Assembly (NCBI GenBank): GCA_011525665.1
Contig: WYAU01000054.1
Coordinates: 1-56,067, forward strand
Reading direction: 5' to 3'
DNA length: 56,067 bases
DNA from: Candidatus Brocadia sp.
Lineage (GTDB): Bacteria > Planctomycetota > Brocadiia > Brocadiales > Brocadiaceae
The position numbers were made by a program, and so were the translations under genes. Of this stretch, positions 1 to 56,067 are shown piece after piece. A model generated the notes under the pieces. The model did not search any database and was not told where the DNA came from. It saw only the letters and a list, made by a program, of their open reading frames with translations. Position 1 is the first letter of the stretch; each line of letters begins with the position of its first letter.

Positions 1-20
1 TTATTTTGCTTTTTAACCAT
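1..20 (-). CDS. 5' end of a gene running off the left edge
   Basis: An ATG on the minus strand at 20-18 is preceded by a strong Shine-Dalgarno (GAGGAGGT, plus-strand 27-34) at normal spacing. The reading frame is open to the window edge and gives only Met-Val-Lys-Lys-Gln-Asn. This is the start of a gene divergent from the one at 84. Nothing can be said about its product. Confidence 0.4.
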
Positions 21-83
21 TTGGGTTACCTCCTCTTATTATTAGGTTAATGTCATTTACCCTATTATAATGAGGTAATCCTT

Positions 84-620
84 ATGGTTTCACCATCTTT
101 TATCTTGCACTTGTGCAAGATTCAGGTGATAAATAACAACCAAACGGCGTTTTTTACTCTCATTGGTACTATTTCTGGGGTGGGCATTACACAAGCGGCA
201 AACCTGTTCTTTAGGTGGATTGATCATAGAAACAATCTGAAAATCAAGAGACTGGACTTAGCCATAGAGCTAGAAAAGAAATACCTGATTGAGCCAGTAG
301 TTTCCTTCATTGACAAGGATTTAAAGTCAATGCAGAAAACCTATGCGCTAGTATTCAATTCAAAAGAAGGCAGACCGAACTTTAACTTGGACAAGGAACA
401 TGTTTTTGAGCTGTCTTCCATACAAGCCAGAATAAAGGGATTAGGTGATAGCCATCTAAGTGAAAAGTTCGAGGAATTTTCCAGAGCACGAGTTGGCATA
501 GGAACCGCCGTTTCCGATGCTGAAGTAAACGCCGCGTATAAAAAACTTGATGGAGCCATAAAATTAGCGGGAGAGATTCTTGAGCTATTGTTTAAAAAGC
601 TAAGGAAAATCGAAAAATAA
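84..620 (+). CDS. Hypothetical protein with one N-terminal membrane segment
   Basis: 178 aa, not recognised. A GAGG motif (72-75) sits 8 nt before the ATG. Residues about 20-45 form one hydrophobic stretch that could anchor the protein in the membrane. The rest is soluble, charged and mostly helical in character, ending in a Lys-rich tail. There is no Cys/His metal motif and no recognisable catalytic signature. It may be a small membrane-anchored accessory protein. It is divergent from the partial gene at the left edge and followed by a 400-bp stretch of repeat debris, so the context gives no function. Confidence 0.6.
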   Translation: MVSPSFILHLCKIQVINNNQTAFFTLIGTISGVGITQAANLFFRWIDHRNNLKIKRLDLAIELEKKYLIEPVVSFIDKDLKSMQKTYALVFNSKEGRPNFNLDKEHVFELSSIQARIKGLGDSHLSEKFEEFSRARVGIGTAVSDAEVNAAYKKLDGAIKLAGEILELLFKKLRKIEK

Positions 621-1022
621 CTTTGCCTTCAACAGAAAATCGACTGGAGGCAGGTCTTGCTATTTGCTGTTTTATAATAAAGGGGTGATCGAAGAAACAT
701 CCATGAGATTTCATTAAGCACTGCTAACTTTCAGGCGTTTTTCCAAAGCAACTGTTACACATTTAAGAAGAAGTGGAGCAAGGGTCTTGGATTGTGAATT
801 TTTGATAGATTATTAGGGGACAAAGTTCAAAACGGAATCCTCACATGACAAATTTCTGAATCCTTGCTGAAAATATACAATGACCTTTTTCCCGGCCTTC
901 TTTACACCTATACCCGCATCAACCGCAACACCAAGAAATCCCTTTTTTTCGGTTTCGGTGTGGCAACTTTAGAACCTTTCTGGTATTATTGAGAACAATA
1001 TTATCCGTTAAGGAGGTGTAGA
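621..1022. other. Gene-poor stretch with repeat debris
   Basis: No convincing gene was found. Bases 641-663 match 1695-1717 in direct orientation at 20 of 23 positions, suggesting a dispersed repeat. Around 840-995 all frames give only short open stretches. A very good ribosome binding site (AAGGAGGTG, 1010-1018) ends the region and serves the DUF433-like frame at 1023. Confidence 0.5.
641..663 (+). repeat. Copy 1 of a 23-bp direct repeat
   Basis: It begins CGACTGGAG and matches 1695-1717 with three substitutions. The two copies bracket the DUF433 fragment and the secreted-protein gene. This could be one arm of a REP-like element. Confidence 0.45.
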
Positions 1023-1166
1023 ATGTTTGTAAGCACCCAACATCTGTATATCGAAAAAGACCCCGGCAAATATGAGGGTAAAGCCGTTATTAAAGGCACA
1101 AGGATCCCCGTTGCATCAATTGTAAATCACTACCGGTCGGGCATGTCACAAAAAAGGAGGTTTCTT
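1023..1166 (+). pseudogene. Truncated DUF433 (antitoxin-like) reading frame
   Basis: The frame opens with an excellent Shine-Dalgarno and ATG and reads a clear DUF433 N-terminus, including KAVIKGTRIPVASIV and a GMS turn. DUF433 proteins are about 75-80 aa, often VapB-type antitoxin-like proteins with a helix-turn-helix fold. Homology stops at about residue 42, where the family normally continues into its second helical half. The frame then runs without a stop into the secreted-protein gene, whose own ribosome binding site and ATG (1167) lie within it. I read this as a gene broken by a rearrangement, leaving about half of the domain. An in-frame 217-aa fusion starting at 1023 is formally possible but would bury the signal peptide. 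Confidence 0.6.
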
Positions 1167-1676
1167 ATGAAGGGCGGAAGATTATCATGGTTGTTCATGT
1201 TTTTCAGCATGGCAATAATTCTGATGGGCGTGTCGGGTCAGTCAGAGGCAGCGAAAAACAGATTTGTTGGCACATACTTTACCATAGGTGATGAAGACGG
1301 CATACCTACCCCGGTAATCGTACAAATCGGAAAAGATGGCTCTTATACTACGGTGTTTGGGATACAGAATACTACGTTAGCCGGAATTGTCTTTACTAAC
1401 GATGTAGGCACATGGAAAAGGACCGGCAAAAATGAGCTCACAGCGAAAACATTCTCAATATCGGCTTTACCCCCGACTGAATCATCCCCCGGAGAAGTGG
1501 TGGGCAACTGCATAGCCGATCATGTAATAACATTTTCCAACAATTTCCAGGAAATCAGTTTAACGGTATCCGGCAGGTGTTACGCCCCTGATGTGAATCC
1601 TGTAGATCCGGGCGATGCACCTTTTGTCAGCGAGTTTAGTGGAAGCTTTCAGGGCAAACGCCTTAATATACCTTGA
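1167..1676 (+). CDS. Small secreted protein, function unknown
   Basis: 169 aa. The start was chosen at ATG 1167 because AAGGAGG lies 7 nt upstream and a typical signal peptide follows: a basic N-terminus, a hydrophobic core at about residues 8-24 and a QSEAA cleavage region. The mature part (about 140 aa) is Gly/Thr-rich and beta-like, with a GTYFTIGDEDG segment, a VGTW segment and two Cys that could form a disulfide. This is reminiscent of small exported beta-barrel or lipocalin-like proteins, but no family is recognised. The frame is continuous upstream with the DUF433 remnant. Confidence 0.7.
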   Translation: MKGGRLSWLFMFFSMAIILMGVSGQSEAAKNRFVGTYFTIGDEDGIPTPVIVQIGKDGSYTTVFGIQNTTLAGIVFTNDVGTWKRTGKNELTAKTFSISALPPTESSPGEVVGNCIADHVITFSNNFQEISLTVSGRCYAPDVNPVDPGDAPFVSEFSGSFQGKRLNIP

Positions 1677-1694
1677 ATGGGCCAGGAGAAGAAC

Positions 1695-1717
1695 CGACCG
1701 GAGTCAGGTCATGCTAT
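1695..1717 (+). repeat. Copy 2 of a 23-bp direct repeat
   Basis: It begins CGACCGGAG and matches 641-663 at 20 of 23 positions. It is followed by a small hairpin (CCCGTA at 1746-1751 with TACGGG at 1757-1762). The interval before aroB looks like dispersed palindromic repeat material. Confidence 0.45.
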
Positions 1718-1883
1718 AGTTGACGACGAAAGAAAATTGCCATTACCCGTATCAGGTACGGGGCAGGCTTTGCGAAAGCTGGAATCCGGTATTCTCCCGT
1801 TCTGCTTTATTTTTATGGATCCGCTTTCGTGGCAAACCCGTGCACCTTTATCCTGATGATTGAGGAACCAACTCTTAACCCTT

Positions 1884-2963
1884 ATGAAGACGATACGTGT
1901 TAACTTATCCTCCAATAGTTACAACATCTCCATTGACAAAGACATCCTCGGAAAAATCGGGGACATCCTGGTTAAAGAGAAAGAACCGTGCAAGACACTC
2001 CTGATTACCGACAAAAACATAGAAAAGGTCTACGGTAATATCGTATCGGAAAGTCTCGTGCGGAATAACTTCGATGTCAGGCTTATCTCACTGAAGCCCG
2101 GCGAAGAGCAGAAAACCCTGGAAACAGCATTGGCGCTTTACGATGCATGTTTCGATCATAAGCTGGACAGGAGTTCCCTTATCGTTGCATTAGGCGGAGG
2201 CGTGGTGGGTGACATCAGCGGTTTTGTGGCCGCAACGTTTATGCGGGGTATCCCCTTTGTTCAGGCGCCGACAACACTCCTCGCACAGGTTGACAGCAGT
2301 ATTGGAGGCAAGGTAGCCGTAAACCACCCCAAAGGGAAAAATATGATCGGGAGTTTTTATCAACCCGGGGCGGTTTTTATCGATACCGACACCCTCTCCA
2401 CGTTACCGGCGGCAGAATTCGCGGCAGGGCTTGTGGAGGTAATCAAGTACGGAGTCATCAGGGACGCTGAATTATTTGAATATATAGAAAAGTCCCTTTA
2501 TGACATACTGGAATTGAACGATACCGCCCTTCTGAAAATTATCGCCACATCATGTCAGATCAAGGCGCACATCGTGGAGGAAGACGAAAAAGAAAAACAC
2601 CTGCGCGCCATATTAAACTATGGACATACCATAGGTCATGCTATCGAAACGGTCACCGACTACAAAAAATACAGGCATGGTGAGGCAGTAGCCATTGGCA
2701 TGCTTTACGCCACAAGAATTGCCATTGAAATGGGATTGACGGATCACGGCGTATTGGAACGACAGCTTTCATTAATAAAGCGATTGGGATTGCCGCTCCA
2801 TACAGACTTAAAATCCGGGGACATCGTAAGAGCGCTGTACGCCGACAAAAAGGCCGTTGCCGGCAGGCTTCGTTTTATCCTGCCCATAAAAATTGGTGAG
2901 GTTATTATATCGGATCAGGTAACCGAAGAAATTTTATACCACGTACTGAATAAGCCTCTCTGA
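1884..2963 (+). CDS. aroB: 3-dehydroquinate synthase
   Basis: 359 aa, the usual AroB length. It converts DAHP to 3-dehydroquinate, the second step of the shikimate pathway in the cytosol, using NAD and a divalent metal. Visible signatures are GEEQKTLE, the nucleotide loop LGGGVVGDISGF, the PTTLLAQVDSSIGGK block with NHPKGKNMIG, the metal and active-site stretch EVIKYGVIRD, and the metal-binding histidines in NYGHTIGHAIE and HGEAVAIGM. ATG 1884 puts the conserved beta-strand (YNISI) at the normal distance. A TTG at 1860 in the same frame is a weaker alternative. dprA follows 93 bp later. There is no other shikimate gene nearby. Confidence 0.95.
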   Translation: MKTIRVNLSSNSYNISIDKDILGKIGDILVKEKEPCKTLLITDKNIEKVYGNIVSESLVRNNFDVRLISLKPGEEQKTLETALALYDACFDHKLDRSSLIVALGGGVVGDISGFVAATFMRGIPFVQAPTTLLAQVDSSIGGKVAVNHPKGKNMIGSFYQPGAVFIDTDTLSTLPAAEFAAGLVEVIKYGVIRDAELFEYIEKSLYDILELNDTALLKIIATSCQIKAHIVEEDEKEKHLRAILNYGHTIGHAIETVTDYKKYRHGEAVAIGMLYATRIAIEMGLTDHGVLERQLSLIKRLGLPLHTDLKSGDIVRALYADKKAVAGRLRFILPIKIGEVIISDQVTEEILYHVLNKPL

Positions 2964-3056
2964 TTTACTTGTAGAGGAATTTTTTATTTTACTTAAACGG
3001 TATGCGGGGCAGTATGGGCAAATTTGTTTGTCCGTGTTTAATTCAAGGGAACGACA

Positions 3057-4157
3057 TTGACGGAATTCGATGCCCTCTTACGTCTGAATATGACGAAGGG
3101 GATTGGAATAAGGACATACAAAACACTTTTAGAAAGGTTCGGCTCTTCGGAGGCCATCCTCAGTGCCACCAAATCAGAATTAGAGGCAGTACCGGGCATC
3201 GGTCCAAAGTTAGCAGACGCCATCGTCGAGGAATCCAAAAACATTGACATTTCAAATGAAATGAATCTGGCCAAAGAAAAGGACGTTCAGATCCTGCCTT
3301 ACACGAGCGAACAGTATCCGAAACACCTCAAGACCATCTACGACCCGCCACTCGTCCTCTACGTAAAGGGCAAAATCCTCGAAACGGACATCCTTGCCCT
3401 CGCTGTTGTGGGTGCGCGACGTTGCACCTATTATGGCCTCTCGCAGGCAGAGCGTTTTAGCCGGCTCCTTGCCCAGAAGGGACTTTGTATTGTAAGCGGT
3501 ATGGCACGGGGGATAGATGCGGCTGCACACCGCGGCGCCATTAAATCCAACGGACGTACCATTGCCGTGCTCGGCTGTGGTCTTGGGGTTATTTACCCGC
3601 GGGAAAATATCGAACTGGCAGAACAAATCGCCCGGCACGGCGCTCTGGTATCTGAATTTCCCATGAATACACCGCCAGACTTTCGCAATTTCCCGCCGAG
3701 AAACAGGCTGATAAGCGGCCTGTCTCTGGGGGTGCTTGTGGTTGAATCAGCGCTGAACAGCGGTTCTCTGATAACCGCACAATGGGCACTGGAACAGGGG
3801 AAAGAGGTCTTTGCCATTCCCGGCAATATTGACAACATTTACAGCCGGGGCACACACAAACTCATCAAGGAAGGCGCAAAACTCGTCGAGGATATAGCCG
3901 ATATTATTCAGGAGTTAGGGCCTCTGGCAGAAACCCTGAAGACATCCGATGAGTCCACAATAAACGACCCGAGAAGCCTGTCGCTGAACTCACAGGAAAA
4001 AAAGATATTCTCGCTCTTGTCAAGCAGCCCGAAAGACATTGATGAGATCATCCGCATCACAACACTCCCCGCCTCCGTTGTATCGAGCACCCTCATGATC
4101 CTCGAAATAAAGAAACTGGCAAAACAACTTTCAGGCAAAAGATTCGTTAAGGCATAA
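3057..4157 (+). CDS. dprA: DNA processing protein DprA (Smf)
   Basis: 366 aa. DprA binds incoming single-stranded DNA and loads RecA during transformation. A helix-hairpin-helix-like segment (VPGIGPKLADAI, about residues 44-55) precedes the Rossmann-like DprA core. The core shows VVGARRCTYYG, SGMARGIDAAAH, VLGCGLGVIYP, FPPRNRLISGLS and GSLITAQWALEQGKEVF. The C-terminus (about 300-366) looks like the DprA winged-helix domain. The start is a TTG at 3057 supported by AAGGGA 6 nt upstream. The next ATG (3090) would remove the first helix. It sits alone between aroB and the convergent cheBR-type gene. Confidence 0.93.
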   Translation: MTEFDALLRLNMTKGIGIRTYKTLLERFGSSEAILSATKSELEAVPGIGPKLADAIVEESKNIDISNEMNLAKEKDVQILPYTSEQYPKHLKTIYDPPLVLYVKGKILETDILALAVVGARRCTYYGLSQAERFSRLLAQKGLCIVSGMARGIDAAAHRGAIKSNGRTIAVLGCGLGVIYPRENIELAEQIARHGALVSEFPMNTPPDFRNFPPRNRLISGLSLGVLVVESALNSGSLITAQWALEQGKEVFAIPGNIDNIYSRGTHKLIKEGAKLVEDIADIIQELGPLAETLKTSDESTINDPRSLSLNSQEKKIFSLLSSSPKDIDEIIRITTLPASVVSSTLMILEIKKLAKQLSGKRFVKA

Positions 4158-4297
4158 TTTACAGCACACAAACCGCCCCTCTGTAACCATTCACCCTCCT
4201 GAATTCTCGGAAGACGCAAACAGATCGTCCCTGGTGGCGGGACAATATTGTTTTTTATCTTCCCCCCCCGGATTTTTCAAAAAGAGTGAAACGTGCC

Positions 4298-7200
4298 TTA
4301 TTTTTGATACTTTTGCAGCACCTCCAGCTTCTTCTGCAGATCCTCCAACTGTCTTTTCATCGCATCCTTAGCCCTTTGAAATTCCTTCTCTACCCGCTTA
4401 CGCCCGGTAATTTCCTCTCGCAAAAGCATGTTTGTTCTTAAAAGTTCGGCAGAACGTTCCTCGACACGTTTCTCTAATTCATCATGAGCCTTTTGTAACA
4501 TCTCTTCCATCTGTTTTCTCTGGATGACCATGCCCAGCTGGGAGGCAACGGAAGAAATGAGTTTAATAAGCTGTTTATCCGCCTCACGCGCTTCAAACAA
4601 AAAGAATACCATCACGGCAACCACTTCTTTCCTGGCAAGAACAGGGATTGCCAGGCCGGACTTGAATCCAACTTCCGCAGCGACCTGCATCCGTATGAAG
4701 CTTGCATCATGGGTAACATCCTTCACCCACTCCGGTTGCTTCGATAACCAGACACGACCGGGAAGTCCTGCGCCCTTCGGGAAAACAAGATCGATGCTCG
4801 CCAGGGTAAATTTTTCCAGGCCATCAAGAGCGCTATACCATGCCGAACTTCGTTTGAGATGAGAACCGCTGGAATCAGGGATCCATATCTCTCCAAAAAC
4901 CCAGCCCGTGGCTTCACACAACTTGCGCAACGTAATGACAAGCGCTGCGTGAAGGTCTTCAGATTCATTAATCGCCATTGTTATCGTCTGCAGGAGACGG
5001 ATATCTTCCTGGGCATGCTTCAGTTCGGTGATGTCCACAAGGGTAATTACTGCACCATCAACCATATCGCTTTCTGTCCGGTAAGGCAGAATTCGGATTA
5101 AATACCACTTATTTTCTTTGGTTGTTACTTCTTTCTCAAAGGGGCGCAAGGTCTTCAGCACTTTTTCTATATCTTCAACGAAACCCTCATGTGCAATCTT
5201 CCCAGAAATCTGGTGAATGGGCCTTCCGACGTCCGACGCGATGAGGTTTATTGTCCTGGTTATTGCGGGAGTATAGCGCTTTATGCACAACTTTCTATCC
5301 AGGAAGATAGTCCCTATATCTGCGCTACTCAACATATTGTTTATGTCATTATTAGCCCGTGACAATTCTTCTACGTTGTTCTGAAGCCTCGAATTTACCG
5401 CAACCAGCTCTTCGTTCATCGACTGCAACTCCTCCTTGGAGGTCTCCAGCTCTTCATTGGCGCTCTGCAATTCCTCATTAACCGTTTGTATCATTTCATT
5501 GGCGGTCTTGAATTTCTCATTGGAAATCTCCAGTTCCTCAATGACGTCCCGGAGAGACTCCCTGGTGGAGTTCAACTCATCTTCAAGCTCTTTAATACGT
5601 TTGTCAGTCTCCACCGTCCGTCCAAACTCTTCTTTTTTTCCCATTGCCGGCGAAGAAGAGGACAATGGAGGTGTTAATTCCTCAAATATCACCAACATCA
5701 ACCCCAGTAGTGATTTAGTCTCTAAAAATGGCCTGACTACTAAATTTATCATTGTTGATTTGCCGTTTGCCGTTATCCGCAGTCCTTTGTGCACAACAGC
5801 CGTTTTCTGCCTGACTACTTTGTAAATCGCCGATCTCAGATCAAGGCGCAAATCCTCTCGCGCCATTTTCAGAATATTTAAACTGGGCTCTCCAACAGGC
5901 GGTTCCAGATATGCAACCGTCTGACCCTGGAAATAAACAATGTCGAATTTTTCATTAATAACCACACACGAGGGACAATAGCACTTAAGCAGCATCTTTT
6001 TCGTCACCTCGCCAATGCTCATCTCCTTTGATTTCATAAATTCTTCAACTTTTTGTAGTTTTGTGATATTATCCGTCAATTGATCGGCGCTAATTTTTGC
6101 CTCTGCACCGGGAAAAATGCCTTTGCGTTGAAAGATTTTAGACTTCTTGTCTACAACCGAAAACAGGTGGGTGAATTCCCCGACGGTTTCCGAGTTTCCG
6201 AGAATAAGAAACCCTTCCGGATTTAATATGTAATGGAAAAGCGGTATCAGTTTCCTCTGCAACACCGGCTCCAAATAAATCAGCAGATTCCTGCAACTGA
6301 CTATATCCAATTTGGAAAAGGGAGGGTCTTTGATGAGATTATGATTGGCAAAGACCACCATTTCCCGGATTCGTTTGTCGACAACATACGTGTTATCTTT
6401 TCTGAAAATAAAATATTTCAATAGCTCGTGTGGCACATCAGCAACGATACTTTCCGGATAGAGGCCAGCACGGGCAAAATTGATGGCACCGGAATCTATG
6501 TCGGTGGCAAATATCTGAATTTTGAAATGCCGTTCCACCCTCTCCATATGATCCGCAAACAACATTGCGAGAGAATAAGCCTCTTCGCCGGTAGAACAAC
6601 CGGCAACCCAGACCCGTATCGGAAATTCAGCATCCCGGTGTTCAAACAGACGCGGTATCACTTTTTCCTTAAAGGCATTACAAACCTCACTATCTCTAAA
6701 GAATTTTGTAACTCCAATCGTCAGTTCTTTGAAGAGTGCTTCCACCTCGGGCGGGTGTTCCTGGAGATACATCACATAATCCGCCAATGTCTCAACCCGA
6801 TTGACCGCCATTCGCTTTCCAATCCTGCGGCTGACGGTAGAGTACCGGTAATGAGTAAAGTTATGCCCCGTCGCTGACCGCAGGATGCCAAAAATCTTCT
6901 CCAGATCATTCGTGCTTTTCGGAGGGATGAATTCTGTTTTCTGAAAATGTCCCTGTTGGTAATATTTTACATACCTGACAAGTTCATCGGGCATCTTGTC
7001 CACAGGCAAAATATGGTCTATACAACCCGAAGCAATGGCGCTTAGCGGCATGCCACTAAACTCGGCTGATTTTATCTCCTGAACCAGCGTCATACCGCCC
7101 CCGCCCTTAATAGCCTTCAAACCCAGGGTACCATCGGTTCCGGTTCCTGAAAAGACAATACCAATAGCCTTATCTGCACGGTCTTCTGCCAGAGACCGGA

Positions 7201-7666
7201 AAAAGAAATCGATTGGGTGTCTGAGCCCATAAGGCCCTCCTGATTCTACCAGGTGAAAAATTCTGTTCGAGAGCGTCATCTCCTTGTCAGGGGGCTTAAT
7301 ATAGACGCAGTTTGGTTCCGCCAGCATCCCGGATTCAACTTGAAAGAGCTTCATCGCGGTATATTCTTTCAAAATATCAACCAATGTGCTTTTATAATCA
7401 GGGCTCAAATGCTGAACAAGGACAAAAGCCATCCCGCTATTTGGCGGCATATGCGAAAGAAATTGCTTAAACGCCTCCAGTCCACCGGCAGAAGCGCCTA
7501 TGCCAACAACAAAAAGTCTATTTTCAATCAGAGGCGTAGGCGGCATTCCGTCTGGCTGTGCACAAACGGCGAATTCATTACCCGTGCTGGTGTTCCGGGT
7601 ATATCCTTTTCGATCAGACGGCACGGCAGGCACATCTGTCGTTGAATTTTTTTTCTTTCTGGCCAC
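4298..7666 (-). CDS. CheB-CheR-PAS-GAF chemotaxis/sensor hybrid without kinase domain
   Basis: 1122 aa, GTG start. Domains in order: CheB-type methylesterase (about 50-235) with the triad Ser59 (GASAGG), His86 (QHLSPD) and Asp178 (GTGTDGT); CheR-type SAM methyltransferase (about 250-515) with VAGCSTGEEAYS and SCRNLLIYL; a PAS-like segment; a long coiled coil (about 690-790) rich in NEELQSANEELE heptads; PAS (about 795-905); GAF (about 915-1050); and a C-terminal coiled coil. The CheB part lacks a receiver. Relatives often end in a histidine kinase, but here the protein stops at the coiled coil, so output must come from the esterase/methylase or a partner. No che genes or receptors lie beside it, so the target is unknown. 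Confidence 0.9.
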   Translation of the reverse strand: MARKKKNSTTDVPAVPSDRKGYTRNTSTGNEFAVCAQPDGMPPTPLIENRLFVVGIGASAGGLEAFKQFLSHMPPNSGMAFVLVQHLSPDYKSTLVDILKEYTAMKLFQVESGMLAEPNCVYIKPPDKEMTLSNRIFHLVESGGPYGLRHPIDFFFRSLAEDRADKAIGIVFSGTGTDGTLGLKAIKGGGGMTLVQEIKSAEFSGMPLSAIASGCIDHILPVDKMPDELVRYVKYYQQGHFQKTEFIPPKSTNDLEKIFGILRSATGHNFTHYRYSTVSRRIGKRMAVNRVETLADYVMYLQEHPPEVEALFKELTIGVTKFFRDSEVCNAFKEKVIPRLFEHRDAEFPIRVWVAGCSTGEEAYSLAMLFADHMERVERHFKIQIFATDIDSGAINFARAGLYPESIVADVPHELLKYFIFRKDNTYVVDKRIREMVVFANHNLIKDPPFSKLDIVSCRNLLIYLEPVLQRKLIPLFHYILNPEGFLILGNSETVGEFTHLFSVVDKKSKIFQRKGIFPGAEAKISADQLTDNITKLQKVEEFMKSKEMSIGEVTKKMLLKCYCPSCVVINEKFDIVYFQGQTVAYLEPPVGEPSLNILKMAREDLRLDLRSAIYKVVRQKTAVVHKGLRITANGKSTMINLVVRPFLETKSLLGLMLVIFEELTPPLSSSSPAMGKKEEFGRTVETDKRIKELEDELNSTRESLRDVIEELEISNEKFKTANEMIQTVNEELQSANEELETSKEELQSMNEELVAVNSRLQNNVEELSRANNDINNMLSSADIGTIFLDRKLCIKRYTPAITRTINLIASDVGRPIHQISGKIAHEGFVEDIEKVLKTLRPFEKEVTTKENKWYLIRILPYRTESDMVDGAVITLVDITELKHAQEDIRLLQTITMAINESEDLHAALVITLRKLCEATGWVFGEIWIPDSSGSHLKRSSAWYSALDGLEKFTLASIDLVFPKGAGLPGRVWLSKQPEWVKDVTHDASFIRMQVAAEVGFKSGLAIPVLARKEVVAVMVFFLFEAREADKQLIKLISSVASQLGMVIQRKQMEEMLQKAHDELEKRVEERSAELLRTNMLLREEITGRKRVEKEFQRAKDAMKRQLEDLQKKLEVLQKYQK

Positions 7667-8229
7667 GGAAAGTTGCCCTCTGGCGATAAAATTTTTTAAG
7701 AATCACACGGATCAGTTTTTGTAAATGGCGGGTCGCTCTGCTTAGCACACCCTCCCTCTAACGGGAAACCAACCCTCTTAATCCCCAAGGGAGTAAGAGG
7801 TGAATAAAAAGTCGTTGGGCTTTTGTCTTTTACAACCCAATCTTAATTCAATGCCGGGGAATTTCAAACCACCCGTGTAGTGGTAAAGACAATCCTGAAA
7901 TTCCTTAATGCCAAATTATACAAAAAACGGCTTCGTATAACAATTTAGTTTATCTTACAAATTGATTTATACTGATTTTTTTCAAGAAGCGGTTAGGAAC
8001 ACCGGGGAGCAGAGGAGAAAAGGCGGGAACGGCAGAAAAGAAGCCATGGATCCTGGGTTGGCAGTAAGCAGCAGGCAGCGAAAATGAATAAAAACCTCAT
8101 GCAAGACAAAAGAATAACGGCATGCTTTTTATCTTTTCCCTTCGCTCTTTTTAAATGTATCACCTTTGCCTGATACCGGCTGCTTACTGCCTGCTGTATC
8201 TTTTTGGTTGCGGCTATTTGGTCAATCTA
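7667..8229. other. 563-bp intergenic region
   Basis: No gene is supported. Bases 8060-8072 (GGCAGTAAGCAGC) and 8179-8191 are exact 13-bp inverted repeats about 105 bp apart, bounding a possible small palindromic element. A low-complexity stretch near 7740-7860 resembles dispersed repeats. The upstream signals of the minus-strand cheBR-type gene, including its GAGGG ribosome binding site, lie at the left end. Confidence 0.5.
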
Positions 8230-9375
8230 TTACTTTTTTCTTACAAGCAGCGACTGTACCATGGAAAGCCCTTTCCCCAATTCCACGGTATATCCTGCTT
8301 CAAAGAGCCCTTTTTCAAGGGCTGCGATGGCAACTATGACGTCAAAGTCGTTCACATACCCCATATGGCCGATCCGGATAATCTTCCCTTTTAATTCGTC
8401 CTGTCCGCCCGTAAAGGTTACCCCCGTTTCATCCCGAAGCTTTTTGATGATTTTATCGACATCCACCGCCGGGGGTGATTTAATTGCGGTCAACACATTG
8501 CTCGAGTATTCCCCGGCAAAGAGTTCCAGGCCAAGCGCCTTTGCGCCTTCCCTTGTGGCATGGGCAAGGCGGGCGTGTCTTTTCCAGACATTCTCAATCC
8601 CTTCCTTTTTAATCATGTCCATAGCCGTCTTCATTGCCATAACCAGCGAAACCGCCGGAGTAAAAGGGGTTGTTTTGTCCTTAAGCTCCTTTCGCATCTT
8701 CCTGAAGTCCCAATAATATCTGGGCAAATCAGCCCTGTCAATGACACCCCAGGCGCTGCTGCCGACACAAACAAAGGCCAGACCAGGCGGCATCATGCAT
8801 CCCTTCTGAGAACCGGTAATAGCAACGTCGATATTCCATTCGTCCATCAGAAACGGATGGACACCGATCCCCGTAATGGAATCAACGACCATGAGTGCCC
8901 CATATTTCTTCACGAGGGATGAAACAGACTTTATATCATGTACCACACCCGTAGAGGTCTCGCACTGGGTTGTAAACACAGCAGAAATCCCCGGTGTCTT
9001 TTTGAGTGCAGCCTCAATATCCGACGGATTTACGGCCCTGCCATTTTCAACGTCAATCGTAACAGTTTCAATGCCAAAACACTTGCACAGCTCTGCCCAG
9101 CGTTCACCGAATTTTCCACTGATAACAACAAGCGCCTTATTGCCTCTGGACAAAACATTCGCAACGCATGCCTCCATGGCACCCGTTCCCGAAGACATGA
9201 GGGTAAAGACCTCGCCTGTCTTTGTCTGGAATAAGTACTTTAAGTCCTCACTCAACTCATAAAAGATTTGTGAAAACTGCGGCGTCCTGTGATGGATCAT
9301 GGGTTGCGCCTCGGCCAATGCGACCTCCGGCGGCACCATGGTTGGACCAGGGGTAAACAGATAATTTTTTTTCAT
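8230..9375 (-). CDS. Class V aminotransferase (serine/alanine-glyoxylate type)
   Basis: 381 aa, PLP-dependent fold-type I enzyme. The N-terminal FTPGPTMVPPEV, MIHHRTPQF, the SSGTGAMEA phosphate loop, VVDSITGIG and the PLP-lysine motif GSQKGCMMPPGLAF match the alanine/serine-glyoxylate aminotransferase and soluble-hydrogenase small-subunit family. Likely substrates are serine or alanine with glyoxylate or hydroxypyruvate. A phosphonate aminotransferase role cannot be excluded. The ATG at 9375 was chosen because AAAGGA lies about 9 nt upstream. A further in-frame extension to 9435 would overlap the promoter. It is transcribed divergently from the helicase gene. Confidence 0.88.
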   Translation of the reverse strand: MKKNYLFTPGPTMVPPEVALAEAQPMIHHRTPQFSQIFYELSEDLKYLFQTKTGEVFTLMSSGTGAMEACVANVLSRGNKALVVISGKFGERWAELCKCFGIETVTIDVENGRAVNPSDIEAALKKTPGISAVFTTQCETSTGVVHDIKSVSSLVKKYGALMVVDSITGIGVHPFLMDEWNIDVAITGSQKGCMMPPGLAFVCVGSSAWGVIDRADLPRYYWDFRKMRKELKDKTTPFTPAVSLVMAMKTAMDMIKKEGIENVWKRHARLAHATREGAKALGLELFAGEYSSNVLTAIKSPPAVDVDKIIKKLRDETGVTFTGGQDELKGKIIRIGHMGYVNDFDVIVAIAALEKGLFEAGYTVELGKGLSMVQSLLVRKK

Positions 9376-9414
9376 TGTGCTATTTCCTTTCAAAAGAAAA
9401 CTGAAGAAAAATTT

Positions 9415-9442
9415 ATTATAAGAAAATGAGAACAAGAGTCAA
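9415..9442 (-). promoter_or_regulatory. Sigma-70 type promoter for the aminotransferase gene
   Basis: On the minus strand, TTGACT (9442-9437) and TATAAT (9420-9415) are 16 bp apart, about 40 nt upstream of the ATG at 9375. This supports the shorter start for that gene. Confidence 0.65.
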
Positions 9443-9468
9443 GGGATAAAACGGAAGCAGGCATATCT

Positions 9469-9495
9469 TTGACGCGTACATTTTCATTGTATAAT
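9469..9495 (+). promoter_or_regulatory. Sigma-70 type promoter for the DinG-like gene
   Basis: TTGACG (9469-9474) and TATAAT (9490-9495) are separated by 15 bp, slightly short, or 16 bp if TTTGAC is used. They lie about 27 nt before the ATG at 9523. The extended TTG start at 9469 would coincide with the -35 box, which argues against that start. Confidence 0.6.
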
Positions 9496-9522
9496 GTGCA
9501 TATTTTGTTTTATACTTGGGAC

Positions 9523-12144
9523 ATGAAAACCACGAAATGGTTAGCCAAAGAATTTATCATGCCTGATGCTATTTCGTCTATCCGCCAAGCCGTTGAAAAG
9601 GCGGGTGGAAATGAGGTATTTCTGGTGGGCAGGCTGAATGACGAGCACCTGGTAAGCGATGTGGACGTTTACGCCATGGGAAACAGACGTGCTGTACCTG
9701 CTATCATCAAAGAGGCAAAATACGGAGACGTTATTATCCACAATCACCCGGATGGCGTCCTGGATCCCTCCGATGCAGACCTTGAGATTGCATCATATAT
9801 GGGTTCGCTTGGCGTAGGATGCTACATTGTGGACAACAACGCAGAATATCTATACCCGGTGGTAAAGGTCAAGAAAGAGCGGGTGTGTGAGCGGCTCAAC
9901 TTCACAGAATTATCAGCACAATTTCAACCCGGAGGAAATTTTGCACGGCATTTGCCCGAGTATGAATACCGCACGCAGCAGGTCGAGATGCTAAAGTCGG
10001 TAGTTGATGCCTTTAATGAAGACACGCTTGCCGCGATTGAGGCGGGGACGGGGACGGGGAAATCACTGGCGTATCTCGTCCCGGCCGTTTTCTGGAGTAT
10101 AAAAAATCAGGAACGCGTAGTAGTTTCCACCCACACGATAAACCTCCAGGAACAATTGATCGAAAAGGACATTCCGATACTCAGGAAATGCTGTGGACTG
10201 AACTTCAAGTGCGTCCTGGTAAAGGGCAGGAATAACTACCTGTGCCTGAGGAAGGTTTATAATTTACGTTCTGATGGCGGCACGTTGATTGAGGACAAGG
10301 ATCGACAGCAACTGAACGATCTGCTAGAGTGGGCAACAAAAACGCGGGATGGAAGCAAGGCCGACCTGAATTTTGTTCCGCAGGATGATGTCTGGGAATC
10401 AATCCAGTCGGAGGCCGACCAGTGCACGCGACTGAAGTGTCAGTTTTATGACGAGTGCTTTTTTTATATTGCCCGGAGAAATGCAGCCAGCGCCGATGTA
10501 TTGGTGGTAAACCATCATCTCCTGATGGCCGACCTGATCGTGCGGAAAGAAACAAAAGGTTACGATGCCGTAGCCATTTTACCGCCCTTCAAGAAAATCA
10601 TTATTGACGAGGCACACCACCTTGAGGATGTGGCAACGGCAAATATGAGTTGCACGATTTCTAAATTACGGATAATAAAACTACTAGGGAGATTGGTCAA
10701 CCTCAAGGATGGCAGAAAAGGACTTTTGCAATACCTCAAAAACAAGCTCAAAGAAGTAATTTCGATTCACGACAAATCCATTACCATAGAAATTGCCGAC
10801 ACGATCAATACGGAAATCCTGGAGGCAAGGCAGCGTCTCTATGATACTGTTCAAGGAGTTTTTGAGGACATCTCCAGTGTAGTAAGCGAGTACATTAAGA
10901 ACAAAAACTTTCACGGAGAAGATTCAAAAGAAGGTGAGACTAAATTACGCATCACAGCAGACTTGATTTCTTCAAACCTGTGGCAAGATGTTATTGAGAC
11001 CAGACTCAGGGCATTAAGCATGGATATCCACAAATTTGTCTCTGTATTAACAGCACTGTTAGATAAGTTCGGGGAACTCTCCAAAAAGTCACAGGATATT
11101 CTTTCGCCGGTGCTGATAGATATTGTATCCTGCAAGACACGTTTAAAATTGGTGGCGAGCGATCTTGCTTCGTTTATCATAGACAACGAAAAGGTTTGCA
11201 AATGGATGGAAATAAAAAGATATGCTGGAGGATCCGTCATTCGATTTTGTACAGCCCCGCTGTCCATTTCTGATAATTTGAAGGCATGCCTGTATGACAA
11301 TTATACTACGATAATATTGACATCGGCCACACTAACAATAAGCAAAACCTTTAAATTCTTTAAAGGCAACATTGGCCTGCATCAAATTCCGGAAGACCGC
11401 TTGTCCGAATTACTCTTAGATTCTCCATTTGATTATAAAAAACAATCCATTATATGCATTCCTACGGACATTTCGGAACCTGACAAACCGGGTTTCGTTA
11501 CAACCCTTGAAGAGAATATCCTGAAGACCGTAGAAATTTCAGAGGGCCGCGCATTAATCCTGTTTACATCATATAGCCTTCTTGATAATCTCTACCGGAG
11601 GTTAGAACCGCAGATTACACGACTCGGTTATACCTGCCTGAAGCAGGGGATGGATAACCGCCACAACCTCCTTGAAACCTTTAAGGCAGATAAGACGTCG
11701 GTTCTCTTTGCTACGGACAGTTTCTGGGAGGGTATTGATGTCAAGGGGGATGCGTTGGCGTGTGTTATTCTTACCCGATTACCATTTAAGGTGCCTACAC
11801 AACCTGTTATTGAGGCACGGGCTGAGGCCATTGAAAAGGCAGGAGGCGACGCCTTTTACGATTATTCTCTCCCCATGGCTGTAATCAAATTTAAACAGGG
11901 CTTCGGAAGGCTCATACGAAGTCGCGAGGACAGGGGGGCGGTAATTATCTTCGACCGCCGTGTGGCTACAAAAAAATATGGACATATATTTCTCCGGTCG
12001 CTGCCGGATGCAAGGTGCATTATGGATAAGAGGGACGTCGTTTTTCGAGAGATGGATCTGTTTTTGGGCAAGGGTAATACTCATTCACATCAGGGAATGA
12101 AAGCACCGAACTCCATACATCAAATATCAAATAAATCCGAATAA
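9523..12144 (+). CDS. DinG-type Fe-S DNA helicase with RadC/JAMM-like N-terminal domain
   Basis: 873 aa. Residues about 15-130 carry HNHPDGVLDPSDAD, the spacing of the RadC/JAMM metalloprotease motif (H73, H75, S83, D86). From about 150 it is an XPD/DinG superfamily-2 helicase: Walker A EAGTGTGKS (about 173-181), the Cys set of a 4Fe-4S domain (NYLCLRK and DQCTRLKCQFYDEC), DEAH (about 359), FATDSFWEGID and the motif VI segment QGFGRLIRS. DinG helicases unwind R-loops and other branched DNA. A common fusion partner of DinG is a DnaQ-like exonuclease rather than a JAMM domain. Fusion to a RadC-like fold suggests a DNA-repair role. The start at 9523 was chosen from the promoter position; ATG 9559 is an alternative. 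Confidence 0.88.
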   Translation: MKTTKWLAKEFIMPDAISSIRQAVEKAGGNEVFLVGRLNDEHLVSDVDVYAMGNRRAVPAIIKEAKYGDVIIHNHPDGVLDPSDADLEIASYMGSLGVGCYIVDNNAEYLYPVVKVKKERVCERLNFTELSAQFQPGGNFARHLPEYEYRTQQVEMLKSVVDAFNEDTLAAIEAGTGTGKSLAYLVPAVFWSIKNQERVVVSTHTINLQEQLIEKDIPILRKCCGLNFKCVLVKGRNNYLCLRKVYNLRSDGGTLIEDKDRQQLNDLLEWATKTRDGSKADLNFVPQDDVWESIQSEADQCTRLKCQFYDECFFYIARRNAASADVLVVNHHLLMADLIVRKETKGYDAVAILPPFKKIIIDEAHHLEDVATANMSCTISKLRIIKLLGRLVNLKDGRKGLLQYLKNKLKEVISIHDKSITIEIADTINTEILEARQRLYDTVQGVFEDISSVVSEYIKNKNFHGEDSKEGETKLRITADLISSNLWQDVIETRLRALSMDIHKFVSVLTALLDKFGELSKKSQDILSPVLIDIVSCKTRLKLVASDLASFIIDNEKVCKWMEIKRYAGGSVIRFCTAPLSISDNLKACLYDNYTTIILTSATLTISKTFKFFKGNIGLHQIPEDRLSELLLDSPFDYKKQSIICIPTDISEPDKPGFVTTLEENILKTVEISEGRALILFTSYSLLDNLYRRLEPQITRLGYTCLKQGMDNRHNLLETFKADKTSVLFATDSFWEGIDVKGDALACVILTRLPFKVPTQPVIEARAEAIEKAGGDAFYDYSLPMAVIKFKQGFGRLIRSREDRGAVIIFDRRVATKKYGHIFLRSLPDARCIMDKRDVVFREMDLFLGKGNTHSHQGMKAPNSIHQISNKSE

Positions 12145-12206
12145 ACAGAATTTTTGCTAAAAGACGTTTTTGGTTTTGACTTATCCAGAACAGGGGGGTG
12201 TAGACA

Positions 12207-13100
12207 ATGAAGATTTTTTTAACAGGAAGTACGGGTTTCGTCGGTAAACAGATACTTCAGGATTTGATCGGGGACAAGCACCAGGTCAGATGCATCGTTC
12301 GCAAGGGTTCCGAACAAAAGATTGCGAATTATAAAGAGGTCGACGTCGTACACGGCGATATTACCGATGCCGGCAGCTTAGAGGGAAAGTTAGCCGGGTG
12401 TGACGCCGTTATTAACCTCGTCGGTATTATCAGGGAATTTCCCTTCAAAGGGATTACCTTTGAGAAGCTGCATTACGAAGGAACGGCAAATCTTGTCATT
12501 GCGGCCAGAGCTCAGGGGATAAGACGATTTATCCAGATGAGCGCACTCGGGGCACGTCCCAACGGCAAGACCCGGTATCAACAAACCAAGTTCCGTGCAG
12601 AAGACTACGTAAGAAACAGCGGACTCGATTACACGATTTTTCGTCCCTCCATTATCTTCGGGCAGGGAGATAAATTTGTCAATCTGTTTGCCAGCATGCT
12701 AAAAACCCAGCAATTTGTGCCTGTTGTAGGCAACGGAAGGTATCAGATGCAGCCGGTGGCGGTGGAAAATGTTTCGATGGGTTTTGTAAAATCAATAGAA
12801 CAAAAAGACGCCATCGGCAGGACTTTTGACGTAGGCGGACCAGAAAAGCTTGAGTTTAACCGAATTATAGACATCATTGGCGACGTCCTCTGCGTACCGC
12901 CGCATAAGCTCCATATCCCTGCATTCATGATGAACCTTGCGGCAGAAATGCTCGATTGGTTACCCGCCTTTCCCATAACAAAAGAGCAAATTATCATGCT
13001 CCGGGAAGGTAATACCTGTGACGAGAAACCATTCTTTGCACACTTTGACATCAAACCCATTTGCTTTAAGCTAGGGATAACCAGATACCTTACCGTCTAG
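12207..13100 (+). CDS. NDUFA9-like atypical SDR / NAD-dependent epimerase family protein
   Basis: 297 aa. The Rossmann motif GSTGFVGK at residues 7-14, the acidic HGDITD strand, NLVGII and the SALGARP region followed by a YQQTKFRAE Tyr-x3-Lys-like segment place it in the extended/atypical SDR group. Relatives include the complex I NDUFA9-type subunit and isoflavone-reductase-like proteins. Bacterial members are often annotated as complex I NDUFA9 family; their substrates are mostly unknown. A GGGGGGTG ribosome binding site precedes the ATG. It follows the helicase by 62 bp on the same strand. A role in lipid, quinone or sugar modification is possible but not shown. Confidence 0.82.
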   Translation: MKIFLTGSTGFVGKQILQDLIGDKHQVRCIVRKGSEQKIANYKEVDVVHGDITDAGSLEGKLAGCDAVINLVGIIREFPFKGITFEKLHYEGTANLVIAARAQGIRRFIQMSALGARPNGKTRYQQTKFRAEDYVRNSGLDYTIFRPSIIFGQGDKFVNLFASMLKTQQFVPVVGNGRYQMQPVAVENVSMGFVKSIEQKDAIGRTFDVGGPEKLEFNRIIDIIGDVLCVPPHKLHIPAFMMNLAAEMLDWLPAFPITKEQIIMLREGNTCDEKPFFAHFDIKPICFKLGITRYLTV

Positions 13101-13191
13101 CCCGGCGAATATGCCATCAACAGGAGATCTCTAAAAACTTACAAAAAAGAAGATTTTACACTGTAATATTATAAAGGGTATTTTATAGACA

Positions 13192-14199
13192 ATGACTCAT
13201 CCGAACAATTCAGGTTTTGACTATCTCCTGCAACTCAGTTGTGGTTACTGGAAATCCCATGCCCTCTTTACGGCTGCAGAATTTGATATATTTACGCTTA
13301 TCGGTGAAGGCAATCTCACTGCAAAAGAAATTTCACAATCAATCCATACCAACGAACGGGCAACTGAAATGCTCCTCAATGCCCTCGTTTCCCTTGAATT
13401 ACTTATCAAGGAAGAGGGCCATTACAAAAATTCTCACTTGTCAAATCTCCACCTGATTAAAGGAAAGCCGCATTATCTCGGAGATTTCATCCACCATTTC
13501 CATAATATGATGGACAATTGGGCAATGCTTCGGGAAACCATCGAAACGGGAAAGCCCCTTTCATTAAAGGACTTGCCGGAAGAGGTCGACCAACACGACC
13601 TCAGGGATTTTATTACGGCAATGCATAATATAGCCTCCGTAAAGGCTGAGGAACTTTGCAGGAAAATAGATTTAAAAAGTTCAAAAACGCTGCTGGATAT
13701 TGCGGGTGGTCCTGGCACGTATTCCATCGCACTTGCAAAGGCCAATCCGCACCTGCATGCCGTTGTCTTTGACCTGGGGCATGTAATTAAACTCACCCGG
13801 GAATTTATTAAAGCTGCAGATATGGGAGGCCGTGTTACCACACAGGCGGGCAATTGCCTGGAAGATACCTTTGGGGAAAATAGGTACGATGCGATCCTTG
13901 CCTCAAACCTTTTACATATTTATAATCCCGCAAACAACACCATGATCCTCAGGAAGTGTTGGGATGCCTTAAAAGACGGCGGTCAGGTTATCATCCATGA
14001 ATTTGTGCTGGACGAAACCAGGACACGTCCACAATTTGCCGCCCTCTTCAGTCTCAACATGCTCATTGGAACACAGGAAGGGGCATCCTACACTGAATCT
14101 GAATATCGGACGTGGCTGGTAAATGCCCGTTTCAAGGATATAAAGAGGATAGACTTAGAATCCAATTCGACCCTGATTATTGGAGAAAAAATGATATGA
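13192..14199 (+). CDS. SAM-dependent O-methyltransferase (plant-OMT-like, family 2)
   Basis: 335 aa. The N-terminal half (about 1-105) resembles the winged-helix dimerisation domain of caffeate/hydroxyneurosporene-type O-methyltransferases (KSHALFTAAEFDIFTLI and an LTAKEIS helix). The C-terminal half is the class I SAM fold, with motif I DIAGGPGTYSIALA (about 168-181), VVFDLGHV and ASNLLHIY. BchU, CrtF and TcmN-like enzymes belong here. The acceptor cannot be deduced. The stop codon lies only 14 bp before the left arm of the integrated element's attachment site, so the element entered just downstream of this gene without breaking it. Confidence 0.88.
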   Translation: MTHPNNSGFDYLLQLSCGYWKSHALFTAAEFDIFTLIGEGNLTAKEISQSIHTNERATEMLLNALVSLELLIKEEGHYKNSHLSNLHLIKGKPHYLGDFIHHFHNMMDNWAMLRETIETGKPLSLKDLPEEVDQHDLRDFITAMHNIASVKAEELCRKIDLKSSKTLLDIAGGPGTYSIALAKANPHLHAVVFDLGHVIKLTREFIKAADMGGRVTTQAGNCLEDTFGENRYDAILASNLLHIYNPANNTMILRKCWDALKDGGQVIIHEFVLDETRTRPQFAALFSLNMLIGTQEGASYTESEYRTWLVNARFKDIKRIDLESNSTLIIGEKMI

Positions 14200-14213
14200 A
14201 GCGACAAAATTTC

Positions 14214-14231
14214 GCTGGTTCAATCTGCAAG
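14214..14231 (+). other. Left attachment site of the integrated element (arm plus core)
   Basis: GCTGGTTCAAT (14214-14224) is followed by CTGCAAG (14225-14231). The same 7-bp CTGCAAG recurs at 20868-20874, followed there by ATTGAACCAGC, the exact reverse complement of the left 11-bp arm. Joining the chromosomal halves restores a perfect inverted repeat around the 7-bp core, the layout of a tyrosine-recombinase core site. Confidence 0.7.
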
Positions 14232-14715
14232 GGTGAAATATTAAAAATTCTTAAGTCCTTGATATTGGGCTGGTTTCCTGTTTTGCTTTGAAAATTAAGG
14301 AATCGTTAGTATCGTGTTTATTCTAATAGGTTCAACCAATTTTATCTATTTCGATTATTTTTAGCACGAAATTAGCACAAATACTAACCTTATTAAAATA
14401 CTAAAGATATTTCCTCAAGTCGTGTTTGTTATTTGAGAAATTGACAAAATTGAGAAATTAAACTTATGACCTCTTGAACCCCATTCTTAAAAAGGCATTT
14501 TTATACTTTTTAATAATTTCGTGGTGTTATGTTATTGCGATTGCACTTGTTTATGCTGGTATATATCCGAAAGCCCATTTAATCATAAAACATACCATTT
14601 ACCAAAATTCATGTTTATGCCTTTTGCAATGACTTCATAATCGATGTTTAGCGTTAGCTGCGAGCGTTATTCTCTCAATATGTATCCACAATCACAATTC
14701 CCAGCATTACCAATC
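14232..14715. other. Left non-coding end of the element
   Basis: About 480 bp, AT-rich, with no gene seen. It contains the paired TTAGCAC boxes at 14361-14378, which match boxes near the right end in sequence and 11-bp spacing and may be arm-type integrase sites. Confidence 0.5.
14361..14378 (+). promoter_or_regulatory. Paired TTAGCAC boxes, left copy
   Basis: TTAGCAC occurs at 14361-14367 and 14372-14378, start-to-start 11 bp, about one helical turn. The same pair recurs at 20764-20781 with 16 of 18 positions identical and in the same orientation. Candidate arm-type binding sites for the integrase or excisionase. Confidence 0.5.
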
Positions 14716-15726
14716 CTACATGACTGAAATATTATTGCATTCTTCAGTTATCCAACGAATAATGGCATTTTCCATATATTTTAGATGTGAAGGTATCTCG
14801 ATTTCTTTTGTTTTCGGATTAAATTCGATATTCCAACCGCTCCAGTTATCATCATTAGAACACAGAGTCATTGTTGTAATGTTTTTGCCAAATTCTATGT
14901 GCGCCAAAATTGTTTTACCCTCAACAACTCCTTTTATATTGCATTTCTTTTTGCCTTTCTTACGTGATATTGTTTTAATACTTCCTTCCCAAAGAGGTTT
15001 TCGATGGTAACCATTAATTTGGGTTTTTATCCAGTTTAGGATTTGTTCCTCATTATCTGGAATACGGGAATAAATATTACAAGTATTGTTATATGATGCC
15101 CAACTGCAGTTTATTAAGTCATACCCATATCTATTTCCTTTGTAATAAATACTAATCCAAAAGTCACGTTCCGTATCATCGTAATCGTCGAAGAATATTT
15201 CTATTTTTTCTCCATTTAATAAAGAATTCTTTTTATAAGTCATTATTGGGAAATCAATATTACGGCTAGCAAAAAATTCAATCCCGTATTTATAAATTTT
15301 CAAACCGTCTGGTATATTATCTTTCTCGCGAAATACCCTAATAATATGTTTACATAACCTGCGGGGATCGTCTTCTGAATAATCTGCACGATTTTCCTTG
15401 AAATCATTACATGTACATATAATGTTACCGGAATCGATTTCATAAAAAACATCTATGTTGTAAGGGTCTTGAATTTTTACAATTTCACTTTTCTGCGTTC
15501 CGTTCTTTTTAAATAACTTTTGTTTCGCTGTTTCTACGTCAATTAGTGTAATAGTATTCGTTTTTGGGTCGTAATCCTCTATTCCTATCATCGGAAAACG
15601 ATATCCACAATCACATTGTAGCGCATTATCTGGATTAAGCAGCGCACATTTAGGACATTTTATTGGAGGGTTTTTTCTTGTTTCTGGCACTTGGTCTTCC
15701 CCTTTAAACCAATCAAATATTCCCAT
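14716..15726 (-). CDS. Zinc-ribbon plus SWIM zinc-finger protein, function unknown
   Basis: 336 aa. An N-terminal zinc-ribbon (CPKCALLNPDNALQCDCGY, about residues 24-42) is followed by a SWIM-type motif C-x-C-x(n)-C-x-H (ICTCNDFKEN and RLCKHIIRV, about 108-135). SWIM fingers occur in DNA-binding or ATPase-associated proteins. The remaining 200 residues are charged with aromatic beta-like segments and are not recognised. The ATG has TAGGAG at good spacing. AT-rich codon use matches the element, not the flanking host genes. It is probably cargo and could belong to a defence or interference function, but no partner ATPase is adjacent. Confidence 0.72.
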   Translation of the reverse strand: MGIFDWFKGEDQVPETRKNPPIKCPKCALLNPDNALQCDCGYRFPMIGIEDYDPKTNTITLIDVETAKQKLFKKNGTQKSEIVKIQDPYNIDVFYEIDSGNIICTCNDFKENRADYSEDDPRRLCKHIIRVFREKDNIPDGLKIYKYGIEFFASRNIDFPIMTYKKNSLLNGEKIEIFFDDYDDTERDFWISIYYKGNRYGYDLINCSWASYNNTCNIYSRIPDNEEQILNWIKTQINGYHRKPLWEGSIKTISRKKGKKKCNIKGVVEGKTILAHIEFGKNITTMTLCSNDDNWSGWNIEFNPKTKEIEIPSHLKYMENAIIRWITEECNNISVM

Positions 15727-15778
15727 TTTGTATATCTCCTAAGGATTGCAAGATAATTAAGAAATTGTAACTAAGGTC

Positions 15779-16144
15779 TCATAATTCAACCTTACTGATA
15801 AGACGGCGTCGGGGTTTTATCCATTTAGATCCGCATTTATTACAAACGTAAATGTTTTCCTCATGTCTATAAACCATAGGAATCGGGGGGAATTTACATG
15901 GGCAAAGAGGCTGTCCTAGTTCTTTGGCTGTTTTAGCAGTTTTTAGTTTTGATCGTTCTCTAAGCAAATACGCTATCAATCCAAGACATATTGCTAGGAA
16001 CGCCATGAACAACACAGACAATACTGGTTTGGATGATAATCTTGCAAATATTTTTGGGGAATAATAACACACTGGTGAGAATACTAGCGCAACTATAACC
16101 TGAGCGAAGTTATTTATTATGGCAGTCTTTAATTGGTTTAGCAT
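15779..16144 (-). CDS. Small membrane protein with C-terminal Cys-pair motif
   Basis: 121 aa, not recognised. There are two hydrophobic segments (about 14-30 and 40-62), then a Lys-rich linker and a cytoplasmic-looking tail with CPC near residue 82 and CNKCG near residue 102, a possible zinc ribbon. It lies 52 bp upstream of the SWIM-protein gene on the same strand, so the two may be co-transcribed. The ribosome binding site is weak. Cargo of the integrated element. Confidence 0.6.
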   Translation of the reverse strand: MLNQLKTAIINNFAQVIVALVFSPVCYYSPKIFARLSSKPVLSVLFMAFLAICLGLIAYLLRERSKLKTAKTAKELGQPLCPCKFPPIPMVYRHEENIYVCNKCGSKWIKPRRRLISKVEL

Positions 16145-16200
16145 GAGCGTATATTTCCATATATTTTTGAGAATTTACAATTCTGCTTTTTTTAAGCAAT

Positions 16201-16410
16201 TACGTTTTTTGAGTTATCAGATAAGCATATTCTAGGGCAAGTTGCGTCTTGCCAATGCCTCCAAGCCCATGGACTGCCTGACCGGGTAGGAAGTCCCACG
16301 CCTGATAACAGTCAAGTATCCTGCATTTTCAATATCCAGGCAATCCATTTAGCCCACGTTTTGTCAGTCCCGGCATAGTTAATAAAAAAACTTTCATTGT
16401 GGATTATTGA
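16201..16410 (-). pseudogene. Decayed TIR / NB-ARC-type remnant
   Basis: Reading the minus strand from 16410, one frame gives FFINYAGTDKTWAKWIAWIL, the start of the short bacterial TIR domain found in TIR-NB-ARC-TPR proteins. A second frame adds an AGYLTVI-like stretch and a third gives QAWDFLPG, the expected continuation. The same frame then jumps straight into a P-loop, VHGLGGIGKTQLALEYAY, typical of NB-ARC/STAND ATPases, and stops after LITQKT. So there are at least two frameshifts, a large internal deletion between TIR and NTPase, and loss of everything downstream. Such proteins are NAD-consuming or signalling STAND immune sensors, so the element once carried, or landed on, a defence-type gene. 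Confidence 0.7.
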
Positions 16411-16580
16411 GAAACGATTATTTTTTTAAGAGACATGGTAGAAGATTGAAATCGCAAAAGATTTTAGTATAAATCGCTACTCCCGACAATATAGAGTATT
16501 TAAAAATCAATTTCAATATTAATTACCTAATGAACAGTACAAGCACAGTGATTTTTAAATGAGTATAGCAATGCATCAAT

Positions 16581-16637
16581 CAAACACAGCATTCTTTAAT
16601 CTTCTGTTTTGTAGAAGTTTAAAGGATGCTGTGTTTG
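16581..16637. repeat. Long hairpin 1
   Basis: A 19-bp arm (16581-16599) pairs with 16619-16637 with a single G-U-type mismatch, and an inner CTTCT/AGAAG pair (16601-16605 with 16613-16617) extends the stem. It could be a structured RNA, a protein-binding palindrome or an element-internal cis site. Confidence 0.6.
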
Positions 16638-16675
16638 GAAGGGTACTAAAGTCAGCCGAAGCAATAAGCGTTAAA

Positions 16676-16720
16676 CCTTCGCTCTAAGCGGAACGTTTTT
16701 TGTGGAGCTTAGAGGGAAGG
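16676..16720. repeat. Hairpin 2
   Basis: CCTTCGCTCTAAGC (16676-16689) pairs with 16707-16720 with one mismatch around a 17-nt loop. It lies about 40 bp after hairpin 1. Confidence 0.5.
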
Positions 16721-16776
16721 GAATGAATTGGGTAAATTAGGGTATTTTTTAACGGATAATTTTTTTACTAAAAAGC

Positions 16777-16805
16777 TTGACAAACTATTTTATTGTATAT
16801 ACAAT
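16777..16805 (+). promoter_or_regulatory. Promoter with palindromic operator for the RHH-protein gene
   Basis: TTGACA (16777-16782), 17-bp spacer, TACAAT (16800-16805). A perfect 14-bp palindrome ATTGTATATACAAT (16792-16805) covers the -10 box. The first gene downstream encodes a ribbon-helix-helix-like protein, so autorepression is likely. Confidence 0.6.
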
Positions 16806-16883
16806 TGTCATCATATTACCAATTATGCTTTAATATACAAGGCTATTATAAATAATTAATATATATACATACGTATTTGAAAT

Positions 16884-17504
16884 ATGGCTAAAAAAGAAGA
16901 TATAATAATAATGCGAATTGGAAAAGAATTTAAAACCTTTTTACAAAACAAGGCGAAAGAAAAAGGCGTATCCTTATCTAAACTAATAGAAGAAAGACTT
17001 CATGATACTTTTAAACAAGACAAAGAACTTATATTAGATTTAATTGATAAAAGAAAACAGGAAAGACCTGTCTACTGGAAAGAATTAGAAAAATCACCCA
17101 TAATAAGAGAATTTGAAAATTATATTGCGTCTCTTTTTACTGAATTTGTAAATCCACTGTCGAAAGACCCCAATTATCAGCCTTTGATAATTTTAAATTG
17201 GATCGAACATATATTAAGTTTAACTATTAAGCATTTTGATTCAATTTCAGAAGAACACAAAAAGGGGGCCGCTGATAGTTTCATAAGTATAGGGGAAAAA
17301 CTTATCGATGGGCTTACATCTATCCAAGCTACAGATAAAGAAACCCAAGAATACATACTAAAGAGGAAAAAGGAATTCGTTGAAAAGGCAATATACTATT
17401 ATACTGCTTTAGCATTTGCAAAAGAATCGTACCATAAAATAAAGAGAGAACTAGAAAAGGTTAATGATGAATTAATCAAGGAATTAAAAGAAAATAGTGA
17501 ATAA
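16884..17504 (+). CDS. Ribbon-helix-helix-like DNA-binding protein with helical C-terminal domain
   Basis: 206 aa. Residues about 1-45 (IIIMRIGKEFKTFLQNKAKE, then GVSLSKLIEERL) have the beta-helix-helix pattern of Arc/MetJ-type repressors. The remaining 160 residues are helical and charged with no known motif and may be a dimerisation or effector domain. The upstream palindrome over the -10 box is a plausible operator. The ribosome binding site is weak. The gene starts a plus-strand set with the 58-aa zinc-ribbon ORF. It could be a copy-number or immunity repressor of the element, or an antitoxin-like protein; no toxin gene is evident. Confidence 0.65.
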   Translation: MAKKEDIIIMRIGKEFKTFLQNKAKEKGVSLSKLIEERLHDTFKQDKELILDLIDKRKQERPVYWKELEKSPIIREFENYIASLFTEFVNPLSKDPNYQPLIILNWIEHILSLTIKHFDSISEEHKKGAADSFISIGEKLIDGLTSIQATDKETQEYILKRKKEFVEKAIYYYTALAFAKESYHKIKRELEKVNDELIKELKENSE

Positions 17505-17563
17505 GGGGAAATATAGAGAAAATCGTATTTTAATATTTATAATTTTTTTGGAGGTAACTAAAG

Positions 17564-17740
17564 ATGAAAACACAACATCGTCTTCTTTCAAATGGAAGAT
17601 GTCCGGTATGTGGAAAAAAGCTTATGATTGTTAAAACAGGAAGTAAAATTTGGAAATCTTCACTTATGATAGAGGATGAAAGAAAAAAGATTCGATATTT
17701 AAAATGCCCTCAATGTGCTGAAACAATAGTTTGTTCATAA
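17564..17740 (+). CDS. 58-aa double CxxC (zinc-ribbon-like) protein
   Basis: It starts at ATG 17564 behind GGAGGT and ends at 17740. Two CxxC knuckles, CPVCGKK (about 13-19) and CPQC (about 48-51), would form one zinc ribbon. The layout resembles Com-like or small phage zinc-finger proteins. A terminator follows about 50 bp downstream, so it is probably the last gene of the RHH-protein transcript. Function unknown. Confidence 0.65.
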   Translation: MKTQHRLLSNGRCPVCGKKLMIVKTGSKIWKSSLMIEDERKKIRYLKCPQCAETIVCS

Positions 17741-17788
17741 AAAGTAAATCACCTTTAGAACGGTAAAGAAGTCTCTCGAAGACAAAGA

Positions 17789-17836
17789 AGCCGAGATTAT
17801 GGTTGATACATTCAACCGTAGTCTCGGCTTTTTTAT
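17789..17836 (+). terminator. Rho-independent terminator
   Basis: GCCGAGA (17790-17796) pairs with TCTCGGC (17822-17828), with an inner GGTTGA/TCAACC pair, and a T-run follows. It ends the RHH-protein/zinc-ribbon transcript. Confidence 0.8.
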
Positions 17837-17877
17837 TTGCTCCAAATACTCTTTATGTTTCTTGGTAATTTAAAAAG

Positions 17878-18006
17878 TTTCTCTATCCTTGCCCCCAGTT
17901 GCCTTGCGCCCTTTCCTTATGGCATGAGCCCGAAGGATAGCATCATGCCATAATATGTGGGCGCAAGAGGAACCTGCAATTGGGTGAGCGGGCAAGGGTA
18001 GAGAAA
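17878..18006. repeat. 129-nt near-perfect hairpin upstream of the Rep region; candidate replication origin
   Basis: The outer arms TTTCTCTATCCTTGCCC and GGGCAAGGGTAGAGAAA pair with one G-U. They are continued inward by CAGTTGC/GCAATTG, TTGCGCCC/GGGCGCAA and an 11-bp TTATGGCATGA/TCATGCCATAA stem, closing on a short loop near 17926-17952. There is no T-run, so it is not a simple terminator. Its position just before the Cys-rich ORF and the Rep gene fits a rolling-circle double- or single-strand origin or a packaging hairpin. A structured RNA is the alternative. Confidence 0.6.
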
Positions 18007-18024
18007 TATCGGAAAGGGTGAAAT

Positions 18025-18225
18025 ATGTCAAATAATCATTGTGAATATTGTTACCACTGGCAAGGTGATGGTTACTGTATCAGTGAAATAACCCCTTATC
18101 AACCCTGCATATGGTTTGTTGATGGTGAAGAGGTATATAAATATCTAAATCCTGGCGGGCTAGCGGTGAGGACAGAAGGACGAACAAGTGACGCCCGCCC
18201 CGACGATGGTTCATCATGTTTATAA
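18025..18225 (+). CDS. Small Cys-rich protein, function unknown
   Basis: 66 aa. AAAGGGTG precedes the ATG. The N-terminus CEYCYHWQGDGYC (residues about 6-18) plus a later Cys forms a compact metal- or disulfide-binding motif. The C-terminal third overlaps a GC-rich hairpin (18154-18199), so that part may be constrained at the DNA level. A similar C-x2-C-x2-aromatic-Gln pattern occurs in the 84-aa ORF at 19157. It lies upstream of Rep on the same strand. Confidence 0.5.
   Translation: MSNNHCEYCYHWQGDGYCISEITPYQPCIWFVDGEEVYKYLNPGGLAVRTEGRTSDARPDDGSSCL
18154..18199. repeat. GC-rich hairpin inside the small Cys-rich ORF
   Basis: GGCGGGC (18154-18160) pairs with GCCCGCC (18193-18199). It is one of three structures between 17878 and 18261 leading up to Rep. 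Confidence 0.4.
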
Positions 18226-18229
18226 AATC

Positions 18230-18261
18230 GTTTGCTGGTATATGGGTAATCACCAGCAAAC
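18230..18261. repeat. Hairpin immediately before the Rep gene
   Basis: GTTTGCTGGT (18230-18239) and ACCAGCAAAC (18252-18261) form a perfect 10-bp stem with a 12-nt loop, 34 nt before the Rep start. It could be a nick-site hairpin, a Rep-binding site or a translational control element. Confidence 0.5.
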
Positions 18262-18294
18262 TCGTTACTTTTGATTAAGGTTAAGGTAGATGTT

Positions 18295-19131
18295 ATGGGA
18301 ATCGATAAGTTATCTCTTACAACTCATGAAATGGTGAAAGCTGACTACTTAAGGGAGTTTTGGAGTGTTAAAGAGGATACCCATAGATTAAAGCTTTATA
18401 AATACTTTTGTGAGATGGATTACGCCCAGGTGATGTGGAGACCTCATAAATTTAGTGACGAAACAAATATGAGAATACCCTATTCCAAGATAGATATTAA
18501 CCCAAAGCATTTTGACTGTTTTCAGTTTCTCTATGATTATGTGGAAAACATTTTTAATGGTCAACCAGATTTAGAGTATCTCAATGTCAGTAGAATCGAT
18601 TTAACGGCAGATATAGAAAATCTTCCCATGGATGTGGTGTTTTCACGTCTGCACGTTCCCGGTTTTCATCGTGATAGTTTGAGCCTTTATAAAGGCACGA
18701 TCTATATAGGTTCTAATCCAAAGATAAGAATTTATGATAAGACAAAAGAGATTAAACAAAGACAAAGAAAAGGATGGAGTATTACGGAATGGGAGAAAAG
18801 TATTGTTGAATCTGGAAAACAGATAACAAGATTTGAGATTCAGTTAAGCAATTTTAAAGGTTGTTTAAAAGATGTGGTAAATGACCCAGCGTCCTTAGTA
18901 TCACACTTTGACCGGATACGATTCTATGATTTTGAAGATAAAGAAAAGATAGGCTCTATGGTAGGCGGTTTATATTTTTTAATGACAAAGATCAATAGAA
19001 AGCTCAGGGGTAATCTTGATAAATTCAGGTCTCAGGAATTAGAGACGATGATTAAAGAAAAATATATTGCTTCAGCCAAAGAATGGTTTCAGGGAAAAGA
19101 GTCCCTTAACTTAGAAGGAATCCCATTTTAA
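18295..19131 (+). CDS. Rolling-circle-type replication initiation protein (Rep_trans / phage CRI-like)
   Basis: 278 aa. The sequence shows the signature order of the replication initiation factor/gene II-X group: MGIDKLSLTT at the start, VSRIDLTADI in the middle (about 103-112), TIYIGSNPKIRIYDKTKEIK (about 141-160), then ITRFEIQLS. This matches Rep_trans or filamentous-phage CRI proteins that nick the plus strand through a Tyr; I could not single out the nicking Tyr. ATG 18295 was chosen because AAGG lies 8 nt upstream; a TTG at 18271 is less likely. Flanked by large hairpins upstream and by xis/int downstream, it is probably the element's own replication initiator. Confidence 0.72.
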   Translation: MGIDKLSLTTHEMVKADYLREFWSVKEDTHRLKLYKYFCEMDYAQVMWRPHKFSDETNMRIPYSKIDINPKHFDCFQFLYDYVENIFNGQPDLEYLNVSRIDLTADIENLPMDVVFSRLHVPGFHRDSLSLYKGTIYIGSNPKIRIYDKTKEIKQRQRKGWSITEWEKSIVESGKQITRFEIQLSNFKGCLKDVVNDPASLVSHFDRIRFYDFEDKEKIGSMVGGLYFLMTKINRKLRGNLDKFRSQELETMIKEKYIASAKEWFQGKESLNLEGIPF

Positions 19132-19156
19132 CCAAAAAGAAAGGAGAAGAAAGGCT

Positions 19157-19411
19157 ATGAATAGGATTGAAAGAAGAAAGAAGTATAAAAAAGAAAGAAG
19201 GCGTAAAAGGCTTTTAAAACGTGAAGAAATGAGAGGATATAAAGAAATTAATACTTATAGAGTTATTGAATTGAGGATATATTATTCTGAAAATACAGGT
19301 CTCAAACCTTTAGCGGTGGCAACCTGTGAGGATTGTGAGGATTATCAATCAGGTGATTGTAAAGGTGGTAGCGTGCCTGAAGAGTGTGTAAAAGGGTCTG
19401 GATTGTTATAA
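19157..19411 (+). CDS. Small basic, Cys-containing protein
   Basis: 84 aa. The first 30 residues are almost entirely Arg/Lys/Glu. The C-terminus carries CEDCEDYQSGDC and another Cys near residue 77. It is not recognised. It lies 25 bp after Rep, with AAAGGAG upstream, and 9 bp before the Xis-like gene, so it is likely co-transcribed. A nucleic-acid-binding role is plausible from the charge. Confidence 0.5.
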   Translation: MNRIERRKKYKKERRRKRLLKREEMRGYKEINTYRVIELRIYYSENTGLKPLAVATCEDCEDYQSGDCKGGSVPEECVKGSGLL

Positions 19412-19420
19412 AGGGTAACT

Positions 19421-19744
19421 ATGAAACTGGTAACGATAAAAGAGGTATCAGAATTTCTTAAGGTGAAAGAGTCAACCCTGTATTCCTGGGCTAGCAGTGG
19501 TTTAATACCGTCATACAAGGCAAACGGTCTTATACGATTTGATATAGAAGAAATACAGGACTGGATCAAGAAATCAAGAACCCTGCCTACGATAGCACGA
19601 CGGACGATAAAGAAGGTAACAACAAGGGTTCATGATTTAAACAGTCTGGTTAAAAAGGCTATTGATGACGTTACAGGGAAACGTTATAATCCATCCAACG
19701 GGAAACCAGGCCCGGGTCAAGGTCTCGGAAAGGAGGTCGTATAA
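19421..19744 (+). CDS. Excisionase-like helix-turn-helix protein (MerR/HTH_17 type)
   Basis: 107 aa. Residues 1-50 (TIKEVSEFLKVKESTLYSWA, then GLIPSYKANGLIRFDIEEIQ) are a textbook HTH_17/excisionase domain. The C-terminal half is basic and Gly/Pro-rich. The stop at 19744 is 1 nt before the integrase ATG (19746), and the integrase ribosome binding site lies inside this gene, so they are translationally linked. It probably acts as the directionality factor for excision and perhaps binds near the TTAGCAC boxes. Confidence 0.8.
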   Translation: MKLVTIKEVSEFLKVKESTLYSWASSGLIPSYKANGLIRFDIEEIQDWIKKSRTLPTIARRTIKKVTTRVHDLNSLVKKAIDDVTGKRYNPSNGKPGPGQGLGKEVV

Positions 19745-19745
19745 C

Positions 19746-20816
19746 ATGGGACTTTACAAAAGAGGTCTGGTCTGGTGGATGCGGTTTACTTACCATGGCC
19801 AACAGGTAAGAAAATCGACAGAGACAACAGATAAGAAGCTGGCAGAAAAGATTTACCATAAGGTTGTACATCAGATAGCGGAGGGCAAATGGTTTAATAT
19901 TGACGAGGGAAACCAAAGAACCTTTGAAGAGCTTGCGGAAAAATATGAAACGCAAGAATTCAAAGACCTCAGAGGCTACCAGAAAAACAGGTGTTATTTA
20001 AACCAGCTCAGGGCATTCTTTGGTAACTATAAACTCAGTGAAATAACCCCGGCATTGATTGATGATTTTAAACAAATGAGAAAAGGGCACGGGGTAAAAT
20101 CAATAACCATTAACAAACAGCTCTCCATTTTCAGAAGGATGTTTAACCTTGCCAAAAAGCGTTGGATGTGGATAAAAGAAATCCCTCTTATCGAGATGGA
20201 ACCGAATGCGGATAATAAGCGAACAAGGCATTTAAGCTATGATGAGTTTCATAAGCTCTTGGGGTTTTGCGATGCATGGTTAAGGGATATTGTCATTGTG
20301 GCTGCATGGACAGGGCTGAGGCGTGAAAATGTTGTTAAATTGAGGAAGGCTCAGATAAATCTTTTGACACGGGAAATAGCAGTTGATGGCAAGGAAATCA
20401 AGAACGGTGAAAATCTGAGAATCCCCATTGCTAGCACTGCATATGAGGTAATAGCAAGCCACGCAATCAATGACAAGGTGAACAGCCTTTATGTTTTTTG
20501 TGACGATGAAGGTAAGTCGTACAATCCAAAAAAGGTGTATAACGTATTTAAAAAGACCTTAGCACGTGCAGGAATAGAGGATTTCAGATTTCATGATTTA
20601 AGGCATTGCTTCGCGTCATGGAACAGGCAAGCAGGGGTTGACATATATACACTTGCTGAGTTAATGGGGCATAAAGACACAAAGATGACGATGCGTTATG
20701 CTCATATTACGCCTGTACATCTCACAAAGGCTATCGGGTTGTTGGAAAAGAGCTACGGTGAATTTAGCACAAATTTAGCACGGGAAAGCATAGATGTCGC
20801 GCAACAAACCGCATAA
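19746..20816 (+). CDS. Tyrosine recombinase / phage-type integrase
   Basis: 356 aa. ATG 19746 has AAGGAGG at ideal spacing. It has a short N-terminal arm-binding-type segment (MGLYKRGLVWWMRF), a SAM-like core-binding domain (about 60-150) and the catalytic domain. The catalytic domain has the Arg in TGLRREN (about 191), HDLRHCFASW (HxxR, about 283-286), LMGHKDT and the nucleophile Tyr in MTMRYAH (about 318), so all key residues are present. The last codons overlap paired TTAGCAC boxes, and the predicted crossover core lies 52 bp after the stop. It should catalyse integration into and excision from the 29-bp palindromic target. Confidence 0.93.
   Translation: MGLYKRGLVWWMRFTYHGQQVRKSTETTDKKLAEKIYHKVVHQIAEGKWFNIDEGNQRTFEELAEKYETQEFKDLRGYQKNRCYLNQLRAFFGNYKLSEITPALIDDFKQMRKGHGVKSITINKQLSIFRRMFNLAKKRWMWIKEIPLIEMEPNADNKRTRHLSYDEFHKLLGFCDAWLRDIVIVAAWTGLRRENVVKLRKAQINLLTREIAVDGKEIKNGENLRIPIASTAYEVIASHAINDKVNSLYVFCDDEGKSYNPKKVYNVFKKTLARAGIEDFRFHDLRHCFASWNRQAGVDIYTLAELMGHKDTKMTMRYAHITPVHLTKAIGLLEKSYGEFSTNLARESIDVAQQTA
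20764..20781 (+). promoter_or_regulatory. Paired TTAGCAC boxes, right copy (inside the end of int)
   Basis: TTAGCAC at 20764-20770 and 20775-20781, 11 bp apart start to start, match the left pair at 14361-14378. They lie about 90-100 bp from the crossover core, typical of arm-type integrase sites. Confidence 0.5.
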
Positions 20817-20867
20817 CTTATTGCTTTGCTAGAAGTTATTGAGGTAATAAAAAATAGTGGTTACAGA

Positions 20868-20885
20868 CTGCAAGATTGAACCAGC
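20868..20885 (+). other. Right attachment site of the integrated element (core plus arm)
   Basis: CTGCAAG (20868-20874) is followed by ATTGAACCAGC (20875-20885), the reverse complement of the left chromosomal arm at 14214-14224. Confidence 0.7.
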
Positions 20886-20957
20886 CTCGGAAGACAGTTG
20901 AAGCTTTTTAAAGATGGTGAAGGTAATTGCTTCTGAATTAATAGTTTTGGAGTAAAA

Positions 20958-21752
20958 ATGTTTGTCTTAAAAAAGATTATCGCCCAATTCTTTTCTCCTG
21001 TTCCTTTATGCCTGGAAATATTGGTTATCGGGTTATTTCTCCTCCTGTTTACCCAAAAGCAAAGGATCGGAAAGCTTATCGTTACGGTTGGGGTAATGTT
21101 ATTTGCAATCCTGAGCTACAGGGGTATTCCAAACATGCTTTTAAGACCATTAGAGCGTCAATATCTACCACTCGGCGTAACTGCGACATCTGATACAACA
21201 GGCAATGACAGTATACGTTTACCTTCTGTGAAGTGGATTGTTGTTTTGAGCGGGGGACACACCTCTGACCCAAACATCCCGGTTACCAGCCAGATATCGG
21301 ATGCGTCGTTAGTTCGTCTGATAGAAGGTGTAAGGCTCCACAATGAAATACCGGGAAGTAAACTTATTTTATCAGGGGGAAAGGTTTTCGATGCGGTTGC
21401 CGAGTCTGAAACCATGGAGAGGGTTGCCAGGGCTATCGGTGTAAAGCAGGAAGATATTATCTTAGAGTCCCGTTCAAAAGATACATCCGACCAGGCACAA
21501 CTCATTAAACCGATCGTTGGAGATGATGAATTTATTCTGGTTACTTCAGCCGTGCATATGCCGCGCGCAATGGCACTGTTTAAAAAATTGGGCATACACC
21601 CTATTCCCGCCCCCACAGGTCACTCGGTCAAAGAAAGTCAAGGCAGCAATCCTTTCCATTTTTTCCCGGACGCGGGCGGATTCTCTAAAATTGAGAGTGC
21701 TTTGCATGAATATTTAGGATTCGTTTGGGTAAAGCTGAGGGGGCAGATATAA
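20958..21752 (+). CDS. YdcF/ElyC-family membrane protein (DUF218)
   Basis: 264 aa. Two N-terminal membrane segments (about 17-32 and 38-55) precede a DUF218 domain, recognised from IVVLSGGHTSDP, RLIEGVRLHNE, KLILSGGK, SKDTSDQAQLIKP and FILVTSAVHMPRAMALFKK. ElyC, SanA and YdcF belong here; ElyC influences peptidoglycan and lipid-carrier metabolism at the cell envelope. TTTGGAG precedes the ATG. It is the first chromosomal gene to the right of the integrated element, which lies 73 bp upstream. The insertion may have separated it from its original promoter region. Confidence 0.88.
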   Translation: MFVLKKIIAQFFSPVPLCLEILVIGLFLLLFTQKQRIGKLIVTVGVMLFAILSYRGIPNMLLRPLERQYLPLGVTATSDTTGNDSIRLPSVKWIVVLSGGHTSDPNIPVTSQISDASLVRLIEGVRLHNEIPGSKLILSGGKVFDAVAESETMERVARAIGVKQEDIILESRSKDTSDQAQLIKPIVGDDEFILVTSAVHMPRAMALFKKLGIHPIPAPTGHSVKESQGSNPFHFFPDAGGFSKIESALHEYLGFVWVKLRGQI

Positions 21753-22000
21753 AAGGATAAGCTTTTGACAATACTTGCAGTCGTCTTTACTGGTACATAA
21801 ACTCTGTGAAATGACAAAGATATATGAAGAAGATAAAAACGGTGGGTATCAAAGAAATAATTAGCTTAAAATAGTTAAATATAACCTGTATTAGAATTAA
21901 AATATGTTTTGACTTAACAAATTTTATTTATAACTGCCAAGAAAAAACATCGCCTTTATTTCGTATTTTTTTCAAATTTCCTGTTAAAGGATGTACCAAC

Positions 22001-22144
22001 ATGGTTAAAGGTATCAAACGTAAACCCACCGAGAAGCAAGTAATGGCCTGGCTATATATGGTTGCAGGTCCTGTAATTGACGGACTCAAACGCGAAAGTC
22101 CAATTGATGGTGCGCTAGTGCTTAATTGCATAAATTATCGATAA
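22001..22144 (+). CDS. Short ORF, possibly a gene remnant
   Basis: 47 aa, unrecognised, with a coding-like composition (KGIKRKPTEKQVMAWLYMVA). The frame is open upstream to about 21929 without a better start. Its last 10 codons lie inside the 22115-22225 inverted-repeat element, suggesting that insertion replaced the original C-terminus. Low confidence. Confidence 0.25.
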   Translation: MVKGIKRKPTEKQVMAWLYMVAGPVIDGLKRESPIDGALVLNCINYR

Positions 22145-22225
22145 TATTTTTCAACTAAAATCTGTGTGTTTTCAATATATTCGAGGCAATAAGATATATA
22201 GCGCATTATTGCAATTTAGCACTAG
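22115..22225. repeat. 111-bp MITE-like element with 15-bp terminal inverted repeats
   Basis: CTAGTGCTTAATTGC (22115-22129) is the reverse complement of 22211-22225 with one mismatch, and A/T-rich sequence lies between. It could be a miniature inverted-repeat element or a large stem-loop. Confidence 0.45.
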
Positions 22226-22295
22226 CAGCCTACTCCGTTTCTTCCAAAGGGCAGTTTGTCATTGCGACCAAGAGGCATATCTATGTATCGGGTAA

Positions 22296-23312
22296 TTAAA
22301 ATTGATCCAACAACTCTTTTTTCTTTTCGTTATAATCGTCTTCGGTAATAAGCCCTTCGATTTTTAGGTCTTTTATCACCTGCAACTGTTCCTTTATACT
22401 CATATCATTCATAGCTTCCCTGAGCATTTTGGCCTTTTTGTAATCGTAATCTTCCTCGGAGACGATCCCGTCATCAACCATTTCCCGCAGGATAGTCAAT
22501 TTATTTTTTATTCTGTTTTCACTACGAATCTCTCTTACCGGAGTTGTTGGTTTCTCTGCCTTTGTCTCACTGTCAGTCCCCATTCTTTCCTCCAGCTTCC
22601 TCAGGCGTGCGTCCAGATCAGAGGTGCCCACCTTGATCTTTTCATCAACCGTTCCTACCCTTTGAGCTACAGGCTGTTGATATATTACATCCGACAAGTC
22701 TATAACAAGCCAGTTTTCATGCCCCGGTTCTAACCGTTGTCCTGCCGATGGAACCAGTTTCCAAAAACGGCTATGGCTTATCTGCGAGGGATTCTCTTTT
22801 GTCGTTGTATATCTCTTTTTCTCTGACATGGCGTCATTATACGTTTGAAACATATGAATACGGCTGAAGGCAATGTTAAGATTACGCTCTGTAATGAACA
22901 AGATACAATAATTCTGCTGGTCGGTTAAAAGTATGCGCTCAGAATAGGAGGAAACAGTAACGACCTGTGCCGGCGTTGCAACGGAAAACGCCTGTATAAT
23001 CAGGGGTACTAATTTCCTTATCTCGTCGTCCTGAAAGACCCGTAAGGTTCCTTTCTTTTTCAAAAGCCCCTTTTCTTCAAAATAGATATACGATAACGCA
23101 TTGGTGATGACATTCCCCGGCGGTTCGAAGGGATGGTTAAACTGAACACGGTGGCGATTCCTTTTAACCTGCAACTCCTCGTGTTTTACCACAATCCTGC
23201 CGTCTGTATAAGTATCTGCATGGGCATCAAAAAACTTACAAAAAAAAATCATGCAGACAACTCCCACAAATAAAATCGTTCGCTTCACTCTTTGATTTCT
23301 CACGAAATTCAT
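22296..23312 (-). CDS. Exported protein with two C-terminal SHOCT-like repeats
   Basis: 338 aa. The N-terminus has a basic stretch, then a hydrophobic segment (about 12-28) and HADTYTDG, so it is probably a signal peptide or anchor. The middle domain (about 35-220) is not recognised. From about 270 two SHOCT-like helices follow: KLTILREMVDDGIVSEEDY and QLQVIKDLKIEGLITEDDY. SHOCT motifs usually mediate oligomerisation. Its ATG overlaps the radA stop codon by 4 nt (ATGA), so it is translationally coupled to radA. A link to DNA repair is not otherwise evident. Confidence 0.75.
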   Translation of the reverse strand: MNFVRNQRVKRTILFVGVVCMIFFCKFFDAHADTYTDGRIVVKHEELQVKRNRHRVQFNHPFEPPGNVITNALSYIYFEEKGLLKKKGTLRVFQDDEIRKLVPLIIQAFSVATPAQVVTVSSYSERILLTDQQNYCILFITERNLNIAFSRIHMFQTYNDAMSEKKRYTTTKENPSQISHSRFWKLVPSAGQRLEPGHENWLVIDLSDVIYQQPVAQRVGTVDEKIKVGTSDLDARLRKLEERMGTDSETKAEKPTTPVREIRSENRIKNKLTILREMVDDGIVSEEDYDYKKAKMLREAMNDMSIKEQLQVIKDLKIEGLITEDDYNEKKKELLDQF

Positions 23313-24667
23313 CCTATGATTTCTACTGCCTCAGAAAGATAACAGACCTCACGCAGTTCAATGCCCAACCCCTTCCCTATCCCTTTTGCGTTATCCTTTG
23401 GAATAACAGCCTTTTTAAAGCCTAATCTTTGCGCCTCTTTTAATCGGATCTCTATCTGACTCACACTGCGAACCTCTCCACCCAGCCCTATCTCCCCGAC
23501 ACATACGATATCGGAAGGAATTACCTTTTCTTTAAAGCTCGATGCGACCGTCATAGCAATACCCAGGTCCGCTGCGGGTTCGTCTACCTGAACCCCTCCT
23601 ACGATATTTACAAAGACATCCTGCCCGCCGAGTTTCAGCCCTATCCGTTTTTCAAGAATGGCAAGGATCATCGAAACCCGGTTATAGTCAACCCCGCTGA
23701 CCTTTCGTTCGGGCATACCAAAATTCGCCCGGGTTACAAGCGCCTGTATCTCAACCAATAAGGCACGTGTCCCTTCCATACTGGAAATAATGGCAGAACC
23801 TGCACTCATCCTCCGTCCCTGCGAAATAAACAACTCGGACGGGTTATCCACGGGCTGCAATCCGTTTTTTCTCATCTCGAAAATTCCAATCTCATCGGTG
23901 GAACCAAACCTGTTTTTTACAACCCGCAGGATACGATAGCACTGAAACTTCTCTCCCTCAAAATACAAAACCGTGTCCGCCATATGTTCCAATACTTTAG
24001 GACCTGCAATAATACCCTCCTTGGTTACATGCCCTACCAGGAAGATGGCAGAACCCGTGGATTTGGCAACGGAAATGAGATCATTTGCGCATTGACGCAC
24101 CTGAGCAACCGTACCGGGCGCAGACTCTATCTGTGGCTTAGAGATCATTTGAATAGAATCAATCACAACAAGGGTTGGACGGGTGTTGTGGATATTTTCC
24201 AGGATGAAATCCAGATTCGTTTCTGCAACGACCAGTAAATTGTCCGACAGAATGGACAATCTCTCGGCGCGAAGTTTGGTCTGAGCCACAGACTCCTCCC
24301 CCGTTACATAAAGAGTTGTGTATCCCTTCTTGCTGATATTTTGACATACCTGCAAAAGGAGCGTGGACTTGCCAATTCCCGGTGTCCCGCCAATCAATAC
24401 TGCTGAACCGGAAATCAGCCCTCCGCCAAGGATCCTGTCAAATTCTTTCATCCCCGTTTCAATACTGGGGCATTCGAGCAGTTTTACCTGTGTTATCGGC
24501 TGCGGCAATTCACGATTGATGGCAAATGACCTGTAACCCGATGCGGCAGGGGCGCTGAGTTCTTCTATTGTCGAGTCCCATTCACCGCAACCACCACAGC
24601 GACCGACCCATTTCAGGCTCTTCCAGCCGCAACGCTGACAAACGTAAACCCCACCTGGTTTTGCCAT
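23309..24667 (-). CDS. radA: DNA repair protein RadA/Sms
   Basis: 452 aa. The N-terminal zinc finger CQRCGWKSLKWVGRCGGC (about 10-27), the RecA-like Walker A GGTPGIGKSTLL (about 93-104), the RadA-specific KNRFGSTDEIG and a C-terminal Lon-like domain (VDYNRVSMILAIL and GEIGLGGEVR) are all present. RadA is a hexameric branch-migration helicase acting in recombination and transformation. Its presence in the same window as dprA is compatible with DNA-uptake recombination. It lies downstream of clpC as in Bacillus but is separated from it by a terminator. Confidence 0.95.
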   Translation of the reverse strand: MAKPGGVYVCQRCGWKSLKWVGRCGGCGEWDSTIEELSAPAASGYRSFAINRELPQPITQVKLLECPSIETGMKEFDRILGGGLISGSAVLIGGTPGIGKSTLLLQVCQNISKKGYTTLYVTGEESVAQTKLRAERLSILSDNLLVVAETNLDFILENIHNTRPTLVVIDSIQMISKPQIESAPGTVAQVRQCANDLISVAKSTGSAIFLVGHVTKEGIIAGPKVLEHMADTVLYFEGEKFQCYRILRVVKNRFGSTDEIGIFEMRKNGLQPVDNPSELFISQGRRMSAGSAIISSMEGTRALLVEIQALVTRANFGMPERKVSGVDYNRVSMILAILEKRIGLKLGGQDVFVNIVGGVQVDEPAADLGIAMTVASSFKEKVIPSDIVCVGEIGLGGEVRSVSQIEIRLKEAQRLGFKKAVIPKDNAKGIGKGLGIELREVCYLSEAVEIIG

Positions 24668-24813
24668 AGTTTCTTAATAAAAATATTTTACATCTTCTTC
24701 GGCAAAAACAATTTGGCGCAGGCCATTATGTAACGTAAACTTCAGTTCTCAGGACAGAAACATAAAAGCCGCACCACCTGTTTCGGCTGTTCGGGTTAAG
24801 AAAATCCACCAGG

Positions 24814-24846
24814 AAATAAAAAAGGGAAGAGTTCTTACTCTCCCCT
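24814..24846 (-). terminator. Rho-independent terminator after clpC
   Basis: On the minus strand a GGGGAGAGT...ACTCTTCCC stem with a short loop is followed by a run of six T. It lies about 30 bp after the clpC stop. Confidence 0.8.
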
Positions 24847-24874
24847 CTGGTTCGTTTTCTTATCGCATCCCATG

Positions 24875-27355
24875 CTACAGGCTGCTTTCAGCATTTACCA
24901 GCGCAGGCTCCGGGGTTTCAACCACCTCGTCAAAGACCAGCTTACCATCCTGGACCCTTGCCTTCACATGTTTCTTTCCCTCAAATTTGCCCTGCAGAAT
25001 CTCTTCTGAAAGGGGATCCTCCAAATAACTCTCTATTGCCCTGCGAAGCGGGCGTGCACCAAAGTTTTGATTATATCCCTTTTCTATTAAAAAATCCAAT
25101 ACCTCGTCACTCAGCGTGATGCTGATGTTGTAGTTATCCAGTCTCTTTTTAACACCGGACAATTCTATTTCAATGATCTTTTTCAAATCTTCTTTGTTCA
25201 ATGGTTTGAAGACGATGATATTATCCACCCTGTTTAAAAATTCAGGGCGGAAGTGTTTTTCAACCTCTTTCTTTAGTTGCTCCTTCATCATTTCGTACGT
25301 ATGCGCATCGGTCACTTTTTTAAAGCCCAGGGATGCCTGATTCCTGATAACATCAGCACCGATGTTTGAAGTCATAATAATGACTACATTACGGAAATCC
25401 ACGTGACGTCCAAAGCTATCCGTTAATTTCCCATCCTCCATAATCTGCAGTAACATGTTAAACACATCCGGATGGGCCTTCTCTATTTCATCAAGCAGAA
25501 CGACAGCATACGGGCGGCGGCGTATCTTTTCTGTAAGCTGCCCGCCCTCTTCATAACCTACATAACCGGGAGGGGCACCAATCAATCGTGAAATATTGTG
25601 TTTTTCCATATACTCAGACATGTCAATCTGAATAAGGGCTTCTTCTTCCCCGAACAGGAACTTTGCCAGCGACCTTGCAAGGTGCGTCTTACCCACGCCG
25701 GACGGTCCCACAAAGATAAAAGACGCCACCGGCCGGTTTGGATTCTTCAATCCTGCACGGGAACGGCGTATCGCTTTTGCAACCGCTTTTGTAGCCTCTT
25801 CCTGGCTTACCACCATCTTATGAAGTTCTTCTTCCATGCGCAGCAATCTCTTTGCCTCTGCGGATTCGATGCGAGTCATGGGAATTCCCGTCATTTTGGA
25901 GACAACCTCGGCAACTATTTCACTGTTCACAACACCTTCAACCTCAGCGCGGGTCTCCCGCCATTCCTTCTCAATGGTCTCCTTTTTCTTCTTCAGCTTG
26001 TCCGCCTTGTCTCGTAACCGGGCAGCCCTTTCAAAATCCTGAATCGCAACAGACTCGTCCTTATCCTTTTCCAGCTTATTGATCTCTTCCTCTATATGTC
26101 GTAAATCCGGCGGCTGCGTGGTTGCCTTGAGCCGCACCCTTGCGCATGCCTCATCAAGCACATCAATCGCCTTATCGGGGAGGTACCTTCCCGTAATATA
26201 ACGAATGGACAACTCGGTTGCCGCTTCCAATGCATCATCCGTAATTTGGACCTTGTGATGCGCTTCATAACGGTCACGAAGTCCTTTTAATATCTCAATT
26301 GTCTCCGACTTTGAGGGAGGCTCGACAATAATCGTCTGAAATCTTCTTTCAAGGGCTCCGTCTTTTTCAATGTATTTTCTGTATTCATCCAAAGTGGTGG
26401 CGCCAACGCACTGAATTTCCCCCCGCGACAGTGCAGGTTTCAACACATTGGACGCGTCAATAGCGCCCTCTGCGCCACCTGCCCCCACCAGGGTATGTAA
26501 TTCATCAATAAAAAGGATAATATTCTTCGCCCTTTTCACTTCGGACATCACGGCCTTGATACGCTCTTCAAACTGGCCCCTGTACTTAGTGCCGGCCACC
26601 ATCATTGCAAGATCAAGGGCAACAATCCGGCGATCCCGTAATAGTTCAGGAATATTCCCCTGTACCACGGCCTGAGCAAGACCCTCAACGATAGCCGTCT
26701 TCCCTACCCCAGCCTCGCCCAATAACACGGGATTGTTCTTGGTTCTGCGACACAAGACCTGAATTACACGCTCAATTACGTCTTGCCGTCCGATAACCGG
26801 GTCAAGTTCGTGTTCACGCGCCTGCTGTGTAAGGTCACGGCCAAAAGAATCCAGCGCCGGAGTCTTAGACTTCCCCTTCTTTTCCTCTTTTTCCTGACTT
26901 GCACCGCCCTGAACTGCTTCAGAACCCAAAAGCCCGATAACTTCCTCACGCACATCTTCGAGTTTTACCCCCAGGTTTAACAAAACCTGTGCAGCGACGC
27001 CTTCCTGCTCCCTGAGCAGTCCCAATAACAAATGCTCCGTCCCGATATAATTATGCCCCAACGCCCGCGCTTCCTCCATTGCATATTCCAGCACCTTCTT
27101 TACCCGCGGGGTGAAAGGCAACTGCCCCACCGAAACAAGGTCGGACCCGCTCTGGACAATTTTTTCAATCTCCAGACGGATTTTTTTTAGTTCGATATCC
27201 AGGTTTTGCAGGACATTGGCAGCAACCCCGCTTCCTTCTTTTACCAGCCCCAACAAGATATGCTCCGTACCTATATATTCATGATTAAATCGCCTGGCTT
27301 CTTCTCGTGCAAGCGCCATAACCTTTCGAGCACGGTCAGTAAATCGATCAAACAT
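24875..27355 (-). CDS. clpC: AAA+ unfoldase ClpC
   Basis: 826 aa, full length. It has two N-terminal Clp repeats (about 1-145), AAA-1 with Walker A GEAGVGKTAIVEG (about 213), a UVR/middle domain coiled coil (DKADKLKKKKETIEKEW, about 450-480), AAA-2 with GPSGVGKTHLARS (about 548) and a C-terminal D2-small domain. ClpC delivers misfolded or arginine-phosphorylated proteins to ClpP, and the middle domain is what marks it as ClpC rather than ClpB or ClpA. It follows mcsB by only 7 bp. clpP is not in the window. Confidence 0.96.
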   Translation of the reverse strand: MFDRFTDRARKVMALAREEARRFNHEYIGTEHILLGLVKEGSGVAANVLQNLDIELKKIRLEIEKIVQSGSDLVSVGQLPFTPRVKKVLEYAMEEARALGHNYIGTEHLLLGLLREQEGVAAQVLLNLGVKLEDVREEVIGLLGSEAVQGGASQEKEEKKGKSKTPALDSFGRDLTQQAREHELDPVIGRQDVIERVIQVLCRRTKNNPVLLGEAGVGKTAIVEGLAQAVVQGNIPELLRDRRIVALDLAMMVAGTKYRGQFEERIKAVMSEVKRAKNIILFIDELHTLVGAGGAEGAIDASNVLKPALSRGEIQCVGATTLDEYRKYIEKDGALERRFQTIIVEPPSKSETIEILKGLRDRYEAHHKVQITDDALEAATELSIRYITGRYLPDKAIDVLDEACARVRLKATTQPPDLRHIEEEINKLEKDKDESVAIQDFERAARLRDKADKLKKKKETIEKEWRETRAEVEGVVNSEIVAEVVSKMTGIPMTRIESAEAKRLLRMEEELHKMVVSQEEATKAVAKAIRRSRAGLKNPNRPVASFIFVGPSGVGKTHLARSLAKFLFGEEEALIQIDMSEYMEKHNISRLIGAPPGYVGYEEGGQLTEKIRRRPYAVVLLDEIEKAHPDVFNMLLQIMEDGKLTDSFGRHVDFRNVVIIMTSNIGADVIRNQASLGFKKVTDAHTYEMMKEQLKKEVEKHFRPEFLNRVDNIIVFKPLNKEDLKKIIEIELSGVKKRLDNYNISITLSDEVLDFLIEKGYNQNFGARPLRRAIESYLEDPLSEEILQGKFEGKKHVKARVQDGKLVFDEVVETPEPALVNAESSL

Positions 27356-27362
27356 AATACAC

Positions 27363-28451
27363 CTATCCTTTCAAACTTTCTGCTTTTTCCAGGCGTTTTC
27401 TTACATACGCCGCACGAATAATATTCCTCTGAAGAGAAGTAAGTTCGCGCCCTTCTAACTTTTGTAAGTGTCCCGGTAACGTAAAAATGAAAAGCTCATT
27501 TAGGGTTTTCATTTCAATGTCATTAATTATTCCCAAATTCACTCCCATACGGACCTGAGACAGGAGATGCATAATTTCCTCGGAAGAAATCATACGCGCC
27601 ACCTTCAGCATACCGTAGGAACGCCACACGCGATCTTCCAATTGTTCCTTGTTCTCTGAAATCAAGGCCTTCCGCGCCATCCGTTCATAGCTGGTAATCC
27701 GGGGAATCACGCTTTCTATAATTTCAATAATCTCTTTCTCCGACTTGCCGAGGGTAAATTGATTTGAGATCTGATACAAGTCTCCGGAGACCTGAGTTCC
27801 CTCCCCATAGAGGCCCCTGACCACCAAACCCAGTTTCATTACCGCATTAAAAACCTTTTCAATATGGTGTGTCATCCCCAGCGCCGGAAGATGCAACATA
27901 ACCGATGCCCTCATTCCCGTACCGACATTGGTGGGGCAGGCAGTCAAATACCCAAAACGTGATGAATATGCATAATTGAGTTTTTTCTCCAGCTTATTGT
28001 CGACCTCATCAATCGTCTTCCATGCCTCTCTAAGCTCAAACCCGGAGCGAATTACCTGTATCCTCAAATGGTCTTCCTCATTGACCATCAGACTGATCGT
28101 CTCGGACCTCCCGAAGGCTACTCCTCTTTCACCTTCTCCTCCCGCATGCTCCCGGCTGATGAGATGCCGTTCCACAAGAAAAAGCCTGTCTACGGGATTA
28201 ATTTCCGCAAGATTTATGTAGCGAAGGTCTGATGTGATCTCTGCCTCTCTGATTTTGTCTCTGACGACCTCCTCGAGTTCCTTTTTTTGCTTTACATTCG
28301 CCCTTGAAAGAAAGGGAAACCTCGCCACATTCCTGGCCAGACGAATCCTGCTGCTGATAACAATATCCGATTCAGGCCCTGTCCCCCTCAGCCATTCTCC
28401 GGTATTATCAGCCAGATCACTGATCTTCACTGGTGTCGCCTGAAAGCTCAT
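27363..28451 (-). CDS. mcsB: Protein arginine kinase McsB
   Basis: 362 aa. It is an ATP:guanido phosphotransferase-type enzyme: SSRIRLARNVARFPF (about 33-47), the catalytic-loop motif TACPTNVGTGMRASVML (about 166-182) and the RGLYGEG segment. McsB phosphorylates arginines in clients as a degradation tag for ClpCP and needs McsA as activator. The start overlaps mcsA by 35 bp; a GTG 21 nt downstream would shorten the overlap. The operon order mcsA-mcsB-clpC is the Bacillus order but without ctsR. Confidence 0.95.
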   Translation of the reverse strand: MSFQATPVKISDLADNTGEWLRGTGPESDIVISSRIRLARNVARFPFLSRANVKQKKELEEVVRDKIREAEITSDLRYINLAEINPVDRLFLVERHLISREHAGGEGERGVAFGRSETISLMVNEEDHLRIQVIRSGFELREAWKTIDEVDNKLEKKLNYAYSSRFGYLTACPTNVGTGMRASVMLHLPALGMTHHIEKVFNAVMKLGLVVRGLYGEGTQVSGDLYQISNQFTLGKSEKEIIEIIESVIPRITSYERMARKALISENKEQLEDRVWRSYGMLKVARMISSEEIMHLLSQVRMGVNLGIINDIEMKTLNELFIFTLPGHLQKLEGRELTSLQRNIIRAAYVRKRLEKAESLKG

Positions 28452-28917
28452 AAATCCTGTCCCTTAATTCCGCAGCCTTTTCGTAATCCTCTTTTTCTAC
28501 AGCCTTATTCAGCTCATTTCGTAACTGCATGAGTTCGTTTTTCCTGATTATCTCTCTCCCTGCCCTGGAAGGCACCTTTCCGACGTGCTGGGTGCTGCCA
28601 TGCATCTTTTCCAATAACGGAATTAATCCTTTTCTGAAAATCGTGTAATCCATCGGGCAGCCTAACCGGCCGTGTGAGCGAAATTCCAGGTAAGATAACC
28701 CGCACACAGGGCAAACGATTTTCGACATCTCGCTGATTTCCGGCGCAACCTGATTAATGAGGCTCGTCAGTATCTCGGTAGGCGAGGGTATCTTTGTAAG
28801 CTGTGTATTAATACTCTGAGCGCATTCTTCGCAGAGATGTCGTTCCTTTTTCACCGCGCCGACGATCTCCGTCAGATGCACTGTCGCGTGTTTTTTATTA
28901 CAAGATTCACATTTCAT
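28417..28917 (-). CDS. mcsA: McsA-like zinc-finger activator with UVR domain
   Basis: 166 aa starting at ATG 28917 (MKCESCNKKHATV). The Cys pairs CESC, CEEC, CPVC and a single Cys in GRLGCPMDY fit the two McsA zinc sites, and the C-terminal LRNELNKAVEKEDYEKAAEL is the UVR motif. McsA binds and activates McsB and contacts ClpC. An in-frame extension to 28947 has no ribosome binding site advantage. It overlaps mcsB, implying coupled translation. Confidence 0.9.
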   Translation of the reverse strand: MKCESCNKKHATVHLTEIVGAVKKERHLCEECAQSINTQLTKIPSPTEILTSLINQVAPEISEMSKIVCPVCGLSYLEFRSHGRLGCPMDYTIFRKGLIPLLEKMHGSTQHVGKVPSRAGREIIRKNELMQLRNELNKAVEKEDYEKAAELRDRIYELSGDTSEDQ

Positions 28918-28954
28918 TATTTTGTCACCCCAAGCGCTCTCCGGCACAGATCTT

Positions 28955-30244
28955 TTACCTTTTCTGCCATTTTAACACATCTATGACCTTTCCTAAAGAA
29001 CTTTTTTCAGACAGTATCTCTTCCCGGATCCTATTTTCTTTTTCCAGACAATCCATGCCATAATTGACCCAGGCATGTGCATTAGACGCCGGCATTACCA
29101 TTAATCCGTCGTCATCCCCGATGATCCAGTCTCCAGGATTGATCTGAATTCCGGAGATAGTGATCGGCACATTAATCTCCCCAAAACCTTTTGGCTCCCC
29201 GGCAGTTGGCATCACCATCTTTGTGAAAACGGGAAAGTTTAACTTTCTCACCTCGGCAAGATCACGCATTGCGCCATTGATAACCACGCCGCTTATTTTT
29301 CTTTGCACTGCGCTATGGGTTGCCAATTCCCCCCAGACAGCAGGGCCAACTCCCCCCGCATCTATGACAATCACATCCCCTTCTTTTGCAATATCTATCG
29401 CTTCAACCGGCCTTGCCCAATCACCCGGATACGTCCGGACGGTAACTGCATTTCCAACCAACTTACTATCCGGACGGATGGGGTATAATCCTGTGATACC
29501 TTCGGCGCGATGGCTCCCATCGGAGATATTTGCCGTGGAAAGCCGATGTAACGCATCACGAACACCTTCACCCCCTACCCTTTTGAACAGGGTCGTGGGA
29601 ACCCCCCGGTTTTCTCTTATTGCGTTTTTAATCGTCTCTGTCGCACCTTTTACATCCTTTGCTTTACTAATATACCCGCCAACGACAACAACGCTTGCAC
29701 CTCCCTTTATCGCGTCCACTATATTTTCAGAATTTATACCACCTGCCACGGCAACAGGTATCTTTACTTTACTGCAAACAAGCCGCAACGTATCAAACGG
29801 CGACCTGCCGTACATTTGATCATCTATGGTGGTATGAACGGCAATGTAGTCCGCACCCCAACCCTCAATGTCGGCAGCGCGCTCCACGATTTTACCGTTA
29901 TCTATACAGTCCACGCAAACTTTGATACCATAATTTTTCCCCGCCTGGATACATTCCCTGATCGTCGAATCCTGGGCATTCCCCATTACGACAGCGATAT
30001 TGGCGCCCGCCTTGGCTGCCATTTCCATCTCTGCGCGACCCGCATCCATTGTCTTCATATCCGCAATCAATGTTCTATCCGGAAACAATTTTCTCACGTG
30101 GCGCACCGCATTCATTCCTTCGCTTTTAATCAGGGGGGTGCCTATCTCCAGCCAGTCTGCGCCGCCTTCAATGGCCGCCTCAGCAACCTTTACAGCCCTA
30201 TGAAGGTCAACAAAGTCGAGGGCTACCTGTAATACTACCGCCAT
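28955..30244 (-). CDS. Hexulose-6-phosphate synthase / RraA-family fusion
   Basis: 429 aa. Residues 1-205 are an HPS/KGPDC TIM barrel of the OMP-decarboxylase suprafamily: VALDFVDL, ADWLEIGTPLIKSEG, ADMKTMDAG (the DxKxxD site), VAVAGGINSENI and VVVGGYI. Residues about 225-429 are RraA-like (AEGITGLYPIRPDS, DAGGVGPAVWGELAT, GVVINGAMRDL). HPS condenses formaldehyde with ribulose 5-phosphate, and run backwards it makes pentose phosphate. The RraA-like half is usually a regulator-like or aldolase-type domain. ATG 30244 was chosen because GAGGGTAGAG lies upstream; an in-frame TTG (30259) overlaps it. No phosphohexuloisomerase is adjacent. Confidence 0.9.
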   Translation of the reverse strand: MAVVLQVALDFVDLHRAVKVAEAAIEGGADWLEIGTPLIKSEGMNAVRHVRKLFPDRTLIADMKTMDAGRAEMEMAAKAGANIAVVMGNAQDSTIRECIQAGKNYGIKVCVDCIDNGKIVERAADIEGWGADYIAVHTTIDDQMYGRSPFDTLRLVCSKVKIPVAVAGGINSENIVDAIKGGASVVVVGGYISKAKDVKGATETIKNAIRENRGVPTTLFKRVGGEGVRDALHRLSTANISDGSHRAEGITGLYPIRPDSKLVGNAVTVRTYPGDWARPVEAIDIAKEGDVIVIDAGGVGPAVWGELATHSAVQRKISGVVINGAMRDLAEVRKLNFPVFTKMVMPTAGEPKGFGEINVPITISGIQINPGDWIIGDDDGLMVMPASNAHAWVNYGMDCLEKENRIREEILSEKSSLGKVIDVLKWQKR

Positions 30245-30274
30245 ACTCTCTACCCTCAAATTGTAAAAGAACTT

Positions 30275-30679
30275 CTATTCGGAATACACAGCCCCACACC
30301 GTTCTGATTCCCAGGTTGTGACCTTTCCTACCCTTACCCCTGACGGCAGGGCATTTTTTAATTCATAATAAAGTATTTTGGAAAGGTTCTCGGTGGTAGG
30401 ATTGACCACCTTAAAATCCTGAAGATCATTCAAATATACATGATCAAATCTATTGATAATCTCTCCAACCAGGCTCTTCGCATCACGAAAATCCATAACC
30501 ATGCCCAACGCATCCAGTTTTTCAGCACGCAAGACGACCTGCACCTTCCAATTATGGCCGTGCAGCCTCTCACATTGCCCTTTATACTCCCGCAAGTTAT
30601 GCGCCGCGGAAAAACCCGTTTCAACGATGATCTCAAACACCTTTTCTGCACTCAGGAATGTCTTATTTTTCGCCTTCAT
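30275..30679 (-). CDS. queD: 6-carboxy/6-pyruvoyl-tetrahydropterin synthase (QueD/PTPS family)
   Basis: 134 aa. The zinc ligands and catalytic Cys are visible in GFSAAHNLREYKGQCERLHG followed by HNW; MVMDFRDAK and RFDHVYLND are also family motifs, as is a late E in TWESERCGA. In bacteria this enzyme usually makes 6-carboxy-tetrahydropterin for queuosine or 7-deazaguanine synthesis. ATG 30679 was chosen because the near-consensus promoter (30713-30741) would start transcription close to 30706, leaving no room for the in-frame TTG at 30709. It is the first gene of the hps-mcsAB-clpC operon, with a 30-bp gap to hps. Confidence 0.88.
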   Translation of the reverse strand: MKAKNKTFLSAEKVFEIIVETGFSAAHNLREYKGQCERLHGHNWKVQVVLRAEKLDALGMVMDFRDAKSLVGEIINRFDHVYLNDLQDFKVVNPTTENLSKILYYELKNALPSGVRVGKVTTWESERCGAVYSE

Positions 30680-30712
30680 TACGAAAGGCCGGAACCAGGT
30701 CACATGCAAAAA

Positions 30713-30741
30713 ATCTTAACACTCACAAAAATAAAAGTCAA
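30713..30741 (-). promoter_or_regulatory. Promoter of the queD-hps-mcsA-mcsB-clpC operon
   Basis: On the minus strand TTGACT (30741-30736), a 17-bp spacer, and TAAGAT (30718-30713). Transcription would start near 30706. The five downstream genes have gaps of 37 bp or less or overlap, and the first good terminator is after clpC. No CtsR-type direct repeat was recognised here. Confidence 0.65.
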
Positions 30742-30814
30742 GGGATTTTTCACTGTTTATACATACCTAAACACTCATCATAAAAAAACATAGGATAATT
30801 GAACTGCGCGCCTC

Positions 30815-32674
30815 CTATTTCCTCTTAAATTGTTTTAGCAACTCATCCAGCGAAAAATAGAGGGTCGTGGGCCTCCCATGGGGGCAGTTGTTTGTATATG
30901 CATTTATACTCCCTTTCATTTTCAGAAGTTCCTCTATTTCTTGCGGTTCCAATCTCTGCCCCGCCTTGACGGCGCCTTTGCATGCCATAATGCTGATTAA
31001 TTTATCTAAAATATTATCTTTTCCCTTCAAGCAATCGTCATCGTTCAACCCGGCCAGCAGGCCTTCTATAAATTCTTTGCCGCTTATACGCCGGAGTACC
31101 TGCGGAAAGGCGCGAATTGCAATGGTACTCTGCCCAAACTCTTCAACCTCTACGCCCAACTCTTTCAGAGGTGCTTTTAAGCCGATAATGGTGAAAAAAT
31201 CCTTTGGACCCAATTCAATCAGTTCCGGGATTAAGAGGCGCTGACTTGGCGATGGGGAAGTACGGATGCCCCTTTCTATTTCATGGTATAAAATTATTTC
31301 GTGCAGTGCGTGTTGATCGATAATATTCACGCCCTCGCCCGTCTCCTCAACGATGAAAGAATCATGAATTTGAAAACAGGCCTTCTTTTTATCCCTGCCC
31401 CCCGCAGGAAATGCTTTTCCTTTTCCCTCTGTTTCTCCGTCTGTTTGAATAGCAGCACATCCCCTTGAATTTTCTTCATCGGGAAACCCTTCCCCCTCTT
31501 TCCTCACCAACTTTCCATTTTTCAAAGGAGGATTAAGGGGGATTTCCCCCTTCTTTTGCAAACCAATAGCCGCAGGATGTGCATCCGTTTCCCCCGGAGG
31601 TTTTTTTACCAGGCCGACTTCTTCCGTCACTACCGATTCCCTCTCCAATCCCGGAAGCGAAGACGACACCGCAATCGTCTTCGCTGTTGATTTATTCAGA
31701 CCATCCTTTAGCGCGGAGAGGACGTGGTTATAGATCGCACTCGTGTTCCGGAAGCGCACTTCGATCTTTGTGGGATGGACATTCACATCTACTTCGGACG
31801 GCTCTACCTGCAAAAACAGGAACACAATCGGATACCTTTTATGCATTAATTTTCCACGATAGGATTCGCTAATGGCACGAAAGATGGCGCTGTCTTTGAT
31901 GTAGCGTCCATTTAAAAACAGAAACTGCATCCGCGCGTTGGCTTTGTCAAAAAAGGGCGGTACAATATATCCCGAAAGGGTAAACATCTCTTCCCGGAGA
32001 AACACGGGAATAAGGCACCTTCTCATCTCTTCGCCGAAACAGGTTGCAATCCGTTCAGCCGTATCATGAGCAGGTGGAAGATTATACACCGTCCTGTTGT
32101 TATGCATGAGGGTAAAGTGGATAGACGGATAGGAGAGGGAGAACCTCGTAAGCACTTCAGAAATGTAAGCCATCTCCGTGGGTACCGCCCGTAAAAATTT
32201 CTTCCGGACAGGGACGTTAAAAAACAGATCGCGCACCTCAACCTGCGTGCCTTCAGGCGCGCCGCATTCCTTAATTTTACCCAACACACCCCCATCAATC
32301 GTTATTTCGGCGCCGTATAAAGACCCTTTTACCTTTGAGATAATGCTGGCATGCGAAACGGCTCCGATGCTCGGCAATGCCTCTCCCCGAAAACCCAGTG
32401 TATGGACTGCAAACAGGTCGTCCGCGTTCTGAAGTTTACTGGTCGCATGGCTCTGAAACGCAAGGGCAAGATCCCCTTCATCCATCCCGGTACCATCATC
32501 CGATATCCGTATCAGTCTTCTTCCCCCTTCCTCCAGATGGGTATCGATCCTTGACGCACCGGCATCAATTGCATTTTCAATCAACTCTTTTACAACGGCC
32601 GCCGGCCGGTCAATAACCTCGCCTGCTGCAATTTTGTTAACAATCGATGCGGGAAGAAGCCTGATTTTTGACAT
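30815..32674 (-). CDS. mutL: DNA mismatch repair protein MutL
   Basis: 619 aa. The GHKL ATPase N-terminus shows KIAAGEVIDRP, IENAIDAGA, ISDDGTGM and GFRGEALPSI. The C-terminal dimerisation/endonuclease domain has DQHALHEIILYHE, ACKGAVKAG and CPHGRPT. This resembles nicking-type MutL, although the last Glu of the DQHA motif is displaced by one residue (His then Glu), so nuclease activity is probable but not certain. The linker (about residues 372-397) contains an unusual NPPLKNG-type segment that looks like an in-frame repeat insertion. It is divergent from the secreted-protein gene at 32883, and mutS is not nearby. Confidence 0.95.
   Translation of the reverse strand: MSKIRLLPASIVNKIAAGEVIDRPAAVVKELIENAIDAGASRIDTHLEEGGRRLIRISDDGTGMDEGDLALAFQSHATSKLQNADDLFAVHTLGFRGEALPSIGAVSHASIISKVKGSLYGAEITIDGGVLGKIKECGAPEGTQVEVRDLFFNVPVRKKFLRAVPTEMAYISEVLTRFSLSYPSIHFTLMHNNRTVYNLPPAHDTAERIATCFGEEMRRCLIPVFLREEMFTLSGYIVPPFFDKANARMQFLFLNGRYIKDSAIFRAISESYRGKLMHKRYPIVFLFLQVEPSEVDVNVHPTKIEVRFRNTSAIYNHVLSALKDGLNKSTAKTIAVSSSLPGLERESVVTEEVGLVKKPPGETDAHPAAIGLQKKGEIPLNPPLKNGKLVRKEGEGFPDEENSRGCAAIQTDGETEGKGKAFPAGGRDKKKACFQIHDSFIVEETGEGVNIIDQHALHEIILYHEIERGIRTSPSPSQRLLIPELIELGPKDFFTIIGLKAPLKELGVEVEEFGQSTIAIRAFPQVLRRISGKEFIEGLLAGLNDDDCLKGKDNILDKLISIMACKGAVKAGQRLEPQEIEELLKMKGSINAYTNNCPHGRPTTLYFSLDELLKQFKRK
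31481..31558 (-). repeat. Repeat-like insertion within the mutL linker
   Basis: Read with mutL, this segment encodes KKGEIPLNPPLKNGKL and continues Lys/Glu/Gly-rich. NPPLKKG-type peptides are commonly produced where a dispersed, GGGGGATT-rich palindromic repeat lies inside a gene. It stays in frame and falls in the flexible linker. Confidence 0.45.
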
Positions 32675-32882
32675 ATATTACTTTCCCTCAGAATGAATAT
32701 CTTACTTTATAATAATATCACTTATTTTATTTAAAGCCTAAAACATAATGAAACTTTTTCCTGAATATGCCGATTATTTAAGATAATCGACACTACCTTC
32801 TCATCAAACAACATTTTCCACAAGCTATTACGTTTCTGTATTTTAAATTAACCGCGCTTTTTAACACAGGAGGAAGAAAGTG

Positions 32883-33902
32883 ATGAAAAAACATTTTACC
32901 CTGACTGGCTGGATTTTTTCTGTGGCAATTCTATCGTTGATACCCGGAACAAAAGGATACAGCAAAGACGTGTACGAAACCAGCCTGACCGTTGCATCTT
33001 CAATCTCCTATTCATCTGAAGTGGAAGCAAAAATTAGCATAAGTGATACCGGCAAAGGAGCATTGTCCATAAAAGGATTACGATCTGCCAACAATCACCT
33101 CATCGATCAAAGCAGTATTCTCGTTATAGAAACAGAGATTAATGACGTTTCGAAAACGTATTCAGAATCATTTAATATTACGGATGGAAAGGCCGAATTA
33201 GTATTTACCCTTGCAGGGCTTACCAAAGGTGACAAACTTGAAATTATCACTGTTGTAATCAATAAAGCGACATCACCAACGCCTACGCCAACGGCAACCG
33301 CTTCCCCGACGCCGACCAGTTCTCCAACGGCAACACCTGTGGCAACACCAACACCTTTACTTACACGCACAATCTCAATCCTGGCAATCCTGGTACCAGG
33401 TGGCATAATCTCAGAATCTGCCATACCAACGCCAACACCTGTTTCTACACCTTCACCTACGCCAACGGTTACCGTTTCACCGACTCCCGTGGCATCTCCA
33501 ACGGCCACACCCGCCGTTATACAGGCAGATGTTGAGATAAAACCCGAAGCTATCAACCTCAGGAGCAAGGGTAAGTTTAAGGCATTTATCGAATTTGATT
33601 CAGATTCACCCTATGATGTCAACGATATCGTGACGGAGACGGTTGAATGCGACGGTGCAAAAGCCATTGATGGAAAAGTAGACAGACATCGGTTTATCGC
33701 AACATTTAACATACAGGATTTGGATTTAGATTCCAAAATGATGTTATACAGGGGTCAGGAAAAGGATGGAAAAGAAAGGCAAGAACTCACCGTTACCGGT
33801 GAATTAGAAGACGGTACAAGATTCGAGGGAAGCGACACGGTGAAAATAAAGGGCAAAGGGGAAGGAGATGATGATGACGATGGGAAAAAGGGGAAATATT
33901 AA
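32883..33902 (+). CDS. Secreted protein with Pro/Thr-rich linker and acidic tail
   Basis: 339 aa. AGGAGG precedes the ATG by 8 nt. A signal peptide (about 1-25) is followed by a beta-rich domain (about 30-135) and a low-complexity linker of SPTPTPTAT-type repeats in two blocks (about 136-160 and 180-215) around a hydrophobic patch. A second beta domain (about 220-325) follows, then a GEGDDDDDGKKGKY tail. The layout resembles modular exported or cell-surface proteins, with the acidic run possibly binding Ca. It is not recognised as a known family. A strong terminator follows directly. Confidence 0.75.
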   Translation: MKKHFTLTGWIFSVAILSLIPGTKGYSKDVYETSLTVASSISYSSEVEAKISISDTGKGALSIKGLRSANNHLIDQSSILVIETEINDVSKTYSESFNITDGKAELVFTLAGLTKGDKLEIITVVINKATSPTPTPTATASPTPTSSPTATPVATPTPLLTRTISILAILVPGGIISESAIPTPTPVSTPSPTPTVTVSPTPVASPTATPAVIQADVEIKPEAINLRSKGKFKAFIEFDSDSPYDVNDIVTETVECDGAKAIDGKVDRHRFIATFNIQDLDLDSKMMLYRGQEKDGKERQELTVTGELEDGTRFEGSDTVKIKGKGEGDDDDDGKKGKY

Positions 33903-33918
33903 ACAAGATATTTTTTAA

Positions 33919-33962
33919 AACAGAAAGGGGAGGCTTTTTTAGCCTCCCCTTTCTGTTTTTTG
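33919..33962. terminator. Strong bidirectional terminator
   Basis: AACAGAAAGGGGAGGCT (33919-33935) pairs perfectly with 33941-33957 and is followed by a T-run. It separates the secreted-protein gene from the Fe-S protein gene. Confidence 0.9.
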
Positions 33963-34033
33963 TTTGCTACAATTAATAGAAGTAACAAACAAAATACCCT
34001 TCATTATGAAAACTATCGCGGCGAGGAAAATAC

Positions 34034-35308
34034 ATGATTACTCAGGAGTGGGAAACAGAGATCAACAAGTGCGCCAGATGCGGCAAATGTCGCTCTGTCT
34101 GCCCCGTTTTTATCGAGACAGGCAACGAGTCCATGGTGGCACGGGGACGCATAAGCCTGGCCGACGCATTGCGAAACGGCGAAATTTTTCACACAGAGCT
34201 TTTGAGGGATTACCTCCTCTCCTGCAAGAAATGTCTCCGATGCTCCAGCATCTGCCCCTCGGGTGTCGATTATGATTTCATCATCCAGACCATGCTTGAC
34301 GATCTGGCAAATCACCTCGGGATATGGCTTATACCACGTATAATATTCCGGCTGTTCCTGACCCGGAGGTGGCTCTTTAATCTGATCTTAAAAACTGCAA
34401 TCACCTTTCAACAGCTTATCCCATTAAAACGCCAAGGAACTATGCGACATCTACCCTTCATGTTTATGGGTGGCAGGTGGATTCCTCCTCTGGCAAAGAA
34501 ATCGGTATTAAACAAATATCGAAATACGAAGAAGGTAAAACATCCCAAAATGCGTGTAGGATTTTATGTGGGTTGTCTTATCAATTACGTCTATACCGAT
34601 ATTGCCGATGCCGTAATCGAGGTATTGAATCATTTTGGGACAGAAGTAGTTATTCCCCGAAAGCAATTGTGCTGCGGCATCCCTGCAAGGTCATTGGGGG
34701 ACGCCAAAACAGCCCGGAGACTGGCAGAAACCAACATAACGGTATTTGAAAAGGCCAACGTCGATTTTATTATCACGGCGTGCGCTACCTGCGGAAGAAC
34801 ACTTAAGAGGGACTACCATCGTATTCTGGGAGACCACTCTCTAAAATTTACTGATAAAGTTTACGATATCTCCGAATTTATTGAAAAATATTTTCCGTAT
34901 GCGACAAAGCCCCTGAATACAAAAATTACCTACCATGACCCTTGTCATCTTTATTGGGGCCAAAACATCTCAAAACAGCCAAGGGATATTTTGAGGCGTT
35001 CTGCTGAGTTTCAGGAAATGGAAAACCCGGAGCGATGCTGCGGCGGCGGTGGAGTCTTTAATTTATTACACTACGACCTCTCCCTGAAGATCGGGGAGTA
35101 CAAGGCAACGGCCATTGAACAAAGCGGCGCAGAGATGGTAGCAACAGGTTGCCCCGGATGTCGGCTTCAAATCGAAGACCTGCTTGCTGCACGGGGTTCT
35201 GAGATAAAATGCACACATACTATTCAAATATTACGAGACGCATTATTAAAAGCCTCCCCGGTGAAAGCTTGTGCAAGACCAAGAGAGGCAGAAGGAAACG
35301 TATTTTAA
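34034..35308 (+). CDS. Fe-S oxidoreductase (GlcF/LutA-like, 2x4Fe-4S plus two CCG domains)
   Basis: 424 aa. Two ferredoxin-type clusters are visible: CARCGKCRSVCP (about 13-24) and CKKCLRCSSICPSG (about 64-77). Two CCG domains follow: VGCLINYVYTDI with QLCCGIPARSLGD, and HDPCHLYWG with ERCCGGGGVFN. This is the architecture of glycolate oxidase GlcF and HdrB/D-type electron carriers. GlcF normally works with FAD subunits GlcD/GlcE, which are absent here, so its donor is unknown. There are no membrane segments. GAGG lies 8 nt before the ATG. The C-terminal REAEGNVF tail is ordinary. Confidence 0.88.
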   Translation: MITQEWETEINKCARCGKCRSVCPVFIETGNESMVARGRISLADALRNGEIFHTELLRDYLLSCKKCLRCSSICPSGVDYDFIIQTMLDDLANHLGIWLIPRIIFRLFLTRRWLFNLILKTAITFQQLIPLKRQGTMRHLPFMFMGGRWIPPLAKKSVLNKYRNTKKVKHPKMRVGFYVGCLINYVYTDIADAVIEVLNHFGTEVVIPRKQLCCGIPARSLGDAKTARRLAETNITVFEKANVDFIITACATCGRTLKRDYHRILGDHSLKFTDKVYDISEFIEKYFPYATKPLNTKITYHDPCHLYWGQNISKQPRDILRRSAEFQEMENPERCCGGGGVFNLLHYDLSLKIGEYKATAIEQSGAEMVATGCPGCRLQIEDLLAARGSEIKCTHTIQILRDALLKASPVKACARPREAEGNVF

Positions 35309-36095
35309 AAAAACCCATCGAACGAGTACAGTTTTCGGGTAGATACACTTTTACGTGGCGCCTTTACGTTCACTTGAGTTACAACCCGGATAATTGCTCG
35401 TCCGTCTTATAACAGGCTTTGTCGATGGGATTCAGTTTATGTTGGGTTGAGGAACGAAACCCAACGTTGTAGTTTCAGGCCTTCGTTGGGTTTGCTTCGC
35501 TTAACCAAACTACCCGTTTCTGGCGAAACGAATCCTGCTCCAACCAGAGGCCTTATGATGCCATCCAGAAAGTCTGCGATTTTTTGCCAAGGAAGATATT
35601 TTTTGCTCGACAAAAGCCTTCTGATGGGCAACCCCTTCGCACCCCCATCTGCTGTAAGCTCCCAATTCTTCACGCTAATTTTTAAGGTAACCCTCGGCAT
35701 TCTCCAAGCACCATCAACATTCAATCCCTTCAAAAGAAGCTTATTAAAAATGTTTTAGAGCAAGTTCTATGGTTCTGTAGCTCGATCATTTGCTGTCTCA
35801 TAGTAACTTCTTACCGCTTTGACATTGAGTGCAAATTGCTGCTTTATGAAATTTTGCGAAGGACAACACAAAAAATGCAATTTTAACGCACTACATTATG
35901 CATTGCACTTAAGAAGTAGGTTGTGATATCATAGCGGTAAGAATTTCTTTCAGGAAGCTTTTAAACACAGCCCTCATCCCCAGATGTCGGTCAACCGTCC
36001 CTGGTTGATATCGCCATGGCAAGCGGGGACGCTTGTCCTGCCGATGGAGGGACTCGGCCGAGGCTTTGCTGCTCCAGAAATAAGAGTAAATTTTT
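35309..36095. other. 787-bp region of repeat and relic sequence
   Basis: No intact gene is supported. It contains a palindromic repeat (35441-35466), weak inverted repeats (CCCATCGA at 35314 with TCGATGGG at 35422), and a stretch (35470-35760) open on both strands that may be gene debris. The region ends at the truncated cytochrome peroxidase. Confidence 0.5.
35441..35466. repeat. Palindromic repeat
   Basis: GTTGGGTT and AACCCAAC arms surround GAGGAACGA. A related sequence (GTTGGGTTTGCTTCGC) follows at about 35485, as expected of a dispersed REP-like family. Confidence 0.45.
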
Positions 36096-36545
36096 TTGGG
36101 AAAACGACACAGAAGAAGTACACACGATCATTATTCACAAGGATACGATCTCTTTAAGGATAAAGGGTGTATAGCCTGTCATAACGGTTTTGGGGCAGGA
36201 GGAACTTCTTTTCAAAAGCTTGGAGTGGTAAAACCCTACGAAAAAGACACGCAGACGCTTGGCAGATACAATGTAACAAAGAATGAGAAAGATAAATACG
36301 TTTTCAAAGTACCGTTGCTGAGGAATATTGAACTGACGGCACCCTATTTCCACGACGCCAGCACCTGGAGTTTGCATGAGGCAGTGCATATCATGGCAGC
36401 ATATCAGCTGGGAGCAACACTGACTGATGATGAAAAGGACAAGATTGTTGCATTTCTCCGAACACTAACCGGAGAGCAACCTTCAATTATTCTTCCGGCG
36501 CTACCCCCTTCAACTGGGAATACTCCGAAACCAGACCGGAATTGA
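36096..36545 (+). pseudogene. C-terminal fragment of a di-haem cytochrome c peroxidase (CcpA/MauG type)
   Basis: 149 codons from a TTG with no ribosome binding site, and an in-frame stop 9 nt upstream. What remains is the C-terminal haem domain: CIACH haem c motif, GRYNVTKNEKDKYVFKVP, LRNIELTAPYFHDAS, HIMAAYQLGATLTDDE and AFLRTLTGEQP. The N-terminal haem domain, signal peptide and inter-domain region are missing, so it should not be exported or haem-loaded. It is best read as a 5'-truncated relic produced by the rearrangements in the preceding 790 bp. Confidence 0.8.
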
Positions 36546-36673
36546 TTTTACAGAAATTCTGTAACAGAATACAAATGAACGCCGACAGACACGGATAGTA
36601 AATCTGCATCATCGGCAAGGGAAACCCATGCTTTTTTGGACATACCCTGCCCCTTTTTAATCCGGTTTTTCCC

Positions 36674-37240
36674 TTATTCCTCTTTTTTCTTAACATGATC
36701 GAGTGAAGCAGAATTGATACAATATCGGAGTCCCGTTGGCGGTGGGCCATCATTGAATACATGCCCAAGATGCGCATCACACCGGCTGCACAAAACCTCT
36801 GTTCTTATCATGCCATGGCTCGTGTCTGGAGTTGTTTTAATGTTTTGTTCAGAAATTGGTTCCCAAAAACTTGGCCACCCCGTTCCGGAATCATATTTCG
36901 CTTCTGACCTGAATAAATCATTACCACAACCCACACACCGGAATGTGCCTTTTTCTTTATAATTATTGTATTTGCCCGTGAAGGGTGGTTCTGTTCCTTT
37001 TTTCCGTGTAATCTTATATTGTTCCGGTGTAAGTATCCGTTTCCATTCTTCGTCGCTCCTGATTATTTTCTCAGGCATGACTGTCCCTTTCTGATCAATA
37101 TTCTTAGACCCGCTTTCCGTTTTTACCCCTGCCTGCTTTTCAGTAGCATAGTTTTCGTTACACGCAAGCGAGATACTTAAAAACGTGGCGATACAGAAAA
37201 GCACGCAGGATTTTATATTTTTGCGTATCACAGGAAACAC
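36674..37240 (-). CDS. msrB: Lipoprotein peptide-methionine (R)-S-oxide reductase
   Basis: 188 aa, GTG start with GGAGGAG just upstream. An N-terminal lipoprotein signal ends in a lipobox-like SISLAC (Cys27). The MsrB domain has zinc-site pairs CVGC and CSRC, YDSGTGWPSFWEPI, HLGHVFNDGPPPTGLRYCIN with the catalytic Cys in RYCINSASL, and so looks intact. It reduces methionine-R-sulfoxide in proteins. Lipidation would place it in the periplasm or on a membrane surface, implying repair of exported proteins. No msrA is nearby. Confidence 0.93.
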   Translation of the reverse strand: MFPVIRKNIKSCVLFCIATFLSISLACNENYATEKQAGVKTESGSKNIDQKGTVMPEKIIRSDEEWKRILTPEQYKITRKKGTEPPFTGKYNNYKEKGTFRCVGCGNDLFRSEAKYDSGTGWPSFWEPISEQNIKTTPDTSHGMIRTEVLCSRCDAHLGHVFNDGPPPTGLRYCINSASLDHVKKKEE

Positions 37241-37401
37241 CCACTCCTCCAGGAAAGGCTTTTACATCCCCTCATTCCGCACTGCACAGGCGGGTCTTGC
37301 ACATACAACTTTCCAGCGCCGCTTCCGGCACCTTTACCCTTTTCCCTTAACGCTACACCAGCGAACCCAGCATTCTCCGCGGTGTGCCGTCCTATTTGCA
37401 A

Positions 37402-38409
37402 TTACAACAACTTCTCCGCTATCTGAATGGCATTCAGGGCAGCGCCCTTTCGAAGATTATCGCTCACGATCCAGAGATTGATGCCGTTTGCAATAGATTC
37501 ATCTTCACGGATACGTCCCACAAAGACGTCGTCTTTCCCTGCCGCGTTTATGGCAAGGGGATACAACTGGTTCGCAGTGTCATCTATCACGGTAACACCC
37601 GGTGCACCTGAAAGAAGTCTTTTTACTTCCGCAGCAGTAATCTTTTTCTCCGTTTCCACATTCACTGACTCACTATGGCCACGAACAACGGGCACACGCA
37701 CGGTAGTCGCAGTGACCCTGATGGTATTATCCGCCATAATCTTTTTGGTCTCATTCACCATCTTCATCTCCTCGGACGTGTAGCCATTGGAGAGAAACGC
37801 ATTGCTCTGGGGAATCTGAGGCAATACATTAAAGGCAATCTGATGGGGAAACAAATTTCGCATAAACCCTTTCTTCCCATCAAGAATACTTGCGGTCTCC
37901 TTAAGGAGTTCGTCAACGGCCTTAAGCCCTGCGCCGGACACCGCCTGGTACGTCGAGACAACCACTCTCTTTATTCGCGCAACATCATGGATCGGTTTTA
38001 AGACAACCACCATCTGGATCGTGGAACAATTGGGATTGGCAATCACGCCACGATGCCTCCCAATTTCCCGGGAATTTACTTCTGGCACCACCAGAGGCAC
38101 ATCATCATCCATCCTGAAAGCGCTGGAATTATCCACACAAACAGCCCCACTTTCGATGGCATAGGGTACGTATTCCCTGCTGATGCTTGCTCCCGCGCTA
38201 AACAGGGCGATCTTTATCCCCTCGAATGAATGCCTGGTTAATTCCTGTACGGTATAATCAACCCCACAAAACTGCATCTTTTTCCCGGCAGAACGTCTTG
38301 ACGCCAATAACCGTAACTCCTTCACCGGGAATTTTCTGCTTTCCAGTATTTGGAGGAAATCCCCCCCCACGGCGCCCGTCGCACCCACAACCGCCACATT
38401 TACAGACAT
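37402..38409 (-). CDS. asd: Aspartate-semialdehyde dehydrogenase
   Basis: 335 aa. The NADP loop GATGAVGGDFLQIL (about 9-22), ASRRSAGK, NSSAFRM, NPNCSTIQM with the catalytic Cys, YQAVSGAG and RVPVVRGHSESV with the active-site His are present. It makes aspartate semialdehyde for lysine/diaminopimelate, threonine and methionine synthesis. ATG 38409 was chosen; an in-frame TTG three codons earlier (38418) is possible, but GGAAGAG suits the ATG. It stands alone between msrB and the RNase HII-like gene on the minus strand. Confidence 0.95.
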   Translation of the reverse strand: MSVNVAVVGATGAVGGDFLQILESRKFPVKELRLLASRRSAGKKMQFCGVDYTVQELTRHSFEGIKIALFSAGASISREYVPYAIESGAVCVDNSSAFRMDDDVPLVVPEVNSREIGRHRGVIANPNCSTIQMVVVLKPIHDVARIKRVVVSTYQAVSGAGLKAVDELLKETASILDGKKGFMRNLFPHQIAFNVLPQIPQSNAFLSNGYTSEEMKMVNETKKIMADNTIRVTATTVRVPVVRGHSESVNVETEKKITAAEVKRLLSGAPGVTVIDDTANQLYPLAINAAGKDDVFVGRIREDESIANGINLWIVSDNLRKGAALNAIQIAEKLL

Positions 38410-38541
38410 CTCTTCCAAAAGCTCCTTTCGTCATTAAGACTTTAACCACAATGACCGCGAAGAAAAAAACCCGCAAATCTTCTCTTGTTCCGGATTTAAA
38501 TCCTCATTTCTTTCCCTCCGTCCCCTGTGGCTTAAAAACCT

Positions 38542-39501
38542 TCACTTAATACGGATTAAAATGTCATCCTGAATCGCTTCTTTCTGCTTAACGCTGGCTA
38601 TCTGAGCCAAAAATCTCTGCGCATCACTGTAATAGCCTGCCGTTGGTTTTAAGTCGGGTATGAATTGAACCCAATAGTTATTTTCCAACCGCACAAACAA
38701 CTCCCGGACATATTTGCTAAACATTGATGCAAGGGCTACCGACATGCACATATCTTCACCTTTTTCCACAAAGGATATCTTCATCCTCTTCCCGGCAGCG
38801 ATTGCCTCGTAAGTCGAAATCCTGGCTCCTTCGATTAAAACCTTTATATCGGCCGCGGGCAGTTGTTCCTTCAAAAGATTGGCATATGTATTTCTGCCTC
38901 CCTGCTTGTCAACTATCAAACGTATATTGCCAACGGATGATTTCCACAGCCGGGAAACAAGCACAGCGCAATTATTAAACAAGACAAGAGACTTATTGCC
39001 ACACGACCTTACCTGTTCATTAAATTCCTGAACAGTGACAATGCCGCTGTGTGCATAACAAAATTGCACATCGTGCTTGCAAAAAGCATACTTTAATAGT
39101 TCTGCATAATTGGCTATCGCTGAAATATTTGTGGTCAAGGGCAAAGAAAAATCCTTATCTGCATACCAGGGATAGCGGGCAAGAACATCGGTATTGTGAC
39201 ATGACAGACTTCTTAACAGGTGAAAAAATGAGGTAATCTTCAAACCCTTTGACCACAAAAACGAAAGAACGACGTCTTCCAATGGTTTCAGGCCAGTGTG
39301 TGCTCTGTATATTTTTTTGCTATCCCGGACAATAAGTTGCTGTTTCCGCGCCTTGCGCTCCTGTGAAACGGCATCTTTCACAAGCTCCCACAATGAACAA
39401 TCTGCCTTTTCTTCCGGCACATCAAAGGCAACGATGGTAACAATCATAGGTCCAAGTGTAGGACCGTACCCCGCCTCATCTACACCTGTTATTACCGCCA
39501 T
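38542..39501 (-). CDS. Divergent RNase HII-like protein
   Basis: 319 aa, longer than typical RNase HII (about 200). The start GVDEAGYGPTLGPMIV matches the GxDEAGRGP catalytic motif (Asp8, Glu9), with Arg replaced by Tyr. RDSKKI matches DSK, LIVDKQGGRN supplies an acidic position (about 198), and MSVALASMFSKYVRELF resembles the late SxASIxAKxxRD helix but without its initial Asp. About 80-100 extra residues lie in the middle (about 70-170). It may be an RNA/DNA-hybrid nuclease with altered substrate choice, or a non-canonical replacement for rnhB. Function is inferred from the fold only. Confidence 0.72.
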   Translation of the reverse strand: MAVITGVDEAGYGPTLGPMIVTIVAFDVPEEKADCSLWELVKDAVSQERKARKQQLIVRDSKKIYRAHTGLKPLEDVVLSFLWSKGLKITSFFHLLRSLSCHNTDVLARYPWYADKDFSLPLTTNISAIANYAELLKYAFCKHDVQFCYAHSGIVTVQEFNEQVRSCGNKSLVLFNNCAVLVSRLWKSSVGNIRLIVDKQGGRNTYANLLKEQLPAADIKVLIEGARISTYEAIAAGKRMKISFVEKGEDMCMSVALASMFSKYVRELFVRLENNYWVQFIPDLKPTAGYYSDAQRFLAQIASVKQKEAIQDDILIRIK

Positions 39502-39592
39502 AACACGCCATTCTAAAAGGGGTCATTATATCGCTTTAGGGGGAAAAGTCAAAACGAAATCACTGTCCGATGACACCAACCTGATCGATACC

Positions 39593-40741
39593 TCAATCCC
39601 GCTGCCGGTAACTACCGATTACCTGAACCGCGGCGCTTCTATTTATGGCAGAATCGTCCCCCAGCTGGCCGTTTTTGTTTAATCCCCATGCCCATACGGT
39701 GCCATCGGCTTTCACAGCAAGGCTGTGCTGCCCACCCGCAGAGACGGCAAGGACATTGTCGAGTTTTTTTACGAGAACGGCGGTTGCCCTGTTTGTGGTA
39801 GTCCCATCCCCCAACTGACCTGAACCATTACTCCCCCACGCCCAGACGGTTCCATCTGCTTTTACGGCAAGGTTGTGGTCTCCTCCGGGGGCAACTGCCG
39901 TGATATTTTCAAACCCAGCTACCGCGTGCGGGGTACTTCTATTATCGGCCGAACCGTCTCCCAACTGTCCATACTGATTAAATCCCCACGCCCAGATGGC
40001 GCCGTTATTTTTCAGAACAACACAGTGGTCTCCCCCGCAATTGATACTATGAACGCCGGCAAGGCCGTTCAGCGGAACGGGGATTACCCTGTCAGTGGCA
40101 GAGCCATCCCCCAGCTGATTTTGCCTGTTAAGTCCCCATGCCCAGATGGTGCCATCCGATCTTTGAGCAAGGCTGTGATACCCGCCACCCGCAATGGCGA
40201 CAACATTGCTGATCACCCTTACCTGCACTGGCGTGTTTCTGTCGGCAACGGTGCCGTCCCCCAGTTGCCCATATCCATTTCTCCCCCAGACCCAGACGGT
40301 GCCATCTGACTTCAGGGCAAGACTGTGTTGTCCTTTCGCAGCAATTTTTATAATACCATCAAGGGCTTTTACCTGAACGGGCAAATTCCTGCTCTTCGTT
40401 GTGCCATCCCCCAGTTGTCCCGCCCAGTTGCCCCCCCATGCCCACACCGTCTTATCTGACTTCAATGCGATACTGTGCCACACACCTCCTGCAATTGCGA
40501 TAACATTGTCCAGGCCATTCACCTGCGCCGGTGTCTTTCTGTCGGTATTTGTGCCGTCACCGAGCTGGCCATACCTATTTGCCCCCCAGGCCCACACGGT
40601 ACCATCCGATTTCAAAAGCAGGCTATGAAACCCGCCTCCCGATACCTGAGCGATTGCCGATGCCGGGGATGTCCTGCTGAAAAAAGAAAACAGGAAAACC
40701 AGGATTACCATCCAGCGGCAAACAGCAAGTTTGTGGCACAT
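39593..40741 (-). CDS. Exported RCC1-type beta-propeller protein
   Basis: 382 aa. A signal peptide (about 1-29, ending ASA) is followed by seven RCC1 repeats of about 51 residues, each with the pattern HSLALKSDGTVWAWG-x4-GQLGDGT. The repeats are highly alike, consistent with recent expansion or gene conversion. Such propellers act as exported binding or scaffold proteins; nothing points to a specific ligand. It lies alone, 91 bp from the RNase HII-like gene. Confidence 0.9.
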   Translation of the reverse strand: MCHKLAVCRWMVILVFLFSFFSRTSPASAIAQVSGGGFHSLLLKSDGTVWAWGANRYGQLGDGTNTDRKTPAQVNGLDNVIAIAGGVWHSIALKSDKTVWAWGGNWAGQLGDGTTKSRNLPVQVKALDGIIKIAAKGQHSLALKSDGTVWVWGRNGYGQLGDGTVADRNTPVQVRVISNVVAIAGGGYHSLAQRSDGTIWAWGLNRQNQLGDGSATDRVIPVPLNGLAGVHSINCGGDHCVVLKNNGAIWAWGFNQYGQLGDGSADNRSTPHAVAGFENITAVAPGGDHNLAVKADGTVWAWGSNGSGQLGDGTTTNRATAVLVKKLDNVLAVSAGGQHSLAVKADGTVWAWGLNKNGQLGDDSAINRSAAVQVIGSYRQRD

Positions 40742-41178
40742 ATACTAATACCCCTCCTGATACAGAAAAAAGATGATCACATTTCACTGAAAACGGTTCC
40801 CGGTTCTTCTCTGATTCCACCCAGTTTGGAGAGCCTCCTGGCACTTTCTCTCGCTATAAGCGCTTCAAGACCCCGTCTGGTCGGCAACGTTTTTCCTTTA
40901 TGCCGGTTAACTTTGCCGCCCTGTCAAGCAATTCGTCTTCTATAATTTAGTGCTGTTCTCCTGTATTTACCCCATCTCAAACATGCATTATTATATGTAT
41001 TGATAATATAGGTAATTGTCAAGGAATTTTCCGTTAATTTCACCCGAGAAGAAGCGCATCCGGCAGGCGCCGGGACATTCCCCGACTGTCCCTTTCTCTT
41101 TCTTTTTTTGCATCGCCGTCGAACTTAACAAGCATCATTTGCAGAAGACGGGTGGCTATGGCAACCCCTTCATTTTCC

Positions 41179-41207
41179 TTGACAACACTATCGGCAGAAA
41201 ATATAAT
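41179..41207 (+). promoter_or_regulatory. Consensus sigma-70 promoter of the hisDCB cluster
   Basis: TTGACA (41179-41184), exactly 17 bp, TATAAT (41202-41207). Transcription would start near 41214, leaving an 80-nt leader before hisD. Confidence 0.8.
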
Positions 41208-41258
41208 TTTTTAAAAGTGTATTGAATCAACAGATAATAAACTCATATTATACTCCAC

Positions 41259-41279
41259 AACGAGGCTCCAGGCCTCGTT
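41259..41279 (+). promoter_or_regulatory. Leader hairpin before hisD (possible attenuator)
   Basis: AACGAGGC and GCCTCGTT flank a 5-nt loop, followed by AATTTTT. It resembles a weak intrinsic terminator just 17 nt before hisD. No His-rich leader peptide is visible. Confidence 0.45.
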
Positions 41280-41295
41280 AATTTTTGAGAATGCA

Positions 41296-42642
41296 ATGAT
41301 GCGGATACTCAGGACATGGGAATGTGAAATTGACAGGGAAATCGAAAAACTCAAACAACAATTAAACATTCTGGACGGTCTGTCCGCAAGCAGGGCAACA
41401 GTGCTCAAAATTATCCGGGACGTCAAAAGGCAAAAGGATAAAGCGCTCATAAAATACAGCAAACTCTATGATAAAGTTTTTCTTTCCCCCGGAAATTTTC
41501 GGGTAACGGATCGAGAAATTGAGGAAGCATACCAAAAGATATCACTCCCCTTTGTAAAGTCCATACAACGGGCTATCGCGAATATATGGACGTATCAGGA
41601 ACATATAAGAATCCGCAAGGTTCACCCGTTAAAGGCAAACGGAATCTTGCTTGACACCCTGTATTCTCCTCTGGAAATCGTAGGAGTGTACGTCCCCGGA
41701 GGCGCCGCGTCCTATCCCTCCACGGTACTGATGAATACGATACCGGCGCGTGTAGCAGGAGTTGGCAGAATAATTATGACCACACCTCCCTCCAGGAACG
41801 GAACTATTCCACCCGAAAGGCTGGTTGCTGCAAAGGAATCGGGTATTAACGAGATATACAAAATAGGCGGCGCCCAGGCTATTGCTGCCCTTGCGTTTGG
41901 CACAGAAACCATCCCGAAGGCAGACAAGATCGTCGGACCGGGAAACATTTTTGTAACGCTTGCAAAAAAGGAAATCTTCGGATACGCCGGTATTGATATG
42001 CTGGCAGGGCCCAGCGAAGTATTGATTATAGCAGACGACCGTGCAAATCCGGCGTTTGTGGCTTCCGACTTACTAGCACAGGCGGAACACGCACCGGGCA
42101 TCTCAATACTGGTCACATTCTCAGAATCATTGGCAAAACAGGTGACAACAGAAATAAAACAACAGGCAACAAAACTCAGCCGGCATGCAGACACAAAGAA
42201 ATGCCTTGATAAATTTGGCATCATCATTGTAACCAAAAACATTGACGAATGCATAGAGACTGCCAATTCGTTGGCGCCGGAACACCTTCAGGTTATGACG
42301 CAAAACCCGAAAACGCTGCTACCCGGGATAAAACACGCAGGGACAATTTTTTTGGGCGCATATACACCGGTAGCAGTGGGAGATTATATTGCAGGCCCCT
42401 CTCATGTGCTTCCAACAAGCGGGACTGCACGCTTTTCGTCCGGATTATCCGTTAACGACTTTCTGAAAAGAACCAGCGTAATAGCATATTCCAGATCGGC
42501 CCTCAAGGACGCTTGTCATGACCTGGCAGAAATTTCAGGAGCAGAGGGTCTGGATGCGCACACACGGTCCGTTCAAATCAGACTGGCTTTCCCACAAGAC
42601 AAACTCCGACGGGACGGAGATACTGAGAAAAAAATCAAATAA
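41296..42642 (+). CDS. hisD: Histidinol dehydrogenase
   Basis: 448 aa; ATG ATG start. It shows VYVPGGAASYPSTVLM, the IGGAQAIAALAFGT block, KADKIVGPGN, DMLAGPSEVLII and the catalytic LAPEHLQV (Glu-His), followed by AGPSHVLPTSG. It oxidises L-histidinol to histidine in two NAD-dependent steps, using a zinc ion. It starts a gene row hisD-hisC-hisB with a 5-bp gap to hisC. The C-terminus is slightly long (LRRDGDTEKKIK). Confidence 0.96.
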   Translation: MMRILRTWECEIDREIEKLKQQLNILDGLSASRATVLKIIRDVKRQKDKALIKYSKLYDKVFLSPGNFRVTDREIEEAYQKISLPFVKSIQRAIANIWTYQEHIRIRKVHPLKANGILLDTLYSPLEIVGVYVPGGAASYPSTVLMNTIPARVAGVGRIIMTTPPSRNGTIPPERLVAAKESGINEIYKIGGAQAIAALAFGTETIPKADKIVGPGNIFVTLAKKEIFGYAGIDMLAGPSEVLIIADDRANPAFVASDLLAQAEHAPGISILVTFSESLAKQVTTEIKQQATKLSRHADTKKCLDKFGIIIVTKNIDECIETANSLAPEHLQVMTQNPKTLLPGIKHAGTIFLGAYTPVAVGDYIAGPSHVLPTSGTARFSSGLSVNDFLKRTSVIAYSRSALKDACHDLAEISGAEGLDAHTRSVQIRLAFPQDKLRRDGDTEKKIK

Positions 42643-42647
42643 TATAA

Positions 42648-43751
42648 ATGAGTTACTTCAGAAACAACATCGAAAGAATGTCGGGATATACGCCCGGAGA
42701 ACAGCCAAAAGACGGTATCTATATAAAGCTCAATACAAACGAAAATCCATATCCGCCTTCTCCCGGTGTTTTGGCTGCAATTAAAGAGGCTGTAAACGAA
42801 GGCCTTCGTCTTTATCCGGATCCGATCGCATCGGCAGCCCGGATCAAAATTGCCGAAATATTAGGCACACAACCCGGACGTGTCATGGCAGGAAACGGCT
42901 CGGATGATTTATTGTCTATCATTGTACGAAGTTTTGCAGGGCCGGGAGACAAAGTCGTCTTCCCTTATCCCTCTTATATGCTGTACAAGACACTTGCCGA
43001 ACTGCAGGACAGTGTTGCGTGCGCCGTTGATTTTACAGAAGATTATACGCTTCCTGATGACTTCATTGTTAAAGGGGCAAAGGTTACGTTCCTCGCAAAC
43101 CCGAATTCACCTTCGGGGACAATGATTTCGCCGGATGCAATATCAAAAATTGCCTCTGAAATAGATGGTGTTCTCGTTGTCGACGAAGCATATGCCGATT
43201 TTGCAAACGATAATTGCCTTTCCCTCGTCGAACAGCATGATAATGTCCTCATCCTTCGTACGCTGTCAAAATCATATTCCCTGGCCGGCATCAGGCTGGG
43301 TTTTTGCATTGCACAAGAATCTCTCATTCAGGGGTTGATGAAGGTAAAGGACTCTTATAACGTTGACCGGCTCAGCATTGCAGCTGTGATTGCAGCGCTG
43401 GATGACCAAATCAGCATGAAGTCCCACGTTGAAAAGATTCGGGAAACAAGACGCTACCTCACAAAATCCTTAGAGGATATGGGATTTTCTGTATACCCTT
43501 CCCAAACCAACTTTGTTCTGGCGCGGTGCATGAAAGGGGTTTCTGCACTCTCTTTATATCAGACATTGAAAGCACGAAAGATACTGGTGCGATATTTTGG
43601 TCTGAGGCGGCTGGATGACTGCCTGCGTATTACGATTGGAACAAGGGAAGAAATTGAAATCCTGCTGAAACATCTCAGAGAACTCGCAAGCACAACACAT
43701 TCAAAAACAGTGCACACCTGTAATCATCAAACAAGGATACGGCGCCCGTAA
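42648..43751 (+). CDS. hisC: Histidinol-phosphate aminotransferase
   Basis: 367 aa. PLP fold-type I: LNTNENPYPPSP, GNGSDDLL, FPYPSYMLYK, NPNSPSGT, VVDEAYADF and the Schiff-base Lys in TLSKSYSLAGIRLGF. It converts imidazole-acetol phosphate plus glutamate to histidinol phosphate. It lies 5 bp after hisD and 13 bp before hisB. Paralogues acting on aromatic amino acids exist, but the his context is decisive. Confidence 0.95.
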   Translation: MSYFRNNIERMSGYTPGEQPKDGIYIKLNTNENPYPPSPGVLAAIKEAVNEGLRLYPDPIASAARIKIAEILGTQPGRVMAGNGSDDLLSIIVRSFAGPGDKVVFPYPSYMLYKTLAELQDSVACAVDFTEDYTLPDDFIVKGAKVTFLANPNSPSGTMISPDAISKIASEIDGVLVVDEAYADFANDNCLSLVEQHDNVLILRTLSKSYSLAGIRLGFCIAQESLIQGLMKVKDSYNVDRLSIAAVIAALDDQISMKSHVEKIRETRRYLTKSLEDMGFSVYPSQTNFVLARCMKGVSALSLYQTLKARKILVRYFGLRRLDDCLRITIGTREEIEILLKHLRELASTTHSKTVHTCNHQTRIRRP

Positions 43752-43764
43752 CCGTGCAACTCAG

Positions 43765-44355
43765 ATGACAAAAAGGACTGCCACGATTCAGAGAAAAACA
43801 AAAGAGACCCACGTCGAATTGATCCTTAATATTGACGGCGAGGGAAATAGCCGTATATCCACCGGCGTTGGTTTTCTGGACCACATGCTCGATATACTTG
43901 CCAAACACGGGTTATTTGACCTGAATATCACTGCCTCCGGAGACCGCATTGTGGATGACCACCACACGGTAGAAGACGTGGGGATATGTTTTGGCCTGGG
44001 AATAAAAGAGGCCCTCGGAGACAAAAGGGGAATCCGGCGCTTCTCACATTCAAGCGTCCCCATGCAGGAAGCCCTGGCCAATGTCGCTGTCGATATCAGC
44101 GGCAGACCGGCGCTGGTCTTTAACGTTGTATTCCATACAGAAAAGATCGGGGGTTTCGATGTGGCGCTTATTGAAGAATTTTTCGAGGCCTTCAGCACAA
44201 ACGCGGGCATCAACCTGCACGTGAATGTTCCCTATGGCAGCAATGCCCACCACACAGCGGAAGCAATATTTAAGGGGCTAGCCCGGGCGCTCGGGGACGC
44301 GGTTCAAATCGACGAACGCAGGAAAGATGTCCCTTCGACGAAAGGAGTGCTCTAA
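43765..44355 (+). CDS. hisB: Imidazoleglycerol-phosphate dehydratase
   Basis: 196 aa, the monofunctional form without the histidinol-phosphatase domain found in Escherichia coli. Metal-ligand motifs are GFLDHMLD, DDHHTVEDVG and (near the end) SNAHHTAEAIFKGLARAL. It dehydrates imidazole-glycerol phosphate using Mn. It is the last his gene visible here; hisH, hisA, hisF and others are elsewhere. The PQQ-propeller gene follows after 49 bp without an obvious terminator. Confidence 0.96.
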   Translation: MTKRTATIQRKTKETHVELILNIDGEGNSRISTGVGFLDHMLDILAKHGLFDLNITASGDRIVDDHHTVEDVGICFGLGIKEALGDKRGIRRFSHSSVPMQEALANVAVDISGRPALVFNVVFHTEKIGGFDVALIEEFFEAFSTNAGINLHVNVPYGSNAHHTAEAIFKGLARALGDAVQIDERRKDVPSTKGVL

Positions 44356-44404
44356 CAGCATCCGACAGAAATGCAAAATCATTTTTTAAAAAAAGGAACG
44401 TAGC

Positions 44405-45544
44405 ATGGTAAAACAACTTGTCAGGTTTTCTTCCTTCGGGATATTTGCCCTTTGCCTCACTCTCCTCTTTCTATCAACTCCCCTTTATGCCTGGCTCGCC
44501 GATAGCCCCTGGCCAATGTTCAGGCGCGACATACAACATACGGGAAGAAGCCCCTATGTGGGCGCCCAAAAGCCCCTTCTGCTGTGGACATTTCAAACCG
44601 GGGGACCCATTGCATCTTCTCCGGCAATCGGAGAAGATGGCACGATCTATTTTGGCTCAAAAGATAAAAAACTTTATGCCGTTGCGCGAAACGGCACGCT
44701 TAAATGGACATTTGAAACCCTGGATGAGGTTGATTCCTCACCTGCCATCCGAAAAGACGGTACCGTTCTTTTCGGATCCTGGGATGGCCATCTTTATGCA
44801 TTAAATCCCGACGGCAGTTTACAATGGAAGTATAAATCTGAAGGTGGAATCATTTCCTCCCCGACCATTGCGCCCGATGGAACAATCTATGTCGGATCAT
44901 GGGACAAAAAGCTTCACGCCGTCACTTCCGATGGCAAGCTCAAATGGACGCAAAAAACCGCTGATCACGTGGCCTCATCTCCTGCTATAGCACCGGACGG
45001 CATGATCTATTTTGGTTCCGGAGACTATTATCTATTTGCCATGAAACCGGAAGGCAAGGCCGTTTGGAGTTACGGTACCCGATACCTCCTCGATGCCTCT
45101 CCCCTGATTGCACCGAACGGAAATATTTACATCGGTTCAGAAGATGCCAGGTTTTATGCATTTCGCCCGGACGGACAGGCAGAGTGGACATTTGATACCA
45201 AATATGACATCGATTCTTCTGCTGCAATTGACACCGAAGGAAATGTGTACTTTGGTTCGGGAGACAACAACCTCTATGCCTTCACATCCACCGGAAAAGC
45301 GAGGTGGGCTTTTGAAACCGGCTCCTCTGTTCATTCATCTCCAGCCGTTGGAGCAGACGGCGTCATTTATTTTGGTTCCAGAGACAAAAAAGTGTACGCC
45401 CTTGATTCAGAGGGAAGGCTGAAGTGGAGCTTTGAAACAGGCAGCGCAATAGAATCGTCGCCCGCCATTGATGCCGATGGAACCATTTACATTGGTTCTA
45501 ATGATGGAAAACTTTACGCCATTGGAGAGGCATCCGCGAGGTGA
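44405..45544 (+). CDS. Exported PQQ-type eight-bladed beta-propeller protein
   Basis: 379 aa. A signal peptide (about 1-29) and a WPMFRRDIQHTGRSPY entry motif are followed by eight repeats of about 40 residues, SSPAI-x2-DGTIYFGS-x-D-x2-LYA-x7-LKW. The motif is that of PQQ-enzyme/BamB-like repeats. There is no catalytic dehydrogenase signature, so it is more likely a scaffold or binding propeller than a quinoprotein enzyme. AAAGGAA lies 9 nt before the ATG. It may be read through from hisB. It is closed by a strong terminator. Confidence 0.9.
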   Translation: MVKQLVRFSSFGIFALCLTLLFLSTPLYAWLADSPWPMFRRDIQHTGRSPYVGAQKPLLLWTFQTGGPIASSPAIGEDGTIYFGSKDKKLYAVARNGTLKWTFETLDEVDSSPAIRKDGTVLFGSWDGHLYALNPDGSLQWKYKSEGGIISSPTIAPDGTIYVGSWDKKLHAVTSDGKLKWTQKTADHVASSPAIAPDGMIYFGSGDYYLFAMKPEGKAVWSYGTRYLLDASPLIAPNGNIYIGSEDARFYAFRPDGQAEWTFDTKYDIDSSAAIDTEGNVYFGSGDNNLYAFTSTGKARWAFETGSSVHSSPAVGADGVIYFGSRDKKVYALDSEGRLKWSFETGSAIESSPAIDADGTIYIGSNDGKLYAIGEASAR

Positions 45545-45682
45545 CAACACGAGAACACCCGTTCGATTAAAAAACTCCCCTGAGATCTTGTAGTAAGTAA
45601 TCCTCCGACCGAAAAGAAGCAAGGGATTTTACAGCTCTGCATTTTTCAGATAATATTAGAGAACAGAAATGTTTTACGTATC

Positions 45683-45717
45683 CCAAAAAGGCCAGCGTTT
45701 TGCGCTGGCCTTTTTGG
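45683..45717. terminator. Bidirectional terminator between the PQQ-propeller gene and focA-like gene
   Basis: CCAAAAAGGCCAGCG (45683-45697) and CGCTGGCCTTTTTGG (45703-45717) form a perfect 15-bp stem with A and T tracts on the two sides, serving both convergent genes. Confidence 0.92.
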
Positions 45718-45790
45718 TCAGTGGTACATGAAACTTTTTACTGCAACTTTCTCTAACGTTGCATAGACATTCCTCTCTTCACGACTATTT

Positions 45791-46684
45791 TTATGACTTC
45801 ATCTTTACCTTAACATCTTTAATCTCCTCAGGAGACCCGCCTGCCCGGGGAAGGCCAGCAGTCCCCGAACCACCTTTTATTGCCTCCAGTGTCCTGGCAC
45901 CCCTTTCATCCATGGCATTTGCGAACCAATACAGGAATGTGACAAAGAATGTACCGCCCAGAATGTTACCAAGGGTAACAGCGACAAGATTCCAGCCAAA
46001 CATCTTACCCCATGAAATCGCTGCCGGGTCGTGGGGCAATAAATTTGCAATCGTCAATATGGTCATATTCGCAACGCTGTGTTCCATGCCTGTCGTAATA
46101 AAGGCGAATAAGCACCACCATATCATAATCAATTTGCCGGAATCGCTCGTGCACCTGAAGCACGACCAAATTGCCAGGCATACCAGCCAGTTACAGAAAA
46201 CACCCCTGAAGAATAGTTCCCACCATGGCGCCGTGGACTTATAGGTAGCCACCTTGAGTATAAATGACTTCCAGGGATCAGGGGCAAAGATACCAGCCGC
46301 AATAACCATAAGCGCAAAGAGCATTGATCCGCCCAAGTTCCCCAGGTATGTCCAAAACCAACCCAGCATTGAGTCGGCAAGCGTTATAGTACCTCTCAGT
46401 GTTCCTTTAAATATCAATAGGTTATACCCCGTAAACAGCTCGGCACCGGCCATAATTACCAAAGACAATGCGATACCGAAGGTTGCGCCGGCAACGATCT
46501 TACCAATCCCGGGATTCAGAGCAGCAACCGGAGCGGCAGCAATAAAAGCAAGGATAACACCAAACCCGATGTAAAAGCCCGCCATTACTGAAAGTGTCAA
46601 GAATCCCGTCAAACTATGTTTCATTGCAGTGGCTTTCTTTAAAGACACCGCTGCAATCGCATCTACGTTCGCAGTATATAACAT
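45791..46684 (-). CDS. Formate/nitrite channel (FocA/NirC family)
   Basis: 297 aa with six membrane segments. Family marks are GAELFTGYN (about 80-88), RGVFCNWLVCLAIW (about 161-174) and TGMEHSVANM with the central pore His. The C-terminal 40 residues are soluble. The pentameric channel conducts formate, nitrite or hydrosulfide. Nitrite uptake would fit an anammox-type host, but sequence alone cannot separate FocA from NirC. AGAGGAG precedes the ATG. It lies downstream of a receiver and sensor block on the same strand. Confidence 0.92.
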   Translation of the reverse strand: MLYTANVDAIAAVSLKKATAMKHSLTGFLTLSVMAGFYIGFGVILAFIAAAPVAALNPGIGKIVAGATFGIALSLVIMAGAELFTGYNLLIFKGTLRGTITLADSMLGWFWTYLGNLGGSMLFALMVIAAGIFAPDPWKSFILKVATYKSTAPWWELFFRGVFCNWLVCLAIWSCFRCTSDSGKLIMIWWCLFAFITTGMEHSVANMTILTIANLLPHDPAAISWGKMFGWNLVAVTLGNILGGTFFVTFLYWFANAMDERGARTLEAIKGGSGTAGLPRAGGSPEEIKDVKVKMKS

Positions 46685-46880
46685 TAATTGTTCTCCTCTA
46701 AAATGTTGTTGTGAACACTGTTTTCAAAACAACACCCCTTTTTTAACATATCTCTCCTCTTATTAAAAACTTCCAACATCTCACTTTTCACTATTTTTCA
46801 TAATGTTATTTTCTATCATACCTCCTTTCCCTTCTTTCTCAGCAACCCGATAAACAATTAAACGGTGACACAACGAATCC

Positions 46881-47312
46881 TTAGTTTTTTCCCTTGAGAA
46901 TTATTTTGTTCATATCCATAATTTGTTCGAGGTTGCGCACCTTATCAGCCAACTGCTTTTTCTCAAGCGCCTTCTTTCCCACACGGACGACATCTTTCTG
47001 CCTGAAGGGTTTCAATATGCAATCATACACTCCGCAGCCAGACATCCGGCCTGTATCATAGGTATCCGGCGAAATAATCGCGATAAGCTCTGCATCAGAG
47101 TTGGTGAATTTGATCGTCTTTAACATATCGTAACCCTCAGAAGTCCTTGCCCCTAAATCGAAAACAATAAGGTCATAGGCATTTTTCGCGAACAACTCTG
47201 CCGCACCGCTCCATTCCGTACCATCGCATGTTTCAAAACCTTCTCGTTTAAAGGCGCTGACCAATGACCTCCGAACCTTCTCCTGCTCTTCTATAATTAA
47301 TACCCTTGCCAT
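46881..47312 (-). CDS. Single-domain response regulator
   Basis: 143 aa receiver: acidic pair Glu8-Glu9, phospho-acceptor Asp52 (LIVFDLGARTSEGYDML), IIS and the conserved Lys101 in ILKPFRQ. There is no output domain; the C-terminus (about 112-143) is a helical extension. It lies 33 bp after the coiled-coil gene and precedes the focA-like gene by 196 bp. A phosphorelay or protein-interaction role, perhaps with the Cache-PAS sensor upstream, is inferred. Confidence 0.87.
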   Translation of the reverse strand: MARVLIIEEQEKVRRSLVSAFKREGFETCDGTEWSGAAELFAKNAYDLIVFDLGARTSEGYDMLKTIKFTNSDAELIAIISPDTYDTGRMSGCGVYDCILKPFRQKDVVRVGKKALEKKQLADKVRNLEQIMDMNKIILKGKN

Positions 47313-47345
47313 AAAGATCTTTCGATTGTATCAGGAATATCATGT

Positions 47346-47876
47346 TTATTGTTTGGGAAGACTCCATTCCGGCGTTTTTGCATGCTCTTCCATCTGTTTT
47401 TTAAGCAGCTCATTTTCTTTTTCGACCCGCTCCAAATTCCCCATGAGTTCCCGGATAGTCACGTCTTTATTACTCAGCGTCTTTTTTGCGAGGGACAACG
47501 AGTCTTCCAACTCCCATATCTCCTTTTGCAACCGTGCCTTTTCCTCCTCCAGTTTTATCTTAGCGTCTTCGAGGTTTTTATTGGCAATCCGCAATTGTTC
47601 GTCCTGCACCTTGAAAGAAGCTGCAATCTTTTCTGCATCTTCTTTTTGCCGTGTAATATCGCTGACCATCTTATTCAACTCTTCCATTGAACCGAAGGCC
47701 TTCATAACCCTTTTTTCGAGTTGTTCGTGAAACGTCTTCTCCCTGATATACCCTGCCTCCTTCATGGCATAGTATTTATTTATCATTTTCGATGCAAACC
47801 CAACATTCACAAACAACAATATGATAATAAGGGTCTTCGCATTGACGGATAAGCCCTTTACCGTTTCATTTCCCAT
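47346..47876 (-). CDS. Membrane-anchored coiled-coil protein
   Basis: 176 aa. One hydrophobic segment (about 15-30) is followed by an almost continuous coiled coil (about 45-165), rich in KLEEEKARLQKE-type heptads. There is no enzyme motif. It sits between the Cache-PAS sensor and the lone receiver with short gaps (51 and 33 bp), so it may link or scaffold them. Not assigned to a family. Confidence 0.7.
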   Translation of the reverse strand: MGNETVKGLSVNAKTLIIILLFVNVGFASKMINKYYAMKEAGYIREKTFHEQLEKRVMKAFGSMEELNKMVSDITRQKEDAEKIAASFKVQDEQLRIANKNLEDAKIKLEEEKARLQKEIWELEDSLSLAKKTLSNKDVTIRELMGNLERVEKENELLKKQMEEHAKTPEWSLPKQ

Positions 47877-47927
47877 AATTTCTGCTCCTCGTTCAGCGTA
47901 TAGAAATTCTTCTTAAAAATAATCGAC

Positions 47928-50216
47928 TTATCTTTCCGTAATATCCCGAAACACACCTTCAATTCGTATCGGTTTACCGTTTTCGTCACGCACAAGATTG
48001 CATGTCCTTTCAGAAATGAACCGCTCTCCGTTTTTTCTCTTGCAATATGATGTAAAGTCCCTCCAAATCCCTTCCTTTTCCAGTCTCTCGACCAATTCTT
48101 TCCGATCCTCGGGATTTACATATACATCTTTCACCCGCGTCCCAATCACCTCTTCCGGTGAACTGTAACCAAGGATCTCGGCGCCTGCCTGGTTAATCCA
48201 TGTAAACACGCCATCCTCGGTGGGCTCGCTCTGGTATATTCCTTCTTTCAATGAATTCAGCAATTGCCTGTGATGTCTCTCAGATTCTTGCAATTCTTCC
48301 TCAATCTTCTTTCGTTCCGTAATGTCTCTAAATATCCCGTCAATACGGATGGGTTTTCCCTTCTCATCTGTAATTAAATTGGACGTCCGTTCCATATAAA
48401 AACGGTCGCCATTTTTCCTCTTGCAAAAAGATACAAAACCCTTCCATACGCCTTCTTTTGTTAGTTTTTCAATCACCTTTATACGATCATCCGGATTTAC
48501 ATAAATATCCTTTACCTTCGTTCCGATTACTTCGTCAGGAGATTTATAGCCCAAAATCTCAGCGCCGGCCTGATTGATCCATGTAAATGTGCCATCCGCT
48601 TCAGGCTCAGATTGATAAACCCCTTCTTTCAGCGAATCGAACAACAAGCGGTACCTCTTCTCCGATTCGGTAATTTCCTGCTCCGCCTTCTTCCTTTCAG
48701 AGATATCCCTGAATACTCCATAGATAGCAACAGGATTTCCCTTCTCATCCCTCAACAAATTGCTTGTACGTTCTGCGTAGAAACTCTCACCATTCTTTCT
48801 CTTGCAGAGCGACACAAACTCCCTCCATACCCCGTCTTTTTCGAGTTTCTCACACAGCCGCCTTCTGTCTTCGGGATCTACATAAATATTTTTCACCTTG
48901 GTCCCTATCACTTCTTCCGGGCTGTCATATCCTAATATTTCTGCGCCGGCCTTATTGATAAAGGTGAATACACCATCAGCGCCCGGTTCAGATTGGTACA
49001 CCCCTTCTTTTATGGAGTTAAACAATCCTCTGTACCGCTTCTCCGACTCCACGACCTCCCTCGTTTTCTCATCCAGCGATTTCGCCATCGCATTAAAGGA
49101 ATTCGCCAATTCACCAATCTCGTCGTCCCTTTTAATATCAACCCTTTGAGTCAAGTCTCCGGAGGCCATTTTTTTCGTTACTTCGGTCAGCTTAATAATC
49201 GGTATGGAAGTCTTTCTTCCAATAAAGTATGCCACCATCACGATAGGAAATGCAATCACCAGCAATACAGAACTCACAATGTAATTCAGATTATAGGCAG
49301 CTCCGTAACCTTCGTCCCGGTCGATTTCTGCAATAACACCCCAATTAAATTCCGGCAGCCAGCGCCACACCCCCAGCACCGTGAGTCCGCTGTAGTCCTT
49401 ATACCCTTTTGCATCAAAACCGCTGTCTCCTGCAATACACTGCTTGACACCCCTGGTTAACTCACCCGTTTCCGGATTAACCAACTTCAATTCCAATGCG
49501 CATCTTTTTTTCACCAGCCCCATCTCTTTCAGGTGTGCGACAAACCTTGATTCTGTAATCATGTAACCGTCTTTGTTTACAAGATAGGTTTCACCTGTCT
49601 TCCCCAGCTTCAGACTCAGCATCAGGTCGTTCAGGGTTTTTACGTCTACCCTGATGGCAACAACGCCGACGACGATCCCATCCCTATCCTTTAGCGGCGT
49701 TGATACAAACATCGTAGGCAGCCCCAGTTCCTTCTCTCCCCATTCATTGACAAGCGGGAGTTCGGAGGGGATAACGCTCGATACAGAAGTATTTCCCTCC
49801 AGCGCCTGTTGAAAGTAATCCATTTGCGATATGTCACTTCCAACGCTTTCGTCCGCTGTGGCGACGGTTACCAGGCCTTTATCATTGCTGACAAGGACAC
49901 CCTTATAACCATATTCATCCTTTACAACCTCCAGATACTGGACAACATCCGGATATTCTTTATCATCCTTTGTTATCTTGGCGCACTTCACCATCAACGG
50001 ATTGTTCGCAATTACGCGGGCATTCTTCTTCCGCTCCAGAACCCAGGTAGTCACCAATTCTGCCTGTTTATGCCCAACACCGTCAAGATTTCTTATAAGC
50101 ACTTCCTGAAGATCAGCCTGCACCCGTGGATATGCGATGATCCTCAACAAAACAAACGGAAGCAGCGTAAACACAATGAGTAGAAAAATAAGCCGGTTTT
50201 TAATCGAGATATACAT
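47928..50216 (-). CDS. Cache-HAMP sensor with three tandem PAS repeats and no output domain
   Basis: 762 aa. TM1 (about 8-28), a periplasmic dCache domain (about 35-300) with LGKTGETYLVNKDGYMITES, TM2 (about 306-328), and HAMP (about 330-382, RVDIKRDDEIGELANSFNAM). Then three PAS/PAC units of about 126 residues each start near 389, 515 and 641, sharing LKEGVYQSEP, INQAGAEILGY, EEVIGT and CKRKNG. The protein ends right after the third FRDITER, where a HisKA domain would normally begin. It is paralogous to the histidine kinase at 52633-55830 over the Cache-HAMP part. Either it signals through a partner or it has lost its kinase module. Confidence 0.88.
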   Translation of the reverse strand: MYISIKNRLIFLLIVFTLLPFVLLRIIAYPRVQADLQEVLIRNLDGVGHKQAELVTTWVLERKKNARVIANNPLMVKCAKITKDDKEYPDVVQYLEVVKDEYGYKGVLVSNDKGLVTVATADESVGSDISQMDYFQQALEGNTSVSSVIPSELPLVNEWGEKELGLPTMFVSTPLKDRDGIVVGVVAIRVDVKTLNDLMLSLKLGKTGETYLVNKDGYMITESRFVAHLKEMGLVKKRCALELKLVNPETGELTRGVKQCIAGDSGFDAKGYKDYSGLTVLGVWRWLPEFNWGVIAEIDRDEGYGAAYNLNYIVSSVLLVIAFPIVMVAYFIGRKTSIPIIKLTEVTKKMASGDLTQRVDIKRDDEIGELANSFNAMAKSLDEKTREVVESEKRYRGLFNSIKEGVYQSEPGADGVFTFINKAGAEILGYDSPEEVIGTKVKNIYVDPEDRRRLCEKLEKDGVWREFVSLCKRKNGESFYAERTSNLLRDEKGNPVAIYGVFRDISERKKAEQEITESEKRYRLLFDSLKEGVYQSEPEADGTFTWINQAGAEILGYKSPDEVIGTKVKDIYVNPDDRIKVIEKLTKEGVWKGFVSFCKRKNGDRFYMERTSNLITDEKGKPIRIDGIFRDITERKKIEEELQESERHHRQLLNSLKEGIYQSEPTEDGVFTWINQAGAEILGYSSPEEVIGTRVKDVYVNPEDRKELVERLEKEGIWRDFTSYCKRKNGERFISERTCNLVRDENGKPIRIEGVFRDITER

Positions 50217-50299
50217 AATTTTCTCCGTAATTTAACAATTCACCCCTCCAAGTCCATGAATAAGCGGCCCTCTTTGCTCACCGCGCGCCCATTTTTATA

Positions 50300-50983
50300 T
50301 TACCACCAATGCGTCGGATAATCCCTTTTCCCCATTTTATTAAAAATAACACCAAACAAAACCAGGATAAAGGCGCCTAAGATAACGGGATTCAGGATGT
50401 ACATATATCCAACACCCAGCCCCCCCGTCTGAACAGCAACATATGCCGTAGCACCTGCCGGCGGATGGATCGAATAAGTAACCGTCATAAGCACAAGCGC
50501 AAGGGCAACGCCAAGCGCAATAGACCAAAACGCGGCACCAAAAAAGTCATGTATCGTTACGCCAATACATGCCGCAAGAAAATGCCCCAGCAGGACATTC
50601 CTCGGCTGTGCGAGCGGAGCCTTGTACGCCCCGTAAATCAACACGGCGCTTGCACCAAATGGCCCCAATAGCATCGGACACTTCCAGAGATACGCAAGCA
50701 ACGCGGTAAATCCCACCCCCAAAAATGCACCCCATAATGACAGCCATACCTCACGTGCGGGGATCGGGGGCTGGGGCGTCCTGGGTAACTTTTTTATAAA
50801 TGCACTAATCCTGTTTATCTCGTCCATTACCGGCATATTTTTCTTCTCCCTATGTGAAGACCTTTTGAAAACGCCTTTAAAACGCGAAGAAAAATCCTCT
50901 TTCGTTTCTTCAAAATCTTCTTTTACCTCAAACTTAACGTCTATAACTTTTTTGACCTCGGTAGTTTTTCTCCTCTTAAACAT
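50300..50983 (-). CDS. HPP-family membrane protein
   Basis: 227 aa. A charged N-terminus (about 1-65) is followed by four to five membrane segments with the family motif SIHPPAGATAY and LLGPFGASAVLIYGAYKAPL. Plant and cyanobacterial HPP proteins have been linked to nitrite transport. ATG 50983 was chosen; an in-frame GTG at 51004 is an alternative. It lies directly upstream of the Cache-PAS sensor and not far from the focA-like gene, suggesting an anion transport and sensing neighbourhood. Confidence 0.85.
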   Translation of the reverse strand: MFKRRKTTEVKKVIDVKFEVKEDFEETKEDFSSRFKGVFKRSSHREKKNMPVMDEINRISAFIKKLPRTPQPPIPAREVWLSLWGAFLGVGFTALLAYLWKCPMLLGPFGASAVLIYGAYKAPLAQPRNVLLGHFLAACIGVTIHDFFGAAFWSIALGVALALVLMTVTYSIHPPAGATAYVAVQTGGLGVGYMYILNPVILGAFILVLFGVIFNKMGKRDYPTHWW

Positions 50984-51070
50984 CTGCTGCCACCCGTATA
51001 CCACACCAACTGCAGATCAAAATTTACCCGTGGATGGAATACTAACGAAAGATATACCAACTTCGCACGA

Positions 51071-51109
51071 AAAACAAAATGCCACTTATATTTTTGTATA
51101 AGTGGCATT
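51071..51109 (-). terminator. Terminator after the sigma-54 response regulator
   Basis: AATGCCACTTATA (51078-51090) pairs with 51097-51109. On the minus strand the stem is followed by TTTTGTTTTT. It separates the two-component pair from the HPP gene. Confidence 0.85.
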
Positions 51110-51215
51110 AAAACAAGACTTTATTACAACGACAACATTCCCGGGTATCTCTGTCAACCAGGGTTCACCCATTCACAGGAACATTCCATTATGCAACAAC
51201 AGTTTCAGGATGAAA

Positions 51216-52622
51216 TCATATACCGATCGTGTCTGATATTTCGTGTTGTGGTTTAATCCTGTATTTTTTAATCTTTCGCCAAAGGGTCGTCGTTGATATC
51301 CCCAGTATCTGAGAAACCTTTGTTTGATTTCCGCCGTATTTATTCAGGGCGTCAATAATTGCATTTTTTTCCTGTTCTGCGAGCGTTGTCACAATAAACG
51401 ATTTTCTCTTCTGGTCTTCCAGGGGATCACTGATAAGCGAGGCAACCTCCCCGGCAGGGAGCGGAAGTTCATCTACATTTACTATCTCGTTCTTCGACAA
51501 GGTGACAGCCCGCTCTATGATATTCTGAAGCTCTCTGATATTGCCGGGCCAATCGTAACTCACCAAAGCCCTCATGGACTCTTTGGAAAAGACCCTTTTT
51601 CCTTTTTTCAGTTTTTCCAAAATCTTTTCCAAAAAGTATTCCACCAAAAGCGGAATATCTTCCCTCCGCTCTCTCAGGGGGGGAAGATGAATGCGTATCA
51701 CATTGATCCGATAAAAAAGATCCTTTCTGAATTTCCCCGACTCAACGGCCTTTTCCAAATTTTCATTGGTAGCCGCTATAATCCTTGCATCTACATACAG
51801 GGCCTTGTTACCACCCACCGGGCGGATTTCTCCATCTTGCAAAAACCTCAAAAGCTTTACCTGCGTAGAAGGCGAAGTCTCCCCAATCTCGTCCAACAGA
51901 ATCGTTCCCCTTTGGGCCTGCAGAAATAACCCTATCTTATCCTTAATGGCCCCCGTGAACGAGCCCTTCATGTGTCCAAACAATTCGCTTTCCTGCAAAT
52001 TTTCGGGCAACGCGCCACAGTTAATTACAACGAACGGACCGTCCTTTCGCAAGCTGTTGTAATGAATCGCCCTTGCAATCAACTCTTTTCCCGTCCCGCT
52101 CTCCCCCGTTACCAGCACTGTACTTTCCGTACGGCAGACATGCGAAGTTACTTTTAGCACCTCCAGCATGGCGTTGGAATTACCCACAATGCCCTCAAAT
52201 TTATATTTCTCCCTGATTTCTCCTTCAAGATACCTGACCCTGTCCTTCAGGCCCTTCTTTTCAATAGCTTTTTTCGCCACTTTCAGGATTTCCTGGTGAC
52301 GGAAGGGTTTCGTCACATAATCGTAAGCCCCCTCCCTGATTGCCTGTACTGCCGTGCTAATGGTGCCATAAGCAGTAATCAGCACCACTTCCGTGGATGA
52401 ATTTGCCGCCTTTACCGCCCTGAGCACTTCCAGTCCGTCAACTTTTTTCATCTTCAGGTCGGTGACTACCAGGTCATACACATTCTGATTATCCACTTTT
52501 TGGATCGCCTCTTCCCCGCTTGCTGCGCCCTCGACCTGATACCCCTCGTCTCTAAAAGCAATCACGAGGGACTCTCTCATGGCGTCTTGGTCTTCCACGA
52601 CAAGGATTTTACCTTTTTCCAT
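51216..52622 (-). CDS. NtrC-family sigma-54 dependent response regulator
   Basis: 468 aa. Receiver (1-120) with Asp55 (VVTDLKMKK) and KPFRHQE; AAA+ domain (about 140-375) with Walker A GESGTGKE, Walker B LLDEIGE, the sigma-54 contact loop as GSFTGA rather than GAFTGA, and WPGNIRELQN; Fis-type HTH (about 425-460, NQTKVSQILGISTTTLWRKI). It activates sigma-54 promoters when phosphorylated. It lies 10 bp after its histidine kinase. No -24/-12 site was identified with confidence nearby, so its targets are unknown. Confidence 0.93.
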   Translation of the reverse strand: MEKGKILVVEDQDAMRESLVIAFRDEGYQVEGAASGEEAIQKVDNQNVYDLVVTDLKMKKVDGLEVLRAVKAANSSTEVVLITAYGTISTAVQAIREGAYDYVTKPFRHQEILKVAKKAIEKKGLKDRVRYLEGEIREKYKFEGIVGNSNAMLEVLKVTSHVCRTESTVLVTGESGTGKELIARAIHYNSLRKDGPFVVINCGALPENLQESELFGHMKGSFTGAIKDKIGLFLQAQRGTILLDEIGETSPSTQVKLLRFLQDGEIRPVGGNKALYVDARIIAATNENLEKAVESGKFRKDLFYRINVIRIHLPPLRERREDIPLLVEYFLEKILEKLKKGKRVFSKESMRALVSYDWPGNIRELQNIIERAVTLSKNEIVNVDELPLPAGEVASLISDPLEDQKRKSFIVTTLAEQEKNAIIDALNKYGGNQTKVSQILGISTTTLWRKIKKYRIKPQHEISDTIGI

Positions 52623-52632
52623 AGCTTTAACA

Positions 52633-55600
52633 TCACCCCATTAAAAAGTTATTCTGAATTGCCAGTTTTTCATTCCCGACAGGCAATTTAACAGAAAAAG
52701 TCGTTCCCTTATCCTTTTTACTCTTCGCGTCAATAGTCCCCCCATGATCGTCAATAATCCGCTGGACTACCGAGAGACCCAGGCCCGTGCCTTCCGACTT
52801 TGTTGTATAAAAAGGCTCAAATATCTTGTCCAGTTCATGGGGGGGCATACCTGTCCCGGTATCCGATATTACAATCTCCAGTGCGTCCCGGAGGAAGAGG
52901 CTGGTTTTCCTTACCATAATCCTGATCTGTCCCCCGTCCGGCATTGCCTCCAGAGAATTGACAAACAAGTTCCACAACACCTGGTGGATTAAGTCCGTAT
53001 CGATGTACACCTTCGGCAGTATGCTTTCGTAAACTTCTTTTATCTCTATCTGATCCGTAAACCGGCTATCCTGTTCTAACAGAAAAATGGTGTTTTTGAT
53101 TACCTCCCGAATGTCCTGCAGGGAAAAGGAGGGTTCGCGCGGATGCGCAAAGGTCAGGAAATCACTGATAATCCTGTCCAACCTTTCCGATTGTCCCACG
53201 ATCATCTCCAGCAAATCCTTATCCTGACCCGTCAACTTCAAATGGGCATCCAGAATACCCACAGAGTTACATATCGCCCCCAGGGGATTTCTGATCTCAT
53301 GTGCAATCGCAGCGGCAAGTTCACCCATTGATGCCAATTTTTCCGATCTCCGCACCTGTTCTTCCATCTTTTTTCTTTCCGTAATATCCCTTACAAATGC
53401 CCTCACGCAAACACATTCACCCGTTTTGGTATTGTAAAGGCTTGTTCCATTTATCTCGACATTGATTTCCTTTCCCGACTTTGCCAGAAATACCGTCTCT
53501 AATTCGCTGCCCCCCGTTTCTTTGATCCGCTTCATATGTCTCTTGATATCTTCCCGGCATTCACCGGGCACGATATCTTCAAGCGTCATCTGCCTCATTT
53601 CTTCTATTGTATACCCCAGATTATTCAATTCCGTCTTGTTCACATTGATAAATTTTCCTTCGAGACTGATCTCATGAATCATTTCCGGTGCGTTTTCCAC
53701 CAGGTCCCGATATTTTTTTTCCGATTCCCGTATCGAGAGAAACAATCTCGTATTTTCAATAGCAATAGCCAACTGTGGAGTAATTTGATTCAATAATCCA
53801 AAATGTACCTCCGTAAACGCGTCTTTCCTCCCGCTGCCCAGCGTAATCGTCCCGATAGTAATTCCTTTCGATTTCAGCGGAAAACACAAATAAGAACGGA
53901 TACCCTTCCCGTATAATTCACCGTCAAACGGGTACTCTCCTTCAAACGTATCTGTAACAACAACAGGCACACCCTTCTCCAGGGCAACACCCTGCGCTGT
54001 TGCCGGGAATGCAGACTGACAGCTTGTGAACCAATCATTGGTTACCAACACCCCGTCAACAATATGGGAATTCTCCGTAATTTCCGTCCCGTCAATGAGG
54101 CAGGCCACGCCGAACCAGGTAAAATCGATCATCCGTTTCAGTTCACGATACATATTCTTGTAAACTTCTTTAATATCTAAACCTGATGCAATCCCCTTAT
54201 TGACATTATTTACAATTTCCTTTTCAAGGGCCACCTGTTTCTCTTTTGTAATATCCTTTGAGATCACAACAAATCCGATTGGATGCCCCTGTTCATTGCG
54301 CCGCAGAGTGAAAGTGACATGGACGGGAAACATCTCTCCGTTTTTCCTCTTTCGTACCACTTCTCCCTCAAATCGACCTGTTCTCCGCGCCACGTCGAGC
54401 ATAGAATCAACTTTTCCCGATTTCACATCTTCGGCGGCGTGAAGGTCCCTTACATTGGCTATCCCTACCACCTCTTCAGGCCTGTAACCGTAAATCAAAC
54501 TTGCCCCCGCGTTAAACGCAAGAATGTTTCCGTTTAAATCTTGTGCAATGATCGAATATTCTGTTGAACCTGCCAAAATACTGTTTAAGAAATTCGTTGT
54601 TTCCTGAAGTTTAAGCGTCCTCTCTTTTACGATATTTTCAAGGTCAGTCGTGTAGTTTTTTAACTTGACCGTTTTTTCCTCCAAAGATTCCGCCATAACG
54701 TTGAACGCCTGCGCCAGTTCACTAATTTCATCTTTTTTGCCGCTGTCTTTTACCCGCTGTCCCAGGTCTCCGCCGGTGATTTTTTTTGTTACCTCTGTGA
54801 TATTGAGAATGGGATCCGAAATCCGTTTGCCAAAGTAGAACGCTGCCAGGAGCAACGGGAAAGCCAACACCAGCAGCATGGAGAGAACAAATTTTTTCAA
54901 GCTGTAAGCCGCCCCATACCCTTCACGGATATTGATCTGCGCAAGCAAACCACAACCGTGCTCCGGAATCCAGCACCACGCCCCCAGGACCTTCCTGCCA
55001 TCGTAATTTCTATAACCTCCCGTATCGTATCCGTCTTTGCCGTTCAGGCATTTTTGAGCACCGTCAGTAAGTTTTCCTGTGCGGGGATTTATCACCCGTA
55101 ATTCCAATGCCGTCCTTTGCTGAACCAAACCCTTCCTTTTCATCTCATCAGCAAACCGCGACTCCGTAAGCATAAAGCCCTCTCTGTTGATGAGAAAAGT
55201 TTCTCCCGTCTTTCCCAGTTTCGCGCTTTTCATGATTTCGCTGAGTGGCAATGTTGCCACCTTGAGAATGACCGCCCCGAATACGAGGTTGTCAGCACCA
55301 ATAAGCGGAGCTGATATAAACATTATTGGTTCATCATTGTCACCCTTTTCGTTCCTGCTTTCACCCTGAAGAGGACGTTGGATACCGGATATAAAAATAC
55401 GTCCATTCAGCGCCTCCCTGCAATAATCGTAGCTCATAACGCTGGAACCTGCCTGTTCCCTTTCCGTGGACACAAGCACTGTCCCGTCCCGTGAGGCAAT
55501 ATATACAGATTTATACCCGTACTCTGTCTTGACCATCCCGATATAATCATATAACTTTGAAAAGCCCCTGCCCTTATCATCCACACCATGTTCCCATACG

Positions 55601-55830
55601 GCAGAGATATTTTTACTGACAACCTTTGCGTCATGACTCCTTTCGGCAAACCACATTTTTACAATTTCTGCTTGTTTTTGCTTTACTCCCTCCAGATTTC
55701 GTATCAAGGCCTCTTCCAGGTCCTTCTGTGCCTTGGGAAAGGCCATAAAACGCAATAGCAATAGTGGCGTAAATGAACATACTAAAAGTATCAGTATGAG
55801 CTTGTTTTTAATAGATTTGAAAGGAAACAT
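52633..55830 (-). CDS. Hybrid-input sensor histidine kinase (Cache-HAMP-PAS-GAF-PAS-HisKA-HATPase)
   Basis: 1065 aa. TM1 (about 10-30), periplasmic dCache (about 35-310, LGKTGETFLINREGFMLTES), TM2 (about 312-335), HAMP (about 338-390), PAS (about 415-530), GAF (about 545-700), PAS (about 710-825). HisKA has ASMGELAAAIAHEIRNPLG (His about 843). HATPase_c has WNLFVNSLEAMPDGG (N box), SDTGTGMPP, FEPFYTTKSEGTGLGLSVV and a DDHGGTI end. It should phosphorylate the adjacent NtrC-type regulator. The ligand-binding Cache and internal GAF suggest a small external molecule plus an internal cofactor or gas signal. Confidence 0.94.
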   Translation of the reverse strand: MFPFKSIKNKLILILLVCSFTPLLLLRFMAFPKAQKDLEEALIRNLEGVKQKQAEIVKMWFAERSHDAKVVSKNISAVWEHGVDDKGRGFSKLYDYIGMVKTEYGYKSVYIASRDGTVLVSTEREQAGSSVMSYDYCREALNGRIFISGIQRPLQGESRNEKGDNDEPIMFISAPLIGADNLVFGAVILKVATLPLSEIMKSAKLGKTGETFLINREGFMLTESRFADEMKRKGLVQQRTALELRVINPRTGKLTDGAQKCLNGKDGYDTGGYRNYDGRKVLGAWCWIPEHGCGLLAQINIREGYGAAYSLKKFVLSMLLVLAFPLLLAAFYFGKRISDPILNITEVTKKITGGDLGQRVKDSGKKDEISELAQAFNVMAESLEEKTVKLKNYTTDLENIVKERTLKLQETTNFLNSILAGSTEYSIIAQDLNGNILAFNAGASLIYGYRPEEVVGIANVRDLHAAEDVKSGKVDSMLDVARRTGRFEGEVVRKRKNGEMFPVHVTFTLRRNEQGHPIGFVVISKDITKEKQVALEKEIVNNVNKGIASGLDIKEVYKNMYRELKRMIDFTWFGVACLIDGTEITENSHIVDGVLVTNDWFTSCQSAFPATAQGVALEKGVPVVVTDTFEGEYPFDGELYGKGIRSYLCFPLKSKGITIGTITLGSGRKDAFTEVHFGLLNQITPQLAIAIENTRLFLSIRESEKKYRDLVENAPEMIHEISLEGKFINVNKTELNNLGYTIEEMRQMTLEDIVPGECREDIKRHMKRIKETGGSELETVFLAKSGKEINVEINGTSLYNTKTGECVCVRAFVRDITERKKMEEQVRRSEKLASMGELAAAIAHEIRNPLGAICNSVGILDAHLKLTGQDKDLLEMIVGQSERLDRIISDFLTFAHPREPSFSLQDIREVIKNTIFLLEQDSRFTDQIEIKEVYESILPKVYIDTDLIHQVLWNLFVNSLEAMPDGGQIRIMVRKTSLFLRDALEIVISDTGTGMPPHELDKIFEPFYTTKSEGTGLGLSVVQRIIDDHGGTIDAKSKKDKGTTFSVKLPVGNEKLAIQNNFLMG

Positions 55831-56067
55831 TGTTTTAACTTTCCGTTTCTTCTCTTATTTTAATCACGATAACACAAAGGGCACAGAAAGGATTTGGGCT
55901 TCTTTTGTGCCCTTTTGTAATTTTGTGATGTATAAAGCACATCACTAGTGTCCGGTTATAAGTTGAACAAAGGCAATTGCTTATAAGGAAAGCATGGTTC
56001 GCTTTTGTAATCAGAATTTGTAAGTACTTGTAAAATAGGGACTTTCTCAAATAGGGTAATACTCAAA
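55831..56067. other. Right edge; possible insertion-sequence terminus
   Basis: No gene is supported. Around 55943-55960, CACTAGTGTCCGGTTATA resembles a terminal inverted repeat of an IS, but the rest would lie beyond the window. Confidence 0.3.

Follow-up and report, generated by a model that had tools for sequence, protein, structure and literature searches.

Our analysis shows that the gene at 9523-12144 of the window (the whole stretch of planctomycete DNA that was analysed, 56,067 nucleotides) almost certainly encodes a RadC-like DinG, in which a RadC-type JAMM domain and an Fe-S DinG-type helicase share one chain. Both active sites are whole, conserved, and separated by a nearly fixed distance. 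Arguing by analogy, we narrowly favour the tentative reading that RadC-like DinG would act as a helicase-peptidase that clears DNA-protein crosslinks. An earlier note on this DNA had proposed a DinG helicase fused to a RadC/JAMM-like domain, and we indeed place a RadC-type JAMM domain at residues ~9-120 and a helicase of Fe-S DinG/YoaA type at residues ~126-849. The features are as follows (rows are aligned relatives).

9523..12144 (+), whole gene, RadC-like DinG (JAMM-DinG), 873 aa; open frame, start backed by two relatives (L002, L003)
9547..9882 (+), RadC/JAMM (JAB) domain, residues ~9-120; PF04002, predicted model, Foldseek and VIA
9613..9615 (+), E31, JAMM glutamate, general base by JAMM analogy; 102/102 rows and 98/98 distinct rows
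9739..9747 (+), H73-N74-H75, metal ligands by JAMM analogy; 98/98 distinct rows, HxH having been used for row choice
9769..9780 (+), S83 and D86, oxyanion-side serine and third metal ligand by JAMM analogy; S83 in 97/98 and D86 in 98/98 distinct rows
9898..12069 (+), XPD/DinG-type SF2 helicase, residues ~126-849; NCBIfam YoaA 590.1 bits, 6fws Z 37.7
10045..10062 (+), Walker A GTGTGK (K180); K180 in 40/40 rows
10243..10458 (+), Fe-S cluster cysteine stretch, C241, C301, C306 and C312; 38, 33, 40 and 40 of 40 rows
10606..10617 (+), DEAH box, residues 362-365; D362 and E363 in 40/40, A364 in 38/40, H365 in 39/40 rows
11518..12009 (+), Helicase_C_2 with QGFGRLIR (R796, R799); PF13307 172.9 bits, both arginines in 40/40 rows

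The RadC assignment comes from a domain search of the N-terminus, a check that the earlier note had proposed. With the first 128 residues scanned alone, Pfam RadC (PF04002) matched residues 38-93 at 25.2 bits (E 1.6e-5), above its cut-off of 22.1 bits; in the full-length scan it scored 20.4 bits, below the cut-off, so the domain may escape routine annotation. RadC and Prok-JAB were the sole Pfam matches in residues 1-146 (up to E 10), and no N-terminal DEDD exonuclease of the ExoDinG type was found there. A profile of 15 such domains searched against solved structures matched RadC 2qlc with E 1.9e-6, AF2198 with E 0.12, and AfJAMM with E 0.14. Judged by sequence, the JAMM domain is nearest to RadC and not to the peptidase JAMMs. 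The NCBIfam RadC models stayed below their cut-offs on the N-terminus alone (NF000642, 22.1 versus 180; TIGR00608, 19.4 versus 133.85), and on these scores the domain is RadC-like and the protein itself is not RadC.

The HNHPDG...SDAD stretch had been read as the RadC/JAMM metal site, with a JAMM glutamate to be sought upstream of His73. Its residues H73, H75, S83 and D86 fit the JAMM motif, and the glutamate is E31. The resulting E31-Xn-H73-N-H75-X7-S83-x2-D86 matches the JAMM/MPN+ motif E-Xn-H[ST]H-X7-S-x2-D exactly except that HNH replaces H[ST]H. The passages of PMC300881 that treat the motif name asparagine in place of serine or threonine for distant relatives, as a residue that can take over the bracing role, and are also our source for the roles of the serine and aspartate and for the peptidase chemistry of the JAMM set.

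Alignment of the 15 domains gave 15 invariant columns, E31, H73, H75, P76, S83 and D86 among them. In a first, larger alignment of 102 rows (the window, 21 loci of its phylum, and 80 from titled genomes), E31, H73, H75, S83 and D86 were each present in every row. After seven loci were added to this set and identical strings dropped, 98 distinct rows kept E31, H73, H75 and D86 without exception and S83 in all but one, L136, the sole row with threonine replacing the JAMM serine. The 80 loci had been selected by an HNHP-stretch pattern and the distinct rows recognised by HxH, so only the conservation of E31, S83 and D86 is independent of selection; by these alignments their retention exceeds chance, and the JAMM metal domain looks intact. 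Rows with a broken HxH would escape both the pattern scan and the distinct-row selection. A search with the whole protein covered 199 genomes, of which 164 matched; among the matches listed, 29 genomes had a match starting before residue 30, and the motif was present in all 29 (22 + 7), with threonine for S83 in one. A degenerate, inactive JAMM domain was thus found in none of these 29 genomes, and we rejected that alternative.

Structure prediction agrees with the sequence assignment. AlphaFold2 modelled the full chain from 40 rows with mean pLDDT 90.0 and pTM 0.85, and the JAMM domain alone from 32 rows with mean pLDDT 91.6 and pTM 0.79. The earlier note had staked its proposal on a JAMM fold in residues 15-130, and such a fold is predicted there with high confidence for the RadC-like domain, with matches to both RadC and JAMM structures. 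In Foldseek, the domain model matched RadC of C. tepidum (2qlc, E 1.5e-5) and P. furiosus JAMM1 (PfJAMM1; 5lda, E 3.6e-5), followed by Rpn11 and CSN5 entries. VIA-align placed it on Rpn11 4owp_B (Z 10.4; 2.5 A over 102 residues), AF2198 1oi0_A (Z 9.4; 2.3 A over 89 residues), and RadC 2qlc_D (Z 9.3; 2.9 A over 101 residues). On these models, fold comparison does not separate RadC from the peptidase JAMMs.

The Fe-S XPD/DinG helicase is complete, as had been claimed: Walker A, the DEAH box, a QxxGRxIR-type motif VI, and four Fe-S cysteines are all present. The best NCBIfam match is YoaA (NF053712), below its cut-off of 680, and the NCBIfam DinG models score lower still, likewise below their cut-offs. 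The helicase part of the model superposes on the DinG crystal structure 6fws with an rmsd of 6.5 A over 630 residues, and on S. aureus DinG 8zef with Z 36.3 and 4.2 A over 647 residues. We rejected assignment to type IV CRISPR CasDinG, as NCBIfam csf4 (TIGR03117) scored 112.8 bits versus a cut-off of 400; the Fe-S cysteines present here also disfavour it, CasDinG being without them in the account that Cheng 2025 (PMC11981726) gives of that group. The helicase part is also matched strongly by PADLOC typeIV_DinG models (residues 139-831, at a best E of 6e-135), as general DinG likeness would lead one to expect.

The two parts keep their distance across relatives. The script that measured spacing paired only HxH and Walker A sites lying 81-129 residues apart, and in 93 of 109 rows it put the start of Walker A 101 residues after HxH, the distance being 102 in eight, 103 in three, 107 in two, and 106 and 108 in one each; in the remaining row, L086, Walker A is absent from the fetched piece. 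Counted over distinct domain strings, 86 of 97 have the 101-residue spacing. The near constancy of this distance suggests a fixed arrangement of JAMM and motor.

The earlier note had also called for the phylogenetic spread of the architecture, which extends over Planctomycetota, Spirochaetota and a few other groups. A domain scan of a one-per-species collection (84,980 species) returned 126 stretches, 120 of them relatives. Titles of the best 80 of these 120 name Spirochaetota (many of them Treponema), Planctomycetota, Calditrichaeota, KSB1, a Geobacter bin, and a Halanaerobiaceae bin, and most of the 80 are metagenome bins. Such titles need care, since the domain of L042, from a bin titled Proteobacteria, is identical to that of the planctomycete L018; the L042 title is probably provisional or wrong. 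The placement of the window itself in Planctomycetota is inferred from L013, taken from a genome of the window's phylum, which in the tree described next is identical to L110, a row with a Planctomycetota title.

In a helicase-only tree of 63 rows, built by a quick method without bootstrap, the 44 JAMM rows need two label changes, only one of which is forced by well-supported branches. The exonuclease-type rows form a clade (99), labelled by a DLETTG motif in seven of eight rows and by eye in the eighth (L133), and the short rows form another (95). One JAMM row, L084, sits out of place at the unresolved base. By this tree a single origin of the JAMM-DinG fusion is likely, a grade no higher because several rows are of odd composition and the two E. 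coli rows are long. Three DinG-like helicases, L132, L133 and L134, all from family f47 of the phylum, have long N-terminal parts, with frames of 1270, 1371 and 1020 residues, some clipped by the fetched stretch; L133 groups with the exonuclease type.

The architecture is already in print (PMC11981726, PMC5512222), so we set aside the possibility that it is novel; neither it nor the nuclease and metalloprotease-fold ideas about it are new. For a JAMM-like partner the earlier note had suggested a different nuclease, peptidase or targeting function. Section 3.8 of Cheng 2025 (PMC11981726) defines a RadC-like DinG subgroup, ascribes to it conserved E, H, H and D and an organism without HolC, and states that no research has been done on it. 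The same section reports a DALI search with a relative in which metalloproteases, and by its account no nucleases, are among the nearest folds. Our protein has a RadC-like domain and a DinG-type helicase in one chain, the E, H, H and D residues, and a genome in which we found no HolC. It resembles the subgroup, as that section describes it, in its N-terminal RadC-like domain, complete Fe-S helicase, YoaA-like body, and genome without HolC, and we found no feature that distinguishes it; it is a further member, from a planctomycete.

Other relatives each share one part of this design. E. coli YoaA and DinG have a like helicase body but are without an N-terminal enzyme domain, and YoaA works with HolC. 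ExoDinG proteins (B. subtilis and S. aureus DinG) share a helicase architecture with an N-terminal enzyme domain but carry a DEDD exonuclease where our protein has JAMM, and rows of that type form the separate clade noted above. RadC (E. coli YicR; C. tepidum 2qlc) has the JAMM core with its HNHP...PS..D stretch but is without a helicase. RadC carries an HhH part. This part is also described in PMC5512222.

The helicase-peptidase reading is modelled on human FANCJ and SPRTN, to which RadC-like DinG would be alike by analogy only: in the comparison we propose, an XPD-type motor unfolds and a metalloprotease cuts. FANCJ and SPRTN are unlike our protein in being two proteins, with no evidence of common descent for the protease parts. 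SPRTN is not known to be a JAMM enzyme. In the portion of PMC12279946 that describes the pair, FANCJ runs into a crosslinked protein and unfolds it, which allows cleavage by SPRTN. By sequence, archaeal XPD entries match our helicase with much better scores than FANCJ, whose match is weak and short (residues 144-192, E 5e-4), so the comparison with FANCJ is an analogy. In the mechanism we propose, the motor would load on single-stranded DNA at a stalled fork, run into the DNA-crosslinked protein with the 5' to 3' polarity reported for other DinG proteins, and pull that protein partly unfolded. The loosened chain would then be handed to the zinc site of the JAMM domain that the motor carries, where it would be cut and the way cleared for the fork. 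The JAMM domain would thus take SPRTN's role, making the protein a one-chain bacterial counterpart of the FANCJ helicase and SPRTN protease. That RadC-like DinG is moreover a self-contained crosslink repair machine, with XPD-type unfoldase and JAMM zinc peptidase in one chain, we hold to be possible but doubtful.

Several observations count for a peptidase. The JAMM set is kept in all distinct rows, with serine changed to threonine in one; the 101-residue spacing recurs; and the nearest folds are metalloprotease-like in the section of PMC11981726 cited above. As recounted in the relevant part of PMC4437897, which cites its authors' earlier paper, E. coli strains mutant in dinG show hypersensitivity to covalent M.EcoRII-DNA crosslinks induced by aza-C, and not to the tight non-covalent complexes or quinolones; as explanations those authors put forward recognition of the crosslink or, alternatively, that broken forks are rescued. 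The FANCJ-SPRTN precedent (PMC12279946, in the portion cited), the lack of phage or plasmid matches to the N-terminal 140 residues (described below), and the HolC result for all 29 genomes were also counted. Against a peptidase stand the RadC argument of PMC5512222, the sequence affinity to RadC, and a predicted fold that leaves RadC and the peptidases together; the E. coli phenotype is moreover that of a DinG without the JAMM domain, for which the authors, in the same part of PMC4437897, also offer broken-fork rescue. In the literature surveyed we found no peptidase activity of a RadC-type domain. Among the top literature matches, subscription papers lying outside them, we found no crosslink role for RadC-like DinG in print, a weak negative. 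For plain DinG, a special part in surviving crosslinks has been published (PMC4437897).

Almost level with the peptidase reading, and possible in its own right, is that the RadC-type JAMM domain would be a nuclease or other nucleic-acid-processing hydrolase, trimming a strand or end exposed by the helicase. This proposal is modelled on the DEDD exonuclease in ExoDinG and the presumed endonuclease domain in EndoDinG, and for RadC it was already repeated in 2012, in the passage of PMC3482391 that concerns it. PMC5512222 (2017), which cites RadC-DinG/RAD3 fusions, notes that RadC domains are without the ubiquitin-tail groove and occupy the place of nucleases in other fusions, and argues on those grounds that a nucleic-acid-processing role is likelier for RadC. 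Two further points favour a nuclease: the DLETTG exonuclease motif stands at the same N-terminal place in other lineages of the phylum, in seven of the eight rows examined and in a separate clade, and B. subtilis DinG is a demonstrated 3'-5' exonuclease (PMC12525004, in the part that reports this activity). Yet the active-site set here is the peptidase one, serine included, and an absent ubiquitin groove opposes a deubiquitinase, not a peptidase with another substrate; we also found no experimentally shown JAMM-fold nuclease in the literature surveyed. Net charge is uninformative on DNA binding: the JAMM core averages -7 over 95 residues, and the RadC core encoded in this genome carries -1 and that of E. 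coli +1, but the exonuclease domains of six ExoDinG rows are equally acidic, at -7 to -17 over 170 residues. None of our computations, charge and fold included, separates the peptidase reading from the nuclease one.

We consider it unlikely that the JAMM domain is a metal-bound, non-hydrolytic docking or regulatory module, serving for example in replisome recruitment in genomes without HolC. HolC was found in none of the 29 fusion-carrying genomes, this one included, by a search whose control was positive in 2 of 14 (E. coli and C. vibrioides), and its absence is also noted in the subgroup section of PMC11981726. Against docking, E31 and S83, kept in 98 and 97 of the 98 distinct rows, are catalytic rather than ligand residues in JAMM enzymes, according to the motif passages of PMC300881, and their retention is more than a docking module should need. 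Least probable is that the domain acts on a ubiquitin-like protein or a C-terminal tag in the manner of Rpn11, PfJAMM1 or BRCC36, as a peptidase that strips a modifier from fork proteins: the best structural matches of the domain model do include Rpn11, PfJAMM1 with SAMP2, and BRCC36, but the sequence is nearest to RadC, whose domains are said to be without the tail groove (PMC5512222).

If the helicase-peptidase reading is true, bacteria would have a dedicated crosslink protease with an unfoldase of its own, and the RadC family would gain a pointer to its function. What the RadC domain does is still disputed in print (PMC11981726, PMC5512222). The fusion, with its JAMM residues and its nearly constant distance to the helicase kept in several phyla, links the chemistry of RadC to a translocating motor and opens the dispute to experiment: the two active sites of a single protein can be separated, and the substrate choices are two clear ones, crosslinked protein or nucleic acid. 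Known but so far unstudied, this class is of moderate interest in that through it a function for the RadC family could be put to the test.

The genome is a draft of 111 contigs (99.94 complete). The whole-protein search gave one match in it, and no other protein there gave a PF13307 helicase C domain hit, which makes this the sole DinG-type helicase found; the genome also has a single stand-alone RadC frame, 237 residues long. Eighteen of the 29 fusion-carrying genomes have no second helicase of this type above the cut-off and ten have one, and G133 has two part matches, seemingly one gene split by contig ends. A separate strong RadC (E under 1e-35) occurs in 14 of the 29, so the fusion is independent of RadC.

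The frame runs from an ATG at 9523 to a stop codon ending at 12144, and an alternative TTG start at 9469 would add 18 residues. In the closest relatives, L002 and L003, the stop-free frame opens one residue ahead of the equivalent of residue 1, so 9523 is the best fit. A promoter scan upstream of the gene, on its own strand, listed no site. By eye, TTGACG, 15 bases, and TATAAT lie directly upstream at 9469-9495, a spacing beyond the scan's range.

Upstream and divergent lies a class-V aminotransferase gene (Pfam), kept in six of the eight loci of the window's family, window included, and downstream an NAD-dependent epimerase-like gene (Pfam), kept in seven of the eight; an O-methyltransferase (Pfam) is also among the nearest neighbours. 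Neighbours in treponeme loci differ from these, and no operon partner conserved across phyla was found among 87 related loci and the window, three of these loci having no main frame. In the same set, an upstream RelA/SpoT-like protein with TPRs (named by eye from two members) occurs in 15 loci and a directly downstream acyltransferase (named by eye) in 12. We rejected a defence or mobile-element role: the N-terminal 140 residues had no match (E 1e-5) in 72,556 plasmid and 50,697 phage records, the nearest neighbours are the three Pfam-assigned genes just named, and PADLOC matched the neighbours in the window only weakly, with SspA/DndA at 28 bits (the aminotransferase), mad2 at 47 bits (the methyltransferase), and LmuB at 33 bits (the 4298-7666 protein).

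Elsewhere in the window, 4298-7666 (-) encodes a long protein that by eye fuses CheB, CheR, PAS and GAF parts. At 18271-20816, a replication-initiator-like gene, named by eye (no Pfam match at 1e-5), is followed by a phage-integrase-family gene (PF00589, 101.8 bits); together with small frames from ~14.7 kb onward, these may form an integrated element. Three genes follow one another at 23309-28451 (-): one is RadA/Sms-like by eye, with a Pfam ATPase/KaiC match, the next is ClpC-like and carries a UVR motif and two Clp_N stretches, and the last encodes an ATP:guanido phosphotransferase, McsB-like by eye; the latter two are a possible McsB-ClpC pair in a planctomycete. Finally, 28955-30259 (-) joins an OMP-decarboxylase/hexulose-phosphate-synthase-type part and an RraA-like part in one frame (PF00215, PF03737).

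Follow-up and report, generated by a model that had tools for sequence, protein, structure and literature searches.

The window, a stretch of 56,067 nucleotides from a Candidatus Brocadia sp., carries an O-methyltransferase gene followed downstream by a gene that we take to be YdcF-like, a name carried over from the original prediction made for this DNA. Between the two lies an inserted unit with genes for an excisionase-like HTH protein (xis) and a tyrosine recombinase (int), bounded on both sides by the core CTGCAAG and a chromosomal arm (Table 1).

Table 1 Features of the inserted element and of its host locus, in window coordinates.
Feature	Position	Strand	Basis or remark
O-methyltransferase gene (host), left neighbour	13192..14199	+	PF00891
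attL	14214..14231		chromosomal arm GCTGGTTCAAT (14214-14224) and core CTGCAAG (14225-14231); left half of split repeat
Inserted element	14232..20867		6,636 bp between the cores; methyltransferase-ydcF gap in relatives 0-37 bp
Left-end recombination region	14232..14390		74-85% identity among the clade's elements
Candidate arm-type integrase site, left, TTTAGCACgAAATTAGCAC	14360..14378		17/19 match to 20763-20781
Cargo ORF, 336 aa	14716..15726	-	family searches: no family above cut-off
Cargo ORF, 121 aa	15779..16144	-	family searches: no family assigned
Hairpin with 25-bp arms, non-coding	16581..16637		region common to other elements
Interior module	16880..19068		DNA 80% identical to tRNA-Ala-integrated element in G022
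Arc/ribbon-helix-helix-like protein, 206 aa	16884..17504	+	phrog_582 1.7e-4
Probable Rep_trans-type rolling-circle initiator, 286 aa	18271..19131	+	Foldseek RepDE 4cwc, 9.7e-7
Excisionase-like HTH protein (xis)	19421..19744	+	PF12728 4.1e-13; TIGR01764; phrog_66
Tyrosine recombinase (integrase, int), 356 aa	19746..20816	+	PF00589 4e-29; phrog_1 4.6e-65
Candidate arm-type integrase site, right, TTTAGCACaAATTTAGCAC	20763..20781		inside 3' end of int
attR	20868..20885		core CTGCAAG (20868-20874) and chromosomal arm ATTGAACCAGC (20875-20885); right half of split repeat
YdcF-like gene (host), right neighbour	20958..21752	+	adjoins methyltransferase gene directly in six relatives

Rejoining the flanks with a single core yields GCTGGTTCAATCTGCAAGATTGAACCAGC, a perfect 29-bp palindrome. 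The arms are complementary at 11/11 positions—when pairs of 11-mers are drawn at random from the window, at least 9/11 is reached with a frequency of 1.5e-4 and 11/11 in 0/200,000 draws. All coordinates and letters that the original prediction had given for arms and cores proved exact on re-reading, as did the reverse complementarity of the arms and the duplication of CTGCAAG. The int stop lies close to the right core, as it had stated (ending at 20816, 51 bp before the core), and a tRNA search of the window found none, in line with its claim that no tRNA is involved. Because the core CTGCAAG is close to symmetrical as well, the 29-mer amounts to a hairpin of 13-bp arms with a GCA loop (GCTGGTTCAATCT-GCA-AGATTGAACCAGC) and the core at its center. 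Inverted arms flanking a 7-bp core are the usual make-up of tyrosine-integrase core sites. The geometry which the original prediction had recognized is present, but it is normal for this class of enzymes, and the anticodon stem-loop is its equivalent in tRNA-sited sisters.

The catalytic R-K-H-R-H/W-Y set of the integrase is intact, with R192, K219, H283, R286, H309, and Y318 invariant in the alignment. The xis gene encodes a fusion, whose residues 1-86 match the sister xis, whereas residues 78-107 correspond to the C-terminal end of another sister ORF of ~170 aa; by this internal deletion, a ~500-aa ORF and most of the ~170-aa ORF are missing from the window's element. Repeats of the TTTAGCAC type form a pair, one located ~135 bp inward of the left end and the other ~105 bp short of the right core; 5/6 other elements have the same pairing. 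Arm-type sites would be expected at such places. The left att core region also resembles an internal stretch (18008-18033, ATCGGAAAGGGTGAAATATGTCAAAT), with 81% identity.

The interior of the element is shared more widely. The hairpin at 16581-16637 sits in a ~180-bp non-coding stretch, which is 71-88% conserved in elements of both target types—tRNA genes and repeats—and might possibly be a replication origin. The 286-aa ORF had no family match in Pfam, NCBIfam, and PDB sequence searches; its best structural match (RepDE), obtained with a low-confidence query model (mean pLDDT 58.7), suggests that it is probably a Rep_trans rolling-circle initiator. Homologs of the 206-aa protein at 63-65% occur in tRNA-type elements and in the related element L094. 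The interior module, finally, has its counterpart in the tRNA-Ala element of G022, whose integrase is merely 35% identical to that of the window, and the ends, the N-terminus of xis, and int belong to a repeat-targeting clade. Judged by these similarities, the window's element is a chimera by module exchange, which would have arisen by joining a tRNA-type interior to a repeat-targeting recombination module. PADLOC finds no defence system in the window's element; its one hit is weak (1.5e-4) and links the 206-aa protein with a 2TM effector model. The cargo of the sisters L100, L098, and L095 is defence-like or toxin-antitoxin-like and includes a PDC-S21/DUF4917 protein (1.3e-108), an Eco57I-type methyltransferase, and a zeta-toxin-like ATPase. 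Related integrases were not found in viral contigs, so nothing marks the element as a prophage.

At the host locus of six relatives, the gap between the methyltransferase and YdcF-like genes measures 0-37 bp and holds neither an insert nor a palindrome; the gap of the window minus its element is 115 bp. The empty 29-mer that the original prediction had expected between these genes in relatives was not found. A missing palindrome in element-free relatives, which it had regarded as speaking against it, is indeed what the locus presents—the reason being that the repeat itself is new here. The repeat arrived first and the element afterwards, and since the relatives miss the whole repeat at this place, they show no empty 29-mer that would be orthologous in the strict sense. 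No pair with and without the exact window insertion was found among the relatives.

For six related elements, whose integrases are 66-85% identical to that of the window, both ends could be determined. All seven elements have a 7-bp core and an int-to-core distance that is constant within a base or so; their inner ends are conserved and their outer arms vary. The core is exactly duplicated in 6/7 elements. L096 marks the exception: its cores are unequal (CAATAAG vs CTGCAAG, at 2990-2996 and 10731-10737), which suggests core-mismatch tolerance or a later mutation. Four of the seven, including the window's, sit in a family of GGTTC hairpins, and three, which form a sister clade, in a GCC-CTGAAAG-GGC repeat. 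This 16-mer is a second dispersed repeat, present in 20/59 genomes. The perfect inversion of its arms extends for only 3 bp past the core, with 6/11 positions matching overall; a long palindrome is thus not strictly required.

Two elements, L094 and L099, have targets that also occur uninterrupted. The flanks of L094 outside the core consist of a dispersed two-hairpin unit and unique DNA, and are uninterrupted in another genome; its target is spanned on the left by L149 (1-158, 86%, including ~45 bp beyond the unit) and on the right by L153 (124-373, 98%). The ~90-bp target of L099 is whole in the window's own genome as well as in G006 and G009, whereas in G004 it is interrupted precisely at the core. 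The hairpin reconstituted for L095 occurs at many loci at 97-100% (query matched in 29/32 family genomes), but no locus with the unique flanks of L095 joined together was found. Right ends of more copies lie at contig edges of the window's own genome (L103 and L104). With seven elements of the same anatomy and uninterrupted copies of the target, the intergenic palindrome-targeting integrase of the original prediction holds up, and the reading as a palindrome-targeting tyrosine recombinase is supported at the level of sequence comparison. An integrase 78% identical and of the same target type occurs in another family of the order (L038, G056:C14), pointing to horizontal transfer.

The palindrome is a target, as had been predicted, but as one copy of a dispersed repeat and not as a single locus-specific palindrome. 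Its abundance within and around the genus Candidatus Brocadia (anammox) was assessed by pattern searches in the genomes of 59 relatives, with the reversed pattern as control. The exact uninterrupted 29-mer has at least nine copies in relatives (control: 0 matches in 59 genomes), and none in the window's own genome. Allowing up to three mismatches, it occurs in 40/59 relatives with 0-38 copies per genome (control: 0), and the degenerate pattern GGTTCN{3,6}TGCAAN{3,6}GAACC matches 43/59 genomes, with a control total of one match. Stem letters covary by complementary changes (AATC/GATT, AAGT/ACTT, and AGGC/GCCT). Many hairpins form half of an inverted two-hairpin unit of ~105-117 bp with a conserved linker; some are solo perfect 29-mers. 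The flanks are mostly GCT/AGC or GCG/CGC, and 85/103 sampled copies lie outside any ORF of at least 100 aa. These repeats are REP/REPIN-like—dispersed, mostly extragenic palindromes, often in inverted doublets. The label stays at "like", since the link to a Y1 transposase is a single locus of 30 (L174 in G016, with repeat doublets on both sides of the gene) and the classical tags (GTAG/GGAG or CGTC) were not seen beside the inspected copies. In G001, Ca. Brocadia pituitae, 36 bp separate a repeat of the second class from a Y1 gene. Hairpin-rich loci of G007 and G001 have c-di-GMP-I riboswitches in their vicinity (L140 2849-2987 and L153 431-569).

Among more distant homologs of the integrase (26-44% identical), int mostly has a tRNA gene as its neighbor. 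Where both ends of such elements were found, the direct repeats span 46-65 bp; they start at the 3' end of the tRNA and reach into its anticodon arm. No tRNA was found beside the repeat-clade integrases, and the attB of the window's element does not lie in a tRNA gene. In a tree of 38 integrases, the eight repeat-targeting rows are monophyletic (100/100). This agrees with a switch on a single branch, away from the anticodon arms of tRNAs and towards repeats, the direction of which is likely rather than proven, as the tree is midpoint-rooted and 6/38 rows have no assigned target. The shared geometry—stem arms inverted around a 7-bp loop or core—might have let the lineage move from one target to the other.

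Taken as a whole, the unit in the window is very probably an integrative element that carries a tyrosine recombination module of the lambda type, and whose integrase belongs to a clade using a dispersed hairpin repeat as attB. Integrase monomers would bind the two inverted hairpin arms as duplex DNA, and strand exchange would run across the 7-bp core as ordinary duplex recombination. Excision would be aided by the excisionase-like protein, with GTGGTTACAGA-CTGCAAG-GGTGAAATATT as the expected circle junction and the site restored to the 29-mer.

A bolder version, in which the clade took a fast-changing repeat family as attB and reads the folded hairpin more than its letters, appears unlikely. 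If it were true, it would account for the acceptance of GGTTCAATC-, GGTTCAAG-, GGTTCAGG-, and GCC-type arms by one clade, and would allow a transposon-like spread to many sites. Slightly less likely still is that the integrase recognizes a folded single strand (a cruciform), as integron integrases do on attC. Folding is possible for every target, and in the first target class the sequence covaries with its symmetry kept; however, any duplex core site is expected to be symmetrical, the targets of the CTGAAAG class are short-stemmed, and the elements retain ordinary duplicated 7-bp cores together with candidate arm-type repeats of the lambda kind. To the same small degree, the palindromes might be intrinsic terminators or other RNA hairpins, which the integrase merely prefers. 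This would fit the covarying stems and the position of most copies between genes, but the hairpins are not followed by a T-run, match no Rfam family, and recur as two-hairpin units with a conserved linker, and their transcription would leave the recombination reading unchanged.

It is quite improbable that the solo 29-mers are scars of past excisions instead of mobile repeats themselves. Precise excision would restore such perfect sites, yet it re-forms an existing site and makes no new one; moreover, the palindromes far outnumber the elements, and many are half of a linker-bearing two-hairpin unit. That the element brought the inverted arms along as its termini, in the form of half-palindrome terminal repeats, instead of meeting a pre-existing chromosomal target would agree with the palindrome-free gap of the six relatives, but can hardly be upheld against element-free uninterrupted 29-mers, outer arms that differ per element beside conserved inner ends, and the uninterrupted L094 flanks.

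Integrative elements usually have to balance the safety of a site, with one tRNA site per genome, against the number of sites. A dispersed extragenic repeat offers many sites, mostly between genes. The sister tRNA state persists in the same host family, with module exchange in the window's element; together with the single-branch pattern, this makes the change of integrase target directly testable. Insertion into repeats by transposases is known already (PMC1525189). The repeat-targeting integrase clade is a larger pattern that goes beyond the original prediction. Among the titles and abstracts listed by a full-text literature search, outside of which most subscription journals fall, none described such a clade, which is weak evidence of absence.

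Integrases often switch targets (PMC4383910). For tRNA islands, the same source, citing Williams 2002, places the class A crossover of Islander in the anticodon arm, class A being anticodon-loop genomic islands. The Brocadia integrase belongs to the same superfamily, its more distant sisters mostly sit at tRNA genes, and inverted stem arms flank a loop-sized core in both. By contrast, the target in Brocadia is an extragenic hairpin present in many copies, the element brings no gene fragment that would restore it, and the direct repeat is 7 bp, down from 46-65 bp. REP, REPIN, and BIME sequences are short extragenic palindromes, commonly inverted doublets with a linker (PMC3116915, PMC3733652). 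The Brocadia repeats share all of these traits, and one doublet pair flanks a Y1 gene, but their hairpins lack the GTAG/GGAG or CGTC tag and the transposase link is one locus.

Insertion sequences such as IS621, IS1397, ISPa11, and ISPpu9 target REP (PMC1525189) and, like the Brocadia elements, land in dispersed extragenic palindromes. They belong, however, to the IS3, IS110, IS4, IS5, and IS256 families (PMC1525189). The Brocadia element is larger and bears a tyrosine integrase, an excisionase-like protein, and att sites. Tn916 and CTnDOT have relaxed tyrosine-integrase targets and insert at several places. Brocadia elements also insert at several places, and the unequal cores of L096 are reminiscent of these systems; in contrast to them, the Brocadia targets form a defined repeat family, with exact core duplication in all elements but L096.
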